Source: a virus | Direction: 5' to 3' (one strand) | IMG/VR virus record: IMGVR_UViG_3300044634_001013 | Span: 1 to 64,000 of that record | DNA length: 64,000 bases | Shown: positions 1 through 64,000 of the stretch, in pieces | Layout: each line of letters starts with the position of its first letter | How positions within the stretch are numbered: position 1 is the first letter of the stretch | Position numbers and translations under genes: made by a program | Notes under the pieces: model-generated | Told to the model about the DNA's origin: nothing | Seen by the model: the letters and a program-made list of their open reading frames with translations, nothing else | The model's database searches: none

Positions 1-767
1 ACTGGAAAGAATACTTAGATGCAGTAGATGAGATATGGACAACTTCAGATTGGTGTAAAGAAGTTTTTGAAAAAAACGGTTACTCTGATGTAAGAGTGTT
101 TCCACATGGAATAGATCCTATATGGTCACCAAAGCGCAGACAACTCAGACATGGAAGACCATTAAAGTTTTTGCATGTTGGAGAACCAGCACCTAGAAAA
201 GCTGGGCAGATGGTAGTTGATGCATTCGTTCATCTTTTTGGAAATGATCCCTTTTACTCTTTAACTATTAAAGCGCATACTCATAATACAACACGTATAT
301 ATAATAACTATATAGAAAAGAATATAATCGGGCTACCAGATAATTTGTATAGTAATATTAAAGTAATAACAGATCCTATATCAGATGAGCAAATGGTAAA
401 CCTCTATCACGACCATGATGTTTTAATTTATCCAACATACGGAGAGGGTTTTGGATTTATTCCACTACAAGCCCTTGCAACTGGAATGCCAGTTATATCA
501 ACTTATGATTGGGCACATTATAAAGATTACTTAGGTCCTCTCAAATTAAGATCGGAAGTAATTGATTCTCCATGGCCATTCCCACATGAAGGAAAAGTTT
601 TTGAACCAAACTATAAACACTTACTTGAGCTTATGAGAGATGTGTCTATGAATTATAACGCATACTCAGGATATTACTTTGCACAGGCATCTAGGGTACA
701 CGAAGAGTATAATTGGTTGCAGTTGACCAATAAAGCCTTCGACCATATTTTTAAAAAATTTAAATAA
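1..767 (+). CDS. GT-B glycosyltransferase (GT4-like), 5' end cut by window edge
   Basis: The reading frame is open to the left edge (first full codon at position 3), so the N-terminus lies outside the window; the GTG at 96 is an internal Val, not the start. The visible part is the C-terminal Rossmann half of a GT-B enzyme: a 'FPHGIDP' linker, 'KFLHVGEPAPRKAGQ' (first strand and phosphate loop of the nucleotide-sugar domain) and 'PTYGEGFGFIPLQALATGMP', the GT4 EX7E motif. The second Glu of EX7E is replaced by Gln here. The family moves a sugar from a nucleotide donor to a glycan, lipid or protein; donor and acceptor cannot be read from the sequence. With the sugar genes at 57-59 kb it hints that this phage glycosylates something, perhaps virion proteins or host envelope. 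Family assignment is firm, function is not. Confidence 0.88.
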   Translation, partial: WKEYLDAVDEIWTTSDWCKEVFEKNGYSDVRVFPHGIDPIWSPKRRQLRHGRPLKFLHVGEPAPRKAGQMVVDAFVHLFGNDPFYSLTIKAHTHNTTRIYNNYIEKNIIGLPDNLYSNIKVITDPISDEQMVNLYHDHDVLIYPTYGEGFGFIPLQALATGMPVISTYDWAHYKDYLGPLKLRSEVIDSPWPFPHEGKVFEPNYKHLLELMRDVSMNYNAYSGYYFAQASRVHEEYNWLQLTNKAFDHIFKKFK

Positions 768-791
768 CCCCTTCCCCCGCTAAAGATTTTT

Positions 792-800
792 TGGTACACT
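792..800 (+). promoter_or_regulatory. Extended -10 promoter element before RNR gene
   Basis: TGG TACACT lies in the 92-base gap between the glycosyltransferase and the reductase gene. It fits the TGN-TANNNT extended -10 pattern seen in most gaps of this window. No -35 hexamer is visible 17 bases upstream. The mRNA would have a leader of about 50 bases containing a short CCG/CGG hairpin near 829-839. Confidence 0.4.
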
Positions 801-859
801 TAGATCTCATTCAAATTTTAAATTAATCCGTAAGGCGGAAGAAAAGGTGTCACTAAAAA

Positions 860-2794
860 ATGTCAAGAACTATTGAAAACCCATATGAAAACTTTATTGC
901 ATTGTCACGATATGCAAGATGGATCTCTGAAGATAACCGTAGAGAAACTTGGGGTGAAACTGTTGATAGGTATTTTGACTTTATGCTATTGCACCTAGAC
1001 AAAAATCATAACTATAAGCCGTCCGATAAACTAGTTAAAGAATTAAAGGATGCAGTATTTAATCGAAATGTAATGCCATCAATGCGCTCTGTTATGACTG
1101 CAGGTGCAGCATTAGAGCGGGATAACGTAGCAGGTTACAACTGTTCATTTGTACCAGTAGATTCACCACGATCATTTGATGAAACAATGTATATTCTTAT
1201 GTGTGGCACAGGTGTTGGATTCTCTGTAGAATATAAGTATGTTAATAAGCTTCCTGCCGTTCCAGAATCATTTGAGAAGTCAACAACAATTATTACAGTA
1301 GAAGATTCTAAACAGGGCTGGGCTAAGGCGTACCGAGAACTACTAGCGTTACTTTGGTCAGGACAAATTCCTGCAATTGATGTTTCAAAGGTTCGTCCCG
1401 CAGGCGCAAGACTCAAGACAATGGGAGGTCGCTCATCTGGCCCACAGCCATTGATTAATCTTTTTGATTTTACTATTGCAAAGTTTAAAAATGCAGCAGG
1501 ACGTCAGCTAAAGCCTATCGAAGCACATGATATTATGTGCAAGATTGGTGAAGTAGTTGTTGTTGGTGGAGTTCGCAGATCTGCTATGATTTCTCTTTCA
1601 AACATTAACGATATTGAAATGGCATCAGCAAAATCTGGTAATTGGTGGGAGAACAACACACAACGTGCACTTTCAAATAACTCTGTTGCGTATTCACGCA
1701 AACCAGAGATGGAGCAATTTATTGCAGAGTGGAAATCACTTTATGACTCAAAGTCTGGGGAACGTGGAATCTATAATGTCGCAGCAGCGCAGAAGCAAGC
1801 GGCTAAGTATGGTCGAAGAGACCCTGAAGTACATTATGGAACGAACCCATGTTCAGAAATCATTTTACGTCCTTATCAGTTTTGTAATCTTTCAGAAGTC
1901 GTATTACGTGAAAAGGATACAAAAAAGGATATTGAAAGAAAAGTCGAACTAGCAACTATTCTTGGAACATGGCAAGCAACTCTAACTGACTTTAAATATC
2001 TTCGTAAAATTTGGAAAGATAACACAGAAGAGGAACGACTATTAGGAGTTTCTTTAACTGGACAATTTGGACATAAGTTTATGTCAGGCAAGGACGACCT
2101 TGTATCTCTAGAAGCATTTTTAATGGGTCTTAGAGAATCAGCAAGAGCAACAAATAAAGAAGAGGCTGGGAAAATTGGGATTCCTGAGTCTGCCGCAATT
2201 ACTTGCGTTAAACCTTCTGGAACAGTGTCTCAATTGGTCGGGGTATCTTCAGGAATGCATGCATGGCATTCACCATATTACATTCGTACAGTTCGTGGTT
2301 CAAAGGGAGATCCAATCTCTACATTTTTGAAGGAAGTTGGAATTCCAGTAGAAGATGATGTCATGAAGCCAGCAGACACATACGTATTTTCATTTCCAGT
2401 AAAAGCACCAGAGGGTGCTATTGTAAGAAATGATTTAACTGCTATTGAACATCTTAATATTTGGTTAGTTTATCAACGTGCATGGTGCGAGCATAAGCCA
2501 TCAATTACAGTATCTGTAAAAGAAGATGAGTGGATGGAGGTCGGAGCTTGGGTATATAAGCATTTTGATGAAGTCTCTGGCATTTCATTCCTTCCACATT
2601 CAGATCACACATATAAGCAGGCCCCTTATCAAGAAGTAAGCAAAGAAGAATACGATGCTCTTGTTGCAAAGATGCCAAGTAATATTCGCTGGGAAGATTT
2701 ATCTTTTTATGAGACAGAAGATGGAACTTCTACAAATGCTACTCTAGCCTGTAGCTCAGATGGAAATTGCGAGCTTGTAGACATTTCTGCATAA
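860..2794 (+). CDS. nrdJ: Class II (adenosylcobalamin-dependent) ribonucleotide reductase
   Basis: This enzyme makes deoxyribonucleotides for phage DNA synthesis using a cobalamin-generated thiyl radical, so it works with or without oxygen and needs no small subunit. At 644 residues it is shorter than the monomeric Lactobacillus enzyme (about 740). Visible landmarks are the first redox cysteine in 'AGYNCSF' (C95), the 'CGTGVGFS' loop, the radical-site segment 'NPCSEI' (N330, C331, E333), the partner cysteine in 'QFCNLSE' (C342), the phosphate-binding 'KPSGTVSQL', and a C-terminal redox pair C631/C637 that would be reloaded by thioredoxin or glutaredoxin. No nrdB-type partner or glycyl-radical motif is present, which excludes class I and III. 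Triphosphate versus diphosphate specificity cannot be read. It stands alone between two small gaps. Confidence 0.93.
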   Translation: MSRTIENPYENFIALSRYARWISEDNRRETWGETVDRYFDFMLLHLDKNHNYKPSDKLVKELKDAVFNRNVMPSMRSVMTAGAALERDNVAGYNCSFVPVDSPRSFDETMYILMCGTGVGFSVEYKYVNKLPAVPESFEKSTTIITVEDSKQGWAKAYRELLALLWSGQIPAIDVSKVRPAGARLKTMGGRSSGPQPLINLFDFTIAKFKNAAGRQLKPIEAHDIMCKIGEVVVVGGVRRSAMISLSNINDIEMASAKSGNWWENNTQRALSNNSVAYSRKPEMEQFIAEWKSLYDSKSGERGIYNVAAAQKQAAKYGRRDPEVHYGTNPCSEIILRPYQFCNLSEVVLREKDTKKDIERKVELATILGTWQATLTDFKYLRKIWKDNTEEERLLGVSLTGQFGHKFMSGKDDLVSLEAFLMGLRESARATNKEEAGKIGIPESAAITCVKPSGTVSQLVGVSSGMHAWHSPYYIRTVRGSKGDPISTFLKEVGIPVEDDVMKPADTYVFSFPVKAPEGAIVRNDLTAIEHLNIWLVYQRAWCEHKPSITVSVKEDEWMEVGAWVYKHFDEVSGISFLPHSDHTYKQAPYQEVSKEEYDALVAKMPSNIRWEDLSFYETEDGTSTNATLACSSDGNCELVDISA

Positions 2795-2806
2795 TAGTAG
2801 TACAAT
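2778..2806 (+). promoter_or_regulatory. Promoter TAGACA-17-TACAAT before holin-like gene
   Basis: TAGACA (2778-2783) and TACAAT (2801-2806) are separated by 17 bases. The -35 overlaps the end of the reductase gene. Transcription would start near 2813, giving a leader of about 50 bases with a good ribosome site at 2853-2857. Confidence 0.5.
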
Positions 2807-2864
2807 AATAGAATTGGGGTAAAACCCAAAATTCCTGGGCACACCGCCCAAGATGGAGGATCTA

Positions 2865-3092
2865 ATGAAAAAAGATCTTAATAATGATGGAGTAATAACA
2901 ATGACAGAACAAATCCTTGCAGCTCTCGGAACGTATGCTCGTGCATTCCTTTCGGCAGCCATTGCTTTGTATATGACTGGAAACACAAATCCAAAGGACC
3001 TTCTACTGGGTGGAGTTGCAGCAGTTGCGCCAGTTATTTTGAAGGCCCTAAGCCCAAGCAATCAAGACTTCGGCTTTAAGGCACAAAAGTAA
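2865..3092 (+). CDS. Small membrane protein with EF-hand loop, putative holin
   Basis: A 75-residue protein. I start it at 2865 because GGAGG sits 7 bases upstream; an in-frame ATG at 2853 lies just before that ribosome site. Residues 4-15 form a textbook EF-hand calcium loop (D1, N3, D5, G6, I8, E12 of the loop). Two hydrophobic segments follow ('ARAFLSAAIALYM' and 'LLLGGVAAVAPVILKAL'), then a short polar tail. Size, two membrane segments and the 'NPKDLLLGG..PVILK.L.P.....G' pattern resemble small holin-like proteins of actinophages, which open the membrane at lysis. No endolysin is next to it, so the lysis role is inferred. The gene has its own promoter and terminator. Confidence 0.6.
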   Translation: MKKDLNNDGVITMTEQILAALGTYARAFLSAAIALYMTGNTNPKDLLLGGVAAVAPVILKALSPSNQDFGFKAQK

Positions 3093-3120
3093 AGAAAAAA
3101 ATAACAACAGATTAGGACTG

Positions 3121-3150
3121 CTCCTATGCTAAAATAAGCATAGGAGTTTT
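3121..3150 (+). terminator. Rho-independent terminator with -10-like loop
   Basis: CTCCTATGCT and AGCATAGGAG form a perfect 10-bp stem around an AAAATA loop, followed by TTTTCCTATTT. It ends the holin-like unit. The top of the stem and the loop spell TGCTAAAAT (3127-3135), the same extended -10 pattern used elsewhere, so the element may also start transcription of the fibre region. Confidence 0.85.
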
Positions 3151-3171
3151 CCTATTTAGGAGTACTAGTAT

Positions 3172-3519
3172 ATGGCAGGACAAAAGAATTTCGAAGTGGA
3201 TCAAAATGCCACTTTTACATTTATTGTTGAATATAAAGACAATAACGGTTTACCCATTAACTTAACTGGGTCTACCGCAAAAATGCAGGTCCGTGATACA
3301 AAAGGCGGAACCAAACTTGCATTTACTTTAACTTCGCCAGCTGGTGGTATAACTATAGATGGTCCTAATGGTAAATTAACCATGAAGATGACTCCTACTC
3401 AAACAAATAAACTGTTCTACCCAAAGTCTTCATATGATATTATGTTGACTGATTCAAACGCAAATAAAATTAAAATCGTAGAGGGATTTTTAACTCTAAG
3501 TAGATCGGTGACAATTTAA
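3172..3519 (+). CDS. Virion structural protein, beta-rich fibre-base protein
   Basis: A 115-residue protein. The layout (short N-terminus, 'ATFTFIVEYKDNNGLPINLTG', 'AKMQVRD', a 'TIDGPNGKLTMKMT' strand, 'YDIMLTDSNANKIKIVEGFLTLS') matches a widespread family of small beta-sandwich phage structural proteins, resembling the N-terminal domain of baseplate upper proteins, that usually sits at the start of fibre operons. It probably forms an attachment layer for the fibres encoded next. GGAG ribosome site about 10 bases upstream of ATG. The stop overlaps the next start (TAATG). Confidence 0.68.
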   Translation: MAGQKNFEVDQNATFTFIVEYKDNNGLPINLTGSTAKMQVRDTKGGTKLAFTLTSPAGGITIDGPNGKLTMKMTPTQTNKLFYPKSSYDIMLTDSNANKIKIVEGFLTLSRSVTI

Positions 3520-3959
3520 TGTCTGAAACAGTAATAGTAACGGAAATAAGAAATGATGTAATCGTTTCTACTCCTGGACCACAAGGCCCAAGAGGAAAGT
3601 CTATATTAAACGGTAATGGAGTTCCTTCCGCAAACCTTGGTTTAGAAGGAGACTTTTATTATGACAAGCTCACAACTAGATTCTATGGCCCAAAGCTATC
3701 AGATCTAACTTGGGCTGGCGCTACAAACTATTTACTAAGCACAATGACTATGACTTATCCGTGGGAGCTTTCTCAGGTAACGGGTCCAGTAAATGGAATA
3801 TATTCAGTAGAGATAAATCATAATATGGGATATAACCCAAATGTGACCATCAAGGCAAGTTCTGGTGACATATTAGAAACTGGAATAGATTATAATAGTA
3901 TTAATAAAATTACACTGACAATGGCCCAACCATTTTCAGGGACAGCGTACCTGTCTTAA
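3519..3959 (+). CDS. Short tail fibre protein with collagen-like triplets
   Basis: A 146-residue protein. Residues 19-27 are 'PGPQGPRGK', three Gly-X-Y triplets typical of trimeric phage fibres. A small 'G..GDFYYDKLTTRFYGPK' module follows, in which each repeat describes a printed label-like strand found in many fibres. The C-terminal beta module 'VEINHNMGYNPNVTI...TLTMAQPFSGTAYL' is also found at the end of the next gene, so the two are likely related fibre ends. Start by overlap with the previous stop. The exact place in the virion is unknown. Confidence 0.65.
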   Translation: MSETVIVTEIRNDVIVSTPGPQGPRGKSILNGNGVPSANLGLEGDFYYDKLTTRFYGPKLSDLTWAGATNYLLSTMTMTYPWELSQVTGPVNGIYSVEINHNMGYNPNVTIKASSGDILETGIDYNSINKITLTMAQPFSGTAYLS

Positions 3960-3971
3960 GGGAGTTAGCAA

Positions 3972-5360
3972 ATGGCAAGAAAATATTTAGTAAGCATTGA
4001 TCTCAATCAGAATGAGTTAATCAAGGCACGAATTCATCATAATTCTGGACCAGTTCCAAATCCTGTAACAGGTCAGATTTATTACGATACATCAGACAAC
4101 ACGATGTACTACTACAATGGACTATCATCACCAAATGGTCCATGGATGCCAATGTCTGGCTCTACAGAAGTTATTCAAGATGTAATTGGGTCATCTGTAA
4201 CTGGTGGAACAGGCCTAACAGCAACATATGTTGATTCAACAGGAATCACAACATTAGATTTAGATAACACAGCAGTAACTGCTGGTTCATACGGATCACA
4301 AACAGCAATTCCTACATTTACAGTAGATGCACAAGGTCGTTTAACAGCAGCGGGAACTGTAACAGTAGCAACAACTCTTTCAATTGCTGCAGAATCTGGA
4401 ACAGCAGATACAGTAAATCTTTTAACAGACACCTTGACATTTGCCGCAGGCGAAGGAATCAATACCACTGTAACAGATAACACTATTACAATTGCTGGAG
4501 AAGATGCAAGCTCATCAAATAAGGGTGTTGCTTCATTTGATTCAACAGACTTTACAGTAACAACTGGAAACGTAGTATTAAATGTTGAGAGAGTACAAGA
4601 TATTGTCGGTGCTCAACTTGTTGCTGGAGAAGGAATTGATTTAACATATGATGATGCCAATACAGGATCATTAACAGTTGATGCAGAAATTGCAACTACC
4701 ACAAACCGAGGTGTTGCATCTTTTGCCACAGAAGACTTTACAGTTACAGATGGCGCAGTAACAATTAAAAATGTTAACCTTGCCACACAGACCACTGGAA
4801 ACTATATAGCAACAATTGCTGGAACAACTGACGAAATTACAGTTTCAGGTTCAGGTTCAGAAAACTCAGCAGTAACAATTGGTTTACCAGACAATGTAAC
4901 AATTACAAACGATTTAACAGTTGGCGGAAACCTAACAGTTAATGGAACACTTACTTCTCTAAATACAGAGCAAGTAACAATTGAAGATAACGTAGTTGTA
5001 TTAAATAGCAATGTTACTGGTTCACCAGTAGCAAACGCTGGTATTGAAGTAGAGCGTGGAACTTCAACAAATGTGTCTGTTCTATGGAATGAAGCAGACG
5101 ATGCTTGGACGCTTACAAATGATGGAACAAATTTCCACTCTGTAGTACGCAAGTATTCAGAAACTTTATCAACATCAGCAACAAGTTATACAATTACACA
5201 TAATCTTGGTACCAGAGACATATTAGTTCAAGTCTATGAGGTTGCATCACCGTATGCTTCTGTTGAGACAGATGTAGAACATACATCAACTACAACAGCA
5301 ACAATAAGATTTGCAACCGCACCATCTTCTGGAGCATACCGAGTAGTTATTAGCGGGTAA
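3972..5360 (+). CDS. Tail fibre protein with repeated beta modules
   Basis: A 462-residue protein. The N-terminus holds the 'GQIYYDTSDNTMYYYNG' module. The middle has repeats of the form 'NKGVASFDSTDFTVT' / 'NRGVASFATEDFTVT' and 'GEGI..T..DNTIT', followed by 'NDLTVGGNLTVNGTLT', the beta-helical shaft pattern of T4-like and cyanophage fibres. The C-terminus ('TSYTITHNLGTRDILVQVYE...FATAPSSGAYRVVI') is a compact beta head. Ribosome site GGGAG 9 bases upstream of ATG. Probably a trimeric shaft-type fibre. Host receptor unknown. Confidence 0.75.
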   Translation: MARKYLVSIDLNQNELIKARIHHNSGPVPNPVTGQIYYDTSDNTMYYYNGLSSPNGPWMPMSGSTEVIQDVIGSSVTGGTGLTATYVDSTGITTLDLDNTAVTAGSYGSQTAIPTFTVDAQGRLTAAGTVTVATTLSIAAESGTADTVNLLTDTLTFAAGEGINTTVTDNTITIAGEDASSSNKGVASFDSTDFTVTTGNVVLNVERVQDIVGAQLVAGEGIDLTYDDANTGSLTVDAEIATTTNRGVASFATEDFTVTDGAVTIKNVNLATQTTGNYIATIAGTTDEITVSGSGSENSAVTIGLPDNVTITNDLTVGGNLTVNGTLTSLNTEQVTIEDNVVVLNSNVTGSPVANAGIEVERGTSTNVSVLWNEADDAWTLTNDGTNFHSVVRKYSETLSTSATSYTITHNLGTRDILVQVYEVASPYASVETDVEHTSTTTATIRFATAPSSGAYRVVISG

Positions 5361-5362
5361 TC

Positions 5363-5824
5363 GTGGCAAAGCAATTTAAAACGCCTATTGCCCCACCAGC
5401 ATTAAATTCAGATCCGTCTGGAACTTATGCGGGTGAGATATATTATAATACCGTATCAGGCGCTTTAAAAATTTTTAATGGAACTACTTGGAGTTTGCTT
5501 ACTGGTTCTGGTGAAGGATCTGGTACATCAAATTCATTTGAAGTTTTAGCAACAGCACCTTCAGCACCAGCACAAGGAAGAACCTATTTTGATTCTTCTG
5601 AAAATACAATAAAAGTTTTTAACGGAACAATATGGTATGATGTAGCTGGCCCAAAGGAATTACTTGACCACACACACTTTGCAGGTGAGGGTGGAGTTAG
5701 AACATTAGATTATGGAAATTATGTAGAATACGGAAATTATATTGTTTCTTTAGATGGTGGAACTGCAACAACAGACTATACCACAACACCTAATGATGAT
5801 ATAATTGATGGAGGGGTAGGTTAA
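5363..5824 (+). CDS. Small fibre protein with tandem label modules
   Basis: A 153-residue protein starting at GTG, two bases after the previous stop, so likely translated by coupling. It has two copies of a short beta module: 'GTYAGEIYYNTVSGALKIFNGTTW' (shortened pattern G..YYN....KIFNGTTW) and 'QGRTYFDSSENTIKVFNGTIW'. The C-terminus is Asp/Gly/Tyr-rich. The module also starts the neighbouring fibre proteins, so this may be an adapter on which larger fibres dock. Function inferred from context only. Confidence 0.62.
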   Translation: MAKQFKTPIAPPALNSDPSGTYAGEIYYNTVSGALKIFNGTTWSLLTGSGEGSGTSNSFEVLATAPSAPAQGRTYFDSSENTIKVFNGTIWYDVAGPKELLDHTHFAGEGGVRTLDYGNYVEYGNYIVSLDGGTATTDYTTTPNDDIIDGGVG

Positions 5825-5829
5825 ATAAA

Positions 5830-8800
5830 ATGGCAGTTAGAATTCAGTTACGTAGAGATACAGCATCAAATTGGTCAACAAATAATCCAATTCTTCGCCC
5901 AGGCGAGGTTGGAGTAGAAACAGACACACTTAAATTTAAAATAGGACCTACAGTTTCATCACCAGCAATTGGTACAGCATGGAATTCAATTTCAGCCTAT
6001 GCAAACATAACTTCAACAGGCCTAGCAAGCAGCCTTGCATCATATATTGAGTTGGCCGATCAAGGAGTTCCAGGCGGACCAGCAGAATTAGACTCAAATG
6101 GAGACCTACTTGTTCCAGAAAATTCTATAATTTTGTGGGACGACGCTGACTACACATACACAACAACATTGACTGCAACACAACCTACAGCAAATAGAAC
6201 AATTACTTTTCCTAACTCATCTGGAACAGTGGCACTAACTACAGATATTCCAACACTAAATACAGATAATGTTTCTGAGGGAACTACAAATAAATACTTT
6301 ACAGACGAAAGAGCTCAAGATGCAATTGACTTAGCTTTGACGGCTGGAACAAACATTTCTAAGACTTATAACGATGTATCTAATACTTTAACTATTGCTA
6401 CAGTATCTGATCCAGCATTTGGAAATGGATTAAATGTAGGAACACAGTCACTTGGATTAAGAACTTCTGATGCCTACACAAATCCAATGGCGGTATTTTC
6501 AATAGATTCAGACAATGATTATGCTCAGCTAGTAATTAAAAATACTGGAAATGGAATTAACTCTTCTACAGATGTAATTGCATATTCAGATAATGGAAAC
6601 GATGCTGCTGGTTGGATTGATATGGGTATCACATCTAGTGCATTTAATGACGCAACATTTACAATTACAAAACCCAATGATGGTTACATATTCATGGAAG
6701 CACCAGCAACTACAGTAGCCTCTGTAAATAATAAAGCATTAACAACAAATACAGTAACTCTCACCACAGCCGCAGCACACGGGTTTTCCGTTGGTAAAAG
6801 GGTAACAGTTTCTGGAGTAGGTGCCCCATATGATGGACAGTATACTATTAATGGAACTCCTACAACAACTACATTTACTTATGCTAAAGTAAATACAAAT
6901 CTTTCTTCCACCGCAGTTTCCCCTGTTGGAACAGCTACACAGCACACAGGAAACGGCGACCTTGTCCTTGCAACTGGAGCAAATGGCGCTCAAAATGCGA
7001 TTGTTTTTGCAGCGGGAGGATTGCAGTCTGATAATACACAGATGACAATTTTTCCAGATCAAAATGTACATATTGAAATTGATACACAATCTGATTCTGC
7101 TACAACAGGAGCACTAACTGTTGCTGGTGGAGCAGGAATTACTGGAAATCTTTCTATTAATGGAAAAGCAAGACTAACAGATACTGTTTATATTGGCTCA
7201 ACCGCAGAAACATTTGAAACAACTGCTGCATTAACCAATCCAGCGGCAGTATTTGCACTTACTGGAGATCCTTACTCTCAGGTTTCAATTCATAACCCAG
7301 ATTCTGATTCTTCCGCCGATCTTATTATTTATACAGACAATGGTACAGATGCACATGGGTGGATCGATCTTGGAGTAACTGGAAGTCAGTTTAGCCAGCC
7401 ACAATTTGGAATTACTGGACCAAACGACGGGTACCTATTCTTTGAAGCACCAGAAGGAACAACTGGAGACGGAAATTTAGTTATTGCAACTGGTAATCGT
7501 GGAGAAGCAAATAAGATTATATTTGCCGCAGGTGGCTTCGGTACTGGAACCACTCAAATGGAGATCACTCCAAACCAAAACATTCATATTGAAATTCCTA
7601 CAGCATCTACAAGCGCTACAACTGGAGCACTTACAGTAGTAGGTGGAGTTGGTATTCAGGGTGACCTTAATATTCAAGGTGACGTAGCAATTCAAGGAAC
7701 TATTACATTCGGTGGTGGCGGAACAACTGTAGAAACAGAGAACCTTGCTGTTACAGACCCAGCAATTTTCGTTGGTACAAATAATCAGGCAGACCTTGTA
7801 GATCTTGGTATCTATACAGAATTTGCTGTTACTCAGTCACCAGCAATTACTGCTACAGTAACAAATAAGGCACTCACCGACAATATTGCTACACTTACAA
7901 CATCAGCAAATCACACATATTTAGATGGAGATGTTGTAACAATTACAGGTGTAGACGCAACATTTAACGGAACATTTAATATTATTGATGTTCCAACCAC
8001 AACAACATTTACATATGCCAAGACAGCAACAAATGTTACAAGTGCTGCGGTTACCCCTAATGGTTCAGCCTCAGTTGGCGCAAGACGCAAATTTGGCGGA
8101 GTTGTAAGAGATGCATCTGATGGAGTAGTTAAGATATTCCATGGAGCAACTACAAAGCCATCTGGCACAACAAACTTTGCAGAAGCTGGATTGTCATACT
8201 CTGGACTTAAAATAGGAGCACTTGATGCATCATCTGCAACAATTGGAGATGTGTCTAATACAGAGCTTCAATACCTAAATGGAGTAACTGGAGACATTCA
8301 GACTCAAATTAATGGTAAAATTTCTGCTTCAAGTACAGATACTCTAACAAACAAAACTTTGACATCTCCAAAAATTAATGAAGATGTTGCTCTTACAGCA
8401 ACTGCAACAGAGCTTAATGTTTTAGATGGAATAACTTCAACTACTGCAGAATTAAACATTCTAGACGGAGTTACCTCCACAGCAGCTGAGTTGAATATTC
8501 TAGACGGAGTAACTGCATCAACATCAGAGCTAAACATTCTAGACGGAGTCACTTCTACAGCAGCAGAATTAAATATTCTTGATGGAGCCACACTTTCTAC
8601 AACCGAATTAAATTATGTAGACGGTGTAACTTCAGCAATTCAAACTCAACTAGACGGAAAAGTTGACAAGTCTCTATTTGATACAAAGGGAGATATTCTA
8701 GTTGCTTCTGCGGACAATACCCCAGTAAAATTAGCAGCTGGAACAAATGGATATCTACTAACAGCAAATTCATCTGCAACAAATGGAATTGAATGGGCGG

Positions 8801-9210
8801 CTGCACCAGTAAGCCTTCCTACTCAAACAGATAATTCAGGGAAATACCTTACTACAGACGGTTCAACAGCTTCTTGGGCAACATTAGTTGTACCAATCGA
8901 AACAAAGACAGCAACTGTATCAGCAAATACTGTTACAACTGTAGATACAACAGCATTGTCAGCATTCACAAGTATTGAATATATGGTATCTTTGAAGCAG
9001 GGTACAAAGGTAAGAACTTCTAAGGTAATTGTACAAAATAATGGAACATCTGTAGATATGACAGAGTTTGCAATTACAGAAACAGGCGGAGTTATTTCTG
9101 GTGTGGTAATTTCTGCAGCAGTGTCTGGAACAGACGGAGTTCTGCAGGCAACAATAACAGACGCAACAAGCACGAATGTAGCAGTTAAATTATCTAAAGT
9201 TAAATTATAG
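5830..9210 (+). CDS. Long tail fibre protein
   Basis: An 1126-residue fibre protein. The N-terminus 'VRIQLRRDTASNW...LRPGEVGVETDT' is the usual start of long fibres of T4-like and cyanophages. Two large duplicated segments follow (about residues 215-435 and 465-620), each with 'DNG.DA.GWIDMG' / 'NDGYIFMEAP' / 'NQNIHIEI' and 'GALTV.GG.GI.G.L'. Residues about 850-930 are five tandem copies of 'TAAELNILDGVTS', a fibre-shaft repeat. The C-terminus is a beta-rich head. Ribosome site GGAGGGG upstream. Largest protein of the fibre array and a candidate main host-contact fibre or its shaft. Confidence 0.85.
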   Translation: MAVRIQLRRDTASNWSTNNPILRPGEVGVETDTLKFKIGPTVSSPAIGTAWNSISAYANITSTGLASSLASYIELADQGVPGGPAELDSNGDLLVPENSIILWDDADYTYTTTLTATQPTANRTITFPNSSGTVALTTDIPTLNTDNVSEGTTNKYFTDERAQDAIDLALTAGTNISKTYNDVSNTLTIATVSDPAFGNGLNVGTQSLGLRTSDAYTNPMAVFSIDSDNDYAQLVIKNTGNGINSSTDVIAYSDNGNDAAGWIDMGITSSAFNDATFTITKPNDGYIFMEAPATTVASVNNKALTTNTVTLTTAAAHGFSVGKRVTVSGVGAPYDGQYTINGTPTTTTFTYAKVNTNLSSTAVSPVGTATQHTGNGDLVLATGANGAQNAIVFAAGGLQSDNTQMTIFPDQNVHIEIDTQSDSATTGALTVAGGAGITGNLSINGKARLTDTVYIGSTAETFETTAALTNPAAVFALTGDPYSQVSIHNPDSDSSADLIIYTDNGTDAHGWIDLGVTGSQFSQPQFGITGPNDGYLFFEAPEGTTGDGNLVIATGNRGEANKIIFAAGGFGTGTTQMEITPNQNIHIEIPTASTSATTGALTVVGGVGIQGDLNIQGDVAIQGTITFGGGGTTVETENLAVTDPAIFVGTNNQADLVDLGIYTEFAVTQSPAITATVTNKALTDNIATLTTSANHTYLDGDVVTITGVDATFNGTFNIIDVPTTTTFTYAKTATNVTSAAVTPNGSASVGARRKFGGVVRDASDGVVKIFHGATTKPSGTTNFAEAGLSYSGLKIGALDASSATIGDVSNTELQYLNGVTGDIQTQINGKISASSTDTLTNKTLTSPKINEDVALTATATELNVLDGITSTTAELNILDGVTSTAAELNILDGVTASTSELNILDGVTSTAAELNILDGATLSTTELNYVDGVTSAIQTQLDGKVDKSLFDTKGDILVASADNTPVKLAAGTNGYLLTANSSATNGIEWAAAPVSLPTQTDNSGKYLTTDGSTASWATLVVPIETKTATVSANTVTTVDTTALSAFTSIEYMVSLKQGTKVRTSKVIVQNNGTSVDMTEFAITETGGVISGVVISAAVSGTDGVLQATITDATSTNVAVKLSKVKL

Positions 9211-9220
9211 GGAGGGTTAA

Positions 9221-10831
9221 GTGGCAGATAAAAACTTTAAAGTAAAATCTGGTTTACAAGTTCCCTCTCTTACAACAGCGGGTCCTGTAACAACAGATTC
9301 AGCTGGTAACGTTACTTCTTCTGCTACCCTTCCAATTTCACAAGGAGGAACAGGCCAGACAACTGCTGGTAACGCATTAAATGCATTCCTTCCTCTTCAG
9401 ACTAGCCAAGACAATAAGTTTTTACAAACTAATGGCGTAACTACACAATGGACAACTCCTCAACAGCATACAGCAACAGACGGTGTGGTTGGGGCTAAAA
9501 TATATAGTGGAACAGTTACTCCGTCTTCGCCAGTAATTGGAGATCTCTGGATTGATCAAACAACTGGAAATGGAATTCAATTAGTCAGGTGGCGTAAAAC
9601 TGTTGCATCTGCAACAACAACCGTAACTGGACTAGATGATAATAACTTAACTTTATCTTATACCGCTGGAAATGAGCAGGTCTATATTAACGGTGTATTA
9701 ATTACAAGAGGCCAAGATTATACTGCTACAAATGGCACATCTGTTGTTTTAACACAGGCGGCGGAAATAGGAGATACATTAGAAATCTTTGGTAATCCCC
9801 TATTCTCAGTAACAGATGCATATACACAATCACAGTCTAATTCATTATATGTTTCTAAGTCAGGACTGGATGCAGCTGGAAAAAATTATTTAATTAATGG
9901 AGGAATGGACGTATGGCAAAGAGGCACCTCTTTTGCAGTTACAGGATTAGGATATGCAGCTTATACAGTTGATAGGTGGACATGTTATGCAGGTGCCGCT
10001 GGAACAATCACACAAGATACTTCTTTATATGCACCAGGAACAAGATACGGACTTAGATTTACATCTACAGTATCATCAAGTGCACAGAATTGGTATCAAA
10101 TGGTTGAAACTTCAAATGCAATTGCCCTAGCAGGCCAAACTGTTTGTTTATCTCTTTATGCTGCAGGAACCACGGGAACTACAGGACACTATATGAATCT
10201 TCAGTATTCTAATAATGTCGACGCTAGTTTATTTGATGCTGGTTGGACAAATTGCAGCGGCACAACGGTATCCTATCCAGCAATGACTGGAACAATGCAA
10301 AGACATATCGCTACATTTGTAGTTCCAAATACCGCAAAAAGTTTACGTGTACAGTGGACAACTGGTTTATTAACTAATGCACAATTTCAAACTATTGGTG
10401 GATTTCAATTAGAATTAGGATCAGTTGCAACACCGTTTTCTCGTGCAGGTGGAGATATTCAGGGAGAACTTGCAAAATGCCAAAGATACTTTTATACTTT
10501 GCCCTATAATTACAATGCTGAAAGAGCAAATCCCTATACTGATTTTTTAATTATGAATACTGCAGACCAAACTGGATGGGCTAGAGGCGTGGTTCAGTTT
10601 CCAGTTACAATGAGAACATCTCCTACGTTACAAGCGCCAACAGCGGCAAATTATTGGATATTAGGATCGGCTGGTGTATTATCTGTTACATCAATAGCAA
10701 TTGATAATATGACAAACGCATCAATGGCTGTTGTAAATGCTTATAGGACTGGTATGTCAACTGGAACAACTTATTTTTTAAGGTTTGCAGGAAACGTAAC
10801 AGATTATTTAAGATTTTCGGCGGAGTTATAA
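9221..10831 (+). CDS. Fibre protein with lectin-like 'INGGMDVWQRGT' domain (paralogue 1)
   Basis: A 536-residue protein starting at GTG with GGGAGGG upstream. The N-terminal anchor 'ADKNFKVKSGLQV' and 'ISQGGTGQTTAGNAL' recurs in the genes at 14769 and 19798. From residue about 222 there is a jelly-roll-like domain opened by 'KNYLINGGMDVWQRGT' and 'YTVDRW' and closed by 'FQLELGSVATPFSRAGGD', a type seen in many prophage fibres and resembling carbohydrate-binding modules. A 'CQRYFYTLPY' head follows and the chain ends in Ala-Glu-Leu, shared by eight genes here. Probably binds a surface sugar; ligand unknown. Confidence 0.8.
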   Translation: MADKNFKVKSGLQVPSLTTAGPVTTDSAGNVTSSATLPISQGGTGQTTAGNALNAFLPLQTSQDNKFLQTNGVTTQWTTPQQHTATDGVVGAKIYSGTVTPSSPVIGDLWIDQTTGNGIQLVRWRKTVASATTTVTGLDDNNLTLSYTAGNEQVYINGVLITRGQDYTATNGTSVVLTQAAEIGDTLEIFGNPLFSVTDAYTQSQSNSLYVSKSGLDAAGKNYLINGGMDVWQRGTSFAVTGLGYAAYTVDRWTCYAGAAGTITQDTSLYAPGTRYGLRFTSTVSSSAQNWYQMVETSNAIALAGQTVCLSLYAAGTTGTTGHYMNLQYSNNVDASLFDAGWTNCSGTTVSYPAMTGTMQRHIATFVVPNTAKSLRVQWTTGLLTNAQFQTIGGFQLELGSVATPFSRAGGDIQGELAKCQRYFYTLPYNYNAERANPYTDFLIMNTADQTGWARGVVQFPVTMRTSPTLQAPTAANYWILGSAGVLSVTSIAIDNMTNASMAVVNAYRTGMSTGTTYFLRFAGNVTDYLRFSAEL

Positions 10832-10840
10832 GGGAGAACC

Positions 10841-11872
10841 ATGACAAGAGCTAGAGATAATGCATTTAACCCGTTTAATAATCAAGTTGCTGGCAAGAAT
10901 GCAGTAATTAATGGTGGAATGGATATTTGGCAACGTGGAACGACTTTTGCAGGCAATGGAGCATTTGCAAGTTCATTTACAGCTGATAGGTGGCAAGTTT
11001 ATAGAGGTGGTGCTTCTGGAGCAAGTACTGCTACTAGAGGTGCTTCAGATCTTCCAGGTTTCAAATATTTTATTCGTGTTCAACGACCTGCTGGAGATAC
11101 AACAACAACCTACCTAGGCTTATGGCAATCATTGGAAAGCGCAAACTCGTATGTCTACGCTGGCAAGACAGTAACTCTTTCCTTTTATGCACGTGCTGGT
11201 TCTGGAATGACTAATTCTTTTGGGCTAGGTGTTGCTTTATACAGTGGAACTGGAATAGACGAGCCGTGGTACTCGCACACTGGCTCAACGACTGTTGGAT
11301 CTAGCAACTTTACTTTAACAACAACTGGTGGAATAGTAAATGGCTGGCAACGTTTTAGTGTTACTGGAAATGTTCCTTCTAACTCCAATGAACTTGGCAT
11401 TACTTTTGGGTATAATCCGACTGCTAGTACAGCATCTTCTACAGACTACTATGATATTACTGGTGTTCAATTAGAATTAGGCTCAACACCAACTGTATTT
11501 TCTCGTGCAGGTGGTACAATTGGAGGAGAGCTTGCGCTTTGCCAAAGATATTATTATAGAGTTATAGGAACAAACTACACTGCTATAGGATCTGGATTTT
11601 GTTTTAATGCTACAAATTTTAGAACAGTTATTAACTTTCCAACATTTATGAGGTCTGCTCCAGGAGTAGCATACTCAGGATCCCTAGTTGCAAATATTAA
11701 TGGTGGTAATGTTATACCAACAGGAATTAATGGAGTATTTAATTCTACAGGATACGGATGCTCATGCTTATTTGTAGACTGGGCAGTATCTGGACAGGCT
11801 GCTGGATATAATGGAGCTTTTTATACTCAAAACAGTTCATTAAACTATGTTGAATTTTCAGCGGAGTTATAG
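10841..11872 (+). CDS. Fibre protein with lectin-like domain (paralogue 2)
   Basis: A 343-residue protein with a short N-terminal anchor 'MTRARDNAFNPFNNQVAGKN', related to those at 16667 and 21918. The lectin-like domain opens at once ('VINGGMDIWQRGTTF', 'FTADRWQVY') and closes with 'GVQLELGSTPTVFSRAGG', followed by the 'ALCQRYYYR' head and a terminal 'FSAEL'. It lacks the long shaft of the gene before, so it likely docks on another fibre protein. The stop codon region and ribosome site repeat the array junction sequence. Confidence 0.76.
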   Translation: MTRARDNAFNPFNNQVAGKNAVINGGMDIWQRGTTFAGNGAFASSFTADRWQVYRGGASGASTATRGASDLPGFKYFIRVQRPAGDTTTTYLGLWQSLESANSYVYAGKTVTLSFYARAGSGMTNSFGLGVALYSGTGIDEPWYSHTGSTTVGSSNFTLTTTGGIVNGWQRFSVTGNVPSNSNELGITFGYNPTASTASSTDYYDITGVQLELGSTPTVFSRAGGTIGGELALCQRYYYRVIGTNYTAIGSGFCFNATNFRTVINFPTFMRSAPGVAYSGSLVANINGGNVIPTGINGVFNSTGYGCSCLFVDWAVSGQAAGYNGAFYTQNSSLNYVEFSAEL

Positions 11873-11882
11873 GAGGAAATAA

Positions 11883-13148
11883 ATGGCAGTAAAAAGATGG
11901 AATGGAACGGCATGGGAAGTCTATGCTGGTGCTGACCTAGCTCCCGTCAAAGTTACCGACGGCAGAGTAGGTAAAACTACATTCATTGGTGCTACTTCTC
12001 CTACAGGACAAGTTGATGGAGATATTTGGATTGATCAAGATACAACTACAAACGCAGTTGTTCCAACAGCATTAACAACAAAAGGCGATATATTTGCAGC
12101 TACTGGCAATGCTGCATATACAAGATTTGCGGCGGGTAATAATGGAGAATCATTATATGCAGATTCATCAACTAGTACAGGATTAAGATGGCAAGGTGAT
12201 TTTAATACTGGAAAGAATAAGATTCTAAATGGAGATTTTGGAATTTGGCAAAGAGGGACAAGTTTTTCAAATGTGGCAGGTTATACAGCAGATAGATGGT
12301 ATATAACTTATTCTACACCACCTACAACTCACAGTATTACAAGAGAAACATTTACTCCTGGATCAGCACCAGTTGCTGGATACGAAGGTCAATACTTTTT
12401 AAGAAGAACTACAACAACTCTAGGAAGCAATAACGATGCTTATTTTGGAACAGCTATAGAAGATGTAAGAACTTTAGCAGGACAAACAGTAACACTTTCT
12501 TTCTGGGCCAAAGCAAGTTCATCAGTATCACTTTCACCAGCATTTAATCAAATGTTTGGAACTGGAGGTTCTACCAACGTTGCTACCGTTTTGCCAGTAT
12601 TTAGCGTAACAACATCCTGGCAAAGATATTCTGGTACTGTTACAATACCTTCAGTTTCTGGCAAAACAATCGGAACGGGTAGTTATTTAAATCCATATCT
12701 TGGGTATACTCCAGTATCTGGATTGTCTTTAGATTTATGGGGATTTCAATTAGAAGCAGGAAGTGTTGCTACCCCATTCACAACAAATACTGCAAACCCT
12801 CAACAGGAACTTGCCGCATGTCAGAGATATTTTCAAATAATGAGTGGTCCAGGATCTGGAGTAATTGGTTCAAAAAATAATGGAACTGTTACATATTTTA
12901 TTGTGCCTCTTAAAGTAAACATGAGAGCCGCTCCAAGTATGACGAGTTCAGCAGTCGGCGAACTAGCTTTGTCAGCATTAAATGGGTCTACTACGTACCC
13001 AGCTACTAGTTTTTCAACTAATAGAAGCTCACCATGGTCGGCTTCTTTTGGATTAACACAGGCAACATCAGATGGTTCAGCTGGAAGCGCTGGAATCTTA
13101 CTAATTGATTCAGGTAGCGGCTGGGTAGCATTTTCGGCAGAGTTATAA
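11883..13148 (+). CDS. Fibre protein with lectin-like domain (paralogue 3)
   Basis: A 421-residue protein. The N-terminal anchor 'VKRWNGTAWEVYAGA' is shared with 13160 and, more loosely, 17695 and 22960. A stretch 'TTKGDIFAATGNAAYTRF' (also in 24152) leads to the lectin-like domain: 'KNKILNGDFGIWQRGTSF', 'YTADRWYI', 'LAGQTVTLSFWAKA', 'FQLEAGSVATPFTTNTAN'. The head starts with 'AACQRYFQ' and the chain ends 'FSAEL'. GGAGG is 5 bases before ATG. A sugar- or envelope-binding role is inferred from the domain type. Confidence 0.78.
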   Translation: MAVKRWNGTAWEVYAGADLAPVKVTDGRVGKTTFIGATSPTGQVDGDIWIDQDTTTNAVVPTALTTKGDIFAATGNAAYTRFAAGNNGESLYADSSTSTGLRWQGDFNTGKNKILNGDFGIWQRGTSFSNVAGYTADRWYITYSTPPTTHSITRETFTPGSAPVAGYEGQYFLRRTTTTLGSNNDAYFGTAIEDVRTLAGQTVTLSFWAKASSSVSLSPAFNQMFGTGGSTNVATVLPVFSVTTSWQRYSGTVTIPSVSGKTIGTGSYLNPYLGYTPVSGLSLDLWGFQLEAGSVATPFTTNTANPQQELAACQRYFQIMSGPGSGVIGSKNNGTVTYFIVPLKVNMRAAPSMTSSAVGELALSALNGSTTYPATSFSTNRSSPWSASFGLTQATSDGSAGSAGILLIDSGSGWVAFSAEL

Positions 13149-13159
13149 GGAGAATATAA

Positions 13160-14509
13160 ATGGCAATTAAAAGATGGAACGGAAGTACAAGTCAGTGGGA
13201 ATTAGTAGGTACCCCAGGGACCGCCACTCCTGCCGCAATTGGTGCTGCTACGCTAGCATCTACTGGCAACACTTTCCTTGGTGTACAAACGATTACTTCT
13301 GCATCTGAATGGCCTTTAATTTCTAGATTTACAAACCCAACATCAACACATAGAAATCACATATTATTACAAAGATCTAATAATAATGCTGCAGTCACAT
13401 CAGGGTTTGGCTTGGGCGGAATTGCCATGTCAGGACATGACGGAACAAATTATGGATTAGGATGGAACGGTGGAGCAGAAATAACAGCATACGCTTCACA
13501 AACATGGACTCCCTCTGCAAGAGGAACATCGTTAGCATTTTCAACTACTCCAGATAATAGTACGACTATATTAGAAAGAATGCGTATTCAGCAAGGTGGA
13601 GATGTAATATTAACAAACCAGCCGTTTGATGGATTAAGATACTTTGACATATATAACACAAGTTCTGGAAACTCAGCTGGAACAATTATTAGATTAATTA
13701 CAAATAACGCAGCCAACAGTGCAGTAACATCAGTAGATATGGTTAAATACAGAACAGGCGGATTTGTTATAAATAATAGTGATGGATTTACATCATTTAA
13801 TACTGCAGGCGGAGAAAGAATGCGTATTTTAAGCAGTGGTGCAGTTGTTGTTGGGCACACAGCTTTATTAAATAATGAGGCATTTGGAGTTAGAACAAAT
13901 GTTAATATTCAAAATATTTGGTCAGATTCTACTGATCCAAACTATTCCACCGTATCATTTGGAAATAGAATTACACGAGCAAATACATCAGCATACACAT
14001 TTTTACAAAATTGGAGCGGCGCAGGTTCTGATACTGAGCATTATTTACGTGGAGATGGACAAGCTTATGCAGACGGATCCTGGAATGGTGGAGGCGCTGA
14101 CTACGCTGAATATTTTGAGTGGGTAGACGGAAATCCAAATAATGAAGACAGAAGAGGTTATTCAGTTTCACTAATAAATGATAAAATTAAGATTGCTGAA
14201 GAAGGAGACGCTGTATTTGGAGTTGTGTCTGGAAACCCTTCAGTAGTTGGAGATGATGCTCCAATGAAGTGGGCGGGGAAGTACCTAAAGGATGACTTTG
14301 GCTCATATATCCGTGATGAAGATGGATATAGAGTATTAAATCCTGAATATGATGAAGAAGCAGAATATGTTAGTCGTGAAAGCAGACCAGAGTGGTCTAC
14401 AATTGGCCTAATGGGTAAACTTCGTTTACGTAAGGGACAAATTGTTTCACCAAGTTGGATTAAGATGAAAGACATTTCGGCAGAAGTCGAAGAATGGCTA
14501 GTTAAATAA
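13160..14509 (+). CDS. Fibre protein with C-terminal Peptidase_G2-type autoprocessing domain
   Basis: A 449-residue protein. It has the anchor 'IKRWNGSTSQWELVG' and two 'ERMRI..GG' fibre-shaft repeats (near residues 139 and 220). From about residue 311 a complete intramolecular-chaperone domain begins with 'GADYAEYFEWVDGNP', 'KIKIAEEGDAVFGVVSGNPSVVGD', 'W.GKYLKDDFG', 'RPEWSTIGLMGKL'. Such domains (Peptidase G2 family, as in GA-1/phi29-like appendages) guide trimer folding and cut themselves off. It is the only member of the array with this domain and it does not end in Ala-Glu-Leu. (Motif strings here are split; each is continuous in the protein.). Confidence 0.85.
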   Translation: MAIKRWNGSTSQWELVGTPGTATPAAIGAATLASTGNTFLGVQTITSASEWPLISRFTNPTSTHRNHILLQRSNNNAAVTSGFGLGGIAMSGHDGTNYGLGWNGGAEITAYASQTWTPSARGTSLAFSTTPDNSTTILERMRIQQGGDVILTNQPFDGLRYFDIYNTSSGNSAGTIIRLITNNAANSAVTSVDMVKYRTGGFVINNSDGFTSFNTAGGERMRILSSGAVVVGHTALLNNEAFGVRTNVNIQNIWSDSTDPNYSTVSFGNRITRANTSAYTFLQNWSGAGSDTEHYLRGDGQAYADGSWNGGGADYAEYFEWVDGNPNNEDRRGYSVSLINDKIKIAEEGDAVFGVVSGNPSVVGDDAPMKWAGKYLKDDFGSYIRDEDGYRVLNPEYDEEAEYVSRESRPEWSTIGLMGKLRLRKGQIVSPSWIKMKDISAEVEEWLVK

Positions 14510-14519
14510 GGAGAATAAA

Positions 14520-14735
14520 ATGACAGAAGAAACAACATTCGTAATGCCAGAGTTTGTAGATAACTCAGATTATAAGATTAATACTACAGATTTTGGATCA
14601 ACAATTGTAAGAACAGATGAAGATGGTAAAGTATGGTGGATTCCTACTGATCCCGCTAATTCTGATTATGCAAGATATCTTCGTTGGGTTGAAGCGGGTA
14701 ATACTGCAGAAGCCTATGTAGCACCAACAGAGTAA
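14520..14735 (+). CDS. Small acidic fibre-associated protein, possible fibre chaperone
   Basis: A 71-residue acidic protein. The core 'GKVWWIPTDPANSDYARYL' and 'RWVEAGNTAE' resembles the short C-terminal pattern (W.P.....Y..YL.W...GN) of XkdW-like and tail fibre assembly proteins. A shorter relative lies at 21764. Both are set directly after a fibre gene, as fibre chaperones usually are. Ribosome site GGAG 7 bases before ATG. Assignment rests on a short pattern and position. Confidence 0.55.
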   Translation: MTEETTFVMPEFVDNSDYKINTTDFGSTIVRTDEDGKVWWIPTDPANSDYARYLRWVEAGNTAEAYVAPTE

Positions 14736-14750
14736 TTAGCATACCTTAAA

Positions 14751-14759
14751 TGGTAAAAT
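14751..14759 (+). promoter_or_regulatory. Extended -10 promoter before 14769 fibre gene
   Basis: TGG TAAAAT, identical to the element at 27371. Nine bases separate it from the ATG, so a normal start point would give an mRNA with at most a few leader bases. The GGAG between them would then not be transcribed from this promoter but would serve read-through mRNA. No clear -35 is visible. Confidence 0.5.
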
Positions 14760-14768
14760 AGGAGTATC

Positions 14769-16667
14769 ATGGCAGATAAGAATTTTAAGGTAAAAAAGAA
14801 TATCCAGGTTACAGACTTGGCCGTTGCTGGCCCAGTTACTGTAGACTCATCTGGTGTTCTTGCCTCATCTTCTGCTCTGCCAGTAAATTTGGGCGGAACA
14901 GGGCAAACAAGTGCATCAGCTGCATTTGATGCCCTTCTTCCAACTCAAACAAATAATGCTAATAAGCTTCTAGGAACAGATGGTACATCTGCATCTTGGG
15001 TGTCTCCAGGAATTGCATATCAGACTTCCGCCCCAGATAATCCAGTTACTGGACAATTGTGGGTGGACTCTGATGAGACTGGTGATTCACTAGATCCATA
15101 TATTATCCGTAGAAAAACAATTACAGCAACTGCTGGACAAACCGTATTTACTACAGATGTAGTATTTACAGACGGATATGAGCAAATTTATTATAATGGT
15201 GTATTACTTGTAAGAACAACTGACTATACAACAAGCGGCGGAACCAACACAGTTACCTTGCTTCAAGGGGCATCAGCAGGAGATACAGTTGAAATTATTT
15301 CATCTACTCCGATTAATTTAGTAAATAATGCTACATTAAATGCAAATACATTTATTGGAGCTCAAACGATTGAAAACAATCTTTCCTTTAGAACTCCAAA
15401 TAATGGAATTATAACTGGAGGAACAAGTGTTCAAAATGGATTAAATGGAGATTTTTTGCTTATTCAAAGATCTTCTGCAGGTGTAGATGCTGGAATACAT
15501 TTTAGAGGTGGTAGTGGTGGAGCAATTGATTGGTCTATATATAATAAAGGAACTACCAACAATTTAGTTTTTAGAAAAGATGATCAGGGAGAACCTTTAG
15601 TGATAACAGATGGGGGTTTAGTTGGAATAGGATATTCCGCTCCAAACTCTCCACTAGAAGTAAGATCTACAAGTAGGGCCTTTGATTCTTTTGGAACAAT
15701 ATTGGCGGCATCAAATGACTTTGGAATAAATAATGGCGGATCAATATCTTTGGGCGGAGTATTTACATCTGATAATAATCAAACAAATACAACAGCTTAT
15801 GCTCAAGTATCTGGAAGAAAGCTAAACAGTACATCTGGAGATTATGCTGGATACATGGCATTTGCAACTAGAATTCATACAGGAGCTTTAACAGAAAGAA
15901 TGCGTATTACGCATGATGGCGGAGTATTAATTGGAAAAACCTCAAACTTATATGCAACATTAGATATAAATGGATCATTCCATGCATCTTCAAACTTTAA
16001 TGGAAATGTTCCAGGATATGGAGATGGCCTAACAATAGCTCAAAATGTTATTAACGGTGCCGCAGAAATTACTTACTCTCATGGAAATCCGTTCTTTGCC
16101 GCAAATGGTGGACATAGATTTATTCAAAAAACTGGCGCATCAACAGCAAGAACTCTTATGTATATGCGTGGAGATGGATTTGTTGGAATTGGAAAAGATA
16201 ATCCAAGCAATAAGCTAGATGTAGATGGAAATGTTACGGCTAATGGTTTTTATGGCCCTTTGCTTGGTGGAGTAAATGTAACAACAGCAGCAGCTAATAC
16301 AGTTTTTGCTGCTAATACAGATACAAAAATTGCAAATCTTGCACCACTTGGAGACGGCCTTTTCGCATTAACAGTAACCTGGGGTTATGGAGATAATAAT
16401 GCTGGCGGACAATTGTATTGGGCCACATCATTTGGCGGAATAGTAGGACTTATTTCAAATGGTGCTGGAGGATACTTTAATGGATCACCAGCAAATCAAC
16501 TTACAATGTCAGCAACACAACACCATAGAAATGCATCAACCCTACCAACATTCTGGCTAAAGAGCGATACAACAAATGGTTCTTACGGAAGTTTGTCTTT
16601 ATATATTAGATTTCCAGAAGTTACAAAAATTGCTGATGTCTCAGTTTTTGGAAAGAGGGTTGCATAA
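14769..16667 (+). CDS. Tail fibre protein with shaft repeats
   Basis: A 632-residue protein. N-terminal anchor 'ADKNFKVKKNIQV' with 'NLGGTGQTSASAAF', then 'GYEQIYYNGVLLVR' as in 19798. The middle has fibre-shaft patterns 'GNFLLIQRSSAGVDAGIHF'-like strands and 'ERMRITHDGGVLIGK', 'NPSNKLDVDGNVTANGFYG', which in other phages mark trimeric beta-helical shafts. The C-terminal head ('YWATSFGGIVGLI...FWLKSDTTNGSYGSLSLYIRF') differs from the Ala-Glu-Leu group. Likely a shaft fibre with its own tip. Confidence 0.78.
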   Translation: MADKNFKVKKNIQVTDLAVAGPVTVDSSGVLASSSALPVNLGGTGQTSASAAFDALLPTQTNNANKLLGTDGTSASWVSPGIAYQTSAPDNPVTGQLWVDSDETGDSLDPYIIRRKTITATAGQTVFTTDVVFTDGYEQIYYNGVLLVRTTDYTTSGGTNTVTLLQGASAGDTVEIISSTPINLVNNATLNANTFIGAQTIENNLSFRTPNNGIITGGTSVQNGLNGDFLLIQRSSAGVDAGIHFRGGSGGAIDWSIYNKGTTNNLVFRKDDQGEPLVITDGGLVGIGYSAPNSPLEVRSTSRAFDSFGTILAASNDFGINNGGSISLGGVFTSDNNQTNTTAYAQVSGRKLNSTSGDYAGYMAFATRIHTGALTERMRITHDGGVLIGKTSNLYATLDINGSFHASSNFNGNVPGYGDGLTIAQNVINGAAEITYSHGNPFFAANGGHRFIQKTGASTARTLMYMRGDGFVGIGKDNPSNKLDVDGNVTANGFYGPLLGGVNVTTAAANTVFAANTDTKIANLAPLGDGLFALTVTWGYGDNNAGGQLYWATSFGGIVGLISNGAGGYFNGSPANQLTMSATQHHRNASTLPTFWLKSDTTNGSYGSLSLYIRFPEVTKIADVSVFGKRVA

Positions 16668-17686
16668 TGAGTAGAGCTAGAGATTTAGGATCATTAATTA
16701 ATTCACCTGTTGCTGGAAAAAATGTAATAATTAACGGCAATTTTGATTTTTTTCAACGAGGATCTCTTTCAACAACAAATGCTGGATACGGCTTAGATAG
16801 ATGGTATCAATCATCAAGTGGATCAGGTACAAATGTCTCTGTAACTCAACAAACTACAGGAGTTCCAAATGGATCTCGTCATTGCATGAGAGTTACAATG
16901 ACAGGTGTTAATGGATATGGAAATCAGTATCAAGTAATTGAAACTTTAAATACAGTACCTTTACAAGGTAAAATGGTAACGCTTTCTGCAAAATTACGCA
17001 GAAGCTCAGGCTACGCTGGTAATATAACTATGACTTTAGAAAAATCTGCAACAGTTGATGCTACCATGGGTGGAACATGGACAACCTTGGCTGCTCAAGG
17101 AGTTTTAAACTCTTCTTTACCAACAGGTACTACATCCTCTGACTGGTACAGTTTGCAATTTTCTGTATTTGTTCCTAACGATGGAACTGCAAATTCTTTA
17201 AAAATTGGTTTTTCTCAATCTCAAACAGAATCAAACTGCTATTGGGAAGTTTCACAAGTTCAAGTAGAGGCAGGATCTTCTGCTACTACATTTTCTCGTG
17301 CAGGCGGAGATATTCAAGGAGAGCTTGCTAAATGTCAAAGATATTACTATAGAGATACTTTAGAAAAACACCTAACTCATGTTAGAGATACTAACTTATG
17401 GTTTATAACAAAAACATTTCCAGTAAGAATGAGATCTGTAGTATCTTTTTCTCATAACTTAACTACAAAAGTTACACCAGGAACATTCCCAGGAACTGCA
17501 GGACAAATAGGAATATATTCAAATGGTTGGGTTGCTCAAAACGCAACATCTTTAAGCTGTTCCTCAGATGGAGGAAGTAATGATCATGGATCATTTTATA
17601 TAGTAGGATTTAACGGAACGCTAGGTCAAGTTGGATCTATTCAAAGCAACGGTATATCTTATTTTGAGTGGAATGCGGAGTTATAG
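16667..17686 (+). CDS. Fibre protein with lectin-like domain (paralogue 4)
   Basis: A 339-residue protein whose ATG overlaps the previous stop. Anchor 'MSRARDLGSLINSPVAGKN', then 'VIINGNFDFFQRGSL' where the usual Trp is Phe, 'YGLDRWYQ', 'LQGKMVTLSAKLRRS', 'VQVEAGSSATTFSRAGGD', head 'AKCQRYYYRD', end 'EWNAEL'. Same architecture as 10841 and 21918. Sugar binding is inferred from the domain type. Confidence 0.77.
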   Translation: MSRARDLGSLINSPVAGKNVIINGNFDFFQRGSLSTTNAGYGLDRWYQSSSGSGTNVSVTQQTTGVPNGSRHCMRVTMTGVNGYGNQYQVIETLNTVPLQGKMVTLSAKLRRSSGYAGNITMTLEKSATVDATMGGTWTTLAAQGVLNSSLPTGTTSSDWYSLQFSVFVPNDGTANSLKIGFSQSQTESNCYWEVSQVQVEAGSSATTFSRAGGDIQGELAKCQRYYYRDTLEKHLTHVRDTNLWFITKTFPVRMRSVVSFSHNLTTKVTPGTFPGTAGQIGIYSNGWVAQNATSLSCSSDGGSNDHGSFYIVGFNGTLGQVGSIQSNGISYFEWNAEL

Positions 17687-17694
17687 GAGATAAT

Positions 17695-18513
17695 ATGGCA
17701 AAGAAACTTAAGATATATAATGGCTCTTCATGGGAAGATGTTACGTTTGCTATTACCCCACCGTCCACAAATGTAACTAATTCATTTAGTACTAATCAGG
17801 TAATTGATGTTTCTACTTCAGTAGCCGCCCTTAGAGTAACACAGCGGGGTGCAGGAGAAGCACTAAGAGTAGAAGATGAAACAAACCCAGACTCCACACC
17901 ATTTGTAATCACTTCTGCAGGAAATGTTGGAATTGGTGTTTCAAGTCCTAGTGGAGTATTAGATATTAACGGAAGACAAAATATTCGTGGCAATGCAGTA
18001 TTAAGTTTTCAAAATACTGGAAATACTGCAGGTTTCGATGTAGGATTGCTTGGCGGAACTTCAGACCCAATTGGATATATTTTTAATAGAGCTAACTCAG
18101 ACATTGCGTTTGGAACAAATAATGCTGAAACAATGAGATTAACCGCTTCAGGTAATTTAGGTATAAACGTAGCCAATGCAACTTATAGAATTCAAACATT
18201 TAGCGCATTGTCTGCTTCTGTAGGATCACAATCATTAATCTTTCAAACACAAGTTAATAATGGAAACAATGATTATTTTAGACTTTATCAAGAAAGAACA
18301 ATTGCAGTAACATCCTGGGGAGGCTCAGATTGGATTTTAAGAAGACAAGTTGATGGAACACCAATGGGTGGATTTAGATGGGCAGCTGCAGATTGGAACG
18401 TTAGGGCAATATATGGAGTTCCAACTGACCCATCAGTTAGAACATCTCACATATCAACCTCTGCTCCAACAGGTGGAATAGACGGAGATATTTGGTTAGT
18501 TTATACGGCGTGA
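17695..18513 (+). CDS. Fibre protein with shaft-type repeats
   Basis: A 272-residue protein. I start at 17695 because GGAGA lies just upstream and 'AKKLKIYNGSSWEDV' matches the anchors of sibling proteins; an upstream in-frame start at 17668 lies inside the previous gene. The body has 'VITSAGNVGIGVSSPSGVLDINGR' (a classic shaft pattern, shortened here to G.VGIG.SSP...LDI.G), 'NAETMRLTASGNLGINV', and a C-terminal 'GGIDGDIWLVY'. Probably a fibre that pairs with the Gly-rich protein after it. Confidence 0.7.
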   Translation: MAKKLKIYNGSSWEDVTFAITPPSTNVTNSFSTNQVIDVSTSVAALRVTQRGAGEALRVEDETNPDSTPFVITSAGNVGIGVSSPSGVLDINGRQNIRGNAVLSFQNTGNTAGFDVGLLGGTSDPIGYIFNRANSDIAFGTNNAETMRLTASGNLGINVANATYRIQTFSALSASVGSQSLIFQTQVNNGNNDYFRLYQERTIAVTSWGGSDWILRRQVDGTPMGGFRWAAADWNVRAIYGVPTDPSVRTSHISTSAPTGGIDGDIWLVYTA

Positions 18514-18517
18514 TATT

Positions 18518-19405
18518 ATGACTAAACACGTTAAAGTAAATGGAGTATGGAAAGACGTAACTCAACAATATGTTAAAGTTGGCGGTTCATGGAAAACTGT
18601 ATCTTCTGGCTGGATTAAAGTAGCAGGAGTTTGGAAACAGTTTTATTCTTCTATACCAACAGTTTCTGTTACATATTTAGTTGTTGCAGGTGCAGGTGCA
18701 GGTGGATCTTCTGCAGGTGGTGGCGGCGGCGCTGGAGGAATGGTTGAGGGAACATATAGTTTGACATCTACTGGAACATATCCAGTAGTTGTAGGTGCTG
18801 GGGGTTCAGCAACCCCAACGAATGGTCCTGGAAACTCTGGATTTAATTCATCAGTGTTTGGAATTAATGGTATCGGTGGCGGAGGAGCATCTGCTTGGGG
18901 TCAAGGAAATGCACAAAGCGGTGGATCTGGTGGTGGCGGCGGCGCTGGAGGAAATTATAATGGCACAGGAGTTCAGTTTGGTGGAGCATCAACACAAACT
19001 TCTCCATCTGGTGGAACTGGTTATGGAAATGCTGGATCAAACGGAAACTCAAGTGGAAGCGGTAGCGCAGGTGGCGGCGGCGGAGCTGGAAGTGCTGGAG
19101 GACTTCCAGCAGCGGGATCTGGAAGAGCAAATTCTATTTCTGGTTCATCAGTAACATATTCATCTGGAGGAACTGGAGGTTTTACTGGAATTGTTTCTGG
19201 AACATATCCTAGTGGTGCTGCAAATACGGGAAATGGTGGAACTGGGTCAACAGACAATAAAACAGCAGGAGCTGGTGGTTCTGGTATAGTCATAATTAGA
19301 TATACAACTGGATCAATGACAGCAACTGGCGGAACAGTAACAACAAGCGGAGGAAATACAATTCATACATTTACGGCTAACGGAAACTTTGTGAGGACAG
19401 CATAA
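18518..19405 (+). CDS. Glycine-rich tail adhesin
   Basis: A 295-residue protein. Residues 1-45 hold three 'W.K/V' repeats ('VKVNGVWKDV', 'VKVGGSWKTV', 'IKVAGVWKQF'), a short anchor repeat. The rest is a Gly-rich domain starting 'TYLVVAGAGAGG' with many runs of 3-5 glycines and ending 'GGSGIVIIRY', then a small Thr-rich strand. This 'LVVAGGGGG...VVIRY' family is common at the tips of phage fibres; Gly-rich stretches can pack as polyglycine-II helices, as in some T-even adhesins. Likely a receptor-binding tip. Confidence 0.78.
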   Translation: MTKHVKVNGVWKDVTQQYVKVGGSWKTVSSGWIKVAGVWKQFYSSIPTVSVTYLVVAGAGAGGSSAGGGGGAGGMVEGTYSLTSTGTYPVVVGAGGSATPTNGPGNSGFNSSVFGINGIGGGGASAWGQGNAQSGGSGGGGGAGGNYNGTGVQFGGASTQTSPSGGTGYGNAGSNGNSSGSGSAGGGGGAGSAGGLPAAGSGRANSISGSSVTYSSGGTGGFTGIVSGTYPSGAANTGNGGTGSTDNKTAGAGGSGIVIIRYTTGSMTATGGTVTTSGGNTIHTFTANGNFVRTA

Positions 19406-19749
19406 TGGCACACTGGGCAGAAATTGATGAAAATAATATTGTTACTCGTGTAACTGTTGGAGACAATAATGATCCAGATGAAGGGTATCAGTGGCTTGTA
19501 GATAATTTGGGCGGAACTTGGATTAAGACTTCCTACAATGCAGCAACAAATGGTTTTAGAAAAAACTACGCAGGTATTGGTTATACATGGGATGAGGATA
19601 GAGATGCCTTTATTCCGCCTCAGAGATTTCAGTCATGGAAGTTAGACGAAGAAACATGTATCTGGGTACCCTCAAAACCTTATCCAGAAGACGGAAAAAT
19701 ATATGTATGGGATGAAGATGCTCAAAAATGGCTGGCAGATCTAGAATAA
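19405..19749 (+). CDS. Conserved small tail-region protein
   Basis: A 114-residue acidic protein whose ATG overlaps the previous stop. 'AHWAEIDENNIVTRV', 'TSYNAATNGFRKNYAGIGY', 'WDEDRDAFIPPQRFQSW' and 'CIWVPSKPYP' match a family often seen in structural regions of cyanophage and pelagiphage genomes. Its role is not known; by place it may be a small virion or fibre-assembly protein. The gene is followed by a strong extended -10 element. Confidence 0.65.
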   Translation: MAHWAEIDENNIVTRVTVGDNNDPDEGYQWLVDNLGGTWIKTSYNAATNGFRKNYAGIGYTWDEDRDAFIPPQRFQSWKLDEETCIWVPSKPYPEDGKIYVWDEDAQKWLADLE

Positions 19750-19754
19750 AGGAA

Positions 19755-19763
19755 TGCTATAAT
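19755..19763 (+). promoter_or_regulatory. Extended -10 promoter TGCTATAAT
   Basis: TGC plus a perfect TATAAT directly after the stop of the gene before. The same nine bases occur at 31835 and 58982. No -35 box is visible. It would give a leader of about 28 bases to the TTG-started gene at 19798, and this leader includes AGGGG and a start-stop pair ATGTGA at 19786-19791. Confidence 0.6.
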
Positions 19764-19797
19764 TAAGTCATACCAATTAGGGGATATGTGAACCAGA

Positions 19798-21762
19798 TTG
19801 TCAGATAAAGATTTTAAAGTAAAGAATAAGCTTGTAGTCAATGGACTTACTGGCGGTGCTGGCCCGCTTATTGCCAACTCAAATAAAGAAATAGATTCAG
19901 TAGCATTCCTAACTACATTGCAGGGCGGAACAGGAACAACAACATCTCCTTCTGCTGGTCAAGTATTATATTCAGCAGGCGGAACATCATATAACCCAAC
20001 AGCCATAAATACATTAGATGTAAAGGGTGCCACATACTCTGCAGATGCCCCATCTAGCCCAGTTATTGGGCAAATCTGGGTGGAGTCAGATACAACCTCA
20101 GATTCATTTGATCCAAATATTATTCGCAGAAAGTCATTTACTGCAACTGCAGCACAAACTACATTTACAACAGATGTTCCATTTATTCAGGGATATGAGC
20201 AGGTGTTCTTTAATGGAATGCTACTTGTTCGTAATAATGACTATACAACTACAAATGATACTACTGTTGTTTTAACAACAGGGGCGGCAGTAAACGATGT
20301 AGTAGAAGTAGTAACAATAACTAATTTAAATTCTATTAACACCGTCACAACAACTGGTGCAAATACAATAACATCAACTAGTGCATCTACAATACCATTA
20401 ACAATACAAGGCGCAGCATCTCAAACAGCTGACTTGCTTAGACTTACAAACAGCTCTGGACAAATTTTAGCAAACCATAACGGATCAACTTTAAATTTAA
20501 AAACTAATACATTCCCAGCTCTTTCATTAACAAGATATGGAATAGATCAGGCAAGCGCAGGTATAGATTTTATAAAATCAAATAGTGCTACTTTAGATAC
20601 TGATGCTGCCGTAGCTTTAGATAGCAAACTGTTTGATATGAGGTCTGTTGGTTATGATGGATCAGCATACGGAACTGTTGCAACATCAATATCTGGTTGG
20701 GTAGACGGTGCAGTAAGTAGTGGATCTATTCCAGGAAGATTAGTTTTTGCTACGTCTGGCGTAGAAAGACTTCGGATTAATTCTAGTGGAAATATAAGCT
20801 CATTATTCAATCAATCATTTGCTAACAGCTCATATGCTGGAAAGAATGTAATAATTAATGGAGCGATGGATATCTGGCAAAGAGGTACTTCTTTTCCAAG
20901 CGGAGTCGGTCTTGGATCTGCAACAGTTTATTCTGCAGATAGATGGCACTGGTACAGAGGCGGAAATGATTCAGGAGCAACTTTAACTAGACAGTCTGCT
21001 GGACTTGCTGGATTTCAATATTGTATTAGAATGCAAAGAAACTCTGGAAATACTTCTACTCAAGCATTAGGATTAAGATATACTGCAGAAACTGCAGACT
21101 CTGTAAGATTTGCAGGAAAACAAGTTACGTTATCATTCTGGGCGAGAAAAGGTGCAAACTATAGCGGATCAAGCAATACATTTAGAGCAACAGTTGCAAC
21201 TGGAACTGGAACAGATCAAGTAGTTCATTCATTTACTGGATTTGCTTATATCGTAGATCAAAATGTAACTCTTACAGATAACTGGCAAAGATTTACTCTT
21301 ACTGGAACTGCCGCATCTAATGTTACTCAAATTGGTTTAGAAATGTTCCATACACCAACAGGTACTGCAGGGGCAAATGATTTTATGGAAATTACTGGAA
21401 TTCAATTAGAAGAAGGTTCAATAGCAACACCTTTTTCTCGTGCAACAGGAACTACTCAAGGTGAACTTGCTGCATGCCAAAGATATTTCCAAATACTTGG
21501 AGACAATATCTATGAATTAATTTATGGCGGCTACATGACTTCAGGAACTGTTGCCTACATATCTTTTCCATTCCCAGTAACTATGAGAACTACTCCAGTC
21601 GGAACATTAGTTGGAGGTTGGGCAGTATTTAATACAGGACAACCAGTAATTCAAGCAACATTTCCACATACAATTTCTTTAAGAGCAACATCAACTGCTA
21701 CAGGACAATTTTATTTTCATAGTAATACAACATATTATTTAACAATGAATGCGGAGCTGTAA
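19798..21762 (+). CDS. Fibre protein with lectin-like domain (paralogue 5), TTG start
   Basis: A 654-residue protein. The start must be TTG at 19798: 'SDKDFKVKNKLVV' lines up with the N-termini of 9221 and 14769, and an in-frame stop lies 9 bases upstream. After 'TLQGGTGTTTSP' and 'GYEQVFFNGMLLVR' comes a shaft stretch, then the lectin-like domain from about residue 345 ('KNVIINGAMDIWQRGTSF', 'YSADRWHWY', 'IQLEEGSIATPFSRATG'), head 'AACQRYFQ' and end 'MNAEL'. It joins the shaft part of 14769 to the lectin head of the short paralogues, showing how modules have been mixed. Confidence 0.8.
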   Translation: MSDKDFKVKNKLVVNGLTGGAGPLIANSNKEIDSVAFLTTLQGGTGTTTSPSAGQVLYSAGGTSYNPTAINTLDVKGATYSADAPSSPVIGQIWVESDTTSDSFDPNIIRRKSFTATAAQTTFTTDVPFIQGYEQVFFNGMLLVRNNDYTTTNDTTVVLTTGAAVNDVVEVVTITNLNSINTVTTTGANTITSTSASTIPLTIQGAASQTADLLRLTNSSGQILANHNGSTLNLKTNTFPALSLTRYGIDQASAGIDFIKSNSATLDTDAAVALDSKLFDMRSVGYDGSAYGTVATSISGWVDGAVSSGSIPGRLVFATSGVERLRINSSGNISSLFNQSFANSSYAGKNVIINGAMDIWQRGTSFPSGVGLGSATVYSADRWHWYRGGNDSGATLTRQSAGLAGFQYCIRMQRNSGNTSTQALGLRYTAETADSVRFAGKQVTLSFWARKGANYSGSSNTFRATVATGTGTDQVVHSFTGFAYIVDQNVTLTDNWQRFTLTGTAASNVTQIGLEMFHTPTGTAGANDFMEITGIQLEEGSIATPFSRATGTTQGELAACQRYFQILGDNIYELIYGGYMTSGTVAYISFPFPVTMRTTPVGTLVGGWAVFNTGQPVIQATFPHTISLRATSTATGQFYFHSNTTYYLTMNAEL

Positions 21763-21763
21763 A

Positions 21764-21925
21764 ATGACAATAATATATGAACATATAAATGAAGATCTAG
21801 AAAATATGATTATAGAGCATATTAGCAGAACAAATGAAGACGGTTCGGTATCTTGGATTCCAATAGAGCCAAAGAATTCTGAATATCAAGAGTATTTAAG
21901 GTGGGTGGAGGAAAATAATGTCTAG
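21764..21925 (+). CDS. Small acidic fibre-associated protein, short relative of 14520
   Basis: A 53-residue open frame beginning one base after the stop of the fibre gene and ending 8 bases inside the next gene. The core 'GSVSWIPIEPKNSEYQEYL' then 'RWVE' matches the protein at 14520 (WIP..P.NS.Y..YLRWVE), which supports it as a real gene. Its N-terminus is rich in Ile and Glu. Possible fibre chaperone. It has little ribosome site of its own and is probably coupled to the gene before. Confidence 0.6.
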   Translation: MTIIYEHINEDLENMIIEHISRTNEDGSVSWIPIEPKNSEYQEYLRWVEENNV

Positions 21926-22949
21926 AGTTAGAGATCTAGCAAGTATATTAACAGCATCATCTAGTATGGCTACTGATACTGAAGTTTCTGCTGTATCCGC
22001 TCAAATTCCTACAAATGTCGCGGGTAAGAATTTTGTAATTAATGGCGGAATGGATATAGCCCAGAGAGGAACATCTTTAACTGGAGTAAATGGTTACTCG
22101 TTAGATAGATGGCTAGTTAACGGATTTGGAACAAATTCAAATATATCAGTAGGTCAATTTTTAATATCTACATTAATTCCAGGTCTTAGATATTATATGA
22201 GAGTTGCTCCTACTACATCAAATAATCAAAATTTTTGGATTAGCCAATCTTTAGAAACTCATGAAGTTATAAGGCTTGCTGGTAAACAAGTAACATTATC
22301 TTTCTATCACAGAATGCCGTTTGCATTTACTGGAACATGGAGTGCGGCTGTATCGTTTTCTACTGGCACAGATGCTAATCTGCATTATCCAGCTTCATCC
22401 ACAGGAATTTTTGCTGAAAATTTAAGTGGCACAGCGGCATGGCAAAGGTATACAAAAACATTTACAGTTCCTGCAAATGCAACTTCCCTTGCTATACAGT
22501 TTCAAACAACAAACAATGTTTTAAACACATCTATGTTTGATTTAACAGGAGTTCAATTAGAAATTGGATCTGTTGCTACAGATTTTTCTAGAGCAGGTGG
22601 AGATATTCAAGGAGAACTTTCTAAATGCCAAAGATATTACTGGCGATATGGTGGAGAAAATGTCTATCAATTTTTTGGTAACGGACTTGCCCCATCAACT
22701 AGCGGAGTGTATTATTTTATAAATAATCCAGTTCCAATGAGAGTTGGACCAACATCAATTGAGTTTGCTTCATTGGCAGCCTACGACGGACCAAATGCAA
22801 TTGTAGTCAGCAATCTTATTTTAGATAGACCAACAAGAAACGGAGCATTCTTGTTTGCAACTGTATCTGGTACAACTCAATATAGACCTTACATGATAAC
22901 AACAAATAATAATGCTAACGGATACTTGGCATTTAGTGCGGAATTATAG
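21918..22949 (+). CDS. Fibre protein with lectin-like domain (paralogue 6)
   Basis: A 343-residue protein with GGAGG upstream, inside the end of the small gene before. Anchor 'MSRVRDLASILTASSS' relates it to 10841 and 16667. Lectin-like domain: 'KNFVINGGMDIAQRGTSL' (Ala for the usual Trp), 'YSLDRWLV', 'LAGKQVTLSFYHRM', 'VQLEIGSVATDFSRAGGD'. Head 'SKCQRYYWR', end 'FSAEL'. Function as for its siblings. Confidence 0.77.
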   Translation: MSRVRDLASILTASSSMATDTEVSAVSAQIPTNVAGKNFVINGGMDIAQRGTSLTGVNGYSLDRWLVNGFGTNSNISVGQFLISTLIPGLRYYMRVAPTTSNNQNFWISQSLETHEVIRLAGKQVTLSFYHRMPFAFTGTWSAAVSFSTGTDANLHYPASSTGIFAENLSGTAAWQRYTKTFTVPANATSLAIQFQTTNNVLNTSMFDLTGVQLEIGSVATDFSRAGGDIQGELSKCQRYYWRYGGENVYQFFGNGLAPSTSGVYYFINNPVPMRVGPTSIEFASLAAYDGPNAIVVSNLILDRPTRNGAFLFATVSGTTQYRPYMITTNNNANGYLAFSAEL

Positions 22950-22959
22950 GAGATAAATA

Positions 22960-24141
22960 ATGGGTAAAAAAATAAGAGTATGGGATGGAACAGCGTGGCA
23001 AGATGTAGCACCATCATTGCCTTATACCGCCATTCATTCTGCACAAGCATCAATGCCATTGACTGGCGTAGATGGGCAAGTTTGGCTAGACACAGATGGA
23101 ACTTTGGCGGGACAAGATTTTGTTCCATTAGCTGGTGGAACAATGACAGGAAATTTAAACACTCCTTCTATAAATAGTGGACCAATTGTTGGACGTAATA
23201 ATTTATTAAATGGTGATTTTTCAATTTGGCAGCGTGGCACATCATTTACTGGCACAAGTAATTCAAATGTATTTACCGCCGACAGATGGATAGTTCAAAG
23301 TCAAGGAGTAAATAGCTCTGTATCAAAACAAGTCTTGTCTGGTGGAGAAATTGCTGGATATGATTCAGAGTCTTATATTAGAATTTCAAATGCTTCAGCT
23401 GGATCTGCAAATACATTATTTATACAAAGAATAGAAGATGTTAGAAGTATGGCAGGTCAAAATGTCACTGTTTCATTTTGGGCAAAAGCTTCTACTGCAA
23501 CTACAATATATGTAAGATCTGATCAAGATTTTGGTTCTGGCGGAAGTTCTAGAGTTGCTAATGGAGGTTCTGGAGTTTCAGTTTCTACTACATGGCAAAG
23601 AAGGTCTGCGACATTTGCATTATCTTCAATTTCTGGAAAAACGATTGGGCCTTCATCCTATTTAGACTTTTTTATATACTGGGCAAATACATCCGCACAG
23701 ACTGTAGATTTATGGGGAATTCAAATAGAATTAGGCAGTCAAGCAACTCCATTTCATACTGCTACTCCAAATCAACAAACAGAATTAGCAGCATGTCAGA
23801 GATATTATTATAGAACATCTGGAACAACATACACTCCATTAACTGTAGGAGGATATACTCAAAGCACTACTGATTTAGCTTGGTGGGTCCCGCTTCCAGT
23901 TTCAATGCGTGTAGCGCCAACGTCTCTAGATTTTTCAGGATCTGGAGCTATAGCATTTAGAAGTGCTAACAACGGATCTGGATACACTATGGGGAATTTG
24001 ACCTTTGCATCTTCGCTATCAACACCGACATTAGCTCGTGGTGGAGGATCAATCAGTAGCGGAACATGGGTAGCCTTTCACTCAGGCTACCTTGAAGGAA
24101 ATAACGGACCATGCTTTCTAGGATTTTCAGCGGAATTATAA
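22960..24141 (+). CDS. Fibre protein with lectin-like domain (paralogue 7)
   Basis: A 393-residue protein. Anchor 'GKKIRVWDGTAWQDVAPS', 'GQVWLDTDGTLAG', a short shaft 'LAGGTMTGNLNTPSI', then the lectin-like domain 'RNNLLNGDFSIWQRGTSF', 'FTADRWIV', 'MAGQNVTVSFWAKA', 'IQIELGSQATPFHTATPN', head 'AACQRYYYR', end 'FSAEL'. Closest in layout to 11883 and 24152. GGAG 7 bases before ATG. Confidence 0.78.
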   Translation: MGKKIRVWDGTAWQDVAPSLPYTAIHSAQASMPLTGVDGQVWLDTDGTLAGQDFVPLAGGTMTGNLNTPSINSGPIVGRNNLLNGDFSIWQRGTSFTGTSNSNVFTADRWIVQSQGVNSSVSKQVLSGGEIAGYDSESYIRISNASAGSANTLFIQRIEDVRSMAGQNVTVSFWAKASTATTIYVRSDQDFGSGGSSRVANGGSGVSVSTTWQRRSATFALSSISGKTIGPSSYLDFFIYWANTSAQTVDLWGIQIELGSQATPFHTATPNQQTELAACQRYYYRTSGTTYTPLTVGGYTQSTTDLAWWVPLPVSMRVAPTSLDFSGSGAIAFRSANNGSGYTMGNLTFASSLSTPTLARGGGSISSGTWVAFHSGYLEGNNGPCFLGFSAEL

Positions 24142-24151
24142 GGAGATATAA

Positions 24152-25366
24152 ATGCCAACATTAGGAAATACACCAAGACCAGCTTATGTATATGATACAG
24201 AGACAGATACTTGGGTTCCCGTCGGAGTAGGAGCACATACTCATAGCGATATACCAAATACATTGGTAGATGCTAAGGGAGATCTTATTACCGCCACCGC
24301 CGATAACGTTCCTGCCCGTTTAGCAAAAGGAGCGGACGGAACAGTATTAGTTGCAGACTCCACAACTTCAACAGGATTAGCTTGGCAGCCATATGCTCCA
24401 CAAGTTGTTGCAGGAAAAAATAAAATAATCAATGGAGATTTTTCAGTTTGGCAACGTGGATCTTCTTTTACAAGCCCATCAGATAATGTATTTACAGCAG
24501 ATCGCTGGAGACAAAATGGTGACGGAACAAAGGGCACAAGAATTTGGAGTAGACAAGCATTTACTCCAGGAGAAATTCCTGGATATGAATCTCAATACTA
24601 TATGAGATTTCAGCAATCTGTGGCTGGTTCTGGAGCAACATATCAAAATATATTAATTCAGCCAATTGAAGATGTTAGAACGTTGGCTGGAAAAACTGTA
24701 ACTTTCTCATTTTGGGCAAAAGCAGACACAACTGGAAGAACTATTGCCCCTATAGCATATAGATTTTATGGAACAGGAAGCCCTTCTTCCGCAGAAGGAA
24801 TAAATCCAGCACCAATAACATTAACTACATCATGGCAAAGATATTCCTCAACATTTTTTATTCCGTCTTTAGCTGGCAAAACAATATCTTCATCTGATCA
24901 TACTTTGCAAATGATTTTAGCTCCGACATTTAATATTGCTCAAACAATTGATATTTGGGGGATTCAATTAGAAGAAGGATCAGTAGCAACCCCATTTAGC
25001 ACAGCAACAGGAACTATTCAGGGAGAGCTCGCTGCATGCCAAAGATATTATTATAAAATAGGTCCATCCGATGGATCTTCTTCATCATTTTTATATTCAC
25101 CATTGGGAATGGCTAATGCTACTACTCAAGTAATTGTTACATTTCCTTTCCCTCAAATAATGCGTGTTAAGCCAACATCTATTGAGTATACAAATCCAAG
25201 AGTTTCTGATGGGGCAAACGTATCAACTGCAACATCTTTAATTTTGGGAGATGCTTCATCAAGCCTGGGCTCTGTTAATGTTAATGGATCTGGATTTACA
25301 GTATTTAGAAATTATTGGATGATGAATAACAGTAACTCATCCCTTGCGTTTAACGCAGAACTATAA
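24152..25366 (+). CDS. Fibre protein with lectin-like domain (paralogue 8)
   Basis: A 404-residue protein. The anchor 'RPAYVYDTETDTWVPVGVG' differs from the others but keeps the 'W.P' ending, followed by 'VDAKGDLITATADNVPARL' as in 11883. Lectin-like domain: 'KNKIINGDFSVWQRGSSF', 'FTADRWRQ', 'LAGKTVTFSFWAKA', 'IQLEEGSVATPFSTATG'; head 'AACQRYYYK'; end 'FNAEL'. Last of the eight Ala-Glu-Leu proteins. Confidence 0.78.
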   Translation: MPTLGNTPRPAYVYDTETDTWVPVGVGAHTHSDIPNTLVDAKGDLITATADNVPARLAKGADGTVLVADSTTSTGLAWQPYAPQVVAGKNKIINGDFSVWQRGSSFTSPSDNVFTADRWRQNGDGTKGTRIWSRQAFTPGEIPGYESQYYMRFQQSVAGSGATYQNILIQPIEDVRTLAGKTVTFSFWAKADTTGRTIAPIAYRFYGTGSPSSAEGINPAPITLTTSWQRYSSTFFIPSLAGKTISSSDHTLQMILAPTFNIAQTIDIWGIQLEEGSVATPFSTATGTIQGELAACQRYYYKIGPSDGSSSSFLYSPLGMANATTQVIVTFPFPQIMRVKPTSIEYTNPRVSDGANVSTATSLILGDASSSLGSVNVNGSGFTVFRNYWMMNNSNSSLAFNAEL

Positions 25367-25377
25367 GGAGAAATAAA

Positions 25378-25542
25378 ATGCTAAACTATGAAAGAATAAC
25401 AACTACAAACATGGATGAAACTACAACAGATCATATTATTATAGATCGTGGAAATGATGAGTTTACTTCGTTTCCCGCCGTTGATGGAAACCCTGCATAT
25501 GAAGCTTTTAAGTTACAACTAGAAGCAGAAGCAGCGGAATAA
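25378..25542 (+). CDS. Small acidic protein after fibre gene
   Basis: A 54-residue open frame with GGAGA 7 bases before ATG. It begins 'LNYERITTTNMDETTTDH' and ends 'NPAYEAFKLQLEAEAAE'. It sits where 14520 and 21764 sit relative to their fibre genes and shares the acidic character and 'P.NP.Y..F/Y' ending, so it may be a third fibre-assembly helper. Sequence alone does not prove this. Confidence 0.5.
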   Translation: MLNYERITTTNMDETTTDHIIIDRGNDEFTSFPAVDGNPAYEAFKLQLEAEAAE

Positions 25543-25546
25543 AAAT

Positions 25547-27325
25547 ATGTCATATCAGCTTAAGGTAATCAAGGATTACCCAATTGGTTTTTGGCCATTG
25601 GATGAGTCTTCTGGAACTACCGCTGCTGATATTTCAGGATGCGGAAACAATGGAACATATACTGGAGGATTATCTACTGGCTTAATCCCATTAGTTTCTG
25701 GAGGCCTAAACGGGTCTTTAATTAATAATACAAAATATATAACCTTACCAGTAACTAAAGATTATTATGGATCTACCGCCGACGGCGGCTTTGCAGATGA
25801 AAATTCATCTGACAATGATTTTTCATTAGAGGTTTGGATATACCCTAAATTTACAACCTCCTCATTAACTCCGATATTTGCAGACAGCTCAGCAGATGTT
25901 GGAATATATTATGAAAAAGGAAACATTGTTTTTAAACTTGAAGCGGAAAGAATAGACTATACACTTCCAATAATTAGCTCATCCATACACATCGTTGCTG
26001 TATATTCTAAATCAAGTATGTCTTTGTATGTAAATGGAAAGTTTGGATCAAGCAAGGCTCTGGATAATTTTAAATTTACAAACCCATCTATCACATTAAA
26101 AGTCGGTCCAACAACTAGTGCATCAGATTCATTTATTGTAGATGCTCCTGCCGTATATAGATACGGATTAGATTTAAATTTGGCGGCAGAACATTATTCT
26201 ATTTCAAGTGGCATATCTCCTTTGCAGGTAGCCTATCCAGAAAACGGAACTTTATTTGATATATATGACGATGGTGTTTCAAGACAATATGCATTTATGT
26301 ACCCCGCAAATAGACCATGGGAATATTTCTTAACTGAAGACTTAATATATAATGGCGAAGAACAATATATAGAAATTAAAAAAACGGCCACAGCAGCCTC
26401 TAAGAGCGTCGTAATCACAGATGCTATAGCAATACCTTCGGGATTCAATCTAGACTCGTCTAAGATAGAGTGGAACGGCGATAACGGGGTATCTGTAAGA
26501 GCCTCTACAGATGGTACAACATGGCAACCATGTATTAATGGAAGATCTATTCCTCAATTTAAATTAGATGATTCTTCATTTAGCACAGAAAGAACCCTTT
26601 ATCTTGAGATAACTTTAGCCTCATCAGATGCATCTAAATATCTACCAAGGCTTTATAGCTTAATTCTATGTTTTTATAATGACCAGATATTGTATTCTCA
26701 AACTAATGGCGACTATTTAAATACTTTAGATGGACTATCTGGGGCTACAATAAAAGAAATTACGACGGGTAGAATTAGTCATCCTATTCTTTCCCGCCAT
26801 AAAAATAATGGCCTAAGAACTGGATCGGCATCTGGCTTTAAAGTAAATACATCAGAATCAATTAGAACCGTAGAGTTCTTTTTGACGCTATCAGCCCTCA
26901 CCGCAAATTGTATATTATTTAGTAGCGCAGATGGAACCTATGTTGCCTCTAAGTTTGCCTGGGGAAATACTGGAACTATTGATAAAACAAACATATCTTC
27001 AATACATGTCAATGGTATCGACAAGACGTCTGCAACAAATATTAGTACGGTGTTTACAGCAGACGAGCTGTATCATATAGTGATAGTGACATCTGGTCCA
27101 ATTACTGGACCAATTAGGTTCAACTATTTAAGCTCAGGCGGCCCATCTTCCCTATATCAGTATTTGTCATACTACCCAGAAGCATTTACTTCTCAAAATG
27201 CTGTAGACCATTACAACATGCATATAGGCAGAACCTCGTCTGTAGCAGACGATTCGTCTGTGGCTTTGACAGAAAATGCAGTTAACTTCTATAATAATGA
27301 CTGGATCGTAATCCAAAACAGATAA
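25547..27325 (+). CDS. Tail protein with LamG/concanavalin-like lectin domain
   Basis: A 592-residue protein. Residues 1-225 form a LamG-like jelly roll: 'GFWPLDESSGTTAADISGCGNNGTYTG', split here as 'PIGFWPLDESSGTTAADISG' then 'GNNGTYTG', 'FSLEVWIYPKF', 'HIVAVYSKSSMSLYVNGK'. A second, weaker beta region lies near residues 420-590 ('FFLTLSALTANCILFSS', 'YHIVIVTSGPITG', 'NFYNNDWIVIQNR'), likely another lectin-type domain. Such proteins are found at tail tips and bind glycans. It closes the fibre array. Ribosome site weak. Confidence 0.75.
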   Translation: MSYQLKVIKDYPIGFWPLDESSGTTAADISGCGNNGTYTGGLSTGLIPLVSGGLNGSLINNTKYITLPVTKDYYGSTADGGFADENSSDNDFSLEVWIYPKFTTSSLTPIFADSSADVGIYYEKGNIVFKLEAERIDYTLPIISSSIHIVAVYSKSSMSLYVNGKFGSSKALDNFKFTNPSITLKVGPTTSASDSFIVDAPAVYRYGLDLNLAAEHYSISSGISPLQVAYPENGTLFDIYDDGVSRQYAFMYPANRPWEYFLTEDLIYNGEEQYIEIKKTATAASKSVVITDAIAIPSGFNLDSSKIEWNGDNGVSVRASTDGTTWQPCINGRSIPQFKLDDSSFSTERTLYLEITLASSDASKYLPRLYSLILCFYNDQILYSQTNGDYLNTLDGLSGATIKEITTGRISHPILSRHKNNGLRTGSASGFKVNTSESIRTVEFFLTLSALTANCILFSSADGTYVASKFAWGNTGTIDKTNISSIHVNGIDKTSATNISTVFTADELYHIVIVTSGPITGPIRFNYLSSGGPSSLYQYLSYYPEAFTSQNAVDHYNMHIGRTSSVADDSSVALTENAVNFYNNDWIVIQNR

Positions 27326-27346
27326 TTTGTCAGACTGCCTGACAAA
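27326..27346. promoter_or_regulatory. 8-bp inverted repeat before the portal operon
   Basis: TTTGTCAG and CTGACAAA flank a 5-base spacer, directly after the stop of the LamG gene. There is no T-run after it, so it is not a standard terminator. It lies 5 bases upstream of the -35 of the next promoter, as an operator or mRNA 3'-end stabiliser would. Confidence 0.45.
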
Positions 27347-27350
27347 AAGC

Positions 27351-27379
27351 TGGACTTAAACAGCAAAGAATGGTAAAAT
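27351..27379 (+). promoter_or_regulatory. Promoter TGGACT-17-TAAAAT, near-leaderless
   Basis: TGGACT (27351-27356), 17 bases, TGG-TAAAAT (TAAAAT at 27374-27379). The ATG of the next gene starts 8 bases after the -10 and no ribosome site lies between, so transcription probably starts at or next to the start codon. Confidence 0.65.
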
Positions 27380-27387
27380 AAAAGCCT

Positions 27388-27732
27388 ATGGATATTAACA
27401 AGGTTAATTCAAAAGTTTTGGAAGAAGAAACAAGACTAGGTATTTATGTCTGGGAAATGCCAGATGGTAGATGGATTGGAGACGATGATGGTAACTTTCT
27501 TTCTATCACGTCGACAAAAGGAAATAGATCCAAAGTCGATGCTCTGGCTAGAGAAGTTCGCTCATATGGTATATATGAGGGCGGGCCTAAATTTCTTTCA
27601 GGAAGAAGAAAAATTGACGACGAAGAGTTCTCATACCAACAGTCAAGATTGAACCTAGGCCTTGTGCCAGATCCATTAGATATTGGAAGCTATAAAGACG
27701 AGATGAAGAACTTAAAGAATTTAAGGGGATAA
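27388..27732 (+). CDS. Conserved hypothetical protein upstream of portal
   Basis: A 114-residue protein led by a near-leaderless promoter. It contains 'GIYVWEMPDGRWIGDDDGNFLSI', given here as 'YVWEMPDGRWIGDDDGNFL', and a Lys/Asp-rich C-terminus. I do not recognise a catalytic motif. In many actinophages a small protein of this kind sits between terminase and portal. The stop is one base before the portal ATG, so the two are probably made together. Confidence 0.6.
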   Translation: MDINKVNSKVLEEETRLGIYVWEMPDGRWIGDDDGNFLSITSTKGNRSKVDALAREVRSYGIYEGGPKFLSGRRKIDDEEFSYQQSRLNLGLVPDPLDIGSYKDEMKNLKNLRG

Positions 27733-27733
27733 A

Positions 27734-29314
27734 ATGGAATTTATTGAAGAAGAGACAGAACAAGTAAACGAAATCAGAATTAACAATTCTTCTGATTGGT
27801 TTTCATTTAAAAAAGAATCTTCAAGCAATGACCCATTTGATATTGGAAAAGACGACCTTGCAAAAGTAAGAGGCCTCAGTCCAGCATTCCGTCGTAAGAT
27901 GTCAAGAGAATTAAGTAAATCATTTACTGGAGTTGACGGTGCGGCAACACAACAAAATCTTTTGGCACAAGCAATCAGCGGATACTCAATGTTCGATCTT
28001 GTACAGCCACCATATAACCTAGAATACCTATCACAAATTTATGAAATATCAACATACAACTACGCAGCAATTAATGCTAAGGTTTCAAACATCATCGGTC
28101 TCGGATATGACTTCGTTGAAACAAAGAAAACAAATGATGCCTTCGATTCAATTACAGACGATAAGCAATTAGAAAGAGCACGTAGAAAATTAAATAAGCT
28201 TCGTCAAGATTTGAATGCTTGGCTTGATTCAACAAATGATGAAGATACCTTTACAGAAACTCTTAAAAAGGTTTATACAGATTTAGAGGCAACAGGAAAT
28301 GGATTCCTTGAAATCAGCAGAACCACAGCAGGAAACATCGGATATATTGGACATATCCCAGCTAAGACAATGCGTGTGCGTCGTCTGCGTGATGGATTCA
28401 TTCAGCTACTCTATGGCAAGGCCGTTTACTTCAGAAACTTTGGAGATATGGACACACCAAGTCCGATTACATCTCAGGAAGATCGGCCAAACGAAGTAAT
28501 TCATTTGAAGAAGTATACTCCAATGAATAACTATTATGGCATCCCAGATATTATTGCTGCACAGAATGCATTGGCTGGAAATGAATTTGCTGGTCGTTAT
28601 AACCTAGACTACTTTGAAAATAAAGCGGTACCTCGCTATATTATTACGGTCAAGGGCGCAAAGCTTTCACCAGACTCAGAAAGAAAACTGCTTGAATTTT
28701 TCCAGGTTGGACTAAAGGGCAAAAACCATAGATCCCTTTATGTTCCACTTCCAGCAGATACACCAGACTCAAAGGTTGAATTTAAGATGGAGCCTATTGA
28801 GGCGGGAACCCAAGAGTCATCATTTAATAAATATCGTCAGGCCAATAGAGACGAAATCCTATTAGCTCACAGAGTTCCTATTAATAAGATCGGTGTTCCT
28901 GAAGGAGTATCCCTTGCAAATGCTCGTGATGCAGACAAGACATTTAAAGAGCAGGTTTGTAGACCAGCTCAGATGATATTAGAGAAAAGATTAAATCAAA
29001 TATTTGCAGAAAAGACAGATGCTCTTTCTCTTAAATTTAATGAATTAACGCTTACAGACGAAGATACTCAGTCTAAAATTGATGAGAGATATTTGCGTAT
29101 GCAGGTAATTACCCCTAATGAAGTTCGTATTAGGAAGGGCATGATTCCTCTAGACGGAGGAGATGATGTTATTGAATTAAAACCCCAAGCAGCGGCGGAG
29201 GCTAGATCTCAGGCTGGAAATACTAGAGCCAGATCACAAGAAAGACAAAGTAATTCTCCCGATAATTCTGGAGAGGGCCGTAATGCTAAGGGGGATGGCA
29301 GAACAGTAGAGTAG
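27734..29314 (+). CDS. Portal protein
   Basis: A 526-residue portal, which forms the dodecameric DNA gate at one head vertex. It matches the PBSX/HK97-type portal family: 'LEYLSQIYEISTYNYAAINA', the 'GLGYDF' strand, 'GNGFLEISRT', 'IPAKTMRVRR', 'GIPDIIAAQNALAGNEFAG', 'NYFENKAVPRYII'-type wing segment, and the 'RVPINKIGVPEGVSLANARD' then 'FKEQVCRP' C-terminal helices. The tail after residue about 485 is Gln/Ser/Arg-rich and likely disordered. No terminase gene precedes it in this window. Confidence 0.92.
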   Translation: MEFIEEETEQVNEIRINNSSDWFSFKKESSSNDPFDIGKDDLAKVRGLSPAFRRKMSRELSKSFTGVDGAATQQNLLAQAISGYSMFDLVQPPYNLEYLSQIYEISTYNYAAINAKVSNIIGLGYDFVETKKTNDAFDSITDDKQLERARRKLNKLRQDLNAWLDSTNDEDTFTETLKKVYTDLEATGNGFLEISRTTAGNIGYIGHIPAKTMRVRRLRDGFIQLLYGKAVYFRNFGDMDTPSPITSQEDRPNEVIHLKKYTPMNNYYGIPDIIAAQNALAGNEFAGRYNLDYFENKAVPRYIITVKGAKLSPDSERKLLEFFQVGLKGKNHRSLYVPLPADTPDSKVEFKMEPIEAGTQESSFNKYRQANRDEILLAHRVPINKIGVPEGVSLANARDADKTFKEQVCRPAQMILEKRLNQIFAEKTDALSLKFNELTLTDEDTQSKIDERYLRMQVITPNEVRIRKGMIPLDGGDDVIELKPQAAAEARSQAGNTRARSQERQSNSPDNSGEGRNAKGDGRTVE

Positions 29315-29332
29315 TACTGCTCAACTAGTTAT

Positions 29333-29361
29333 TTGCCTTTTTATCTACAAATAGATAAAAT
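29333..29361 (+). promoter_or_regulatory. Promoter TTGCCT-17-TAAAAT, leaderless start of protease gene
   Basis: TTGCCT (29333-29338), exactly 17 bases, TAAAAT (29356-29361). The same two hexamers at the same spacing occur before the major tail protein (34979-35007). The protease ATG is 7 bases after the -10, so the mRNA likely begins at the start codon. Confidence 0.65.
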
Positions 29362-29368
29362 TAACCAT

Positions 29369-30688
29369 ATGAACATTGAAAAGTCACATTGGTCATCCAA
29401 TGGAGAAAACATAAGCCTTACAGTTCCTTTCACAAAAGTAAATCGTGAGAAGAGAACAGTTTCTGGTTTTGCAACACTTGATAACATTGACCAGACAAAT
29501 GATGTAGTTACATCAGAAGCAAGCTTAAAAGCATTTGAAAGTTTCCGTGGAAACATTCGTGAAATGCACACACCACTTGCAGTAGGCAAGATGCTTTCAT
29601 TTAGACCAGAAACATTCTATGATCCAAAGTCTGGTGCATTCTACAATGGAATCTATGTCGACGTTTATGTATCAAAAGGCGCAAATGATACATGGGAAAA
29701 ATGTCTAGACGGAACACTAACAGGATTTTCAATCGGCGGAAAAATTACAGAGTCAGATAATGAAGTAAATAAGTCAACAGGACAAACAGTTAGATTCATT
29801 AAGTCTTATGATTTAGTTGAACTTTCAATTGTTGATTCTCCTGCAAACGAACTATGTAACGTTCTATCTATTTCTAAAATGAATGGGCAGCTAATTTTTA
29901 AAGGAATGGCAGCGGATGTAGTTGCAGAAAATATTTTTTATTGTGAACAAAGCGATTCAGTTTTTATGTCAACAGAGAAGACATTTGATTCACCAGTTTC
30001 TGGATTACCAGCAACCTTAATTGGCTGGGTGGAATCAACAGATGTTAACAAGTCAAAAGAAATAGATAAGATTCTTGCTTCATTCAAGAAGTCAAGATTA
30101 CCGTTGCCTGATACACAAACAATTGCAAAACAGGCAAACGCAGAAGGAGGTAATGAAGTGTCAGAAAATACAGAAAACACAGTAGTCGAAGAGACTACAG
30201 TTGTTGAAGAGACTCCAGTTGTTGCTGAAGAAGCACCAGCAGTTGTCGAAGAAGCTCCTGCAGCAGATGCAGTAGCAGACGCTCCTGCCGAAACTCTGGA
30301 AAAAGCAGCCGATGTATCAGAAGTTGAGGTTGATGAACCTGATTTTGCAAAGATGCTAGGCGATCTAAAAGGCTTTTTCTCAGATACTCTAAACAAGGCA
30401 TCAGAAGCAAATGCTGTACAAGTTTCAGCTATTAAAGAAACAGTTGAAGTATTCAGCAAGAGCGTTGATACAAGAATTTCAGAGTTGGCAGAACAACATA
30501 CTGCGCTTAGCGCAGCAGTTAATCAAATCAAGAACACGATTGATGGCGTAGAAAAGCGTGTCGATGCAGTAGAATCCGAGACTGCAATTAAGAAGTCCTC
30601 TGACCTTGGCGGGTCACAGGAAGTAAAAATCCAAAAATCAACATGGGGCGGTTCTTTCCTCGGCTCCGTAAAAGATTTAATCAACTAA
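29369..30688 (+). CDS. Prohead protease fused to scaffold domain (HK97-type, S78)
   Basis: A 439-residue protein. I start at ATG 29369, because the TTG at 29333 is the -35 of its promoter. Residues about 15-170 are the herpesvirus-like/HK97 prohead protease: 'VSGFATLDNIDQTNDVV', H67 in 'REMHTP', S121 in 'TGFSIGG', and E151 in 'DLVELSIVDSPAN', the expected His-Ser-acid set. Residues about 265-320 are a long acidic Glu/Val/Ala run, and 325-420 form heptad-rich coiled coil typical of scaffolds. It would drive capsid assembly, then digest scaffold. A second in-frame start at 30158 may make the scaffold part alone. Confidence 0.88.
   Translation: MNIEKSHWSSNGENISLTVPFTKVNREKRTVSGFATLDNIDQTNDVVTSEASLKAFESFRGNIREMHTPLAVGKMLSFRPETFYDPKSGAFYNGIYVDVYVSKGANDTWEKCLDGTLTGFSIGGKITESDNEVNKSTGQTVRFIKSYDLVELSIVDSPANELCNVLSISKMNGQLIFKGMAADVVAENIFYCEQSDSVFMSTEKTFDSPVSGLPATLIGWVESTDVNKSKEIDKILASFKKSRLPLPDTQTIAKQANAEGGNEVSENTENTVVEETTVVEETPVVAEEAPAVVEEAPAADAVADAPAETLEKAADVSEVEVDEPDFAKMLGDLKGFFSDTLNKASEANAVQVSAIKETVEVFSKSVDTRISELAEQHTALSAAVNQIKNTIDGVEKRVDAVESETAIKKSSDLGGSQEVKIQKSTWGGSFLGSVKDLIN
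30158..30688 (+). CDS. Nested in-frame scaffold protein (internal GTG start)
   Basis: GTG at 30158 lies in the protease frame with GGAGG exactly 7 bases upstream (30146-30150), the strongest ribosome site in this unit. Use of it gives a 176-residue protein beginning '(M)SENTENTVVEETTVVEE' and holding the acidic linker and the whole coiled coil but no protease. Lambda uses the same plan: scaffold Nu3 is nested in frame in protease gene C. The site falls exactly at the boundary of the two domains. Expression is inferred. Confidence 0.65.
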   Translation: MSENTENTVVEETTVVEETPVVAEEAPAVVEEAPAADAVADAPAETLEKAADVSEVEVDEPDFAKMLGDLKGFFSDTLNKASEANAVQVSAIKETVEVFSKSVDTRISELAEQHTALSAAVNQIKNTIDGVEKRVDAVESETAIKKSSDLGGSQEVKIQKSTWGGSFLGSVKDLIN

Positions 30689-30710
30689 CTAAGGTAGGTG
30701 AAATAATATA

Positions 30711-31763
30711 ATGAGCAATGAATTGTTAGAAAAAACAATCGCATCTGGTACAACAGCAACAGCTGGCATGAACGGTGGTTCCCTTTCAGGAACTGGTGTA
30801 CACGTCGGTGCTACCGAAACTGGTGGTCTGCTAAACCCAGAACAGTCTGCTCGCTTCCTGGACTACATGTTCGACGCTACCGTTATCGGTAAGGTCGCCC
30901 GCACTGTCCGTATGAAGTCAGACACAACAGAAATTGATCGCATGTCAGTAGGCGAAAAGCTTATGAAACTTGCAACAGAAGGTGACGACACTGGGTCTAA
31001 CTCAGCAGTAACTTTCTCAAAGATCTCTCTCACAACAAAGAAGCTTCGCTTGGACTGGGAGCTTTCAACAGAGTCTCTAGAAGATAATATTGAAGGTCCA
31101 GATCTAGAAGATCACATCGCCCGCATGATGGCAACACAGGCAGGTAATGACATTGAAGATGTAGTCCTTAATGGAAATACATCACTATCATCAGATAACC
31201 TTTACAAGGCATTTGATGGTGTAGTAAAGAAGGCTAAGACTACAGGTCGCGTTGTCGATGCTGGTGGAGCTGCAGTAAGCCGTGCTGTATTTAACAGCGC
31301 ACTTAAGGCTCTTCCACGTAAGTACAAGCAACGTCGTGCAGATCTTCGCTTCTTGGCAGGTTCAAACCTAATCCAAGATTTCCTATATGCTAACAGCATT
31401 GGAACAAACAACACAATCCCACAAGATATCGCTTCAAGCGTAATCCGTGGTCAAGGTGTTCAGCCTCTAGGTGGTCCAGCAGGTTATGTGGCTCCATTCG
31501 CATTCGGTATTCCGATTGTTGAAGTTCCACTACTTCCTGAAGCACAGGATGGCGATTACTCAGGAGAGACAGGCAACCACGGTGACATCCACTTGACATT
31601 CCCAAATAACGTAGTTATTGGTATCAAGCGTGACGTAACTGTTTACCGTTTCTTCTGGCCACGTAAGGACTCAATTGAGTACACAATGTATACTCGTGTT
31701 GGCGTCCAGATCGAACAGGCTGATGCTTGGGTCGTTGTAAAGAACGTTAAGGTAGCTTCTTAA
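30711..31763 (+). CDS. Major capsid protein (HK97 fold)
   Basis: A 350-residue protein. The N-arm 'TETGGLLNPEQSARFLDYMF', 'KVARTVRMKSDTTEIDRM' (E-loop start), 'LRLDWELSTESLEDNIEGPD' and 'MMATQAGNDIEDVVLNG' (spine helix), and the C-terminal 'IGIKRDVTVYRFFWPRKDSI' and 'GVQIEQADAWVVVKNV' are typical of phage_capsid family members. Codon choice is visibly different from the fibre genes (more C-ending codons such as ATC, TTC and CGC), as expected for the most abundant protein. It follows the protease-scaffold gene and ends at a strong terminator. Confidence 0.92.
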   Translation: MSNELLEKTIASGTTATAGMNGGSLSGTGVHVGATETGGLLNPEQSARFLDYMFDATVIGKVARTVRMKSDTTEIDRMSVGEKLMKLATEGDDTGSNSAVTFSKISLTTKKLRLDWELSTESLEDNIEGPDLEDHIARMMATQAGNDIEDVVLNGNTSLSSDNLYKAFDGVVKKAKTTGRVVDAGGAAVSRAVFNSALKALPRKYKQRRADLRFLAGSNLIQDFLYANSIGTNNTIPQDIASSVIRGQGVQPLGGPAGYVAPFAFGIPIVEVPLLPEAQDGDYSGETGNHGDIHLTFPNNVVIGIKRDVTVYRFFWPRKDSIEYTMYTRVGVQIEQADAWVVVKNVKVAS

Positions 31764-31791
31764 TTTAATTTAAGGATACCCTGCAAGAAAG

Positions 31792-31818
31792 GCCCCCAAA
31801 TTAATTTTGGGGGCTTTT
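31792..31818 (+). terminator. Rho-independent terminator after major capsid gene
   Basis: GCCCCCAAA and TTTGGGGGC form a 9-bp GC-rich stem around a 5-base loop, followed by TTTTCATTTT. It separates the abundant capsid mRNA from the connector genes. Confidence 0.9.
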
Positions 31819-31843
31819 CATTTTAATTTAAGAATGCTATAAT
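31815..31843 (+). promoter_or_regulatory. Promoter TTTTCA-17-TGC TATAAT
   Basis: TATAAT (31838-31843) preceded by TGC, with TTTTCA 17 bases upstream in the T-run of the terminator. Its nine-base core is identical to 19755 and 58982. It restarts transcription for the connector genes at 31870 onward. Confidence 0.65.
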
Positions 31844-31869
31844 TAGTTTACCTAGAAAAAGGAGAATAT

Positions 31870-32268
31870 ATGTCATTTGAGACATTGAAGGTTGCTGAAC
31901 TTAAAAAGATAGCAGAAGATTTTGCGGTAGACGTAAGTACTATTAAAAGCAAAAGTGATATCATTGCAGCACTGGCAGACGAAGGAGTTACCTGGTCTGT
32001 TTATAGCAAGACACTTAAAGATGTAGCAGAGGCGGAAGATATTTCTGATGAGCCATTGACCAAGTTTGATCCTAAGAAGGATTTAACTGCAGACACGGTT
32101 CTTGTCAGAATGACTAGAGATAATTTCCGATATGATATTTTGGGGCAGACCTTTACAAAGGAGCACCCATTCGTAGCAATGAAGGAAGAACAAGCTCAAG
32201 AAATTTTTGACAAGGAGGATGGTTTCCGTTTAGCAACACCTAAAGAAGTACAGGAATTTTACGGATAA
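31870..32268 (+). CDS. Hypothetical head-region protein with SAP/HeH-like N-terminus
   Basis: A 132-residue protein. Residues 1-37 ('LKVAELKKIAEDFAVDV' then 'KSKSDIIAALADEGV') follow the two-helix SAP/HeH/Rho-N pattern, which in other proteins binds nucleic acid. The C-terminal half ('VLVRMTRDNFRYDILGQTF..EHPFVAM') looks like a small beta domain common in proteins between capsid and adaptor genes. A DNA-contacting head protein is possible. GGAG 7 bases before ATG. Confidence 0.6.
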   Translation: MSFETLKVAELKKIAEDFAVDVSTIKSKSDIIAALADEGVTWSVYSKTLKDVAEAEDISDEPLTKFDPKKDLTADTVLVRMTRDNFRYDILGQTFTKEHPFVAMKEEQAQEIFDKEDGFRLATPKEVQEFYG

Positions 32269-32282
32269 TCTTTATAATATAA

Positions 32283-33266
32283 ATGGCTGAGATCTTAGTA
32301 AACACAAACAATCCAATAAAGCATAAAGTTTTTTGGAAGGGTGAGCCAACAGACTCAGACTCTTTGCCAACAGTAAAAGTTTATGACACCACAGAAGACC
32401 CTACTCTAAACGTTTTAATATCACCAAACTCAGTACTCTATGTATTGACAGCTGAGAAGCTTGAAACAGATATAGGCGTATATCAGGTGACCCTGCCGCT
32501 TATTGTTACAAAAGAAAGTAAGAATTTAAAGTTACGATGGGAATATACCGTAGGCGGACAAGAAGCTTATAAAGAGCACAAGCTTTATGTTGTGACGCCA
32601 TATGTTGATATTGAGCAGGCTGTTGACGCATTAAACTTAGGATCAGATTCTTCTGACCCAAACTATAGAACGTATAATGAAATTTTAGATGCTGAACGCT
32701 GGGCCAGAAGAGCAATTGAAAATTATACTGGCCAGCAATTTTATCTATACGATGATACTCAGGTTGTATATGGTTCTGGAGCAGACCTTCTTCCATTGCC
32801 ATATAAAATTCATGAAGTGCACGATCTAACTCAAAACGACGTTATGCTTGTTGACTACTTAAACAACATAAATAATTGGAACCAAGACTTAAAAATATCA
32901 GAGACTGGTTTTGGAATTAGAGTAAATCGTGCAACTATGCTTGACAACACAGTATACGTTGCAAATGGAATGGTTCCGCCATCAATTAATGATACGACAA
33001 ATGGCGTGTTCATAAAAGGATACACTTATCGTGTTCATGGAAGATATGGCTGGGAGTATGTTCCAGCCGAGGTAGAACTTGCGTGTATTGAACTAATGAG
33101 AGACTACTTCTCTAAGGATAAAAACTGGAGAAACAAATACATTACTAGCCTACAGGCGTTTGACTGGAACTTTGAGTATAGCAGCGATACATATAAGGGC
33201 ACTGGAAATGTTTATGTTGATCAAATACTCTCTGCTTATGTTTTAAACCAGATGGTAGTGATCTAA
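32283..33266 (+). CDS. Head-tail adaptor (gp6/gp15-like) with N-terminal beta domain
   Basis: A 327-residue protein. Residues 1-105 form an Ig-like beta domain ('KVFWKGEPTDSDSLPTVKVYD', shown as 'VFWKGEPTDSDSLPTVKVY'). From about 110 the adaptor fold appears: 'RTYNEILDAERWARRAIENY' (adaptor helix) and 'GRYGWEYVPAEVELACIELM' then 'DYFSKDKNW', as in HK97 gp6/SPP1 gp15 proteins that sit under the portal. A TATAAT lies 4 bases before the ATG, too close to be sure it is a promoter. No clear ribosome site. Confidence 0.78.
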   Translation: MAEILVNTNNPIKHKVFWKGEPTDSDSLPTVKVYDTTEDPTLNVLISPNSVLYVLTAEKLETDIGVYQVTLPLIVTKESKNLKLRWEYTVGGQEAYKEHKLYVVTPYVDIEQAVDALNLGSDSSDPNYRTYNEILDAERWARRAIENYTGQQFYLYDDTQVVYGSGADLLPLPYKIHEVHDLTQNDVMLVDYLNNINNWNQDLKISETGFGIRVNRATMLDNTVYVANGMVPPSINDTTNGVFIKGYTYRVHGRYGWEYVPAEVELACIELMRDYFSKDKNWRNKYITSLQAFDWNFEYSSDTYKGTGNVYVDQILSAYVLNQMVVI

Positions 33267-33695
33267 ATGAATAATCTCATAGATGCCTTTCTGTCTATGA
33301 AGATGGACGTTTACAGACAGTTTGATACTCAGAATGAAGACACAGGCGCTATTATAAAAGAGTGGCACTATTATAAAACAGTAGACTGCCACGCAAAGGG
33401 TGTTGTTAGTAACTCTGCAACAACAAGATCTAGCGACAAGCAAATTTTTGATAATAGATATATTAACGACCAGATAATTCAAGTTAGAACTGCTGAAAGA
33501 ATAACCACACGAGAAAAGGTTACTAACATAAGAGATTCTGATGGAAATGTAGTTTGGATTGAAATTAATTTTCCGTCAGAAACCCCAACCGTATTTGAGG
33601 TAATGGGAACTACTCCGATAACTGATCCTTTTGGAAAAGCCATTGCTTATAATTCAGCAATGAAGAGATCGGAGAACCAGAGAATTGGACAATAG
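33267..33695 (+). CDS. Head-tail stopper / head closure protein
   Basis: A 142-residue protein starting directly after the adaptor stop. The pattern 'MKMDVYRQFDTQNEDTGAI', 'WHYYKTVDCHAKGV', 'EKVTNIRDSDGNVVWIE', 'VFEVMGTTPITDPFGK' is the small beta-barrel of the SPP1 gp16/stopper type, which seals the packaged head. The end overlaps the next gene by 11 bases. Confidence 0.75.
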   Translation: MNNLIDAFLSMKMDVYRQFDTQNEDTGAIIKEWHYYKTVDCHAKGVVSNSATTRSSDKQIFDNRYINDQIIQVRTAERITTREKVTNIRDSDGNVVWIEINFPSETPTVFEVMGTTPITDPFGKAIAYNSAMKRSENQRIGQ

Positions 33696-34467
33696 CAAAG
33701 TATTGGTTCAGGCTGCAAGCGGACTAGAAAGACTCATGGTTGGTCAAGCGGCGGGTCCATTAAAGGATAGTAATGTTGCACAGATATCTGCCTATGTTTA
33801 TTACACAGCTCAAGTTATATCTAAGCTAACAACAAATAAACAATTTCAAAATAAATTTGCAAAAACTATGTTTGACCAGATACAGTCTGATTTTGGTGCA
33901 TACATTGACGCACAGGCTAGAGTAAAACCAAAATCTTTACATCATGTTTATGAGTGGAAAAGAACTGGAGATATGAATGCTAGACTGTTTAAGCTAAATA
34001 AGATATCTCAAGATGGACTTTCTTTTAGATTAGATTATGAATTATTGCCTTCAAAATCTTTAGTTCCAACTGGTAAAGGAAAGCACAGGCACGTGTTTGC
34101 TAACAAAGCCTCTATCATGGAAGCTGGAATGCCCGTAGTAATTGCTCCAAGGGCTGCAGAGCGCTTAGTATTTGAAACTAATGGTATAACAGTCTTTATG
34201 CCTAAAGGAGCCTCAGTGACCGTTAAAAGGCCAGGAGGAGCAGGTGCAAGAAATCAATTTGGATTGGCATACAGTATTTTCTTTTCTGGACAGTTGGTAA
34301 ATAGCTCAATTAAAAAGTCTGGATTTCAAAAAATATTTAATTCTGGAATAACTAAGGCATTAAAGTTGCCACCTAATATTAAAACAGTTCAATATAAATT
34401 TTCAGCAAATTCAATTAAAATACAGGCAGACGCAAGCCTTGCCGCAGCATTCGGAGGTGCTCTATGA
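33685..34467 (+). CDS. Tail completion / neck protein (gp10-like), TTG start
   Basis: A 260-residue basic protein. I keep the TTG at 33685 because GGAG lies 10 bases upstream; the next in-frame ATG at 33736 has no ribosome site. It has an N-terminal helical part, a central beta region ('SLHHVYEWKRTGDMNARLF') and a basic C-terminus, as in HK97 gp10-type proteins that lie between stopper and tail terminator. Assignment is mainly by gene order and size. Confidence 0.62.
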   Translation: MDNSKVLVQAASGLERLMVGQAAGPLKDSNVAQISAYVYYTAQVISKLTTNKQFQNKFAKTMFDQIQSDFGAYIDAQARVKPKSLHHVYEWKRTGDMNARLFKLNKISQDGLSFRLDYELLPSKSLVPTGKGKHRHVFANKASIMEAGMPVVIAPRAAERLVFETNGITVFMPKGASVTVKRPGGAGARNQFGLAYSIFFSGQLVNSSIKKSGFQKIFNSGITKALKLPPNIKTVQYKFSANSIKIQADASLAAAFGGAL

Positions 34468-34976
34468 CGATTATATATAAAATGGATGCGATGCTTGAAA
34501 TAAGAAAGTATCTTTGGGATCAGCTAAAGTATATGGGGCTATTTGTAGATACAGATTATTATAGCGATAACGTGGGCTTAGAGATAGTACCAATAATTCC
34601 TGTTCAGCAGGCGGCAGAGCTAAATCAATTTCTTAGCGGTAAGACCCACATAGTATATGATAAGATCGGAATGTCATTTGAAGAAATGTGGGCGATATCA
34701 TGCGATCAGGTTTTATTTACAATATATTCAACCGATGTGTCAGAGATAAACTCACTTAGAAACTTCATGGTGGACTTGTTTAGAAGAATGGACGAGTCTG
34801 CAGCAGATGTAAATAAATGGGCTGGGTTGTCTAATAAGTTTAAGTTTCATAGCATATTCATTGCAGATATATCCCCTACATCTCCATCAGAGGAGTTGCA
34901 GGGTTTCTTTTCAGCAGATGTAGTCCTAGAGCTAAAGTACTCTAGGATAGCAGACGTAAACGGCAGAATTGTTTAA
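34464..34976 (+). CDS. Tail terminator protein
   Basis: A 170-residue protein overlapping the previous gene by 4 bases (ATGA). 'AMLEIRKYLWDQLKYMG', 'EEMWAISCDQVLFTIYSTDV', 'INSLRNFMVDLFRRMDESA' and 'FFSADVVLELKYSRI' match the alpha/beta terminator fold (lambda gpU/SPP1 gp17 type), which caps the tail tube. It lies directly before the major tail protein, the usual place. Confidence 0.72.
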   Translation: MTIIYKMDAMLEIRKYLWDQLKYMGLFVDTDYYSDNVGLEIVPIIPVQQAAELNQFLSGKTHIVYDKIGMSFEEMWAISCDQVLFTIYSTDVSEINSLRNFMVDLFRRMDESAADVNKWAGLSNKFKFHSIFIADISPTSPSEELQGFFSADVVLELKYSRIADVNGRIV

Positions 34977-34978
34977 AT

Positions 34979-35007
34979 TTGCCTTATGACCTAAGATGGC
35001 CTAAAAT
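34979..35007 (+). promoter_or_regulatory. Promoter TTGCCT-17-TAAAAT for major tail protein
   Basis: TTGCCT (34979-34984), 17 bases, TAAAAT (35002-35007); same hexamers and spacing as at 29333. Unlike that one it has a leader of about 75 bases, A-rich and ending in AGGAGG before GTG. The gap 34977-35091 holds no gene. Confidence 0.65.
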
Positions 35008-35091
35008 TGGACATAGAGGAAAGGGTCTAGCCAACCAAACAAAAGTTTTAAAAAAATTGAATATTTATTTTTAGAAAAATAGGAGGTTAAA

Positions 35092-35832
35092 GTGGCAACA
35101 TATAATAATGCCAAGAATATTCTCGTAGGAGCATCACCATTGTTCCTTTCAGAGAAAGATTCGACACAATCAGGTTATGTAGAAAATATGGAACCAGGCG
35201 CTTCTTCAGGTGTTGCATTCTCAACAGGTGTATCATACACCACAACTTTGAATGCAGATACATCTGATAAGTACCGTAACGTTGGTTATACCAACAATGG
35301 TCTTCAGATTACATATAACCCAACATTTGATTCAGTAACAGTAGATCAGCTTCTTGATACAGCTAAGCTTTTCAAGTCTGCTATGGAAGTTATGATCATG
35401 ACAGAAATGTCAGAAGGTACTCTTGAAAACGTTCTTGTTGTATTCGGACAGGGCGGAACAGATACATCATCTGATCCAATCTCAGCAACAAATACACTAA
35501 CAACAAATTCAGCTTACTCACAAGCATCACCAACAACATCAGGAACAAAGACTCTAGGTCTTGCAGCTGGTGCTCTTGGAGTTGCTCCAACAGAGCGTCA
35601 ACTTATTGCAGTTGGACAGGCACCAACAGGCTCAAACGACAAGATCGTTTCAGCAGAGCGTGTATATTATGCACGTCGTGTTCTTTCAGTACAGCAATCA
35701 CAGTTCTCTCTAGCTCGTAACGCAGCAACCACATTCCCAGTAACATTCCGTCTGCTTCCAGATGGTAATACAGCATACGCTGGCCAGGAATATGGAAAGA
35801 TCATTGACCGTATCCTTACAGTCACTGCATAA
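35092..35832 (+). CDS. Major tail (tube) protein
   Basis: A 246-residue protein starting at GTG with AGGAGG upstream. 'NNAKNILVGASPLFLSEKD', 'TTTLNADTSDKYRNVGYTNN', 'LQITYNPTFDSVTVDQLLDT' and the C-terminal 'FPVTFRLLPDGNTAYAGQEYG' fit actinophage siphoviral tube proteins. A private promoter and terminator and capsid-like codon choice agree with very high expression. Confidence 0.85.
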   Translation: MATYNNAKNILVGASPLFLSEKDSTQSGYVENMEPGASSGVAFSTGVSYTTTLNADTSDKYRNVGYTNNGLQITYNPTFDSVTVDQLLDTAKLFKSAMEVMIMTEMSEGTLENVLVVFGQGGTDTSSDPISATNTLTTNSAYSQASPTTSGTKTLGLAAGALGVAPTERQLIAVGQAPTGSNDKIVSAERVYYARRVLSVQQSQFSLARNAATTFPVTFRLLPDGNTAYAGQEYGKIIDRILTVTA

Positions 35833-35855
35833 TAATTTAATATTATTATAAACAG

Positions 35856-35881
35856 AAACCCCCATTAATTTGGGGGTTTTC
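35856..35881 (+). terminator. Rho-independent terminator after major tail gene
   Basis: AAACCCCCA and TGGGGGTTT form a 9-bp stem around TTAATT, followed by TTTC. Same design as the capsid terminator. Confidence 0.9.
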
Positions 35882-35884
35882 TGC

Positions 35885-35913
35885 TTGTATTAGTAATGGT
35901 ATTTTAGTATAAT
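35885..35913 (+). promoter_or_regulatory. Promoter TTGTAT-17-TATAAT for chaperone/tape measure operon
   Basis: TTGTAT (35885-35890), 17 bases, TATAAT (35908-35913), right after the terminator. No TGN before the -10. It would start the long mRNA for the chaperones, tape measure and tail tip genes. Confidence 0.7.
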
Positions 35914-35939
35914 GATTTAGACGATCCTAGGAGGATAAA

Positions 35940-36272
35940 TTGGCAACTACAGTATACGACGTAGAAGAAATTGAACTACAAAACGGGGATAAGGCAAAGC
36001 TAAAGCCCCTTACAATTAAAGAGCTAAGAAAATTTATGGCGGCGATTCAAAAGACCGCAGACTCAAAAACAGAAGATGAAACACTTACAGTGTTAATTGA
36101 TGCATGTGCAGTAGCACTTGAAAGACAGTTACCTGAACTAGTAAAAGATAGAGATGCATTAGAAGATGCTCTGGACGTACCCACAATCAATCGCATCCTT
36201 GAGGTATGCGGTGGGATTAAGATGGACGACCCAAACCTTCTAGCGGCGGCGGTTCTGGCTGGTCAGAACTAG
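35940..36272 (+). CDS. Tail assembly chaperone G
   Basis: A 110-residue protein. The start is TTG at 35940, 5 bases after a perfect AGGAGG; there is no ATG in a better place. It has 'YDVEEIELQNGDKAKLKPLT' and 'KELRKFMAAIQKTAD', and ends 'MDDPNLLAAAVLAGQN'. It holds the tape measure protein soluble while the tube polymerises around it. The frame carries a slippery site at 36230 that sends some ribosomes into the T extension. Confidence 0.85.
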   Translation: MATTVYDVEEIELQNGDKAKLKPLTIKELRKFMAAIQKTADSKTEDETLTVLIDACAVALERQLPELVKDRDALEDALDVPTINRILEVCGGIKMDDPNLLAAAVLAGQN

Positions 36273-36604
36273 ACCTTGCCGCATTAGAGGGAGAACTGTT
36301 TCTTCTAGGTCATTGGAAAAATTACGAAGATCTAGAAGAGCAGTTATCAATGCCAGAGTTAATAAATACTTTTAAGGCAATACAAAAGAGAGAGCAAGAG
36401 AAACGAAAGTTTTTAGCATCACTTCAAGGTATTGACTTAGATGGAGAAGAAAAAGAAAAAAGCGAGGGCACCACCTTCGATGATATCAGAGCAAGAGCAC
36501 TAGGAATTAGTGCATCTTCAAGCGATGTTGTTTCTTTGCAAGGATCATTTGCAGCAGAAGCAGGGTTTGGTATCGGAGCAGGATTGGGATACTCTAGGGA
36601 GTAA
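35940..36604 (+). CDS. Tail assembly chaperone GT (-1 frameshift product)
   Basis: Reading shifts -1 at CCCAAAC (36230-36236): codons CCA-AAC re-pair as CCC-AAA and continue 'CCT TCT AGC'. The T part (36236-36604) runs 'PSSGGGSGWSELDLAALEGE', 'LFLLGHWKNYEDLEEQL', then a charged tail, the usual T-domain of siphophages that contacts the tape measure. This frame has a stop at 36218-36220, so the shift must lie between there and the G stop at 36270. The ATG at 36350 is internal and not the start of T. Product about 221 residues. Confidence 0.85.
36230..36282 (+). other. Programmed -1 ribosomal frameshift site with nested hairpin
   Basis: C CCA AAC fits X XXY YYZ in the G frame. Downstream, GTTCTG (36252-36257) pairs with CAGAAC (36264-36269) and GCGGC (36243-36247) can pair with GCCGC (36278-36282), a nested stem starting 6 bases after the slip site, a usual distance for a stimulator. 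Confidence 0.82.
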
Positions 36605-36611
36605 CTAGTAA

Positions 36612-39600
36612 ATGGCTGACGAAAATATAGTCACGAATATAGTCGCTAATGCCGACTTTTCAAATCTTATTGCCGATGTGCATAAGGTTACAGCATCACT
36701 CTCTAAACTCCAGGAGCAAATAGCCAACTCTAATAAGATGTTGGCAAATCAAATTTCTGTAATGAATAAGTCCTTTTCGGACACATTAAGAAGCACTGGT
36801 CAATTCTCCACACACTTTGTAAGCTTACAGTCAGATGTTGAAAGGTTTGGAAAAAACTTAGATGGCGGAAAGTTAAAGCTAAATCAGTATTTCCAAACAC
36901 TTCAAACCCATACTAGGACTTCAGGCGGATTAATAAGAGACCTTGCCAAGCAGCAGGTTGCTTTACAAAATGCTGTATTACAACCACTAGGTAAAAACTC
37001 ACAGGGCTTAATGCAGTTTAATGTGCATGTTCCAAGAGGACTAGATGAAGTAAAGAACAAAACTGCAATAGCTAGACAAGAACTTCAGATTATGAATAAG
37101 GTAATCCAGCAGGGTGCAGGACAACTTATTAACTGGGGTAAAAATACACAGTGGGCTGGTCGTCAGTTAACTGTAGGATTAACAGTTCCACTTGCAGCTT
37201 TTGGAAAAGCAGCAGCAGATGCATTTAGACAAGCAGACCAAGAGCTAGTAAGATTAACTAAGGTATATGGAGATGTTGCTGGTACATCAGCACAAGAATT
37301 AGGCAAAGTCAGAGATGATGTAATTGCAACTTCAAGAGAGCTTTCAAAAGCATACGGAGTTTCATTTAAAGACACCATCGCACTTGCTGCAGACATTGCC
37401 GCAACTGGAAAAACTGGAAATGAGCTTTTAGCATCAATAAAAGAAACAAGTCGTCTAGCCGTGCTCGGAGAAGTAGACAGACAAGATGCCATGAAAGCAA
37501 CTCTTGCAATTCAGACAGCATTTAAACAAAATACAGATGAGCTGTCTGAATCAATTAACTTTCTTAACGCAGTTGAAAACCAGACATCTACAACTCTTAA
37601 TGACTTAGTAGAAGCAATTCCAAAAGCAGGCCCCGTCATTCAAGGACTTGGGGGAAGCGTTCAAGACTTAGCTCTTTACCTAACAGCAATGAGAGAAGGC
37701 GGAATTAATGCATCAGAAGGTGCCAACGCTTTAAAGTCAGCGCTTGCTTCTTTAATTAACCCAACAAATGTTGCAGTAGAAAAGTTCCAAGGATTTGGAA
37801 TTGATCTTTTAGGTATTGTAGGTAAGAATGCTGGCAATGTAACAGGAACACTTTTAGAACTACAAGGAGCCTTAGATAATTTAGACCCTCTTCAAAAGCA
37901 GCAGGCTATTGAGCAGCTATTCGGTAAATTCCAGTTTGCAAGACTAAACGCTCTATTTGAGAATCTTGGAAGACAGGGTAGCCAGACTCTTCAAGTTATG
38001 GACCTAATGAAAGCAAGCTCACAAGATTTAGCAAATGTGGCTGGCCGAGAATTAGGTGCAGTAACAGAGTCAGCTTCTGGTAAATATCGCCGAGCAATTG
38101 AAGGATTAAAGGCAGACTTAGCTGGAGTGGGAGAACAATTTCTTTCAATTAACACAGCACTTATTAATGTTGTTGATAAAGTTCTGCAGTTTGTAAATAA
38201 TTTGCCTAAGCCTCTAAAACAAGCACTTACCTTTCTAGGTGGATTAACAGCAGTTGCTGGTCCACTTATCATGCTCACTGGTGTGCTTGCAAACTTCTTT
38301 GGCTACATACTTAAGGGTGTAGGTCACATGAAAGCTTTCTTCCGTGGCGGAGAAGGATGGAAGTACTTAACGCCAGAAATTCTTGCTTCAGAAAAAGCAG
38401 GAAAGCTTATGGAGCAAACCTTTTATTCAGATGCAAAAGCAGCGGGAGTTCTACAACTAGCTCTAAGAAACCTAATTGATGAGTTTACCATACTTGAAGC
38501 TAAGGCTAAATCAGGAGCCATATCTGTATCACCAGCAATTAATACAATGGCTGGAAACCTTGTTCAATCTGCTGGACCTGGAGGAAGAGTTGTAAATCCT
38601 CAACACCCATTAATTAGTGCAGTTGATACACGCTCTATGTCACACATGAATCCAGTTGCTGGAATGACTGAGCAGCAGAAATTAGCACAGACATTATTTG
38701 GCGTAGTTCCTGGAGCACCTAGAGTAAATAATAAAATTAAAGATAATCCACAAATGTATATGTCTGGAGACCTGCCAAAGATTGAAGGTTTGACATCCGT
38801 AAGAGGAGTTTCAACTGGTGTTGTTTCAGAAGAAGCTGCTAAGTGGCATGCTATGACTGGTGCAATGGCAATGCAATCTCAATCAGAAATTGAATTATTA
38901 AAGAGTGAAGTTGCAGCAACAGGAACAATAACAGCAAGTCTTTCTGATTCTTATCAAGCACTGCTTCCTCAAATGACTGCTCTTACATCTAAAGCTGCTG
39001 CAGCATCGGCACAGATTGTTGCAGAACTTCAAGCAGGAAAACTTACTGTTGATCAAGCTCGTGCAAAAATCGTTCAGTTAAACTATGAAATTGAAGCTGC
39101 AATGGGTCAAGCAGCTGCGGGAGTCGCACAGGCAACTGGAAGAAATATTAGTCTAACCCAACTCCCACTTGTAAATCAGCCAGTAGTTGATCCAAGCGGT
39201 AAGTCTAATATGAAAGAAATTAGCCGCCCAGGTCGAACAAGAGATTTATTGAATAAGGTTGCTCGTGGGCTTGGTGTAAGAACATATGGTGCTGGATATA
39301 GCACAGAAACAACAATACCAAAAAGATTTAACTCAGGTAATCTTGTACCAGGAACTGGAAATACTGATACTGTTCCAGCAATGCTTACCCCAGGAGAGTT
39401 TGTTGTAAATGCAAAAGCAACGAGACAAAATCTTCCATTACTGCAAGCAATAAATGGATCTGGCTCAAGAGGTCCTGGCTACCAGTTTGGTTCCTCAAAA
39501 GAAATTCGTGCAGATTATACTGGTAGAGAGCTAGCACATCTTACAGATATGATTTATACAAAAGATTTAAAGGCGGATCAACGGGCTGCATTAATGAGAC

Positions 39601-42600
39601 AGTTTGGAGTAACTAATGCTGACATTGCCTCAGAAACTGGAAGATACGGATCTTCTTTGACGGCGGCATATCATGGATTCTTTAATCAAGGTACAAACAA
39701 TGGAAATCTAGATATACAAAAGGCCATCGACTACCTTGAAGGAAAGCCAGTATTAGATCCTAAAAATGGAATGGTAACACATAGTCCATCTATGGCATAT
39801 AGAGCAATGATGATGGACCTAGGAGTTCCTGATTCCGAAATGGATGCATTCTCTAAAGACATGGATAGAAAAATTGTTGCTAATTTAAAGTCAGCCCAAG
39901 AGTCTGGATCGATATACCTTGCAGATACACCAAAAAATTCAAGTCAGGCTGGAACATCTACAATTGGAAAATCAATAGAAGATTATGTAAAGTCTACTGG
40001 TAATCCTGGAATGGTAAAAAGTCTTAGAGGGCTAAAGCAACCTGGAGAATTTAGAGTTCAAAGACAAGGTAGAAGTAGCTCTAATAGATACTTCCCCAAA
40101 GCTACATCTAAAGTTAGCACTATGTTGGCTTCTATTATTGCTAAAAAAAGAATGCCACAAAAACTTCCAAACCTTTTAGACATATTCCCAAAAACTGGTA
40201 AAGTTTTTCAGCTTCCAAAAGATGATATTATATCTAGAGGGTTAGCGTCAAGAACTCCATACAACAGAAGACTATATAGAAATCAAGGTGGCATAATTGG
40301 AATGAACTCTGGAGGAATGGTTCCAGGAGTTCAGTATTTTAATGAAGGCTCAGATGGCCCAGTTCAACCAGCAAGAATAAGATTTGGTTCTGCTTTTGCA
40401 GCAGAAAGAGAAAAAGGATTTGTAGGAAGAAGCATGGCTGGTGGACCAATGGCTGGCATCGGCGTCGGTATGGGAATGCAAATGGCTGGCGGAATGATGG
40501 GTGGCAGTGCTGGCACAATGCTTCAGATGGCTTCTATATTGCCAATGATGGCTCCAAATATGTTAAGCGGAATACCAACAATGTTAGGTAAAATTTCTGG
40601 AGGATTAAAGAATGTAGGCGGATTTGCAAGCTTTGCTGGCAAAGCAATAGGAATGGCATTTAGAGTAGGACCACTTCTAGCAATTACTGCAGCAATTGCA
40701 GGAACCTATGCAATGTTTAAAAAGTTTAAGGAAGAGCAGGAGCAAAATAGAATTGAAGAAACAAATTCTATTGGAATTACAAAGAAGTCTGCGGCAGAAG
40801 CTGGAATTAAGTATAACAATTTATCTGATTCTATTAAAGCAGTAAATGACCAGCTTGATTTAACTAGAGCAAAGGGAAAGAACGCCTATGAGTCATTAAA
40901 CTCATCTGGAGTTCAAGGCTTAACACTAAGCATTAAAGAGCTTAAGGCTGGTATTCAGGATGCTAAAAAGAATCAAAAAGAATTGGTTTCAACATTTACA
41001 AACATCGATGAAGGAACTGATATTCAGAGACAGCAAAAAGTAATTGAAATTGCAACCAACATGAAGGCGCAATTTGTCGCTGCTGGAATGTCTGCACAAG
41101 ATGCAACTAATAAAATATATGCAATCATATCGGCATCAGATAAAGCTGACATGGCATTTAATGCAATATCAAGCGCTGGATTTAGAAATATTATAGACTC
41201 AACAACTGCAGCGGATTCAATGATAACTAAGCTTGGTAAAAACATGAATAGTTTAAGCGCAGATGATTTAGGAAATTCTATTTCAAATGCTACAAGTGCT
41301 TTGGACGTGAACCTTAAAAAGTTGATGCAAACAAAAGACGAAAATGGCAAATTGCTAACGCAACAGGAAGCCATGAAAAAAATACTAGATGACATTAACT
41401 CCAAAGAAGGAGCTAGAACAACAATTACATCTGGACAAATTGATACTCTTAAAAAGACTCATCCTGAGCTAGCGGCAATATTAAATGATTCTGACAATAT
41501 AGCTGGAATGTATTCTAAGTGGAGACTCCTCCTGTCTGGAGTCAGAACTGACTTAAAGAATATTAGTTCTGAGCAGGCACAGGCACTTGCATCTTTTGAG
41601 GCAGCATTAGATACTGCAATTACAGCATCAGAAGCTGCTTCTACTGGAAGTGGTATTGCTTATAAATCACAAAAATCAATTGCAGCTCTTCAAAAACAAA
41701 TAGCGGCTGGTGGACAAAATGCTGCTAGATCTGCACAAAAAACACAAGATCAGATTAAAGAAGAAATTAAATTAATTGATAAGCGTATAGATAAGATTAA
41801 TGAAGAGGCAAATGCACGTAAGAAGGCTCTAGAGGCAAATCAAAGCAAAGAAAACCTAGCCCTTGAAATTCAAAAGGCTCAGCTAGAATATGCAGATAAG
41901 CTTGCTGCTGGAGACATGTCTGGTGCAGCACAAGCACAATTAAGAATTAAGCAGCTTCTAGGAGAAAAAGAAACTCAAAAGGCTCTAGACGCTATTGAAG
42001 AAAATAGATCAAAGCGTGAGAAGGTACTGCTTGAGCAAAGAGAAAAGCTTGAAGAGCAATCTAATAGGGCTGCTAAAAATCTTACAAATGCACAAAATAA
42101 TGCTGCTGCAGCTACAGAAAGAATGAGCAAGATAGATCAGTATCAAAACGAATACGAAAGGCTTATAAAAGAACAGTCAAGACTTGACTTAATTCTTAGT
42201 AAAGACCCTACAAATAAACAAGCATTGAAGGATCAAAAAGATTTGGTTCAAGGCCCACTAGGAGATTTAGCAAAACAAATTGCAGCTGATGCAACTGGTA
42301 AAGATAAAAATCTTGCAACTGAGCTAAAGAAAATATTTACTGGAACATTGATTGACGCAAGCGGTAAATCTTTGGCAGGTGGAATAACTCGTGAATATAG
42401 TGGAGCTCAAATGAGTGATCCTTTCTATAGACCTGGAGTAGCAGATAAGGCATTAAAGCAAGATGCATCAGCAGCACTTGCAGGCGCCAAAGCAATTACT
42501 GGCGGTAAAACAATTGCAGATCTATATAATGCATATCTTGGAATAGGTCAGGCTGGATCTACAACTGCAAAAACTGCATATGAAGTTGATACCAATTATG

Positions 42601-43124
42601 CTAAGTATGGAGGCAATGTTAATAAGGGCGGGCTTTCTCAGGTAGCTAAAGAGTCTATTGTAAGAGATAACAATTTAAAGGTTGGACAATTCTTTAAATA
42701 TAACGGACAGACTTATAAAATTAAGGCGCCTAACTATATTGTTAGATTGGCAGGTGGAGGGCCAGTATCTGGTCCAGGAACTGGAACATCAGATTCTATT
42801 CCAGCATATCTTTCAAACGGAGAGTTTGTTGTAAATGCTAAATCAGCTTCAGCATTTGGATATTCTAATTTAGAAAAAATTAATAAAATGGCAGCAGGCG
42901 GAATAGCAACAAAGTTTAATGTACCAGCATATTCAACTGGTGGTAGAATGAAATATAGCGAAGGCGGACCAGTTGGCGGGCAGGTAATTAATATGACAAT
43001 CAATGCCGCAGAAGGAATGGACGAGAGAGCACTTGCAGATATGGTTATGAATAGACTTAAGGTTGCTAATAGAAACGGTAATTCAAAAGTTGGAGAAACG
43101 ATTGTAATAGGAGGTAGATACTAA
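36612..43124 (+). CDS. Tape measure protein
   Basis: A 2170-residue protein that sets tail length; at the usual 0.15 nm per residue the tail would be about 325 nm. Residues about 200-420 hold the TP901/PhageMin_Tail core ('DQELVRLTKVYGDVAG', 'EVDRQDAMKATLAIQTAF', 'LTAMREGGINASEGANALKS'). Hydrophobic segments near 540-570 and a Gly/Met-rich block at about 1270-1370 are likely membrane-inserting. Heptads fill about 1710-1870. Two copies of a 'GTG.TD.VPA.L..GEFVVNAK' motif (about 913 and 2055) bracket an unusual insert (950-1230). No lysozyme or peptidase motif was seen. The ATG follows the T stop by 7 bases. Confidence 0.93.
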   Translation: MADENIVTNIVANADFSNLIADVHKVTASLSKLQEQIANSNKMLANQISVMNKSFSDTLRSTGQFSTHFVSLQSDVERFGKNLDGGKLKLNQYFQTLQTHTRTSGGLIRDLAKQQVALQNAVLQPLGKNSQGLMQFNVHVPRGLDEVKNKTAIARQELQIMNKVIQQGAGQLINWGKNTQWAGRQLTVGLTVPLAAFGKAAADAFRQADQELVRLTKVYGDVAGTSAQELGKVRDDVIATSRELSKAYGVSFKDTIALAADIAATGKTGNELLASIKETSRLAVLGEVDRQDAMKATLAIQTAFKQNTDELSESINFLNAVENQTSTTLNDLVEAIPKAGPVIQGLGGSVQDLALYLTAMREGGINASEGANALKSALASLINPTNVAVEKFQGFGIDLLGIVGKNAGNVTGTLLELQGALDNLDPLQKQQAIEQLFGKFQFARLNALFENLGRQGSQTLQVMDLMKASSQDLANVAGRELGAVTESASGKYRRAIEGLKADLAGVGEQFLSINTALINVVDKVLQFVNNLPKPLKQALTFLGGLTAVAGPLIMLTGVLANFFGYILKGVGHMKAFFRGGEGWKYLTPEILASEKAGKLMEQTFYSDAKAAGVLQLALRNLIDEFTILEAKAKSGAISVSPAINTMAGNLVQSAGPGGRVVNPQHPLISAVDTRSMSHMNPVAGMTEQQKLAQTLFGVVPGAPRVNNKIKDNPQMYMSGDLPKIEGLTSVRGVSTGVVSEEAAKWHAMTGAMAMQSQSEIELLKSEVAATGTITASLSDSYQALLPQMTALTSKAAAASAQIVAELQAGKLTVDQARAKIVQLNYEIEAAMGQAAAGVAQATGRNISLTQLPLVNQPVVDPSGKSNMKEISRPGRTRDLLNKVARGLGVRTYGAGYSTETTIPKRFNSGNLVPGTGNTDTVPAMLTPGEFVVNAKATRQNLPLLQAINGSGSRGPGYQFGSSKEIRADYTGRELAHLTDMIYTKDLKADQRAALMRQFGVTNADIASETGRYGSSLTAAYHGFFNQGTNNGNLDIQKAIDYLEGKPVLDPKNGMVTHSPSMAYRAMMMDLGVPDSEMDAFSKDMDRKIVANLKSAQESGSIYLADTPKNSSQAGTSTIGKSIEDYVKSTGNPGMVKSLRGLKQPGEFRVQRQGRSSSNRYFPKATSKVSTMLASIIAKKRMPQKLPNLLDIFPKTGKVFQLPKDDIISRGLASRTPYNRRLYRNQGGIIGMNSGGMVPGVQYFNEGSDGPVQPARIRFGSAFAAEREKGFVGRSMAGGPMAGIGVGMGMQMAGGMMGGSAGTMLQMASILPMMAPNMLSGIPTMLGKISGGLKNVGGFASFAGKAIGMAFRVGPLLAITAAIAGTYAMFKKFKEEQEQNRIEETNSIGITKKSAAEAGIKYNNLSDSIKAVNDQLDLTRAKGKNAYESLNSSGVQGLTLSIKELKAGIQDAKKNQKELVSTFTNIDEGTDIQRQQKVIEIATNMKAQFVAAGMSAQDATNKIYAIISASDKADMAFNAISSAGFRNIIDSTTAADSMITKLGKNMNSLSADDLGNSISNATSALDVNLKKLMQTKDENGKLLTQQEAMKKILDDINSKEGARTTITSGQIDTLKKTHPELAAILNDSDNIAGMYSKWRLLLSGVRTDLKNISSEQAQALASFEAALDTAITASEAASTGSGIAYKSQKSIAALQKQIAAGGQNAARSAQKTQDQIKEEIKLIDKRIDKINEEANARKKALEANQSKENLALEIQKAQLEYADKLAAGDMSGAAQAQLRIKQLLGEKETQKALDAIEENRSKREKVLLEQREKLEEQSNRAAKNLTNAQNNAAAATERMSKIDQYQNEYERLIKEQSRLDLILSKDPTNKQALKDQKDLVQGPLGDLAKQIAADATGKDKNLATELKKIFTGTLIDASGKSLAGGITREYSGAQMSDPFYRPGVADKALKQDASAALAGAKAITGGKTIADLYNAYLGIGQAGSTTAKTAYEVDTNYAKYGGNVNKGGLSQVAKESIVRDNNLKVGQFFKYNGQTYKIKAPNYIVRLAGGGPVSGPGTGTSDSIPAYLSNGEFVVNAKSASAFGYSNLEKINKMAAGGIATKFNVPAYSTGGRMKYSEGGPVGGQVINMTINAAEGMDERALADMVMNRLKVANRNGNSKVGETIVIGGRY

Positions 43125-43606
43125 TGGCACATACAGTATATTTACCAGTAGGCTCATTACTATATATTGACACATCTGCAACAAGTACACCAACATGGGT
43201 TAAGCTTTCTGAGCACAATAGACAGCCAGTATCAATTGGTCAAAATCGTATTCAAAAAGCAACACGGATGAGCAATGGAACTCTTAGAAAGTTTTTCATT
43301 GCAGATAAAAAAGAATTTAGTACATCATGGAGCATGCTGCCGTCATTTTCAAATATGACTGTAGATTCTGGATATGGTGCGGTAGACCTAAAGTCATACT
43401 TTGAAGGAAGTAAAGGACAAGGAGTTTTTAAGCTTAAGGTAGTATATGGCAAGAATCAAACATCACCGTTTGCAGACAGAGAAGAGATATTCACAGTGTC
43501 CTTCACATCATGCAGTTTTGAAATAGTAAAGCGAAATGTTAAAGATGCCGTAGGTAACCCAGCTCAAGAATTCTGGAATGTATCTATCGCAATGGAAGAG
43601 GTATAA
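43124..43606 (+). CDS. Minor tail protein after tape measure (distal-tail region)
   Basis: A 160-residue protein starting in the TAATG overlap with the tape measure. Beta-rich: 'TVYLPVGSLLYIDTSATS', 'KKEFSTSWSMLPSFSNMTVD', 'FTVSFTSCSFEIVKRNVKD', 'EFWNVSIAMEEV'. Similar small proteins follow the tape measure in many actinophages and may act as distal-tail adaptors. Function by place; no clear fold marker. Confidence 0.65.
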   Translation: MAHTVYLPVGSLLYIDTSATSTPTWVKLSEHNRQPVSIGQNRIQKATRMSNGTLRKFFIADKKEFSTSWSMLPSFSNMTVDSGYGAVDLKSYFEGSKGQGVFKLKVVYGKNQTSPFADREEIFTVSFTSCSFEIVKRNVKDAVGNPAQEFWNVSIAMEEV

Positions 43607-45858
43607 TGATTACCTCAGTTCCATCATCAAATAATACCGTAGTTCAAAATTTATTCAAGCAACAGTCTTCAGTCAGAATTGGTACTGGATGTACTATTGA
43701 ATATAATATGAATTCAATGCTTGATAACATAGTTGTGAGTTACCCTTTAAGCATGGATCAGTATTATGCAAAATCAGAAAATGGGAAAGTAAACACATAT
43801 AAAAAGCTATTTCCAATTGATTCGATAGTTAAAGCATTTAGACCATTATATTCTGGAGTAAAATATTTAATCTGGACAAATCCAATTACAGAGACACCAA
43901 TAAATAGCTTTTATTCACCAAGAACATTTACATACCCTAGATCTTCATCAACACAGACAGATGGCTATGAGTCAGCCGTAACAACTATATACCCAAGACT
44001 TTATTATCCTGGGGTAACTACTTCTTATAAATATTGGGTTTCTCCAATTAATCAAAATGCGGATCTAACAGTAACCTACTCTGTTTTAACAGCAACAGTT
44101 AAGGAGGCTTCCAGTTCAGGTTCCCTAGTTACATATACATGTTTAAATAATCATGGATTTAGTTCAGGACAAACTGTTTCTATTACTGGGCTGTCTACTT
44201 CAGCATTTAATTTATCTTCTGTTGTAATTGCATCTACTCCAACACCAACTTCATTCACAGTTGCAAACTCAGCAACTGGCACTTGGGCCAGAGAGCAATC
44301 TGGAACTGCAACTCTTTCTGCTGCAACAAAGCCTGCAGCATCAAACAAAATTGTTGCAAGATTTGAAAAAACTCATATCCTTCCAAGCAATTATACTATT
44401 ACAATAACGTATTCTGATAACACAACTGCAACAGTAACTCAGTCTTCTGTCGACGCTTCTGGTCAAATAGTTTTGTTTTACAACGGAACATCTTGGACAA
44501 CAACAGAGCCATTAGAATATTCCACTCCTAAATTAATTAAGTCTATAAGACTACAGGCGACCAATCCAGGCGGCGGTAAAGTAATAGGCGTAATCGAAGT
44601 ATCTGCTAGATGGATAAAGGATATAAGCTCAGACATAGCTTCATTTGAAATACAAAAGGAATCTTCTTCAAGCTCAGAAGATATTCTCCCAGTAGGAAAG
44701 ATTACAGCAAATAATATTAATCTTGAGCTAATCAAGTATAACGAAGATGCCCTAGAGTATATATCTTACAATAGAGCAGAGTCTTTTGATATAACAAAAA
44801 ATTATTTAGTTAAGAATGCTGAATTAAAACCATACTTTTCAGTGTATCATTCTACAGGAACATACGGCTCTTCTGGCTCATTGTTCGATAAGATTCCTCA
44901 AGGATCCTATTACATAGACTCATGGTCAATACAGGAAACTGGAGAGGTATCATTAAATGCTTTAGACGGCGCAAAGTATTTAATGGAGACAATTGCTCCA
45001 GATATGCTGTGTGAGCAGTATCCAGTTACAGCAATTATAAGAAGGCTTCTAGACTCAATTGGATTTACAAACTATGAAATAAGAACAACTACTGCAGATA
45101 AATCTGTACCATTAATTAATTTCTGGTGGACAAATGGATCAAAGACTGTCTGGCAAGCTCTTCAAGAGCTATGTAGGGATATTCAGATGAACGCACTCTT
45201 TGACGAGAACAACGTGCTTCAATTTGCAAGCAGAGAATATATTTATACTAAGTCTAATGTAGACTGGTCTTTCACATATGATGAAGACGGAACCACTTTA
45301 CCTAATATTGTTTCTTTTTCTAAACAAGAACTTCCTTCTGCAAATCAAGTTAAGATTTTATGGCAAAGCCAGATGACATCTAATTATGCTGGAAACTCTG
45401 GAGATCTTTGGACCGATGAAGTATCTTATCTAAGCGCAGGCGGACTCAGATCAGACATACTTGCCAATACCTCACCAGAGAATACGGTTCTAGCAATAGA
45501 TATTGAAACATTAGACAGGTATAGCCCATCAGTAACACTTTATAATTATTCTGGATACGTTATGATTGATTCAGAAATAATTGAATACGATGCAATTCAA
45601 TATCAATATACACCAATAGGATCAAATACTTCTCAGTTGGTCTGGATATCATCTTCTAGCGATGTAAATAAGTATAGATACCTTTCAAGACCTGGGTATG
45701 CTGATATTAAAAAGCCACAGGAAACTGCTTACTTTAGACCTACTGGAAGATATCGTGTAAAAACCAGAGGTGCTTTTGGCACAACACCTGCTGCTCATCC
45801 AGCATCAGCTTTAACATCTTTAGCAAACTGGAATCAAAGAAAGGCGTTTTGGGAATAA
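43606..45858 (+). CDS. Minor tail protein / baseplate hub-like protein
   Basis: A 750-residue protein in TAATG overlap with the gene before. The N-terminal 120 residues are Tyr/Pro-rich. Around 165-225 there is a small module 'YTCLNNHGFSSGQTVSITG', also seen in the fibre at 5830. Residues 250-330 look like a beta sandwich. The rest ('EIQKESSSSSEDILPVGKI', 'QYPVTAIIRRLLDSIG', 'VWQALQELCRDIQMNALFD') fits hub proteins (Tal/gp27-like) at the tail tip. No hydrolase motif. Overlaps the next gene by 10 bases. Confidence 0.72.
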   Translation: MITSVPSSNNTVVQNLFKQQSSVRIGTGCTIEYNMNSMLDNIVVSYPLSMDQYYAKSENGKVNTYKKLFPIDSIVKAFRPLYSGVKYLIWTNPITETPINSFYSPRTFTYPRSSSTQTDGYESAVTTIYPRLYYPGVTTSYKYWVSPINQNADLTVTYSVLTATVKEASSSGSLVTYTCLNNHGFSSGQTVSITGLSTSAFNLSSVVIASTPTPTSFTVANSATGTWAREQSGTATLSAATKPAASNKIVARFEKTHILPSNYTITITYSDNTTATVTQSSVDASGQIVLFYNGTSWTTTEPLEYSTPKLIKSIRLQATNPGGGKVIGVIEVSARWIKDISSDIASFEIQKESSSSSEDILPVGKITANNINLELIKYNEDALEYISYNRAESFDITKNYLVKNAELKPYFSVYHSTGTYGSSGSLFDKIPQGSYYIDSWSIQETGEVSLNALDGAKYLMETIAPDMLCEQYPVTAIIRRLLDSIGFTNYEIRTTTADKSVPLINFWWTNGSKTVWQALQELCRDIQMNALFDENNVLQFASREYIYTKSNVDWSFTYDEDGTTLPNIVSFSKQELPSANQVKILWQSQMTSNYAGNSGDLWTDEVSYLSAGGLRSDILANTSPENTVLAIDIETLDRYSPSVTLYNYSGYVMIDSEIIEYDAIQYQYTPIGSNTSQLVWISSSSDVNKYRYLSRPGYADIKKPQETAYFRPTGRYRVKTRGAFGTTPAAHPASALTSLANWNQRKAFWE

Positions 45859-47564
45859 TGGCAGCTTACTATAGTCGTAATACAGATGGTTCACCTACTC
45901 TTTTAATTATTGATACTCCAGAAATTATTAACGTATCAACAACAGAAGTTTCTGTTTCCATATCTACCTTGAATATGACAGTTACGCCAACAAAATATTT
46001 TGTTCAATGGTACAAAATAAATTCAAGCGGGGTACCAGTTGGAACTGTTAATAATCAAGAGTTTACATCCAACCCATTTACATTAGCTGGCCTTTCTGCT
46101 GGTACAGAGTATCAAATTTCCGTAACTGCTTATAACGGATCAACTTTTGGAAATACTGTTATCAGAAGGTTTGGCACATCTATTGAGTACGGTGTTGCTG
46201 GATCTACTGGTGTAGCATTAGACCCAACAAAAGCGGCAGCAGCTAAATCGTTTTTAAGAATGACAAATAGTTCAACTAACCCGAAAGAACACTCAGTCGC
46301 ATATAGATCATTTAATGCTATTACACTTCCAACGATAACAACCACAACAGTAAAACTAGGGGTTAAAAATACACAGACTATCAACAGATACTCAACCTCT
46401 TACTATGCGTTCGGCACCAAGCTGTTTGTAGACTCTATTATTGATAAGTCAAGTCAGTCTGCTGGCTTTGGATTCTTTATTGATAATAATGGTAACGATG
46501 GGTACTACGTTATGATTGAGACTACAGAAACAGCAGCAGCTGCAAATAAAAAAGAGGTTAGAATATGTAAAGTTCGTGGCGGGGATATATCTGTTTTAAA
46601 CGATACTCAAAGAAATACCGTTAGTACGCTAAATGGGGTATATGGTGGAAGAGCATATAATATTGACATTAAGGTTTACGTGAATCTTTCTTCAGTTAAA
46701 ATTGATGCTTACATAAATGGATTTAGAATTACTGCTACAGACAGCACTAGAATTGTTGAAGGAGAAGATGGGCAGAGCATACTAAATAAAATGATAGCTC
46801 CAAGCAAATCAATTGCCGCCATCTGTAAAAAAGGAGAAGCGATTTTTGACTATGTTTACGGTACAGACATAACAGATAAGATGTATAATTCATCAAGCTT
46901 TGTAAAAAATATGTATCAGGGCACATTCTCTAATGATTATTTAAATATGGGGTTCGGAGATATTATTTATAACTCTTCAGTAGAAGAAGACAATCAGGCA
47001 AAGCCAGCAGCATTAGATGAGTTTGGCACATCAGTAAGAGAAATAAAAAAGGTTTCTTTAAGGTACAATAGCGCACCAGCTTACCCAATTAAATTTTCAA
47101 CTGGATTAAATAAATCAGCCAAGGTGCTTGGATCAAGGCTAAGCAATTTTGGAGGAGAGGCTTATGTTTTAAATAACAGCGCAGCCCTTACACCATTAAA
47201 TGATCAGGAGTCTGCTACATTCTATCTTTACGGAGACACAATTGCCCCATCTGGTACATTAGAATATCAAACCGACGTCTTGTCTGACTATATAAATCAA
47301 GAGCCAGTCGTCTTTGAATCTTCTTGGTTACAAAATTTATCAGACGTTGAGTCTTTGGGCAAATGGATTAAGAGTAATATAGTAAATAAAGGAAAGCTAA
47401 TTAATATGTCTATATTTGGAAATCCATTTATTTCAGTTGGAGATATCGTTTCTATAAAGTATTCTTATCAGGGATTAGACGGAACCCAAAAATTTATTGT
47501 TACAAATGTAAGACATAGCTTTAATCAAGGATTAGATACGGAGATTGTTTGTCGAACCCTTTAG
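45849..47564 (+). CDS. Minor tail protein with FN3 and LamG-like domains
   Basis: A 571-residue protein. Residues about 15-95 read as a fibronectin type III domain ('TPTKYFVQWYKINSSG', 'LAGLSAGTEYQISVTAYNGS'). Residues about 130-320 resemble a LamG-like jelly roll ('GFFIDNNGNDGYYVMIET', 'IDIKVYVNLSSVKIDAYINGF'). The C-terminus 'GNPFISVGDIVSIKYSYQG' and 'RHSFNQGLDTEIVCRTL' is the hub-type ending of tail tip proteins. It probably forms part of the central tip with 43606. Its end overlaps a 14-bp palindrome. Confidence 0.74.
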   Translation: MGIMAAYYSRNTDGSPTLLIIDTPEIINVSTTEVSVSISTLNMTVTPTKYFVQWYKINSSGVPVGTVNNQEFTSNPFTLAGLSAGTEYQISVTAYNGSTFGNTVIRRFGTSIEYGVAGSTGVALDPTKAAAAKSFLRMTNSSTNPKEHSVAYRSFNAITLPTITTTTVKLGVKNTQTINRYSTSYYAFGTKLFVDSIIDKSSQSAGFGFFIDNNGNDGYYVMIETTETAAAANKKEVRICKVRGGDISVLNDTQRNTVSTLNGVYGGRAYNIDIKVYVNLSSVKIDAYINGFRITATDSTRIVEGEDGQSILNKMIAPSKSIAAICKKGEAIFDYVYGTDITDKMYNSSSFVKNMYQGTFSNDYLNMGFGDIIYNSSVEEDNQAKPAALDEFGTSVREIKKVSLRYNSAPAYPIKFSTGLNKSAKVLGSRLSNFGGEAYVLNNSAALTPLNDQESATFYLYGDTIAPSGTLEYQTDVLSDYINQEPVVFESSWLQNLSDVESLGKWIKSNIVNKGKLINMSIFGNPFISVGDIVSIKYSYQGLDGTQKFIVTNVRHSFNQGLDTEIVCRTL

Positions 47565-47573
47565 TCGACTAAA
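47560..47573. promoter_or_regulatory. 14-bp perfect palindrome next to -10
   Basis: TTTAGTCGACTAAA, a perfect two-fold palindrome that includes the TAG stop of the gene before and ends directly at the TGATATAAT element. It takes the place of the -35 region, as an operator or activator site would. Confidence 0.5.
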
Positions 47574-47582
47574 TGATATAAT
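47574..47582 (+). promoter_or_regulatory. Extended -10 TGATATAAT, leaderless gene
   Basis: TGA plus perfect TATAAT. The ATG at 47589 starts after 6 bases (AATAAA), the normal distance from a -10 to the transcription start, and there is no ribosome site. Confidence 0.65.
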
Positions 47583-47588
47583 AATAAA

Positions 47589-47963
47589 ATGGTTGCAGAC
47601 TCAGGTAGAATAGATAAGAAGTCCATTGTAGATGGCCCAGCAATTATTGCTGCCCCAGAGGATTTTGTTTTTGTTGGACCATTTAAGGCAGTTAATGTTA
47701 AAGGCGGATCAACGTCTCAGGGATTGTCTCCATTCGGCCTGGGAAGCGGTTTTGGGGACGGCGGAGGCGATGGGGATACTCCAGATGACCCTGGCACAGA
47801 AGATGTGCCTCAATTGACCGATATTGAGAAGGTAGAGTATGAGCAATATTTTGACTCATTTAATTCTATTAGATTTAATGCTATAGTTACTATTAGAAAT
47901 TCAAGTAAAAGAAAAGCAGATGTTATAGCAGTTGATGCTAGAAATAAGCCAAAGGGGACGTAA
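47589..47963 (+). CDS. Small tail-region protein with Gly/Asp-rich linker
   Basis: A 124-residue protein, probably from a leaderless mRNA. The N-terminal half is basic/hydrophobic ('KKSIVDGPAIIAAPEDFVFV'), residues 48-75 are a flexible Gly/Asp linker ('GLGSGFGDGGGDGDTPDDPG'), and the C-terminal part ('VEYEQYFDSFNSIRFNAIV') is short and charged. No family recognised. Coupled to the next gene by TAATG. Perhaps a tail tip connector. Confidence 0.55.
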   Translation: MVADSGRIDKKSIVDGPAIIAAPEDFVFVGPFKAVNVKGGSTSQGLSPFGLGSGFGDGGGDGDTPDDPGTEDVPQLTDIEKVEYEQYFDSFNSIRFNAIVTIRNSSKRKADVIAVDARNKPKGT

Positions 47964-48886
47964 TGCTAAAAGGAACATATATATTCTACGAAGACGGTAA
48001 AGAGATTTATCGCTCTGCAAATGTTATAACTAAGTTTGGCAAAAGATTCCTTGCAAACTATATTGCTGGTAATGAGACCTTTGCTTCAAAATCAATGGCA
48101 TTTGGAATTGATTCAACAACAGCAACCGACCTTGATACAAGATTAGGATTTGAATTTTATAGGACCCCAGTGCTATTTGGATCAACAGATATTCAAACGG
48201 TCTCAGGAAACACCTCATATTCTGTAGTTTATAAATCAACAATTCCACAGGATGTATCTGGAGTTATTAAAGAGGTTGGAATTTATCCAGAGTTTAGACA
48301 GACACTAGGCACATTTGACAGCAAGTTTCTTTTAGATTTTGAGGATAACTTAGACTGGACAAATACGCCGTCTCTCGTCACATCAAATGCTACAGTTGGT
48401 TCAAGCCTTCTGGTAATGTCATCTACAGGTGCGGCAGCCAGAGAATATAAAACCAACATAGATAGCTTAGACATATCTGGGTATAGCGTAAACGATACAA
48501 TTAGATTAGCTTACTATAAGTATGACTCAAATCTTTCAAATATAATTATTAAATTTTATAGTTCTGATACAGCATATTATCAAGTAACTGTTTCTCCAGC
48601 CAGCGGAACAGGTAATAAAATTACATCAGACATATTAATAGGAACACTATTATCTGGAGCAACAAACCCATCTCCCGATCCAACAAGCATAACTAAAATT
48701 GGAATTGTTATTACTCCAACATCTGGAAACAACACCTCAGTTGGAATGGATGCTCTTAGAGTAAATGACGAGGACACGTTTGACGCAACGTTTGGATTAA
48801 TAAGTAGATCTGTTTTATCTACAACATTAAATAAATTGGCTGGAAGACAGGTTGACGTAGAATATAGATTGGATTTAACATTCTAA
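47963..48886 (+). CDS. Tail tip structural protein
   Basis: A 307-residue beta-rich protein. The N-terminus 'GTYIFYEDGKEIYRSANVIT' then 'FGKRFLANYIAGN' and 'IPQDVSGVIKEVGIYPEFR' is the pattern of small phage tail proteins sitting among fibres. Residues about 115-255 form a carbohydrate-binding-module-like sandwich ('LDFEDNLDWTNTP', 'AREYKTNIDSLDISGYSVND'). It ends two bases before the next ATG. Glycan binding is possible but unproven. Confidence 0.66.
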   Translation: MLKGTYIFYEDGKEIYRSANVITKFGKRFLANYIAGNETFASKSMAFGIDSTTATDLDTRLGFEFYRTPVLFGSTDIQTVSGNTSYSVVYKSTIPQDVSGVIKEVGIYPEFRQTLGTFDSKFLLDFEDNLDWTNTPSLVTSNATVGSSLLVMSSTGAAAREYKTNIDSLDISGYSVNDTIRLAYYKYDSNLSNIIIKFYSSDTAYYQVTVSPASGTGNKITSDILIGTLLSGATNPSPDPTSITKIGIVITPTSGNNTSVGMDALRVNDEDTFDATFGLISRSVLSTTLNKLAGRQVDVEYRLDLTF

Positions 48887-48887
48887 T

Positions 48888-51800
48888 ATGGCATACGACG
48901 ACTATGAAGATAAAAGCTTTAAAATAGATGATAACTATTTTAAAGTAATAATTCCAGATTTAGATCCAGGAAAAGACATACCAGTACAGTTTAGATGGCA
49001 ATATTCAGATAATAAGTATGGTGACTGGTCTGTTGCAAAGATATTATCAGTTCCACAAATAAGCAGACCAGAAGTGGAAAATGTTGTTGCGGTATGGGAT
49101 GGAACAACATTAAAGATAACTTGGGATAAAACTTCTCAATTAGCAAACTCTTATCAAATATATTTAACTAATGGTGGAACCACCATGTCTTGGACTAAGG
49201 GCATAGATAAGAATCAAACCTCACAATCATGGACCTTGAGCGAAGCAGACAATATAGCAAACTTTAATAATGTTTTTAGAACATCATTTACTGGATTCTT
49301 AAAGACTACATATATTGATAATACTACTACTGGAGTAGCATTTACTACCCCGACATTTTTAGATGGTTTAACTGGAGCGTCAATATCTGATGCAAGTTGG
49401 TCTATAACTTCAGTTGATGATGGGTCCATCGTTGCATGGGATAAAATTGAAAATGCTTTTTATTTAGAGACAGAGGTTTGGAAATCTGATACACAAAATG
49501 GAACATATGTTGGTGCAGGCGGTGCAACAAATGCTCCAGTAAAAGTAAAACATATTAGCGATGTATGGATTAAGATACGTCACAGAACTAAAGGTAATAC
49601 ATATACTGCATACTCAAATTCAAAACAAGCCTCTAGGTATGATCCTTTATTTGAAGATGTAACGCCTCCAAATGCAGCAACAGTAAATAGTGTTGTTTGG
49701 TCAGGCAGTGATATTATTATTAATTACACAATGCCAGCATCTGATCCCCCAGTTAGATTTAAAACTACATTAACTAACGGATTATACTCTGGAACATTCT
49801 ACGACTTTGCGTCGGCTCCGACTGGTACATTTAATTTAACTATTACAGATGCAAGAATCTATCAGCAAATAGGTCAAAGATTTTCTTCATATAGCGGATT
49901 ACTTGAATCAATTGACGGTGCAGGAAACTCAGCAACAGGTGTATCATTTACCGTCCCAGTTCGTTCTAATCCAGGGGCTGGAATAACTCCTACATTTACA
50001 TTAACTGGAATCACAAATGGATATGCAGCAACATGGTCAGCTCCAAGTTGGGTAGAGTACACAAGAGTATACGAAGGTACATCTTCTGGATTTACTCCTA
50101 ATGATTCTACAAATTTAGTTTATAGTGGACCTAGTCCAGCAATTGTAAAAACTGTAGGAAGAACAGACCCTTTTGGTAGAAAGTATATTAAGATAAGATA
50201 CTTCGGATCATTTGGAGGAGACCAATCTGAATTCTTCTCCGCAGAACAATTTGTAGATCCAATTGACGCTCTTACCGCAGATGTTAACGCACCAGACGCA
50301 CCATCTTCTGGCCTAACCGCAAGTACTGGAATTGATACTACTGGAACCATGGGATTTAACGGCTTTATAAACCTTGCATGGAATGCTGTTTCAGATACAA
50401 CTTTGCGTGGATATAGAATTAGATTCCGTCCTTATAAGTCTTCAGCGCCATTCGAAAACTATTCTTATGTAGATTCTCCTGGAACTGGAACTTCATACAG
50501 GCTTGCTGGACTAGCTGTTGGTGCAACTTATGAAGTAGCCATCGCATCATACGATGAATATAATAACACTTCATCTGCATATAGTTCTTATAGCAATCAA
50601 ACAATTTCTGGAACTCCAGCAATGTCAAACTTTATTACTGCTGGAGCCGCAGGATTTCAGTTTGGATCTGGAATCAAAGATAAGACTGGAACAGAAAACG
50701 CATCAGCACAAGGATTGTATTTAAGCAACAGTAATTATTGGTATTTAACTGCAGCTAATACTGCTCAATTTAAAATTGGTGGCGACTCAAATAATTATGT
50801 TGAATGGACGGGTGCGCTTCTTAAAATAGACGGAGATCTAGGAGTTGCTGGCGGAACCACAATTGGTGGAAACATTTCCATGAAAAATTCTGGTGCATCT
50901 ATTTACGCAGGAACATTGTCTGGAGCTGGCGCATTAAATTCAGATGGATTTATATTGAATTACGGCGGTCTAGCAGCAAGAAAAACATTTACAGTTGATG
51001 GACAGTCAGTAACAAAAGAAGTTAGACTACAAACTGGTGACGGTATTTATGCTGATTATGGTCAAATTGCTGGATGGACAATCGATACAGACAGAATAGA
51101 AAGAGGCACTGGTGGAGTTGGTAATCTTTACGCTGGATTATCTTCTACAGGAACTTACTCGTTTTGGGCAGGTTCTACTGGATCTAAAGGTAACTCAAGC
51201 GCTAAGTTTTTAGTAACTCCTGGTGGACAAGTAACTTCTAGAGCAATGACTATTATTGCAGATGGAGGAAATCCTACAGGTAAAATTATAGATGCTGGCC
51301 CATTCTTTGTGCAAAACGATGGATACATGGAAGCATCTGGCGCAAAAATTACTGGTGAGATTAATGCAAGTACTGGAAAAATTAGCGGTAAGGTAACTAT
51401 AGGATCTGTTGGAGAGCCAAATGGATACCTACAGGTATTGGCTGGAAATGGATTTTTAGAAGTTGGATATGGGCTTACTAAATCTGGAAACGCTTATTAT
51501 GGTATTCAGGCTGGATCTATATCTGGGTCTACAAGAACAAACAAATTTGAAGTAAATGCATTAACTGGTGAGATGACTGCTGTTGGAGGCGGAAACATTG
51601 GTGGATGGACAATTGGCACAACAGAACTTTCTGCTGGAACTGGGGCTTCATATGTTGCTGTTTCTGCAGGAGGAACAGATGCATTCTGGGCGGGAAATGC
51701 AACAGCTGCTAGCGCTCCATTTAGAGTCACATCAGCAGGTGTATTGACAGCAACAGGTGCAACAATTCGTGGAACTTTAAGGGCATCTGGCGGAGGATTT

Positions 51801-52364
51801 GGAACATATAGCGGAGACACTTTATCCAAGGGTTGGTTAATAAATGCAGCAACAATAGAGTCTACTGGAGCTGAAACAACCACTGGTAAAGTCATATTAG
51901 ATGGTGAAAATGGTTCAATTTCTGGAGGTAAAATTAGTGGAACAAAAGTTTTAGGTTCTGCTTTTTATATTGGCTCATCAGAATCAGCTACTGATTATAT
52001 TAAATCAGACCAGTCGTTTAGTTTGGGAGGCGGTAAATTAACTGGAAACGCTTCTTCTGTAACAATTGCTGGAGCAAATTTAATTTTATCTGGAGCATCT
52101 GGAGGAGATGATGGAACTGCTGGAGATCCAACAGTAGTAAGAATATTAAACTCCTTGCCAGATGGAACTCCAGCTGGTAAAATAGTTACTGGACGTGCAA
52201 TTTGGTATGGCGGTAATAATACCCCAACAAGCTCAATAACATCTAGATATGCCTTCAACGTTACATTCGGTGGCTCACAAGGATATGTTAATGGTCAGCC
52301 AATATACACATCTTCAAACCCTGGAAACTTTTCTAGTGGTGACTTATACATGACGATAGTGTGA
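48888..52364 (+). CDS. Large tail tip protein with FN3-like and beta-helical regions
   Basis: An 1158-residue protein. The first ~580 residues contain several fibronectin III-like domains ('VVAVWDGTTLKITWDKTSQL', 'AATVNSVVWSGSDIIINYTM', 'NLAWNAVSDTTLRGYRIRF'). From about 620 a repetitive beta region begins with 'YWYLTAANTAQFKIGGDSNN' and goes through short Gly-rich repeats ('GQIAGWTIDTDRIERGTGG', 'GNIGGWTIGTTELSAGTGA', 'GSISGGKISGTKVLGSAFYI'), typical of central tail fibres. The C-terminus 'GQPIYTSSNPGNFSSGDLYM' may be a receptor tip. Confidence 0.78.
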   Translation: MAYDDYEDKSFKIDDNYFKVIIPDLDPGKDIPVQFRWQYSDNKYGDWSVAKILSVPQISRPEVENVVAVWDGTTLKITWDKTSQLANSYQIYLTNGGTTMSWTKGIDKNQTSQSWTLSEADNIANFNNVFRTSFTGFLKTTYIDNTTTGVAFTTPTFLDGLTGASISDASWSITSVDDGSIVAWDKIENAFYLETEVWKSDTQNGTYVGAGGATNAPVKVKHISDVWIKIRHRTKGNTYTAYSNSKQASRYDPLFEDVTPPNAATVNSVVWSGSDIIINYTMPASDPPVRFKTTLTNGLYSGTFYDFASAPTGTFNLTITDARIYQQIGQRFSSYSGLLESIDGAGNSATGVSFTVPVRSNPGAGITPTFTLTGITNGYAATWSAPSWVEYTRVYEGTSSGFTPNDSTNLVYSGPSPAIVKTVGRTDPFGRKYIKIRYFGSFGGDQSEFFSAEQFVDPIDALTADVNAPDAPSSGLTASTGIDTTGTMGFNGFINLAWNAVSDTTLRGYRIRFRPYKSSAPFENYSYVDSPGTGTSYRLAGLAVGATYEVAIASYDEYNNTSSAYSSYSNQTISGTPAMSNFITAGAAGFQFGSGIKDKTGTENASAQGLYLSNSNYWYLTAANTAQFKIGGDSNNYVEWTGALLKIDGDLGVAGGTTIGGNISMKNSGASIYAGTLSGAGALNSDGFILNYGGLAARKTFTVDGQSVTKEVRLQTGDGIYADYGQIAGWTIDTDRIERGTGGVGNLYAGLSSTGTYSFWAGSTGSKGNSSAKFLVTPGGQVTSRAMTIIADGGNPTGKIIDAGPFFVQNDGYMEASGAKITGEINASTGKISGKVTIGSVGEPNGYLQVLAGNGFLEVGYGLTKSGNAYYGIQAGSISGSTRTNKFEVNALTGEMTAVGGGNIGGWTIGTTELSAGTGASYVAVSAGGTDAFWAGNATAASAPFRVTSAGVLTATGATIRGTLRASGGGFGTYSGDTLSKGWLINAATIESTGAETTTGKVILDGENGSISGGKISGTKVLGSAFYIGSSESATDYIKSDQSFSLGGGKLTGNASSVTIAGANLILSGASGGDDGTAGDPTVVRILNSLPDGTPAGKIVTGRAIWYGGNNTPTSSITSRYAFNVTFGGSQGYVNGQPIYTSSNPGNFSSGDLYMTIV

Positions 52365-52368
52365 CATA

Positions 52369-55300
52369 ATGCCATTCTTTAGGTTTGATAGCGACGGCTA
52401 TGATAATAGCGGAACTCCTGAATGGAAAGAAATAAGTAATTTCTACAGATGGACTGGATCCACATGGCAAAAAATAAAAAAAATATATAGATACAATGCA
52501 AATCTAGCTGCTAAATGGGCCTTAGTATATGAAGGCACAGATACCCCACAGCCCAAAATTCCATTTTCAAAACTTTATGTAGACGATGCCTTTGAGTCAC
52601 AGACAGAATATTTTAGTGGAGACATAGTAAAGTTAACAAGAGGTGACTGGACTCAAAAGCCAACATCATATAGATTAAGAATTCAATATAGTCAAACTGG
52701 TAACAGCGGATACGTAACGGTTGATGGCGGAGACAAAATATTAAATACAACATCTTCACCAACAGCAGCTAATAGTAATAGCAACTCATTCATTTCTTAC
52801 AGACTATCTGCAGCCGATGCAGTGTATCCTTCTTATTATTTTAAAGGATTAGTTCAAGCTACAAATGCCGACGGGACTACGCCACTTGAAACAGCAGCCA
52901 TACTGTCAAAGTTGAGACTTGTATTAAATACCCCAACGATAAGCAATCCACTATCAACTGGAAATAGAATTAATTGGACTGGTTATATTCAAGGCAATAC
53001 AACTGAGGGTCAGATAAATATATCTGATGATTCGTTTATTTGGTCGCAAAAGGTTGAGATACGAGATAAGACAGTTGGATCTGCAACTAATGGTCAAATT
53101 GTTGCTGGGCCATATACAGTTGCCGCTGGAACTAGATTTTATGACCTTGTTTTTGCAACTGCTGGGTTAACTCCTGGTAACAAATATGATGCAAGAGTAA
53201 CTGTAGTGGCATATGATAGTTGGTATACAACTGCAACTCCTACTCAAAAAATTGTTTTCAGTCCAGAATTTGAGGTTAGCGCAAGGCCATCTGGAACACC
53301 AGGATCTGCTTCGTTCGCTAGAGATAGCTCCACTAGTTATGTTTATTCTGTAACTTCGAATGGAACTTGGACTAACTCTCCTACATCATATAGATATCAA
53401 TGGTACACATATGAAGATGGTACTTATTTCCCAATTAGCGGAGCAACATCTTCATCTTTTAATGCAGTAAATTATAAACTATTTAATATTGTTCCAGTTA
53501 TATGGGCATCTAACTCCTTTGGAGAAAGTAATTTAGGATACTCTCTATTTAGAGATGCAGGAACAGAAGTGGCATCTTCACTTGGATCAATTGCAGGCGG
53601 AGCAGCAAAGCTTGTTCAGTATAAAGCTCCCGTCATATCTTCATTTACAATTACTCCTGGAAATAATCAAATAACCTATTCTTATGCTTATACAAATGAT
53701 GACCCTACAGTAACAGCATCTATTTCTGTCAGCCCAACAGCAACTGGATTCCCGTTTGTACCAGCTGCCAGCGGAAGTACAAAGACCATATCGTCTGGAA
53801 CATACACATTTACTTTAACTGTAACAAATAGCTCCATAAATGGAGGATCGTTTGCCTCAACTGCAACAGATACAAAAACTGTTGGACAGGCACCAATTAA
53901 TACAGTGGCGCCCACAATTAGTGGTTCAACAAGAACATTTAGCGTGTCAAGTAATGGAACATGGAATCCAGATGACTCTGATGGAGTTTATGAATATCAG
54001 TGGCGTGTAAATGAGGGTGGATCTATTGGATACATTAATTTGGGTGCAAGTAATACAACTGGCGGAAGTACAAGCTCATCTGTAACATTATCAACATCTG
54101 CTTATGATGGTGTTGGCATATTGTGTAGAGTAACAGCAACAAACACATTCGGCTCAACTTCAGCAGATAGCCAAAGCTTAACAATAAGTGCTCCCACATT
54201 TACATACTATAAGGGAAGATCTGTTTGTGATGTTAATAATACTGGATGTTATGCAACAAACCTATCACCTTATTATACTGGCGACAGTGCAGAATATACA
54301 GAGGCAAATGTGCCCGCAGATAGCACAACTGGTCCAGTAGGTGCTAGAGAAAAAATTGTATGGAGAAAAACAACAGCTGAAGCAATTACAGCAGCTGCCC
54401 AATCTTCTTGTGTTACATGTACTACCACAACAACGACAACCACAACATCACCGCCAAGCGCTACTTACTATCAAGGTAGTTCCACCTGTAATGCAAATGA
54501 TGGATGCTATCAAGTTGCACCTTATTACACTGGAACAACGGCAACATATACATCTTTAACAGTTCCTGCAGATAGTATAACTGGTCCAACAAATGGAAGA
54601 GTTAAAACAGTCTGGAGGCTAAGTAGCGCAGATGCAATTACTGCAGCAGCGCAAGCTTCCTGCGTAGTTTGTACTACTACTACTACGACTACAACAACTG
54701 CCGCTCCAAGCGCTACTTATTATCAGGGTAGTTCAACTTGTGATCCACAAAACACTGGATGCTATCTGACCGCACCATACTATACTGGAACAACTGCAAC
54801 ATATACAGCACTAACTGTTCCAGCTGATAGTACAACTGGAGCTACAAATAATAGAGTGAAGGTAGTATGGAGGTTGTCACAAGCAGACGCCGTGGCAGCC
54901 GCAGCCCAAGCTTCTTGCGTAGTATGTACTACAACTACCACTACTACGACTACAACAACTGCCGCTCCAAGCGCTACTTATTATCAGGGATCTTCAACAT
55001 GTAATGTTAGTAGTGGATGCTATTCTGTACTACCATACTATACTGGAACAACTGCAACATATACAGCAGCAACAGTTCCAGCAGACAGTGTAAGTGGTCC
55101 TACAAATGCAAGAGTTAGAGTTGTTTGGAGGCTCACATCTTCAGAAGCAGCATCAGCCGCCGCAAATGCTTCTTGTGTTTCTTGCACAACTGCCGCAACA
55201 ACTGCCGCTACAACTGCTGCTACAACTGCCGCTACAACTGCCGCAACAACTGCCGCTACAACTGCTGCTACAACTGCTGGAACTACAACAACTACAACTG

Positions 55301-55491
55301 CAGCAACTACAACAACTACAACTGCTGCAACCACAACAACCACAACTGCAGCAACTACAACAACAGCTGCTCCATGCCCAACATTAAGTGCAACTAGATT
55401 ATGTACTTCTGCCAACATACTAGCCAACTGTTGTCGTTTCCCAGGAAACCCAAATTGCGGTGGAAGCGGAAGCACATCAACAAATTGTTAG
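52369..55491 (+). CDS. Mucin-like tail tip protein with Cys-containing repeats and Thr-rich linkers
   Basis: A 1040-residue protein, last of the tail operon. The N-terminus ('FYRWTGSTWQKIKKIYRYNA') is an anchor. Residues about 90-610 are Ig/FN3-like ('VTSNGTWTNSPTSYRYQW', 'VSSNGTWNPDDSDGVYEYQW'). Residues about 611-940 are four ~70-residue repeats with a conserved Cys in 'GSSTC', 'GCY', 'PYYTGTTATYT', 'VPADS.TG..N.RVK.VWRL' and a final 'SCV.C', separated by runs of 7-11 Thr and 'AAPSATYYQ'. Residues about 940-1003 are pure Thr/Ala, then a 6-Cys tail 'LCTSANILANCCRFPGNP' and 'NC'. Resembles secreted adhesins more than usual fibres. Thr runs are candidate O-glycosylation sites. Confidence 0.8.
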   Translation: MPFFRFDSDGYDNSGTPEWKEISNFYRWTGSTWQKIKKIYRYNANLAAKWALVYEGTDTPQPKIPFSKLYVDDAFESQTEYFSGDIVKLTRGDWTQKPTSYRLRIQYSQTGNSGYVTVDGGDKILNTTSSPTAANSNSNSFISYRLSAADAVYPSYYFKGLVQATNADGTTPLETAAILSKLRLVLNTPTISNPLSTGNRINWTGYIQGNTTEGQINISDDSFIWSQKVEIRDKTVGSATNGQIVAGPYTVAAGTRFYDLVFATAGLTPGNKYDARVTVVAYDSWYTTATPTQKIVFSPEFEVSARPSGTPGSASFARDSSTSYVYSVTSNGTWTNSPTSYRYQWYTYEDGTYFPISGATSSSFNAVNYKLFNIVPVIWASNSFGESNLGYSLFRDAGTEVASSLGSIAGGAAKLVQYKAPVISSFTITPGNNQITYSYAYTNDDPTVTASISVSPTATGFPFVPAASGSTKTISSGTYTFTLTVTNSSINGGSFASTATDTKTVGQAPINTVAPTISGSTRTFSVSSNGTWNPDDSDGVYEYQWRVNEGGSIGYINLGASNTTGGSTSSSVTLSTSAYDGVGILCRVTATNTFGSTSADSQSLTISAPTFTYYKGRSVCDVNNTGCYATNLSPYYTGDSAEYTEANVPADSTTGPVGAREKIVWRKTTAEAITAAAQSSCVTCTTTTTTTTTSPPSATYYQGSSTCNANDGCYQVAPYYTGTTATYTSLTVPADSITGPTNGRVKTVWRLSSADAITAAAQASCVVCTTTTTTTTTAAPSATYYQGSSTCDPQNTGCYLTAPYYTGTTATYTALTVPADSTTGATNNRVKVVWRLSQADAVAAAAQASCVVCTTTTTTTTTTTAAPSATYYQGSSTCNVSSGCYSVLPYYTGTTATYTAATVPADSVSGPTNARVRVVWRLTSSEAASAAANASCVSCTTAATTAATTAATTAATTAATTAATTAATTAGTTTTTTAATTTTTTAATTTTTTAATTTTAAPCPTLSATRLCTSANILANCCRFPGNPNCGGSGSTSTNC
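54199..55184 (+). repeat. Four in-frame ~255-bp repeats in the mucin-like gene
   Basis: Units begin near 54199, 54458, 54709 and 54967. Each encodes a ~70-residue Cys-containing module plus a Thr linker. Units 2-4 are closest to each other at DNA level (shared CCAAGCGCTACTTA.TATCA and CATACTATACTGGAACAACT stretches), which suggests recent duplication. Confidence 0.85.
55186..55377 (+). repeat. Low-complexity Thr/Ala codon tract
   Basis: About eight 12-bp units of the ACTGCNGCNACA type (55190-55276) are followed by three to four 24-bp units of ACAACAACTACAACTGCAGC-like sequence (55277-55370). Units are multiples of three, so gain or loss of units would change length but keep the frame. Confidence 0.9.
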
Positions 55492-55493
55492 TA

Positions 55494-55522
55494 TTGACAC
55501 CCACTAGTAGAAATGGTATCAT
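55494..55522 (+). promoter_or_regulatory. Consensus promoter TTGACA-17-TATCAT, leaderless gene
   Basis: Perfect TTGACA (55494-55499), 17 bases, TGG-TATCAT (55517-55522). The next ATG (55529) begins 6 bases after the -10, where transcription should start. It is the best -35 in the window and leads the sugar-enzyme cassette. Confidence 0.75.
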
Positions 55523-55528
55523 TTAAAT

Positions 55529-55978
55529 ATGATAACGGATGAAGACTTTTATTATTTTCCTAATAAGGATCCAGACAGGCCAGCTATAGCTATAGCCTTT
55601 GGAATAAATGGTAAGGTTATATTAGATCTTCCAACTTATGTTGATTTCTATGATCTATTAATGGATGCTGATGAGGTTATAGGTAATAATGACGACTATA
55701 GTAATATTAGTTTAGTTAAAAATGGTAACCTATTGGCAAATATTCAGACATCGTCTTTTCTCGGCAGCCTTATTGCAAGTAGCCCAGACATATTAGAGAT
55801 ATATAGGCCACCAAATTTTGATCAATTACAGAAGAATCAGTCTGTTTCTTCTGGATGGCTATACGATGAAAACGGTGAATTTAGGTTACCTTATGAAGGA
55901 TGGGACACTGAAATGATTGATGGAATATATAATGTTGACCGTGAGCCACGCTATTTAGATTACTACACAGGAGAATAA
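55529..55978 (+). CDS. Acidic protein of unknown function, first of sugar-enzyme cassette
   Basis: A 149-residue acidic protein from a probably leaderless mRNA. 'ITDEDFYYFPNKDPDRPAIA' and 'DEVIGNNDDYSNISLVKNGN' are the clearest segments; the C-terminus 'DGIYNVDREPRYLDYYTGE' is Tyr/Asp-rich. No known family recognised. It directly abuts the zinc-ribbon gene and so may serve the same pathway. Confidence 0.55.
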   Translation: MITDEDFYYFPNKDPDRPAIAIAFGINGKVILDLPTYVDFYDLLMDADEVIGNNDDYSNISLVKNGNLLANIQTSSFLGSLIASSPDILEIYRPPNFDQLQKNQSVSSGWLYDENGEFRLPYEGWDTEMIDGIYNVDREPRYLDYYTGE

Positions 55979-56254
55979 ATGGGCAAAACACCTTTCGATA
56001 CCTGGAAAGAAAATAATCCAGACAAGACAATTATTCTTCAAAGAGAGCAAGAAAAAAATAAAAAGGTTAGGCCGTGGGACCTATTAGATCCGAGCAAACC
56101 AAGAGCTGAAAATGAATTGGCAGAGTTAAGATATTCAATATGTCTTGAGTGCCCGTCCTTGATAAAATTATCTAAGCAATGTAGAAAGTGTGGTTGTTTT
56201 ATGGATGCAAAAACTAAACTTCTAGGAGCTAGTTGTCCGATTGGTAAGTGGTAA
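55979..56254 (+). CDS. Small zinc-ribbon protein (DUF6171-like)
   Basis: A 91-residue protein starting at the base after the previous stop. The C-terminal half has Cys pairs 'ICLECPSL', 'KQCRKCGCFMDAKTKL' and 'SCPIGKW', a compact zinc-binding pattern known from conserved phage and bacterial proteins of no proven function. Overlaps the radical SAM gene by TAATG. A metal-binding partner or adaptor for the enzymes downstream is possible. Confidence 0.7.
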   Translation: MGKTPFDTWKENNPDKTIILQREQEKNKKVRPWDLLDPSKPRAENELAELRYSICLECPSLIKLSKQCRKCGCFMDAKTKLLGASCPIGKW

Positions 56255-57258
56255 TGTCATACTTTTATAAAATAGCTATGGCTCAAATTGATCCAAATGG
56301 ATTATGTAATTCTGGATGCTGGTTTTGCCCAGTGGCATATAGCCCAAACCCAGAATTTGCAAAAAAAAATATGCCTGTCGAACAACTTGAAAGTATAGTT
56401 AAGCAGCTACACGAAGGTAAAGGCACGTTTGTCTCAGACAATTTTAGTTTTATTTATACAGCGCATTATAATGAAGTCCTTCTCTATAAACATTTTAAAG
56501 AGATGCTTGACATATTTAGAAAATATAATTTTCAAACTATGGTTTTGACAAATGGTGTTCCTCTAACAAAAGAGCGAACAGATATAATTAAAGAATATCA
56601 AGATGTTGTATATGGAATTTGTTTTAATATTCCTTCGTCTGATGCAGAACTATGGGGTAAATATACAAACATGAACCCAAAGATTTTTGAAAAAGTAAAA
56701 GCTAATATTGCATATGCTATAGAACAATTGCCAGAAATGCATAAAAATAAAACAATGTCTATTCAGGTAAACGGAGTTAATCAGGCTTCTTTAATTGAAA
56801 ACGGTGGCTGGATTAAAATGATGGAAAATGCTCCAGAAATTGATTTAGATGTAGTTGAAGGGGATCTAGCTAAACAGGTTAAGGGCTTTAAAGAACTTTT
56901 TCCTGGATTACAGGTTTACGAAATGGCTAGCTTAATTGATAGAGCTGGGCATCTAGACAAGCATAATGTAATAACAAATATTCACGCTATAGAAAAATAT
57001 TCTAAAATTGATGATAATAAAAGAGTAGTAAAGTGTGGAAATGGTAGAGAGACTGGCGGAAGACCAAACGGTTGGATTCATGTTAATGCTAACGGTGATC
57101 TTTTTATATGCTGTAATGACTATGACTTTGAAACCATATTCGGTAACATAAATGAAAAGCCTATAAAGGATATATGGATGAGCCTTGACCATAAGCTAGC
57201 TATTGCAAAAGCATATAAAACTTTATGTACGACATGCTCGGCAGCGATCTGGGCCTAA
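56254..57258 (+). CDS. Radical SAM enzyme with SPASM-type C-terminus
   Basis: A 334-residue protein; the start is ATG 56254 in overlap with the previous stop (a GTG at 56248 is possible). C18, C22 and C25 in 'GLCNSGCWFCP' are the CX3CX2C cluster that binds the radical SAM [4Fe-4S]. The C-terminal 90 residues have further Cys ('VKCGNGRE', 'GDLFICCNDYDFETIFGNI', 'CTTCSAAIW'), the SPASM/twitch pattern of auxiliary iron-sulphur clusters. SPASM enzymes modify peptides or sugars. Substrate here unknown. Placed between the zinc-ribbon gene and a glycosyltransferase. Confidence 0.86.
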   Translation: MSYFYKIAMAQIDPNGLCNSGCWFCPVAYSPNPEFAKKNMPVEQLESIVKQLHEGKGTFVSDNFSFIYTAHYNEVLLYKHFKEMLDIFRKYNFQTMVLTNGVPLTKERTDIIKEYQDVVYGICFNIPSSDAELWGKYTNMNPKIFEKVKANIAYAIEQLPEMHKNKTMSIQVNGVNQASLIENGGWIKMMENAPEIDLDVVEGDLAKQVKGFKELFPGLQVYEMASLIDRAGHLDKHNVITNIHAIEKYSKIDDNKRVVKCGNGRETGGRPNGWIHVNANGDLFICCNDYDFETIFGNINEKPIKDIWMSLDHKLAIAKAYKTLCTTCSAAIWA

Positions 57259-58158
57259 ATGACTAGTATATTTATACAGATAGCATCCTATCACGATTTT
57301 GAGCTACCAAGAACTATTCAAGATGCTATAAATAAAAGCTCAGGTGAAAATCAAATAAATTTTGGGATACATCATTGTTATATAAATAAAGATGAGATAA
57401 ACCTGCCAAATTTAAGTAATGTTAAGTATTTTAAATCTAAGTCCCCAGAAAATATTGGCTTAGGAATTAGCAGGTTGCTGGCTCATAATTTTTATGACGG
57501 AGAAGACTATTACTATCAAGTAGATGCCCACTCAAGATTCGTAAAAGACTGGGATAAAAAATTAATTAGAGATGTAAGAAACTACCAGGCATTTGGAATA
57601 GAAAAGCCAGTTATCACAGCCTATCCAATGGTGTATAGTTATTCTAATAAAGAACTTAAGCTTTATCCTGGCGGTGGAGTTACAGAAATATCTTTTCATG
57701 AGAATGTTCAGCAGTTTAAGGCTTCAAGGATACCGTCACAAACTGCGATTGCAAACAGAGAAAATAATATATTTACTAAATCTGTTTCTGGTGGAAATAT
57801 ATTTACAGTTGGAGGATTTATAGAGCCAAACCCAGATATTGCTTTTTATGGAGAAGAAATATTTATTGCTGCCAGAGCATTTACAAATGGATTTGATTTA
57901 ATGGTTCCATCAGAAGAAACACTTTACCACCTATATTATTCCGACGACCTTGACCCATCAAATCATAGAAGATTAATATGGAAAGACTATCCAGATCAAT
58001 TTAATATAATGGATGAAAAATCTAAAAATATAATTTATAATACTCTTTCTCAGGGTTTGGTCGGAGACCTGCTTTTGGGAAGCGAAAGAACAATACAGGA
58101 GTATTCAGATTTTACTGGGTTAAATTTTGAAACAGGAGAAGTTACAGTAGATGATTAA
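57259..58158 (+). CDS. GlcNAc-transferase-like glycosyltransferase (PF11397 type)
   Basis: A 299-residue GT-A enzyme beginning at the base after the previous stop. 'IFIQIASYHDFELPRTIQDA' and 'INFGIHHCYINKDE' start the fold; 'YYYQVDAHSRFVKDWDKKL' has the D-x-H-x-R variant DXD motif; 'GGNIFTVGGFIEPNPD' then 'FYGEEIFIAARAF' holds the acceptor-side acidic residues. The family includes the Skp1 (hydroxyproline) GlcNAc-transferase, so a protein hydroxyl acceptor is plausible. The gene overlaps the epimerase by 8 bases. Confidence 0.85.
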   Translation: MTSIFIQIASYHDFELPRTIQDAINKSSGENQINFGIHHCYINKDEINLPNLSNVKYFKSKSPENIGLGISRLLAHNFYDGEDYYYQVDAHSRFVKDWDKKLIRDVRNYQAFGIEKPVITAYPMVYSYSNKELKLYPGGGVTEISFHENVQQFKASRIPSQTAIANRENNIFTKSVSGGNIFTVGGFIEPNPDIAFYGEEIFIAARAFTNGFDLMVPSEETLYHLYYSDDLDPSNHRRLIWKDYPDQFNIMDEKSKNIIYNTLSQGLVGDLLLGSERTIQEYSDFTGLNFETGEVTVDD

Positions 58159-58978
58159 CCTTTTGGTCACTGGATCATCTGGATATATCGGGTCTGCTAC
58201 AGTAGAGTATCTAAGTCATTCAGAATTTAATGTTTTTGAAATAGATATTGATGGTGAGTTTAATCTGTTAGACTTTAATCAGCTTAAATCTTTTTTTTAT
58301 AAAAACAATATAGAAATAGTTTTACATCTGGCTGCCTTTAAAAGTATTCCAGATTCAAAAAACAACCCAATAAAATACCTGCACAACAATGTATCTTCCT
58401 CATTAAATTTAATTGCAGTGTGTGAAGATCTAGACATACCAATTTTAAATGCTTCAAGTGCTTCTGTTTACAATGACACAAACCCTTATTCACAGAGTAA
58501 GATTCTGGTAGAAAAGTTTTTAGATCAGAGCAGATTGAGATATATAAATCTAAGATATTTTAATATTGGTGGCCTGATGGAAAAGCCAAATAGTAGGCAG
58601 GTGTCCAATATTTTTGACATCATAAGAGCTAAGTATTTAAATAATGAAGAGTTTATTGTTAATGCTGCAGACTCTATAAGAAACTATACTCATGTAAAGG
58701 ATATTGCTAGATTTAATGTTAAGTGTCTAAGAGATTTACTTAAAAACAACTGTAGGAAAACTATGGATGTTTATACCAATAACTCCGCCTCAGTTGAGGA
58801 TCTTTTGGCCATATATGAGTCTAAAGGGGTTTCTTTAAGGTACGCCTTGGACCACACACAAAAGCCACAGGAGCCTGTTCTGCCAAAAGGGGAGGGCCTT
58901 ATAGTAGATTCACTTAGCCTAGATGATATAATAGAATCAGAAATTAAGTACGGAATAAGACTAGATAATAGAATATAA
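58151..58978 (+). CDS. NAD-dependent nucleotide-sugar epimerase (GalE-like, short)
   Basis: A 275-residue short-chain epimerase. 'TGSSGYIGSA' (residues 7-16) binds NAD; 'VLHLAAFKSIPDS' and 'NASSASVYND' hold the catalytic Ser region; Y113 and K117 in 'NPYSQSKILVEKF' are the YxxxK pair; 'LRYFNIGG' follows. It is about 60 residues shorter than usual GalE (about 335), with the missing part in the C-terminal substrate domain. Probably makes a UDP-sugar (for example UDP-Gal) for the transferase next to it. Exact sugar unknown. Confidence 0.86.
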   Translation: MINLLVTGSSGYIGSATVEYLSHSEFNVFEIDIDGEFNLLDFNQLKSFFYKNNIEIVLHLAAFKSIPDSKNNPIKYLHNNVSSSLNLIAVCEDLDIPILNASSASVYNDTNPYSQSKILVEKFLDQSRLRYINLRYFNIGGLMEKPNSRQVSNIFDIIRAKYLNNEEFIVNAADSIRNYTHVKDIARFNVKCLRDLLKNNCRKTMDVYTNNSASVEDLLAIYESKGVSLRYALDHTQKPQEPVLPKGEGLIVDSLSLDDIIESEIKYGIRLDNRI

Positions 58979-58981
58979 AAA

Positions 58982-58990
58982 TGCTATAAT
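58982..58990 (+). promoter_or_regulatory. Extended -10 promoter TGCTATAAT
   Basis: TGC with perfect TATAAT, the third identical copy (19755, 31835). A weak TAGATA lies 17 bases upstream. It is followed by AGGAGG and the ATG at 59008. Confidence 0.65.
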
Positions 58991-59007
58991 AGTGAAAGGA
59001 GGATGAC

Positions 59008-59229
59008 ATGCCAACACAGATATTGACAGATGACGAAAAAATTATTATTATTAATCAGCACGTAAGAACTCTAGAGTATTCTCTATATAATATAGAACTA
59101 GATATTCTAGAAGCAGAGGCTGATGATACACCAGATGCAGCGCTTATTGCTGGTAAGACAGCAGCACTTGCTGAGGTTCAGAGAAAGATCGATGCCCTAA
59201 ATGCAGAAAAGACTGCTTTAGAGGTTTAA
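59008..59229 (+). CDS. Small helical conserved phage protein
   Basis: A 73-residue protein with AGGAGG before ATG. 'PTQILTDDEKIIIINQHVRT' then 'LEYSLYNIELDILEAEADD', 'PDAALIAGKTAALAEVQRKI' form two long helices with heptads. Similar proteins occur in structural regions of cyanophages and related phages. Role unknown; perhaps a virion or assembly coiled coil. Confidence 0.65.
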   Translation: MPTQILTDDEKIIIINQHVRTLEYSLYNIELDILEAEADDTPDAALIAGKTAALAEVQRKIDALNAEKTALEV

Positions 59230-59245
59230 TAGAAAAGGATATAAC

Positions 59246-59428
59246 ATGGCAGAAAAAGCAGAGCTAATTATTACAGCCCTACAACAGCGTATTGGAGAGA
59301 TTGTTTCAAACTATGAGACTCAAGTTGCAATTTTGCGGGCAGAAATTACAAAGCTTATGGAAGAGAAAGAAGCCAAAGTTGAAGCTGTTCAAGAGTACTC
59401 AGAACATCTTAATAACATCACCAACTAA
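59246..59428 (+). CDS. Small coiled-coil protein
   Basis: A 60-residue, almost fully helical protein ('AELIITALQQRIGEIVSNYE', 'TQVAILRAEITKLMEEKEAK') of a kind found in actinophages beside the previous protein's family. The stop at 59426 lies where the next reading frame opens without a start codon, so the two may be joined or coupled. AAAGGA before the ATG. Confidence 0.62.
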   Translation: MAEKAELIITALQQRIGEIVSNYETQVAILRAEITKLMEEKEAKVEAVQEYSEHLNNITN

Positions 59429-59777
59429 TTTTCCTTCTGGCATTGCGGTAAAAACAGACAAGTCTGTTTATTGGATTAAAGATGGAAAAAGATTTAAACT
59501 GATTTCAGATAAAGCCTCAAGGTCTTGGGGCTTTACAACAGTTTATGCAACAGAAGATGCTTTATCAGGTATGAAGATAGCTGGTAAGCTGGGTTTCAGA
59601 GACGGAACCTTGATTAAAAACATAGCAGATGGTAAGATGTATTTAATCTCACAAAATAAGCGTAGGCATATCGTTGATCCAGAAGTATTTAATAAGTATG
59701 GTCTAGATAGATCTATTACTTTAGAAGTCAGTGAGTCTGAAACAAATATGCACGACCTAGGAGAAAGCCTACAATGA
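59406..59777 (+). CDS. Hypothetical 'DGK-YLI' repeat protein, start unresolved
   Basis: The conserved part runs 'NFPSGIAVKTDKSVYWIKDG', 'KRFKLISDKASRSWGFTTV', 'LSGMKIAGKLGFRDGTLI', 'ADGKMYLISQNKRRHIV', a two-copy small beta repeat of unknown function in phages and bacteria. No ATG, GTG or TTG lies at its natural beginning (59420-59450). Options are a TTG/ATG far upstream inside the coiled-coil gene (59292 or 59313), which adds about 40 unrelated basic residues; a rare ATA/ATT start; or a +1 shift at the upstream stop. I mark from 59406, the first clearly non-overlapping codons. Overlaps the next gene by 4 bases. Confidence 0.55.
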   Translation: MLITSPTNFPSGIAVKTDKSVYWIKDGKRFKLISDKASRSWGFTTVYATEDALSGMKIAGKLGFRDGTLIKNIADGKMYLISQNKRRHIVDPEVFNKYGLDRSITLEVSESETNMHDLGESLQ

Positions 59778-60214
59778 CAACAAACGAGTTTATTCCAGTA
59801 GTATTTAATGATGGCGAACCTTTGGATCCCACAAAATTAAATAATCTGGTAAAGAATGTAAACAACGTATACCAGTCAGCCTCCCTGGCGAACCAAACAA
59901 ATTCAGATGGCACGAAGCTAAGCACTCCAGTAATTTTTACTGGGCGTGTTAAGTTTTCTGGAGTAAAGAGCGGAACAATCGTTTCAGATACAATTAACTT
60001 TGGTCAACTTTTTAATGATGATGAGTTAAAGGCTGGTAAGGTTTATGTTTCACTTGGAGTAAGAGCTGCAATAAGTGCAAAGGATGCAATTAGTGCATCT
60101 ATTTCTGGAGCAACAACAACAACTCCTAAGATTTATTGTGCATATGATGGTGATGGAACAAGCCCTAATATTAATATAGATGTGATTGCAGTTTGCATGA
60201 GAGAAGTAGTATAG
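59774..60214 (+). CDS. Small virion-like beta protein
   Basis: A 146-residue protein overlapping the gene before by ATGA. 'EFIPVVFNDGEPLDPTKLNN' then 'KNVNNVYQSASLANQTNSDG' and a C-terminal beta domain 'PKIYCAYDGDGTSPNINIDV' suggest a small trimeric capsid- or tail-decorating protein; the N-terminal segment ('FNDGEPLDP.KLN.L..N') occurs at the start of phage fibre-type proteins. Last gene before a terminator. Confidence 0.6.
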   Translation: MTTNEFIPVVFNDGEPLDPTKLNNLVKNVNNVYQSASLANQTNSDGTKLSTPVIFTGRVKFSGVKSGTIVSDTINFGQLFNDDELKAGKVYVSLGVRAAISAKDAISASISGATTTTPKIYCAYDGDGTSPNINIDVIAVCMREVV

Positions 60215-60218
60215 TCTA

Positions 60219-60246
60219 TTGACAACCCAATAAAATATGTTACAAT
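60219..60246 (+). promoter_or_regulatory. Promoter TTGACA-16-TACAAT at start of early-type region
   Basis: Perfect TTGACA (60219-60224) and TGT-TACAAT (60241-60246), spacer 16. The -10 lies inside an inverted repeat, and a terminator follows only about 15 bases after the expected start point. Confidence 0.6.
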
Positions 60247-60257
60247 TAAGTTGTAAC
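60239..60257. promoter_or_regulatory. 7-bp inverted repeat over the -10, operator candidate
   Basis: GTTACAA-TTAAG-TTGTAAC, a perfect 7-bp dyad with 5-base spacer covering the -10 and start point. This is the usual place for a repressor site. The HTH protein at 61233 is a candidate binder. Confidence 0.5.
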
Positions 60258-60260
60258 ATC

Positions 60261-60286
60261 AAAGTCACGCCTTCGTGACTTTTTTC
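60261..60286 (+). terminator. Rho-independent terminator
   Basis: AAAGTCACG and CGTGACTTT form a 9-bp stem around CCTT, followed by TTT. It ends the upstream late genes, but it also lies directly downstream of the promoter at 60219, so it could act as an attenuator for the replication genes. Confidence 0.88.
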
Positions 60287-60301
60287 GTATTAAGGTAAAT
60301 A

Positions 60302-61102
60302 ATGAGTAACGATTTAAAGTGGATGCTATCATCCGATCAGCAGTTTCCGTACCAAGATGATAAGATGATTGCTTTATGGTTTAAGGTTATGAAATGGTTT
60401 AAGCCAGATGTTGTTGACTATTTAGGAGACACGGACGATCAGGCATGCTATAGTAAATATACTGAAGGTCGTTCTGCGGAGTTTCTAAATTATCATAAGA
60501 CAGAAAGTGGCGACCTCATTGTTCCAATGATGCGACACGAAGCAAAAGGCGCAAGAGATTTTTATACAAAGACCAGAGAGATGCTACCAGATGCCCAGTT
60601 GTTTTCAGCTTTAGGAAACCATGACATCAGAGTATTTAATTACGTAGATGCAAAGCTTCCAGAATATATTAAAGAGGTTACACCAGAATCACTTTGGAGC
60701 CTTGACTCATTGGGATACGAGTACATTTATTATAATGAGCTTCCTAAGCGTCGCTTCGGAGACATTCACGTACACCATGGGCTGTCAGTTTCTGCAACGG
60801 GTGCCGTAAGAAAAGATATGGAAGATCTTCAAGTATCTTTAATTCGTGGACACTCACATAGAATTGCTTCACATATGGTAACATATGAACTAAGAAACAA
60901 CGGAGACGGAGAGACTTTGCGTGGTTATGAAATTGGACACATGTGTGATGAAAAAAGTGATGGCATGAAGTATAGCCAACATCACGACTGGCAAAAGGGA
61001 TTTGCAATTGCACATATTGTAAATGATTATCCACATATTCAAATGATACATGTATCTCCAGACTACTCCTGCGTAGTAGACGGAAAGGTATTTACTTTAT
61101 AA
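60302..61102 (+). CDS. Metallophosphoesterase
   Basis: A 266-residue calcineurin-like phosphoesterase. The motif set is 'SSDQQFP' (residues 10-16, D-x-Q in place of the usual D-x-H, common in phage members), 'GDTDD' (42-46), 'GNHD' (105-108), 'HVHHG' (156-160) and 'GHSHR' (183-187), giving a two-metal site. Such enzymes cut phosphodiesters or phosphomonoesters in nucleotides or nucleic acids; the substrate is unknown. First gene of the replication-type region. Confidence 0.9.
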   Translation: MSNDLKWMLSSDQQFPYQDDKMIALWFKVMKWFKPDVVDYLGDTDDQACYSKYTEGRSAEFLNYHKTESGDLIVPMMRHEAKGARDFYTKTREMLPDAQLFSALGNHDIRVFNYVDAKLPEYIKEVTPESLWSLDSLGYEYIYYNELPKRRFGDIHVHHGLSVSATGAVRKDMEDLQVSLIRGHSHRIASHMVTYELRNNGDGETLRGYEIGHMCDEKSDGMKYSQHHDWQKGFAIAHIVNDYPHIQMIHVSPDYSCVVDGKVFTL

Positions 61103-61287
61103 TGTGGTGTGCAAAGTGCGGTGGAAGAGTTTTTGTAGATAGAGTATTTTCACAAAAACTTCATGTAGAAGTGTTTTGTATTTTATGCGGAAAAAGAAGT
61201 ATGATCAACAAAGAAACGAGTGCTTTCGGTAAATGGCTAGAAAACAAAGAAACGATAAACTCAAAAAACTACGGTATTTCTTCTTAA
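61102..61287 (+). CDS. Small zinc-ribbon protein
   Basis: A 61-residue protein in TAATG overlap with the phosphoesterase. Two Cys pairs, 'WCAKCGGRVF' and 'VFCILCGKRS', 16 residues apart, form a zinc ribbon, followed by a Lys-rich tail. DNA or RNA binding is likely for this shape. Its end overlaps the next gene by 55 bases. Confidence 0.72.
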   Translation: MWCAKCGGRVFVDRVFSQKLHVEVFCILCGKRSMINKETSAFGKWLENKETINSKNYGISS

Positions 61288-61718
61288 ACGATAAGATACA
61301 TAAAGTAATTAGATCTTCTAGGTCTAAGGACGAGCTGGTTGCTTGGTGTTATCCAGATAGGAAAAGAGTTTTATATTCCTATTCCCAGGTAAGTAAGTAT
61401 ATGGAAAACGCATTTACTTTGGTAGAAGTTGCATCTATGTTAAATAAGCATAGAGTAACTATACAAGAATATATCATTCAGGGTAAAATTAAAACTCCTC
61501 AAAGAGTCTATCCTATTAGTAATCCTGATCATGAAAATTGGCATAAGTATATGTTTAAAGAATCTGATATATTAGATCTACATCAATATATATTGGATGC
61601 TGGGCACTCAAGCGAAATTCCATCAAGAAGCGAGCTTCAGGCCCTTCTCAAACACAACTTAATATTGTATACTAAGACAGAAGAAGGAAAGTTTGTACCT
61701 GTATGGAAGGCGGAGTAG
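61233..61718 (+). CDS. Helix-turn-helix DNA-binding protein
   Basis: A 161-residue basic protein. Residues about 64-90 ('FTLVEVASMLNKHRVTIQEY' then 'IIQGKIKTPQRV') are a MerR/excisionase-type winged HTH, followed by 'YMFKESDILDLHQYI'. The basic N-terminus starts inside the zinc-ribbon gene (ATG 61233). It may be the regulator of the dyads in this window or a replication-origin binder; which one is not visible. Confidence 0.76.
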   Translation: MARKQRNDKLKKLRYFFLNDKIHKVIRSSRSKDELVAWCYPDRKRVLYSYSQVSKYMENAFTLVEVASMLNKHRVTIQEYIIQGKIKTPQRVYPISNPDHENWHKYMFKESDILDLHQYILDAGHSSEIPSRSELQALLKHNLILYTKTEEGKFVPVWKAE

Positions 61719-61831
61719 TGGAAAAGGGAAGAGTAGTAGTTTGTGATATATGCAAAAAGGATGTTGTTGTACGTTGGGGTATTTTCGCTAACGATACATT
61801 GTCAAGGCACAAGAAGGCGGAGCATAAGTAA
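61718..61831 (+). CDS. Mini C2H2-type zinc-finger protein (37 aa)
   Basis: A 37-residue frame beginning at GTG in a TAGTG overlap and ending in TAATG overlap, with GGCGGAG just upstream. It has 'VCDICKKD' and 'LSRHKKAEHK': C9, C12, H31 and H36, spacing C-x2-C-x18-H-x4-H, an almost classical C2H2 finger. Exact packing between two coupled genes supports it as real. Role unknown; nucleic-acid or protein binding is likely. Confidence 0.68.
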   Translation: MEKGRVVVCDICKKDVVVRWGIFANDTLSRHKKAEHK

Positions 61832-62037
61832 TGTCAGAAACTAGAGTTAAAGTTGACCTATCATTTACACGTAACTTAGGAAACTATGAAAGCATTAAGA
61901 TTGGCATCGGCGTTGAAGACGATGTCCGTCAAGGCGAAAACGTAGATACTGCAACAGAGAGAGTCTATGCTTTTGTAGAAAACAAATTAATTGAAAAGAC
62001 ACGTGAAGTAGAAGAAGAGCTAAAGCGTGGCAAGTGA
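61831..62037 (+). CDS. Conserved small phage protein near helicase
   Basis: A 68-residue acidic protein ('RVKVDLSFTRNLGNYESIKI', 'GIGVEDDVRQGENVDTATER', 'VYAFVENKLIEKTREVEEEL'). The 'RNLGNYE...IGIG' signature is common in phage and mobile-element genes near replication functions, with no proven role. Overlaps both neighbours. Confidence 0.65.
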   Translation: MSETRVKVDLSFTRNLGNYESIKIGIGVEDDVRQGENVDTATERVYAFVENKLIEKTREVEEELKRGK

Positions 62038-62350
62038 CAAGCAGCCTTATGTACTTATAAGCCTTTATCAATCTTTGTATAAAGAAAAGTATGGCAGGGT
62101 TCCAACCATGAATAAGTTCCGTGAAAAATGGGCAATGCAAGACGTGATTGACAGCGTAGGTTTTGACCGAGCTAAAGATCTTTTGGTATACTACTTTAGC
62201 CTTAATAAAAATGGACATCCGTTACAGTTCTTCTTCTATAACTTTGATAAGATGGATGCACTAAAGATTGAGATAGAGCGAGATAAAGAAAAGCGTCGTT
62301 TGTTACTAGAAGAAACGAAGAAGATGGTTGAAGAAGGCGGAATAGCATGA
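62027..62350 (+). CDS. Small replication-region protein, possible helicase partner
   Basis: A 107-residue protein starting at GTG inside the gene before and overlapping the helicase start by ATGA. 'YVLISLYQSLYKEKYGRVPT' and 'KWAMQDVIDSVGFDRAKDLL' form helices, the end is very charged. Placement right before a DnaB-type helicase fits a loader or accessory subunit; there is no ATPase motif. Confidence 0.6.
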   Translation: MASDKQPYVLISLYQSLYKEKYGRVPTMNKFREKWAMQDVIDSVGFDRAKDLLVYYFSLNKNGHPLQFFFYNFDKMDALKIEIERDKEKRRLLLEETKKMVEEGGIA

Positions 62351-63594
62351 ATACAGAGGCAACATTAATCTCTGCTGTATGTAAGAATAAGGATATTAGT
62401 ACCCTTCTTGCCGATAACGTAGATGAGCTATTTACTTCCCACAGGGATATTTGGGAGGGGTTAAAGTCATATTATTATAAGTTTAAAGCAGTTCCAGAGG
62501 TTGGAATCTTACAAGAGAAGTTTAAAGATTTTGAGCCAGATGCAGCTCCAAAAGCTGAGACTGGATATTACCTAGATAAACTTAAGAATGAATATCTTAC
62601 CAACCGCCTAAAGAATATTATTCTTAAGGGTGGATCTATGCTTAAAGAAGATGCTGCAGCAAGAGTGCTTGCAGAGATGCAGTCTCAACTAGCAAATCTA
62701 AGTCGATATACAAATAATGTTCGTGACTTAGATGTCATTGATGCAGAAGCAGCAGTCAGGCACTTTGAGGCAGTCCAAGCACGTTCTGCAGTAATGGGTG
62801 GAGCACCAGGAATTACAACTGGGTTTGATGCAATTGATAAAGCATATCCTACTGGAATGGCTCCAGGACATTTAATTGTTGCTATTGGTTGGCCAGGACG
62901 TGGTAAGACTTGGTTCACATCATATCTTGCATGTAAGGCATGGGAGCAAGGCTTCAAGCCAATGATTGTTTCGCTGGAAATGTCTCCTGAAAATATGCGT
63001 GATCGTATTTATACAATGATGGGCTCTGGTATGTTTAAGGCAAGCGATTTCTCAAAGGGCGCAGTCAATGTAGATGATTTTAGATCATGGTCTTCAAAGA
63101 AGTTTGAGAACAAGAATAGCTTTATCCTTATTTCTAATGAAGGAAATACAGAAGTTACTCCAGCAACTATTCAGGGAAAGATTGATCAGCACAAGCCAGA
63201 CATGGTAATCCTTGACTATCATCAGCTGTTTAATGATAATAAAAGAAGTAATTCTGAAGTAGAAAGAAATAGAAATATCTCTCGTGAGTTTAAGTTGCTT
63301 GCAGTTTCAAATAATATTCCAATTATTGATATTACTGCTGCAACTGCAGATGATGTTTCAGATCAAGACAACCCGCCTATGATGAGTCAAGTTGCTTGGT
63401 CTAAGGCAATTGAATACGATGCTGACATGGCTATGGCTATTCACAGATATCCAAACAGTAATATGATTGAAGTTGTTTCTAGAAAGAATCGTCATGGAAC
63501 GGAGTTTAACTTCTTCCTTGACTGGGATATCAATCGTGGTATCGTAAAAGAGATTTATGAAAATCCTTTCCAGAATGACGCACAAAAGAATTAA
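62347..63594 (+). CDS. DnaB-like replicative DNA helicase
   Basis: A 415-residue protein. Residues 1-110 are a small helical N-domain ('TEATLISAVCKNKDISTLLA'). The RecA core starts near 155 ('GITTGFDAIDKAYPTGMAPG'), Walker A is 'GWPGRGKT' (181-188), 'MIVSLEMSPENMRDRIY' follows, Walker B is 'DMVILDYHQLF' (285-295), then 'REFKLLAVSNNIPIIDITA' and 'SKAIEYDADMAMAI'. It unwinds phage DNA as a hexamer. Primase is encoded two genes downstream. Confidence 0.92.
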   Translation: MNTEATLISAVCKNKDISTLLADNVDELFTSHRDIWEGLKSYYYKFKAVPEVGILQEKFKDFEPDAAPKAETGYYLDKLKNEYLTNRLKNIILKGGSMLKEDAAARVLAEMQSQLANLSRYTNNVRDLDVIDAEAAVRHFEAVQARSAVMGGAPGITTGFDAIDKAYPTGMAPGHLIVAIGWPGRGKTWFTSYLACKAWEQGFKPMIVSLEMSPENMRDRIYTMMGSGMFKASDFSKGAVNVDDFRSWSSKKFENKNSFILISNEGNTEVTPATIQGKIDQHKPDMVILDYHQLFNDNKRSNSEVERNRNISREFKLLAVSNNIPIIDITAATADDVSDQDNPPMMSQVAWSKAIEYDADMAMAIHRYPNSNMIEVVSRKNRHGTEFNFFLDWDINRGIVKEIYENPFQNDAQKN

Positions 63595-63877
63595 AAGATT
63601 TCAAATTAATGTAGAGTTTCATGATAACAGTCAGCTGATAAGCTTGCGACCACAATATGAAACTTTATTAACTCACGACATGAGGTCTAAAGGATACGTT
63701 AGGGTACTTGACATAGACCCAGCGTTTTCGGTAGAATTTACGGGCGAGACGTGGAAGTTCTTAATGACCCTTCACGGTGTATATGTTGGAAAGAAGAAGG
63801 CATGGCAATCAGAGGGTATAATACAAAGCAAGTTGATACCACGCAGTATGCCCCAGCGCATATCAAGTCCGTCTTAA
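63557..63877 (+). CDS. Hypothetical replication-region protein
   Basis: A 106-residue protein ('RIKRFQINVEFHDNSQLISL', 'YVRVLDIDPAFSVEFTGETW', 'KFLMTLHGVYVGKKKAWQSE'). The start may be ATG 63557 or ATG 63575; the former overlaps the helicase by 38 bases, the latter by 20. It overlaps the primase start by 76 bases, the longest overlap in the window. No family recognised. Confidence 0.6.
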   Translation: MKILSRMTHKRIKRFQINVEFHDNSQLISLRPQYETLLTHDMRSKGYVRVLDIDPAFSVEFTGETWKFLMTLHGVYVGKKKAWQSEGIIQSKLIPRSMPQRISSPS

Positions 63878-64000
63878 AGTCCGTAGGTCTTGAGATTGTT
63901 GGTGAAACTTCTAATGACTTTCTATGCTACTGCCCATTTCATTCTAATAGACACACCTCAAGCTTTAGCGTAAGTCGTGAGAAGGGTGCATTTATTTGTT
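63802..64000 (+). CDS. DnaG-type primase, N-terminal part, cut by window edge
   Basis: The frame opens at ATG 63802 after an AAGAAGG ribosome site and runs off the edge. The first 66 residues include 'APAHIKSVLKSVGLEIVGET' and the zinc-binding primase pattern 'FLCYCPFHSNRHTSSFSVSR', followed by 'EKGAFIC', where the C-x-C-x2-H and later Cys match the CHC2 zinc finger that selects start sites for primer synthesis. It pairs with the helicase upstream. Confidence 0.88.
   Translation, partial: MAIRGYNTKQVDTTQYAPAHIKSVLKSVGLEIVGETSNDFLCYCPFHSNRHTSSFSVSREKGAFIC

Follow-up and report, generated by a model that had tools for sequence, protein, structure and literature searches.

A phage capsid-assembly gene with a predicted leaderless protease start and a conserved internal Shine-Dalgarno start for a putative scaffold

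Nested protease and scaffold genes

Genes in which a capsid protease and a scaffold are nested are already known, from phages lambda (C/Nu3) and Mu. In lambda, an in-frame internal start in the protease gene yields the scaffold as the C-terminal part of the protease (Shaw and Murialdo 1980, as cited in PMC8508860), and in the Mu-like Pseudomonas phage PaMx73 the scaffold start, a Val codon preceded by a Shine-Dalgarno (SD) sequence, lies inside the protease gene (PMC4378225). Shigella virF also gives a long and a short form from one gene, and one of the two is made from a leaderless mRNA (PMC5101355). In mycobacteria, leaderless mRNAs, which begin with the start codon, lack an SD and have a promoter directly upstream, are common and are translated about as robustly as leadered ones (PMC4633059).

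The locus described here lies in the window, the whole 64 kb stretch of DNA that was analysed, which comes from a virus record of 69.7 kb (Table 1). As in lambda C/Nu3, the predicted scaffold start is nested in the protease gene and close to the capsid gene, and, as in Mu I/Z and PaMx73, it has an SD of its own; the feature by which nested protease/scaffold genes are recognized, a conserved in-frame internal start with a ribosome-binding site at the domain boundary, is present. Unlike Mu I/Z and PaMx73, for which no leaderless outer start has been reported, the gene has an outer start that is predicted to be leaderless, and it belongs to a different family. The protease also differs from lambda gpC: it would work in a similar way, but it matches the S78 family, has T4 gp21 as its top fold hit and lacks S49 homology. 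Lambda gpC has a ClpP/SppA-like (S49) protease fold that is unrelated to S78, and we know of no report that its full-length start is leaderless. As in the herpesvirus UL26/UL26.5 pair, a protease-scaffold fusion would be made together with the same scaffold alone, the second product being predicted here; UL26/UL26.5 uses a nested transcript, whereas no conserved promoter was found inside the protease region of this gene. The arrangement of virF is reversed, in that the short form is leaderless there and the long form is predicted to be leaderless here. The leaderless start would also be combined with an SD-led internal start that yields a second product, an arrangement not known from the mycobacterial leaderless mRNAs (PMC4633059). 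It is this pairing of a predicted leaderless start outside with an SD-led start inside that is new; it is deeply conserved, the records opened do not annotate it, and the open literature searched yielded no earlier account of a protease/scaffold gene that combines a leaderless outer with an SD-led inner start.

The protease gene and its C-terminal part

The protease gene matches PF04586 (Peptidase S78; 27.8 bits against a curated cut-off of 21, E=3.2e-6) and phrog_9427 (E=6e-126), and its best fold match in the PDB is T4 gp21. H67 and S121 are invariant in the aligned members (66/66) and, by analogy, would be the catalytic residues. An AlphaFold run with a 66-sequence alignment (mean pLDDT 65.8) predicted a protease fold extending to about residue 159, another folded region at 184-243, disorder at 244-324, and a helix at 326-410. 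The nested part is thereby modelled as a disordered acidic linker followed by one long helix. The original prediction had placed the internal start at the boundary between the protease and the coiled coil, and residue 264, at which this start lies, indeed falls inside the predicted linker.

Table 1. Features of the head-gene region; positions are those of the window.
Feature	Position	Strand	Details
Portal gene	27734-29314		head gene upstream of protease
-35 element TTGCCT	29333-29338	+	TATTTGCC or TATTTGCG kept in IMG/VR relatives L001-L080
-10 element TAAAAT	29356-29361	+	17 nt from -35; ends 7 nt before ATG 29369
Predicted transcription start site (TSS), A29367 or A29369	29367-29369	+	0-2 nt leader; based on -10 distance and invariant A's
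Full-length S78 head maturation protease fused to putative scaffold	29369-30688	+	439 aa, 47.5 kDa
Internal Shine-Dalgarno AAGGAGGT	30144-30151	+	followed by N6 and GTG 30158
Nested putative scaffold gene	30158-30688	+	from GTG 30158; 176 aa, 18.6 kDa, pI 4.2; product inferred
Major capsid protein (MCP) gene	30711-31763	+	350 aa; PF05065 and phrog_1623 matches
Intrinsic terminator closing the protease/scaffold-MCP unit	31787-31819	+	called strong

That the C-terminal part is a scaffold is suggested by its position, its acidity, the coiled coil and a weak match to phrog_73 (E=0.017); a search of PDB sequences with a profile gave generic coiled-coil matches alone among the matches listed. The capsid-family match of the MCP begins near residue 34-38, and therefore there is no room for a 100-residue delta domain of the HK97 type. 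Since the MCP has no long delta domain and the window contains no gene other than the protease between portal and MCP, a scaffold role would fit. The MCP gene, which has the SD AAGGTAGGTG (energy -11.6), is predicted to share a transcription unit with the protease/scaffold gene, and a terminator-like hairpin is found 3' of the MCP in 63 of 75 relatives. An Rfam search of 29-32 kb gave nothing above the gathering threshold.

The protease shares 43-46% identity with that of the Streptomyces phages of the Stanwilliamsviridae, in which the head genes run in the order portal-protease-MCP but with an additional gene between the first two. In these phages and in Rhodococcus phage Trina (L082-L091, L094-L096), this is a small gene, sometimes annotated as a membrane protein; it is absent from the window. 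In the cultured-phage records opened (Stanwilliamsviridae and Rhodococcus phages), solely a capsid or head maturation protease is annotated at this position, and the paper on phage MindFlayer (PMC10690885) does not mention mass spectrometry. Elsewhere in the window, genes for a Radical SAM/SPASM protein, a GlcNAc glycosyltransferase and an NAD epimerase stand in a row (56248-58978).

The internal and the full-length start

As originally proposed, GGAGG (30146-30150) is located 7 nt before an in-frame GTG (30158-30160). The complete motif, AAGGAGGT, occurs in one copy on the + strand of the window. With a duplex energy of -13.6 kcal/mol with the anti-SD, it surpasses every other ribosome-binding site in the window: the best of the 57 gene starts scored is weaker (-13.1), and the runner-up among 421 other in-frame internal start codons reaches -8.4 kcal/mol. 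Thirteen consecutive codons (253-265) carry no synonymous change in 63 distinct close relatives, and the GGA GGT codons of the SD are invariant (63/63). Val 264 is encoded throughout the close relatives by GTG, which accounts for about 5% of their Val codons, except in L080, which has ATG. The codons for EVDEPDF at 30326-30346 likewise show no synonymous change in close relatives.

Conservation of the internal start extends to a deep set of 88 homologues sharing less than 90% identity, from which L107 and L156 were left out. All of them (88/88) have an internal ATG or GTG preceded by an SD of -8 kcal/mol or lower, and the energy is -10 or lower in 85; a second-best internal site of -10 or lower was found in none. 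The motif is of a weaker, AGGAG type in L125, L147, L162 and L093/L177. In 40 representatives, GGAGG is in frame 0 in 12 and in frame 2 in 25, so that the peptide is EGG or KE. The internal start codon switches solely between GTG and ATG, with at least six changes on the tree of the protease part, and the residues that flank it are not conserved. Because the motif stands in different codon frames and the start codon switches between GTG and ATG, these sequences indicate that selection acts on the start signal, that is, on initiation, and not on the protein. Loss of GGAGG or GTG from relatives that keep the protein would have spoken against the original prediction; no such loss was seen in those homologues whose reading frame stays open across the region.

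Exceptions and distant relatives were also considered. In L107 and L156 the protease part is interrupted by an in-frame stop while the downstream scaffold part remains open; either mutation or an assembly error could account for this. The protease parts of L137, L140, L197 and L198 are longer by about 100-300 residues, and the internal start of L140, L197 and L198 is shifted to match. L199 (39% identical) and L200 retain the internal start, and no comparable internal site was found in the distant S78 outgroups L201 and L202 (best SD -6.1, and -10.0 in a GC-rich gene).

The full-length start had been described as lacking an SD, which is correct for ATG 29369 (duplex energy +0.4); its position was mistaken. 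TTG 29333, the choice of the open reading frame tool, is the first three bases of a -35 element, and the 12-codon extension that it would add has an in-frame stop in some relatives (TTG CCT TAT ATA CAA TAA in L030). The ATG equivalent to 29369 is the start in all 80 closest IMG/VR homologues, which retain TATTTGC in the -35 region and, close to the start, a -10-like box. The whole promoter, TTGCCT-N17-TAAAAT, spans 29333-29361 between the portal and protease genes. Its counterpart in the Streptomyces phages consists of TTGCCT or TTGCAT, a 17-nt spacer and a -10 such as TATTAT or TAAGAT that ends 6 nt before the ATG.

Leaderless genes are recognized by the lack of an SD and by a -10 that precedes the start codon by about 6-10 nt, and this is what the window shows (7 nt). 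A -10 box lies 4-10 nt before the full-length ATG in 86/88 homologues, compared with 11.5% of 12,033 control ATGs; at this start, the median SD energy in the 88 is -2.7 and values of -6 or lower occur in 4. As a -10 box precedes the ATG and the SD is usually missing, the full-length transcript is predicted to be leaderless or nearly so. The A's at the predicted TSS positions are invariant in the 25 homologues with the same -10 spacing. In the largest class, the -10 and the ATG are 9 nt apart and a purine is found 7 nt after the -10 in 38/38, which fits a 3-nt leader; in the 6-nt class the base at this distance is already the first of the start codon. The spacing and the TSS-compatible purine thus point to leaders of 0-3 nt. 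The term leaderless in the original prediction can therefore be kept as a prediction, reworded as a leader of 0-3 nt, with about 3 nt fitting many relatives. The lineage of L101, L109 and L122 has no -10 at the full-length start. In LukeCage and Tomas (L083, L084), the -10 box fits a second ATG two codons 3' of the annotated start; the annotated protease starts of both phages are probably two codons too early.

Proposed mechanism and alternatives

We consider it highly probable that this capsid-assembly gene is read from two starts, a leaderless or near-leaderless one for the protease-scaffold fusion and an SD-led internal one for the scaffold. The sequences themselves show the two signals, how they are conserved and where the domain boundary lies. 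From a promoter situated between portal and protease, an mRNA would start at, or no more than about 3 nt before, the protease ATG, and the full-length fusion would be translated from this leaderless or near-leaderless message. On the same mRNA, ribosomes would enter at AAGGAGGT-N6-GTG and produce the acidic coiled-coil scaffold alone. On transcripts that read through from the portal gene, the SD-less ATG would be nearly silent and the internal start would still be used. The MCP would be translated from its own strong SD, and the terminator would end the unit. The fusion would enter the procapsid through the scaffold tail common to both products, with free scaffold as the bulk. The two proteins, the TSS, the scaffold role and the protease:scaffold ratio are what we infer for this arrangement.

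It had been expected that the gene gives much scaffold and little protease. Since leaderless translation is robust in mycobacteria, little protease is not implied by leaderlessness alone. Leaderless starts can be strong in actinobacteria, so any excess of scaffold would be due to read-through transcripts together with the very strong internal SD, and not to weakness of the outer start. As a tentative suggestion, the ratio might be set by mRNA 5' ends and the state of the ribosome, leaderless messages giving both products and read-through messages the scaffold alone. If so, promoter timing would decide when the protease enters proheads.

Other explanations can be weighed against a two-start gene. 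It is unlikely that transcription starts further upstream and that the full-length ATG, not being leaderless, is used without an SD or is coupled to the upstream gene. The TSS is a predicted one, the class with the -10 at 9-10 nt is expected to have a 3-nt leader, and the L101 lineage without a -10 would suit such a reading; however, the -10 box is tightly and deeply kept before the ATG in 86 of the 88 homologues, TTGCCT or TTGCAT recurs at 17-nt spacing in both the window group and the Streptomyces phages, and in the window the portal stop is 54 nt from the protease ATG. A nested transcript of the scaffold, in the style of UL26/UL26.5, could be driven by a promoter-like match in the protease region (TTAACA-16-TAAGAT, 30045-30072). 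This appears very improbable, as its hexamers vary in close relatives, where the -10 becomes AAAGAT, CAAGAT, TAGAAT and others, and the candidate was rejected for this lack of conservation; moreover, the strong internal SD would function on the long mRNA in any case.

It is common for capsid proteases to cut their own scaffolds, and GG is invariant in the close relatives of the window. The fusion might therefore be the sole product and cleave itself, with the internal SD arising incidentally from the conservation of a Gly-Gly or cleavage motif. Against this, deep relatives encode the same nucleotides as KE and not EGG at a similar distance from the ATG or GTG, synonymous sites are frozen around the SD, and the start codon alternates between ATG and GTG while the flanking residues vary. 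Retention of the motif for protein reasons was rejected on the change of frame and the synonymous conservation, and self-cleavage of a single product is very improbable.

Under the two-start reading, a scaffold protein is expected that the opened records of cultured Stanwilliamsviridae and Rhodococcus phages lack, and this reading probably extends to the hundreds of uncultivated homologues found. The gene would represent a natural, deeply conserved case of SD-led and leaderless initiation in one gene.

Two further observations concern promoters elsewhere in the window. The sole other exact copy of TTGCCT-N17-TAAAAT (34979-35007) precedes a gene at 35092; in this case AGGAGG is present and the leader is about 80 nt long. 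The starts at 27388, 47589 and 55529 lack an SD and are preceded by a -10 box at a distance of 6-8 nt, which makes them further candidates for leaderless genes.
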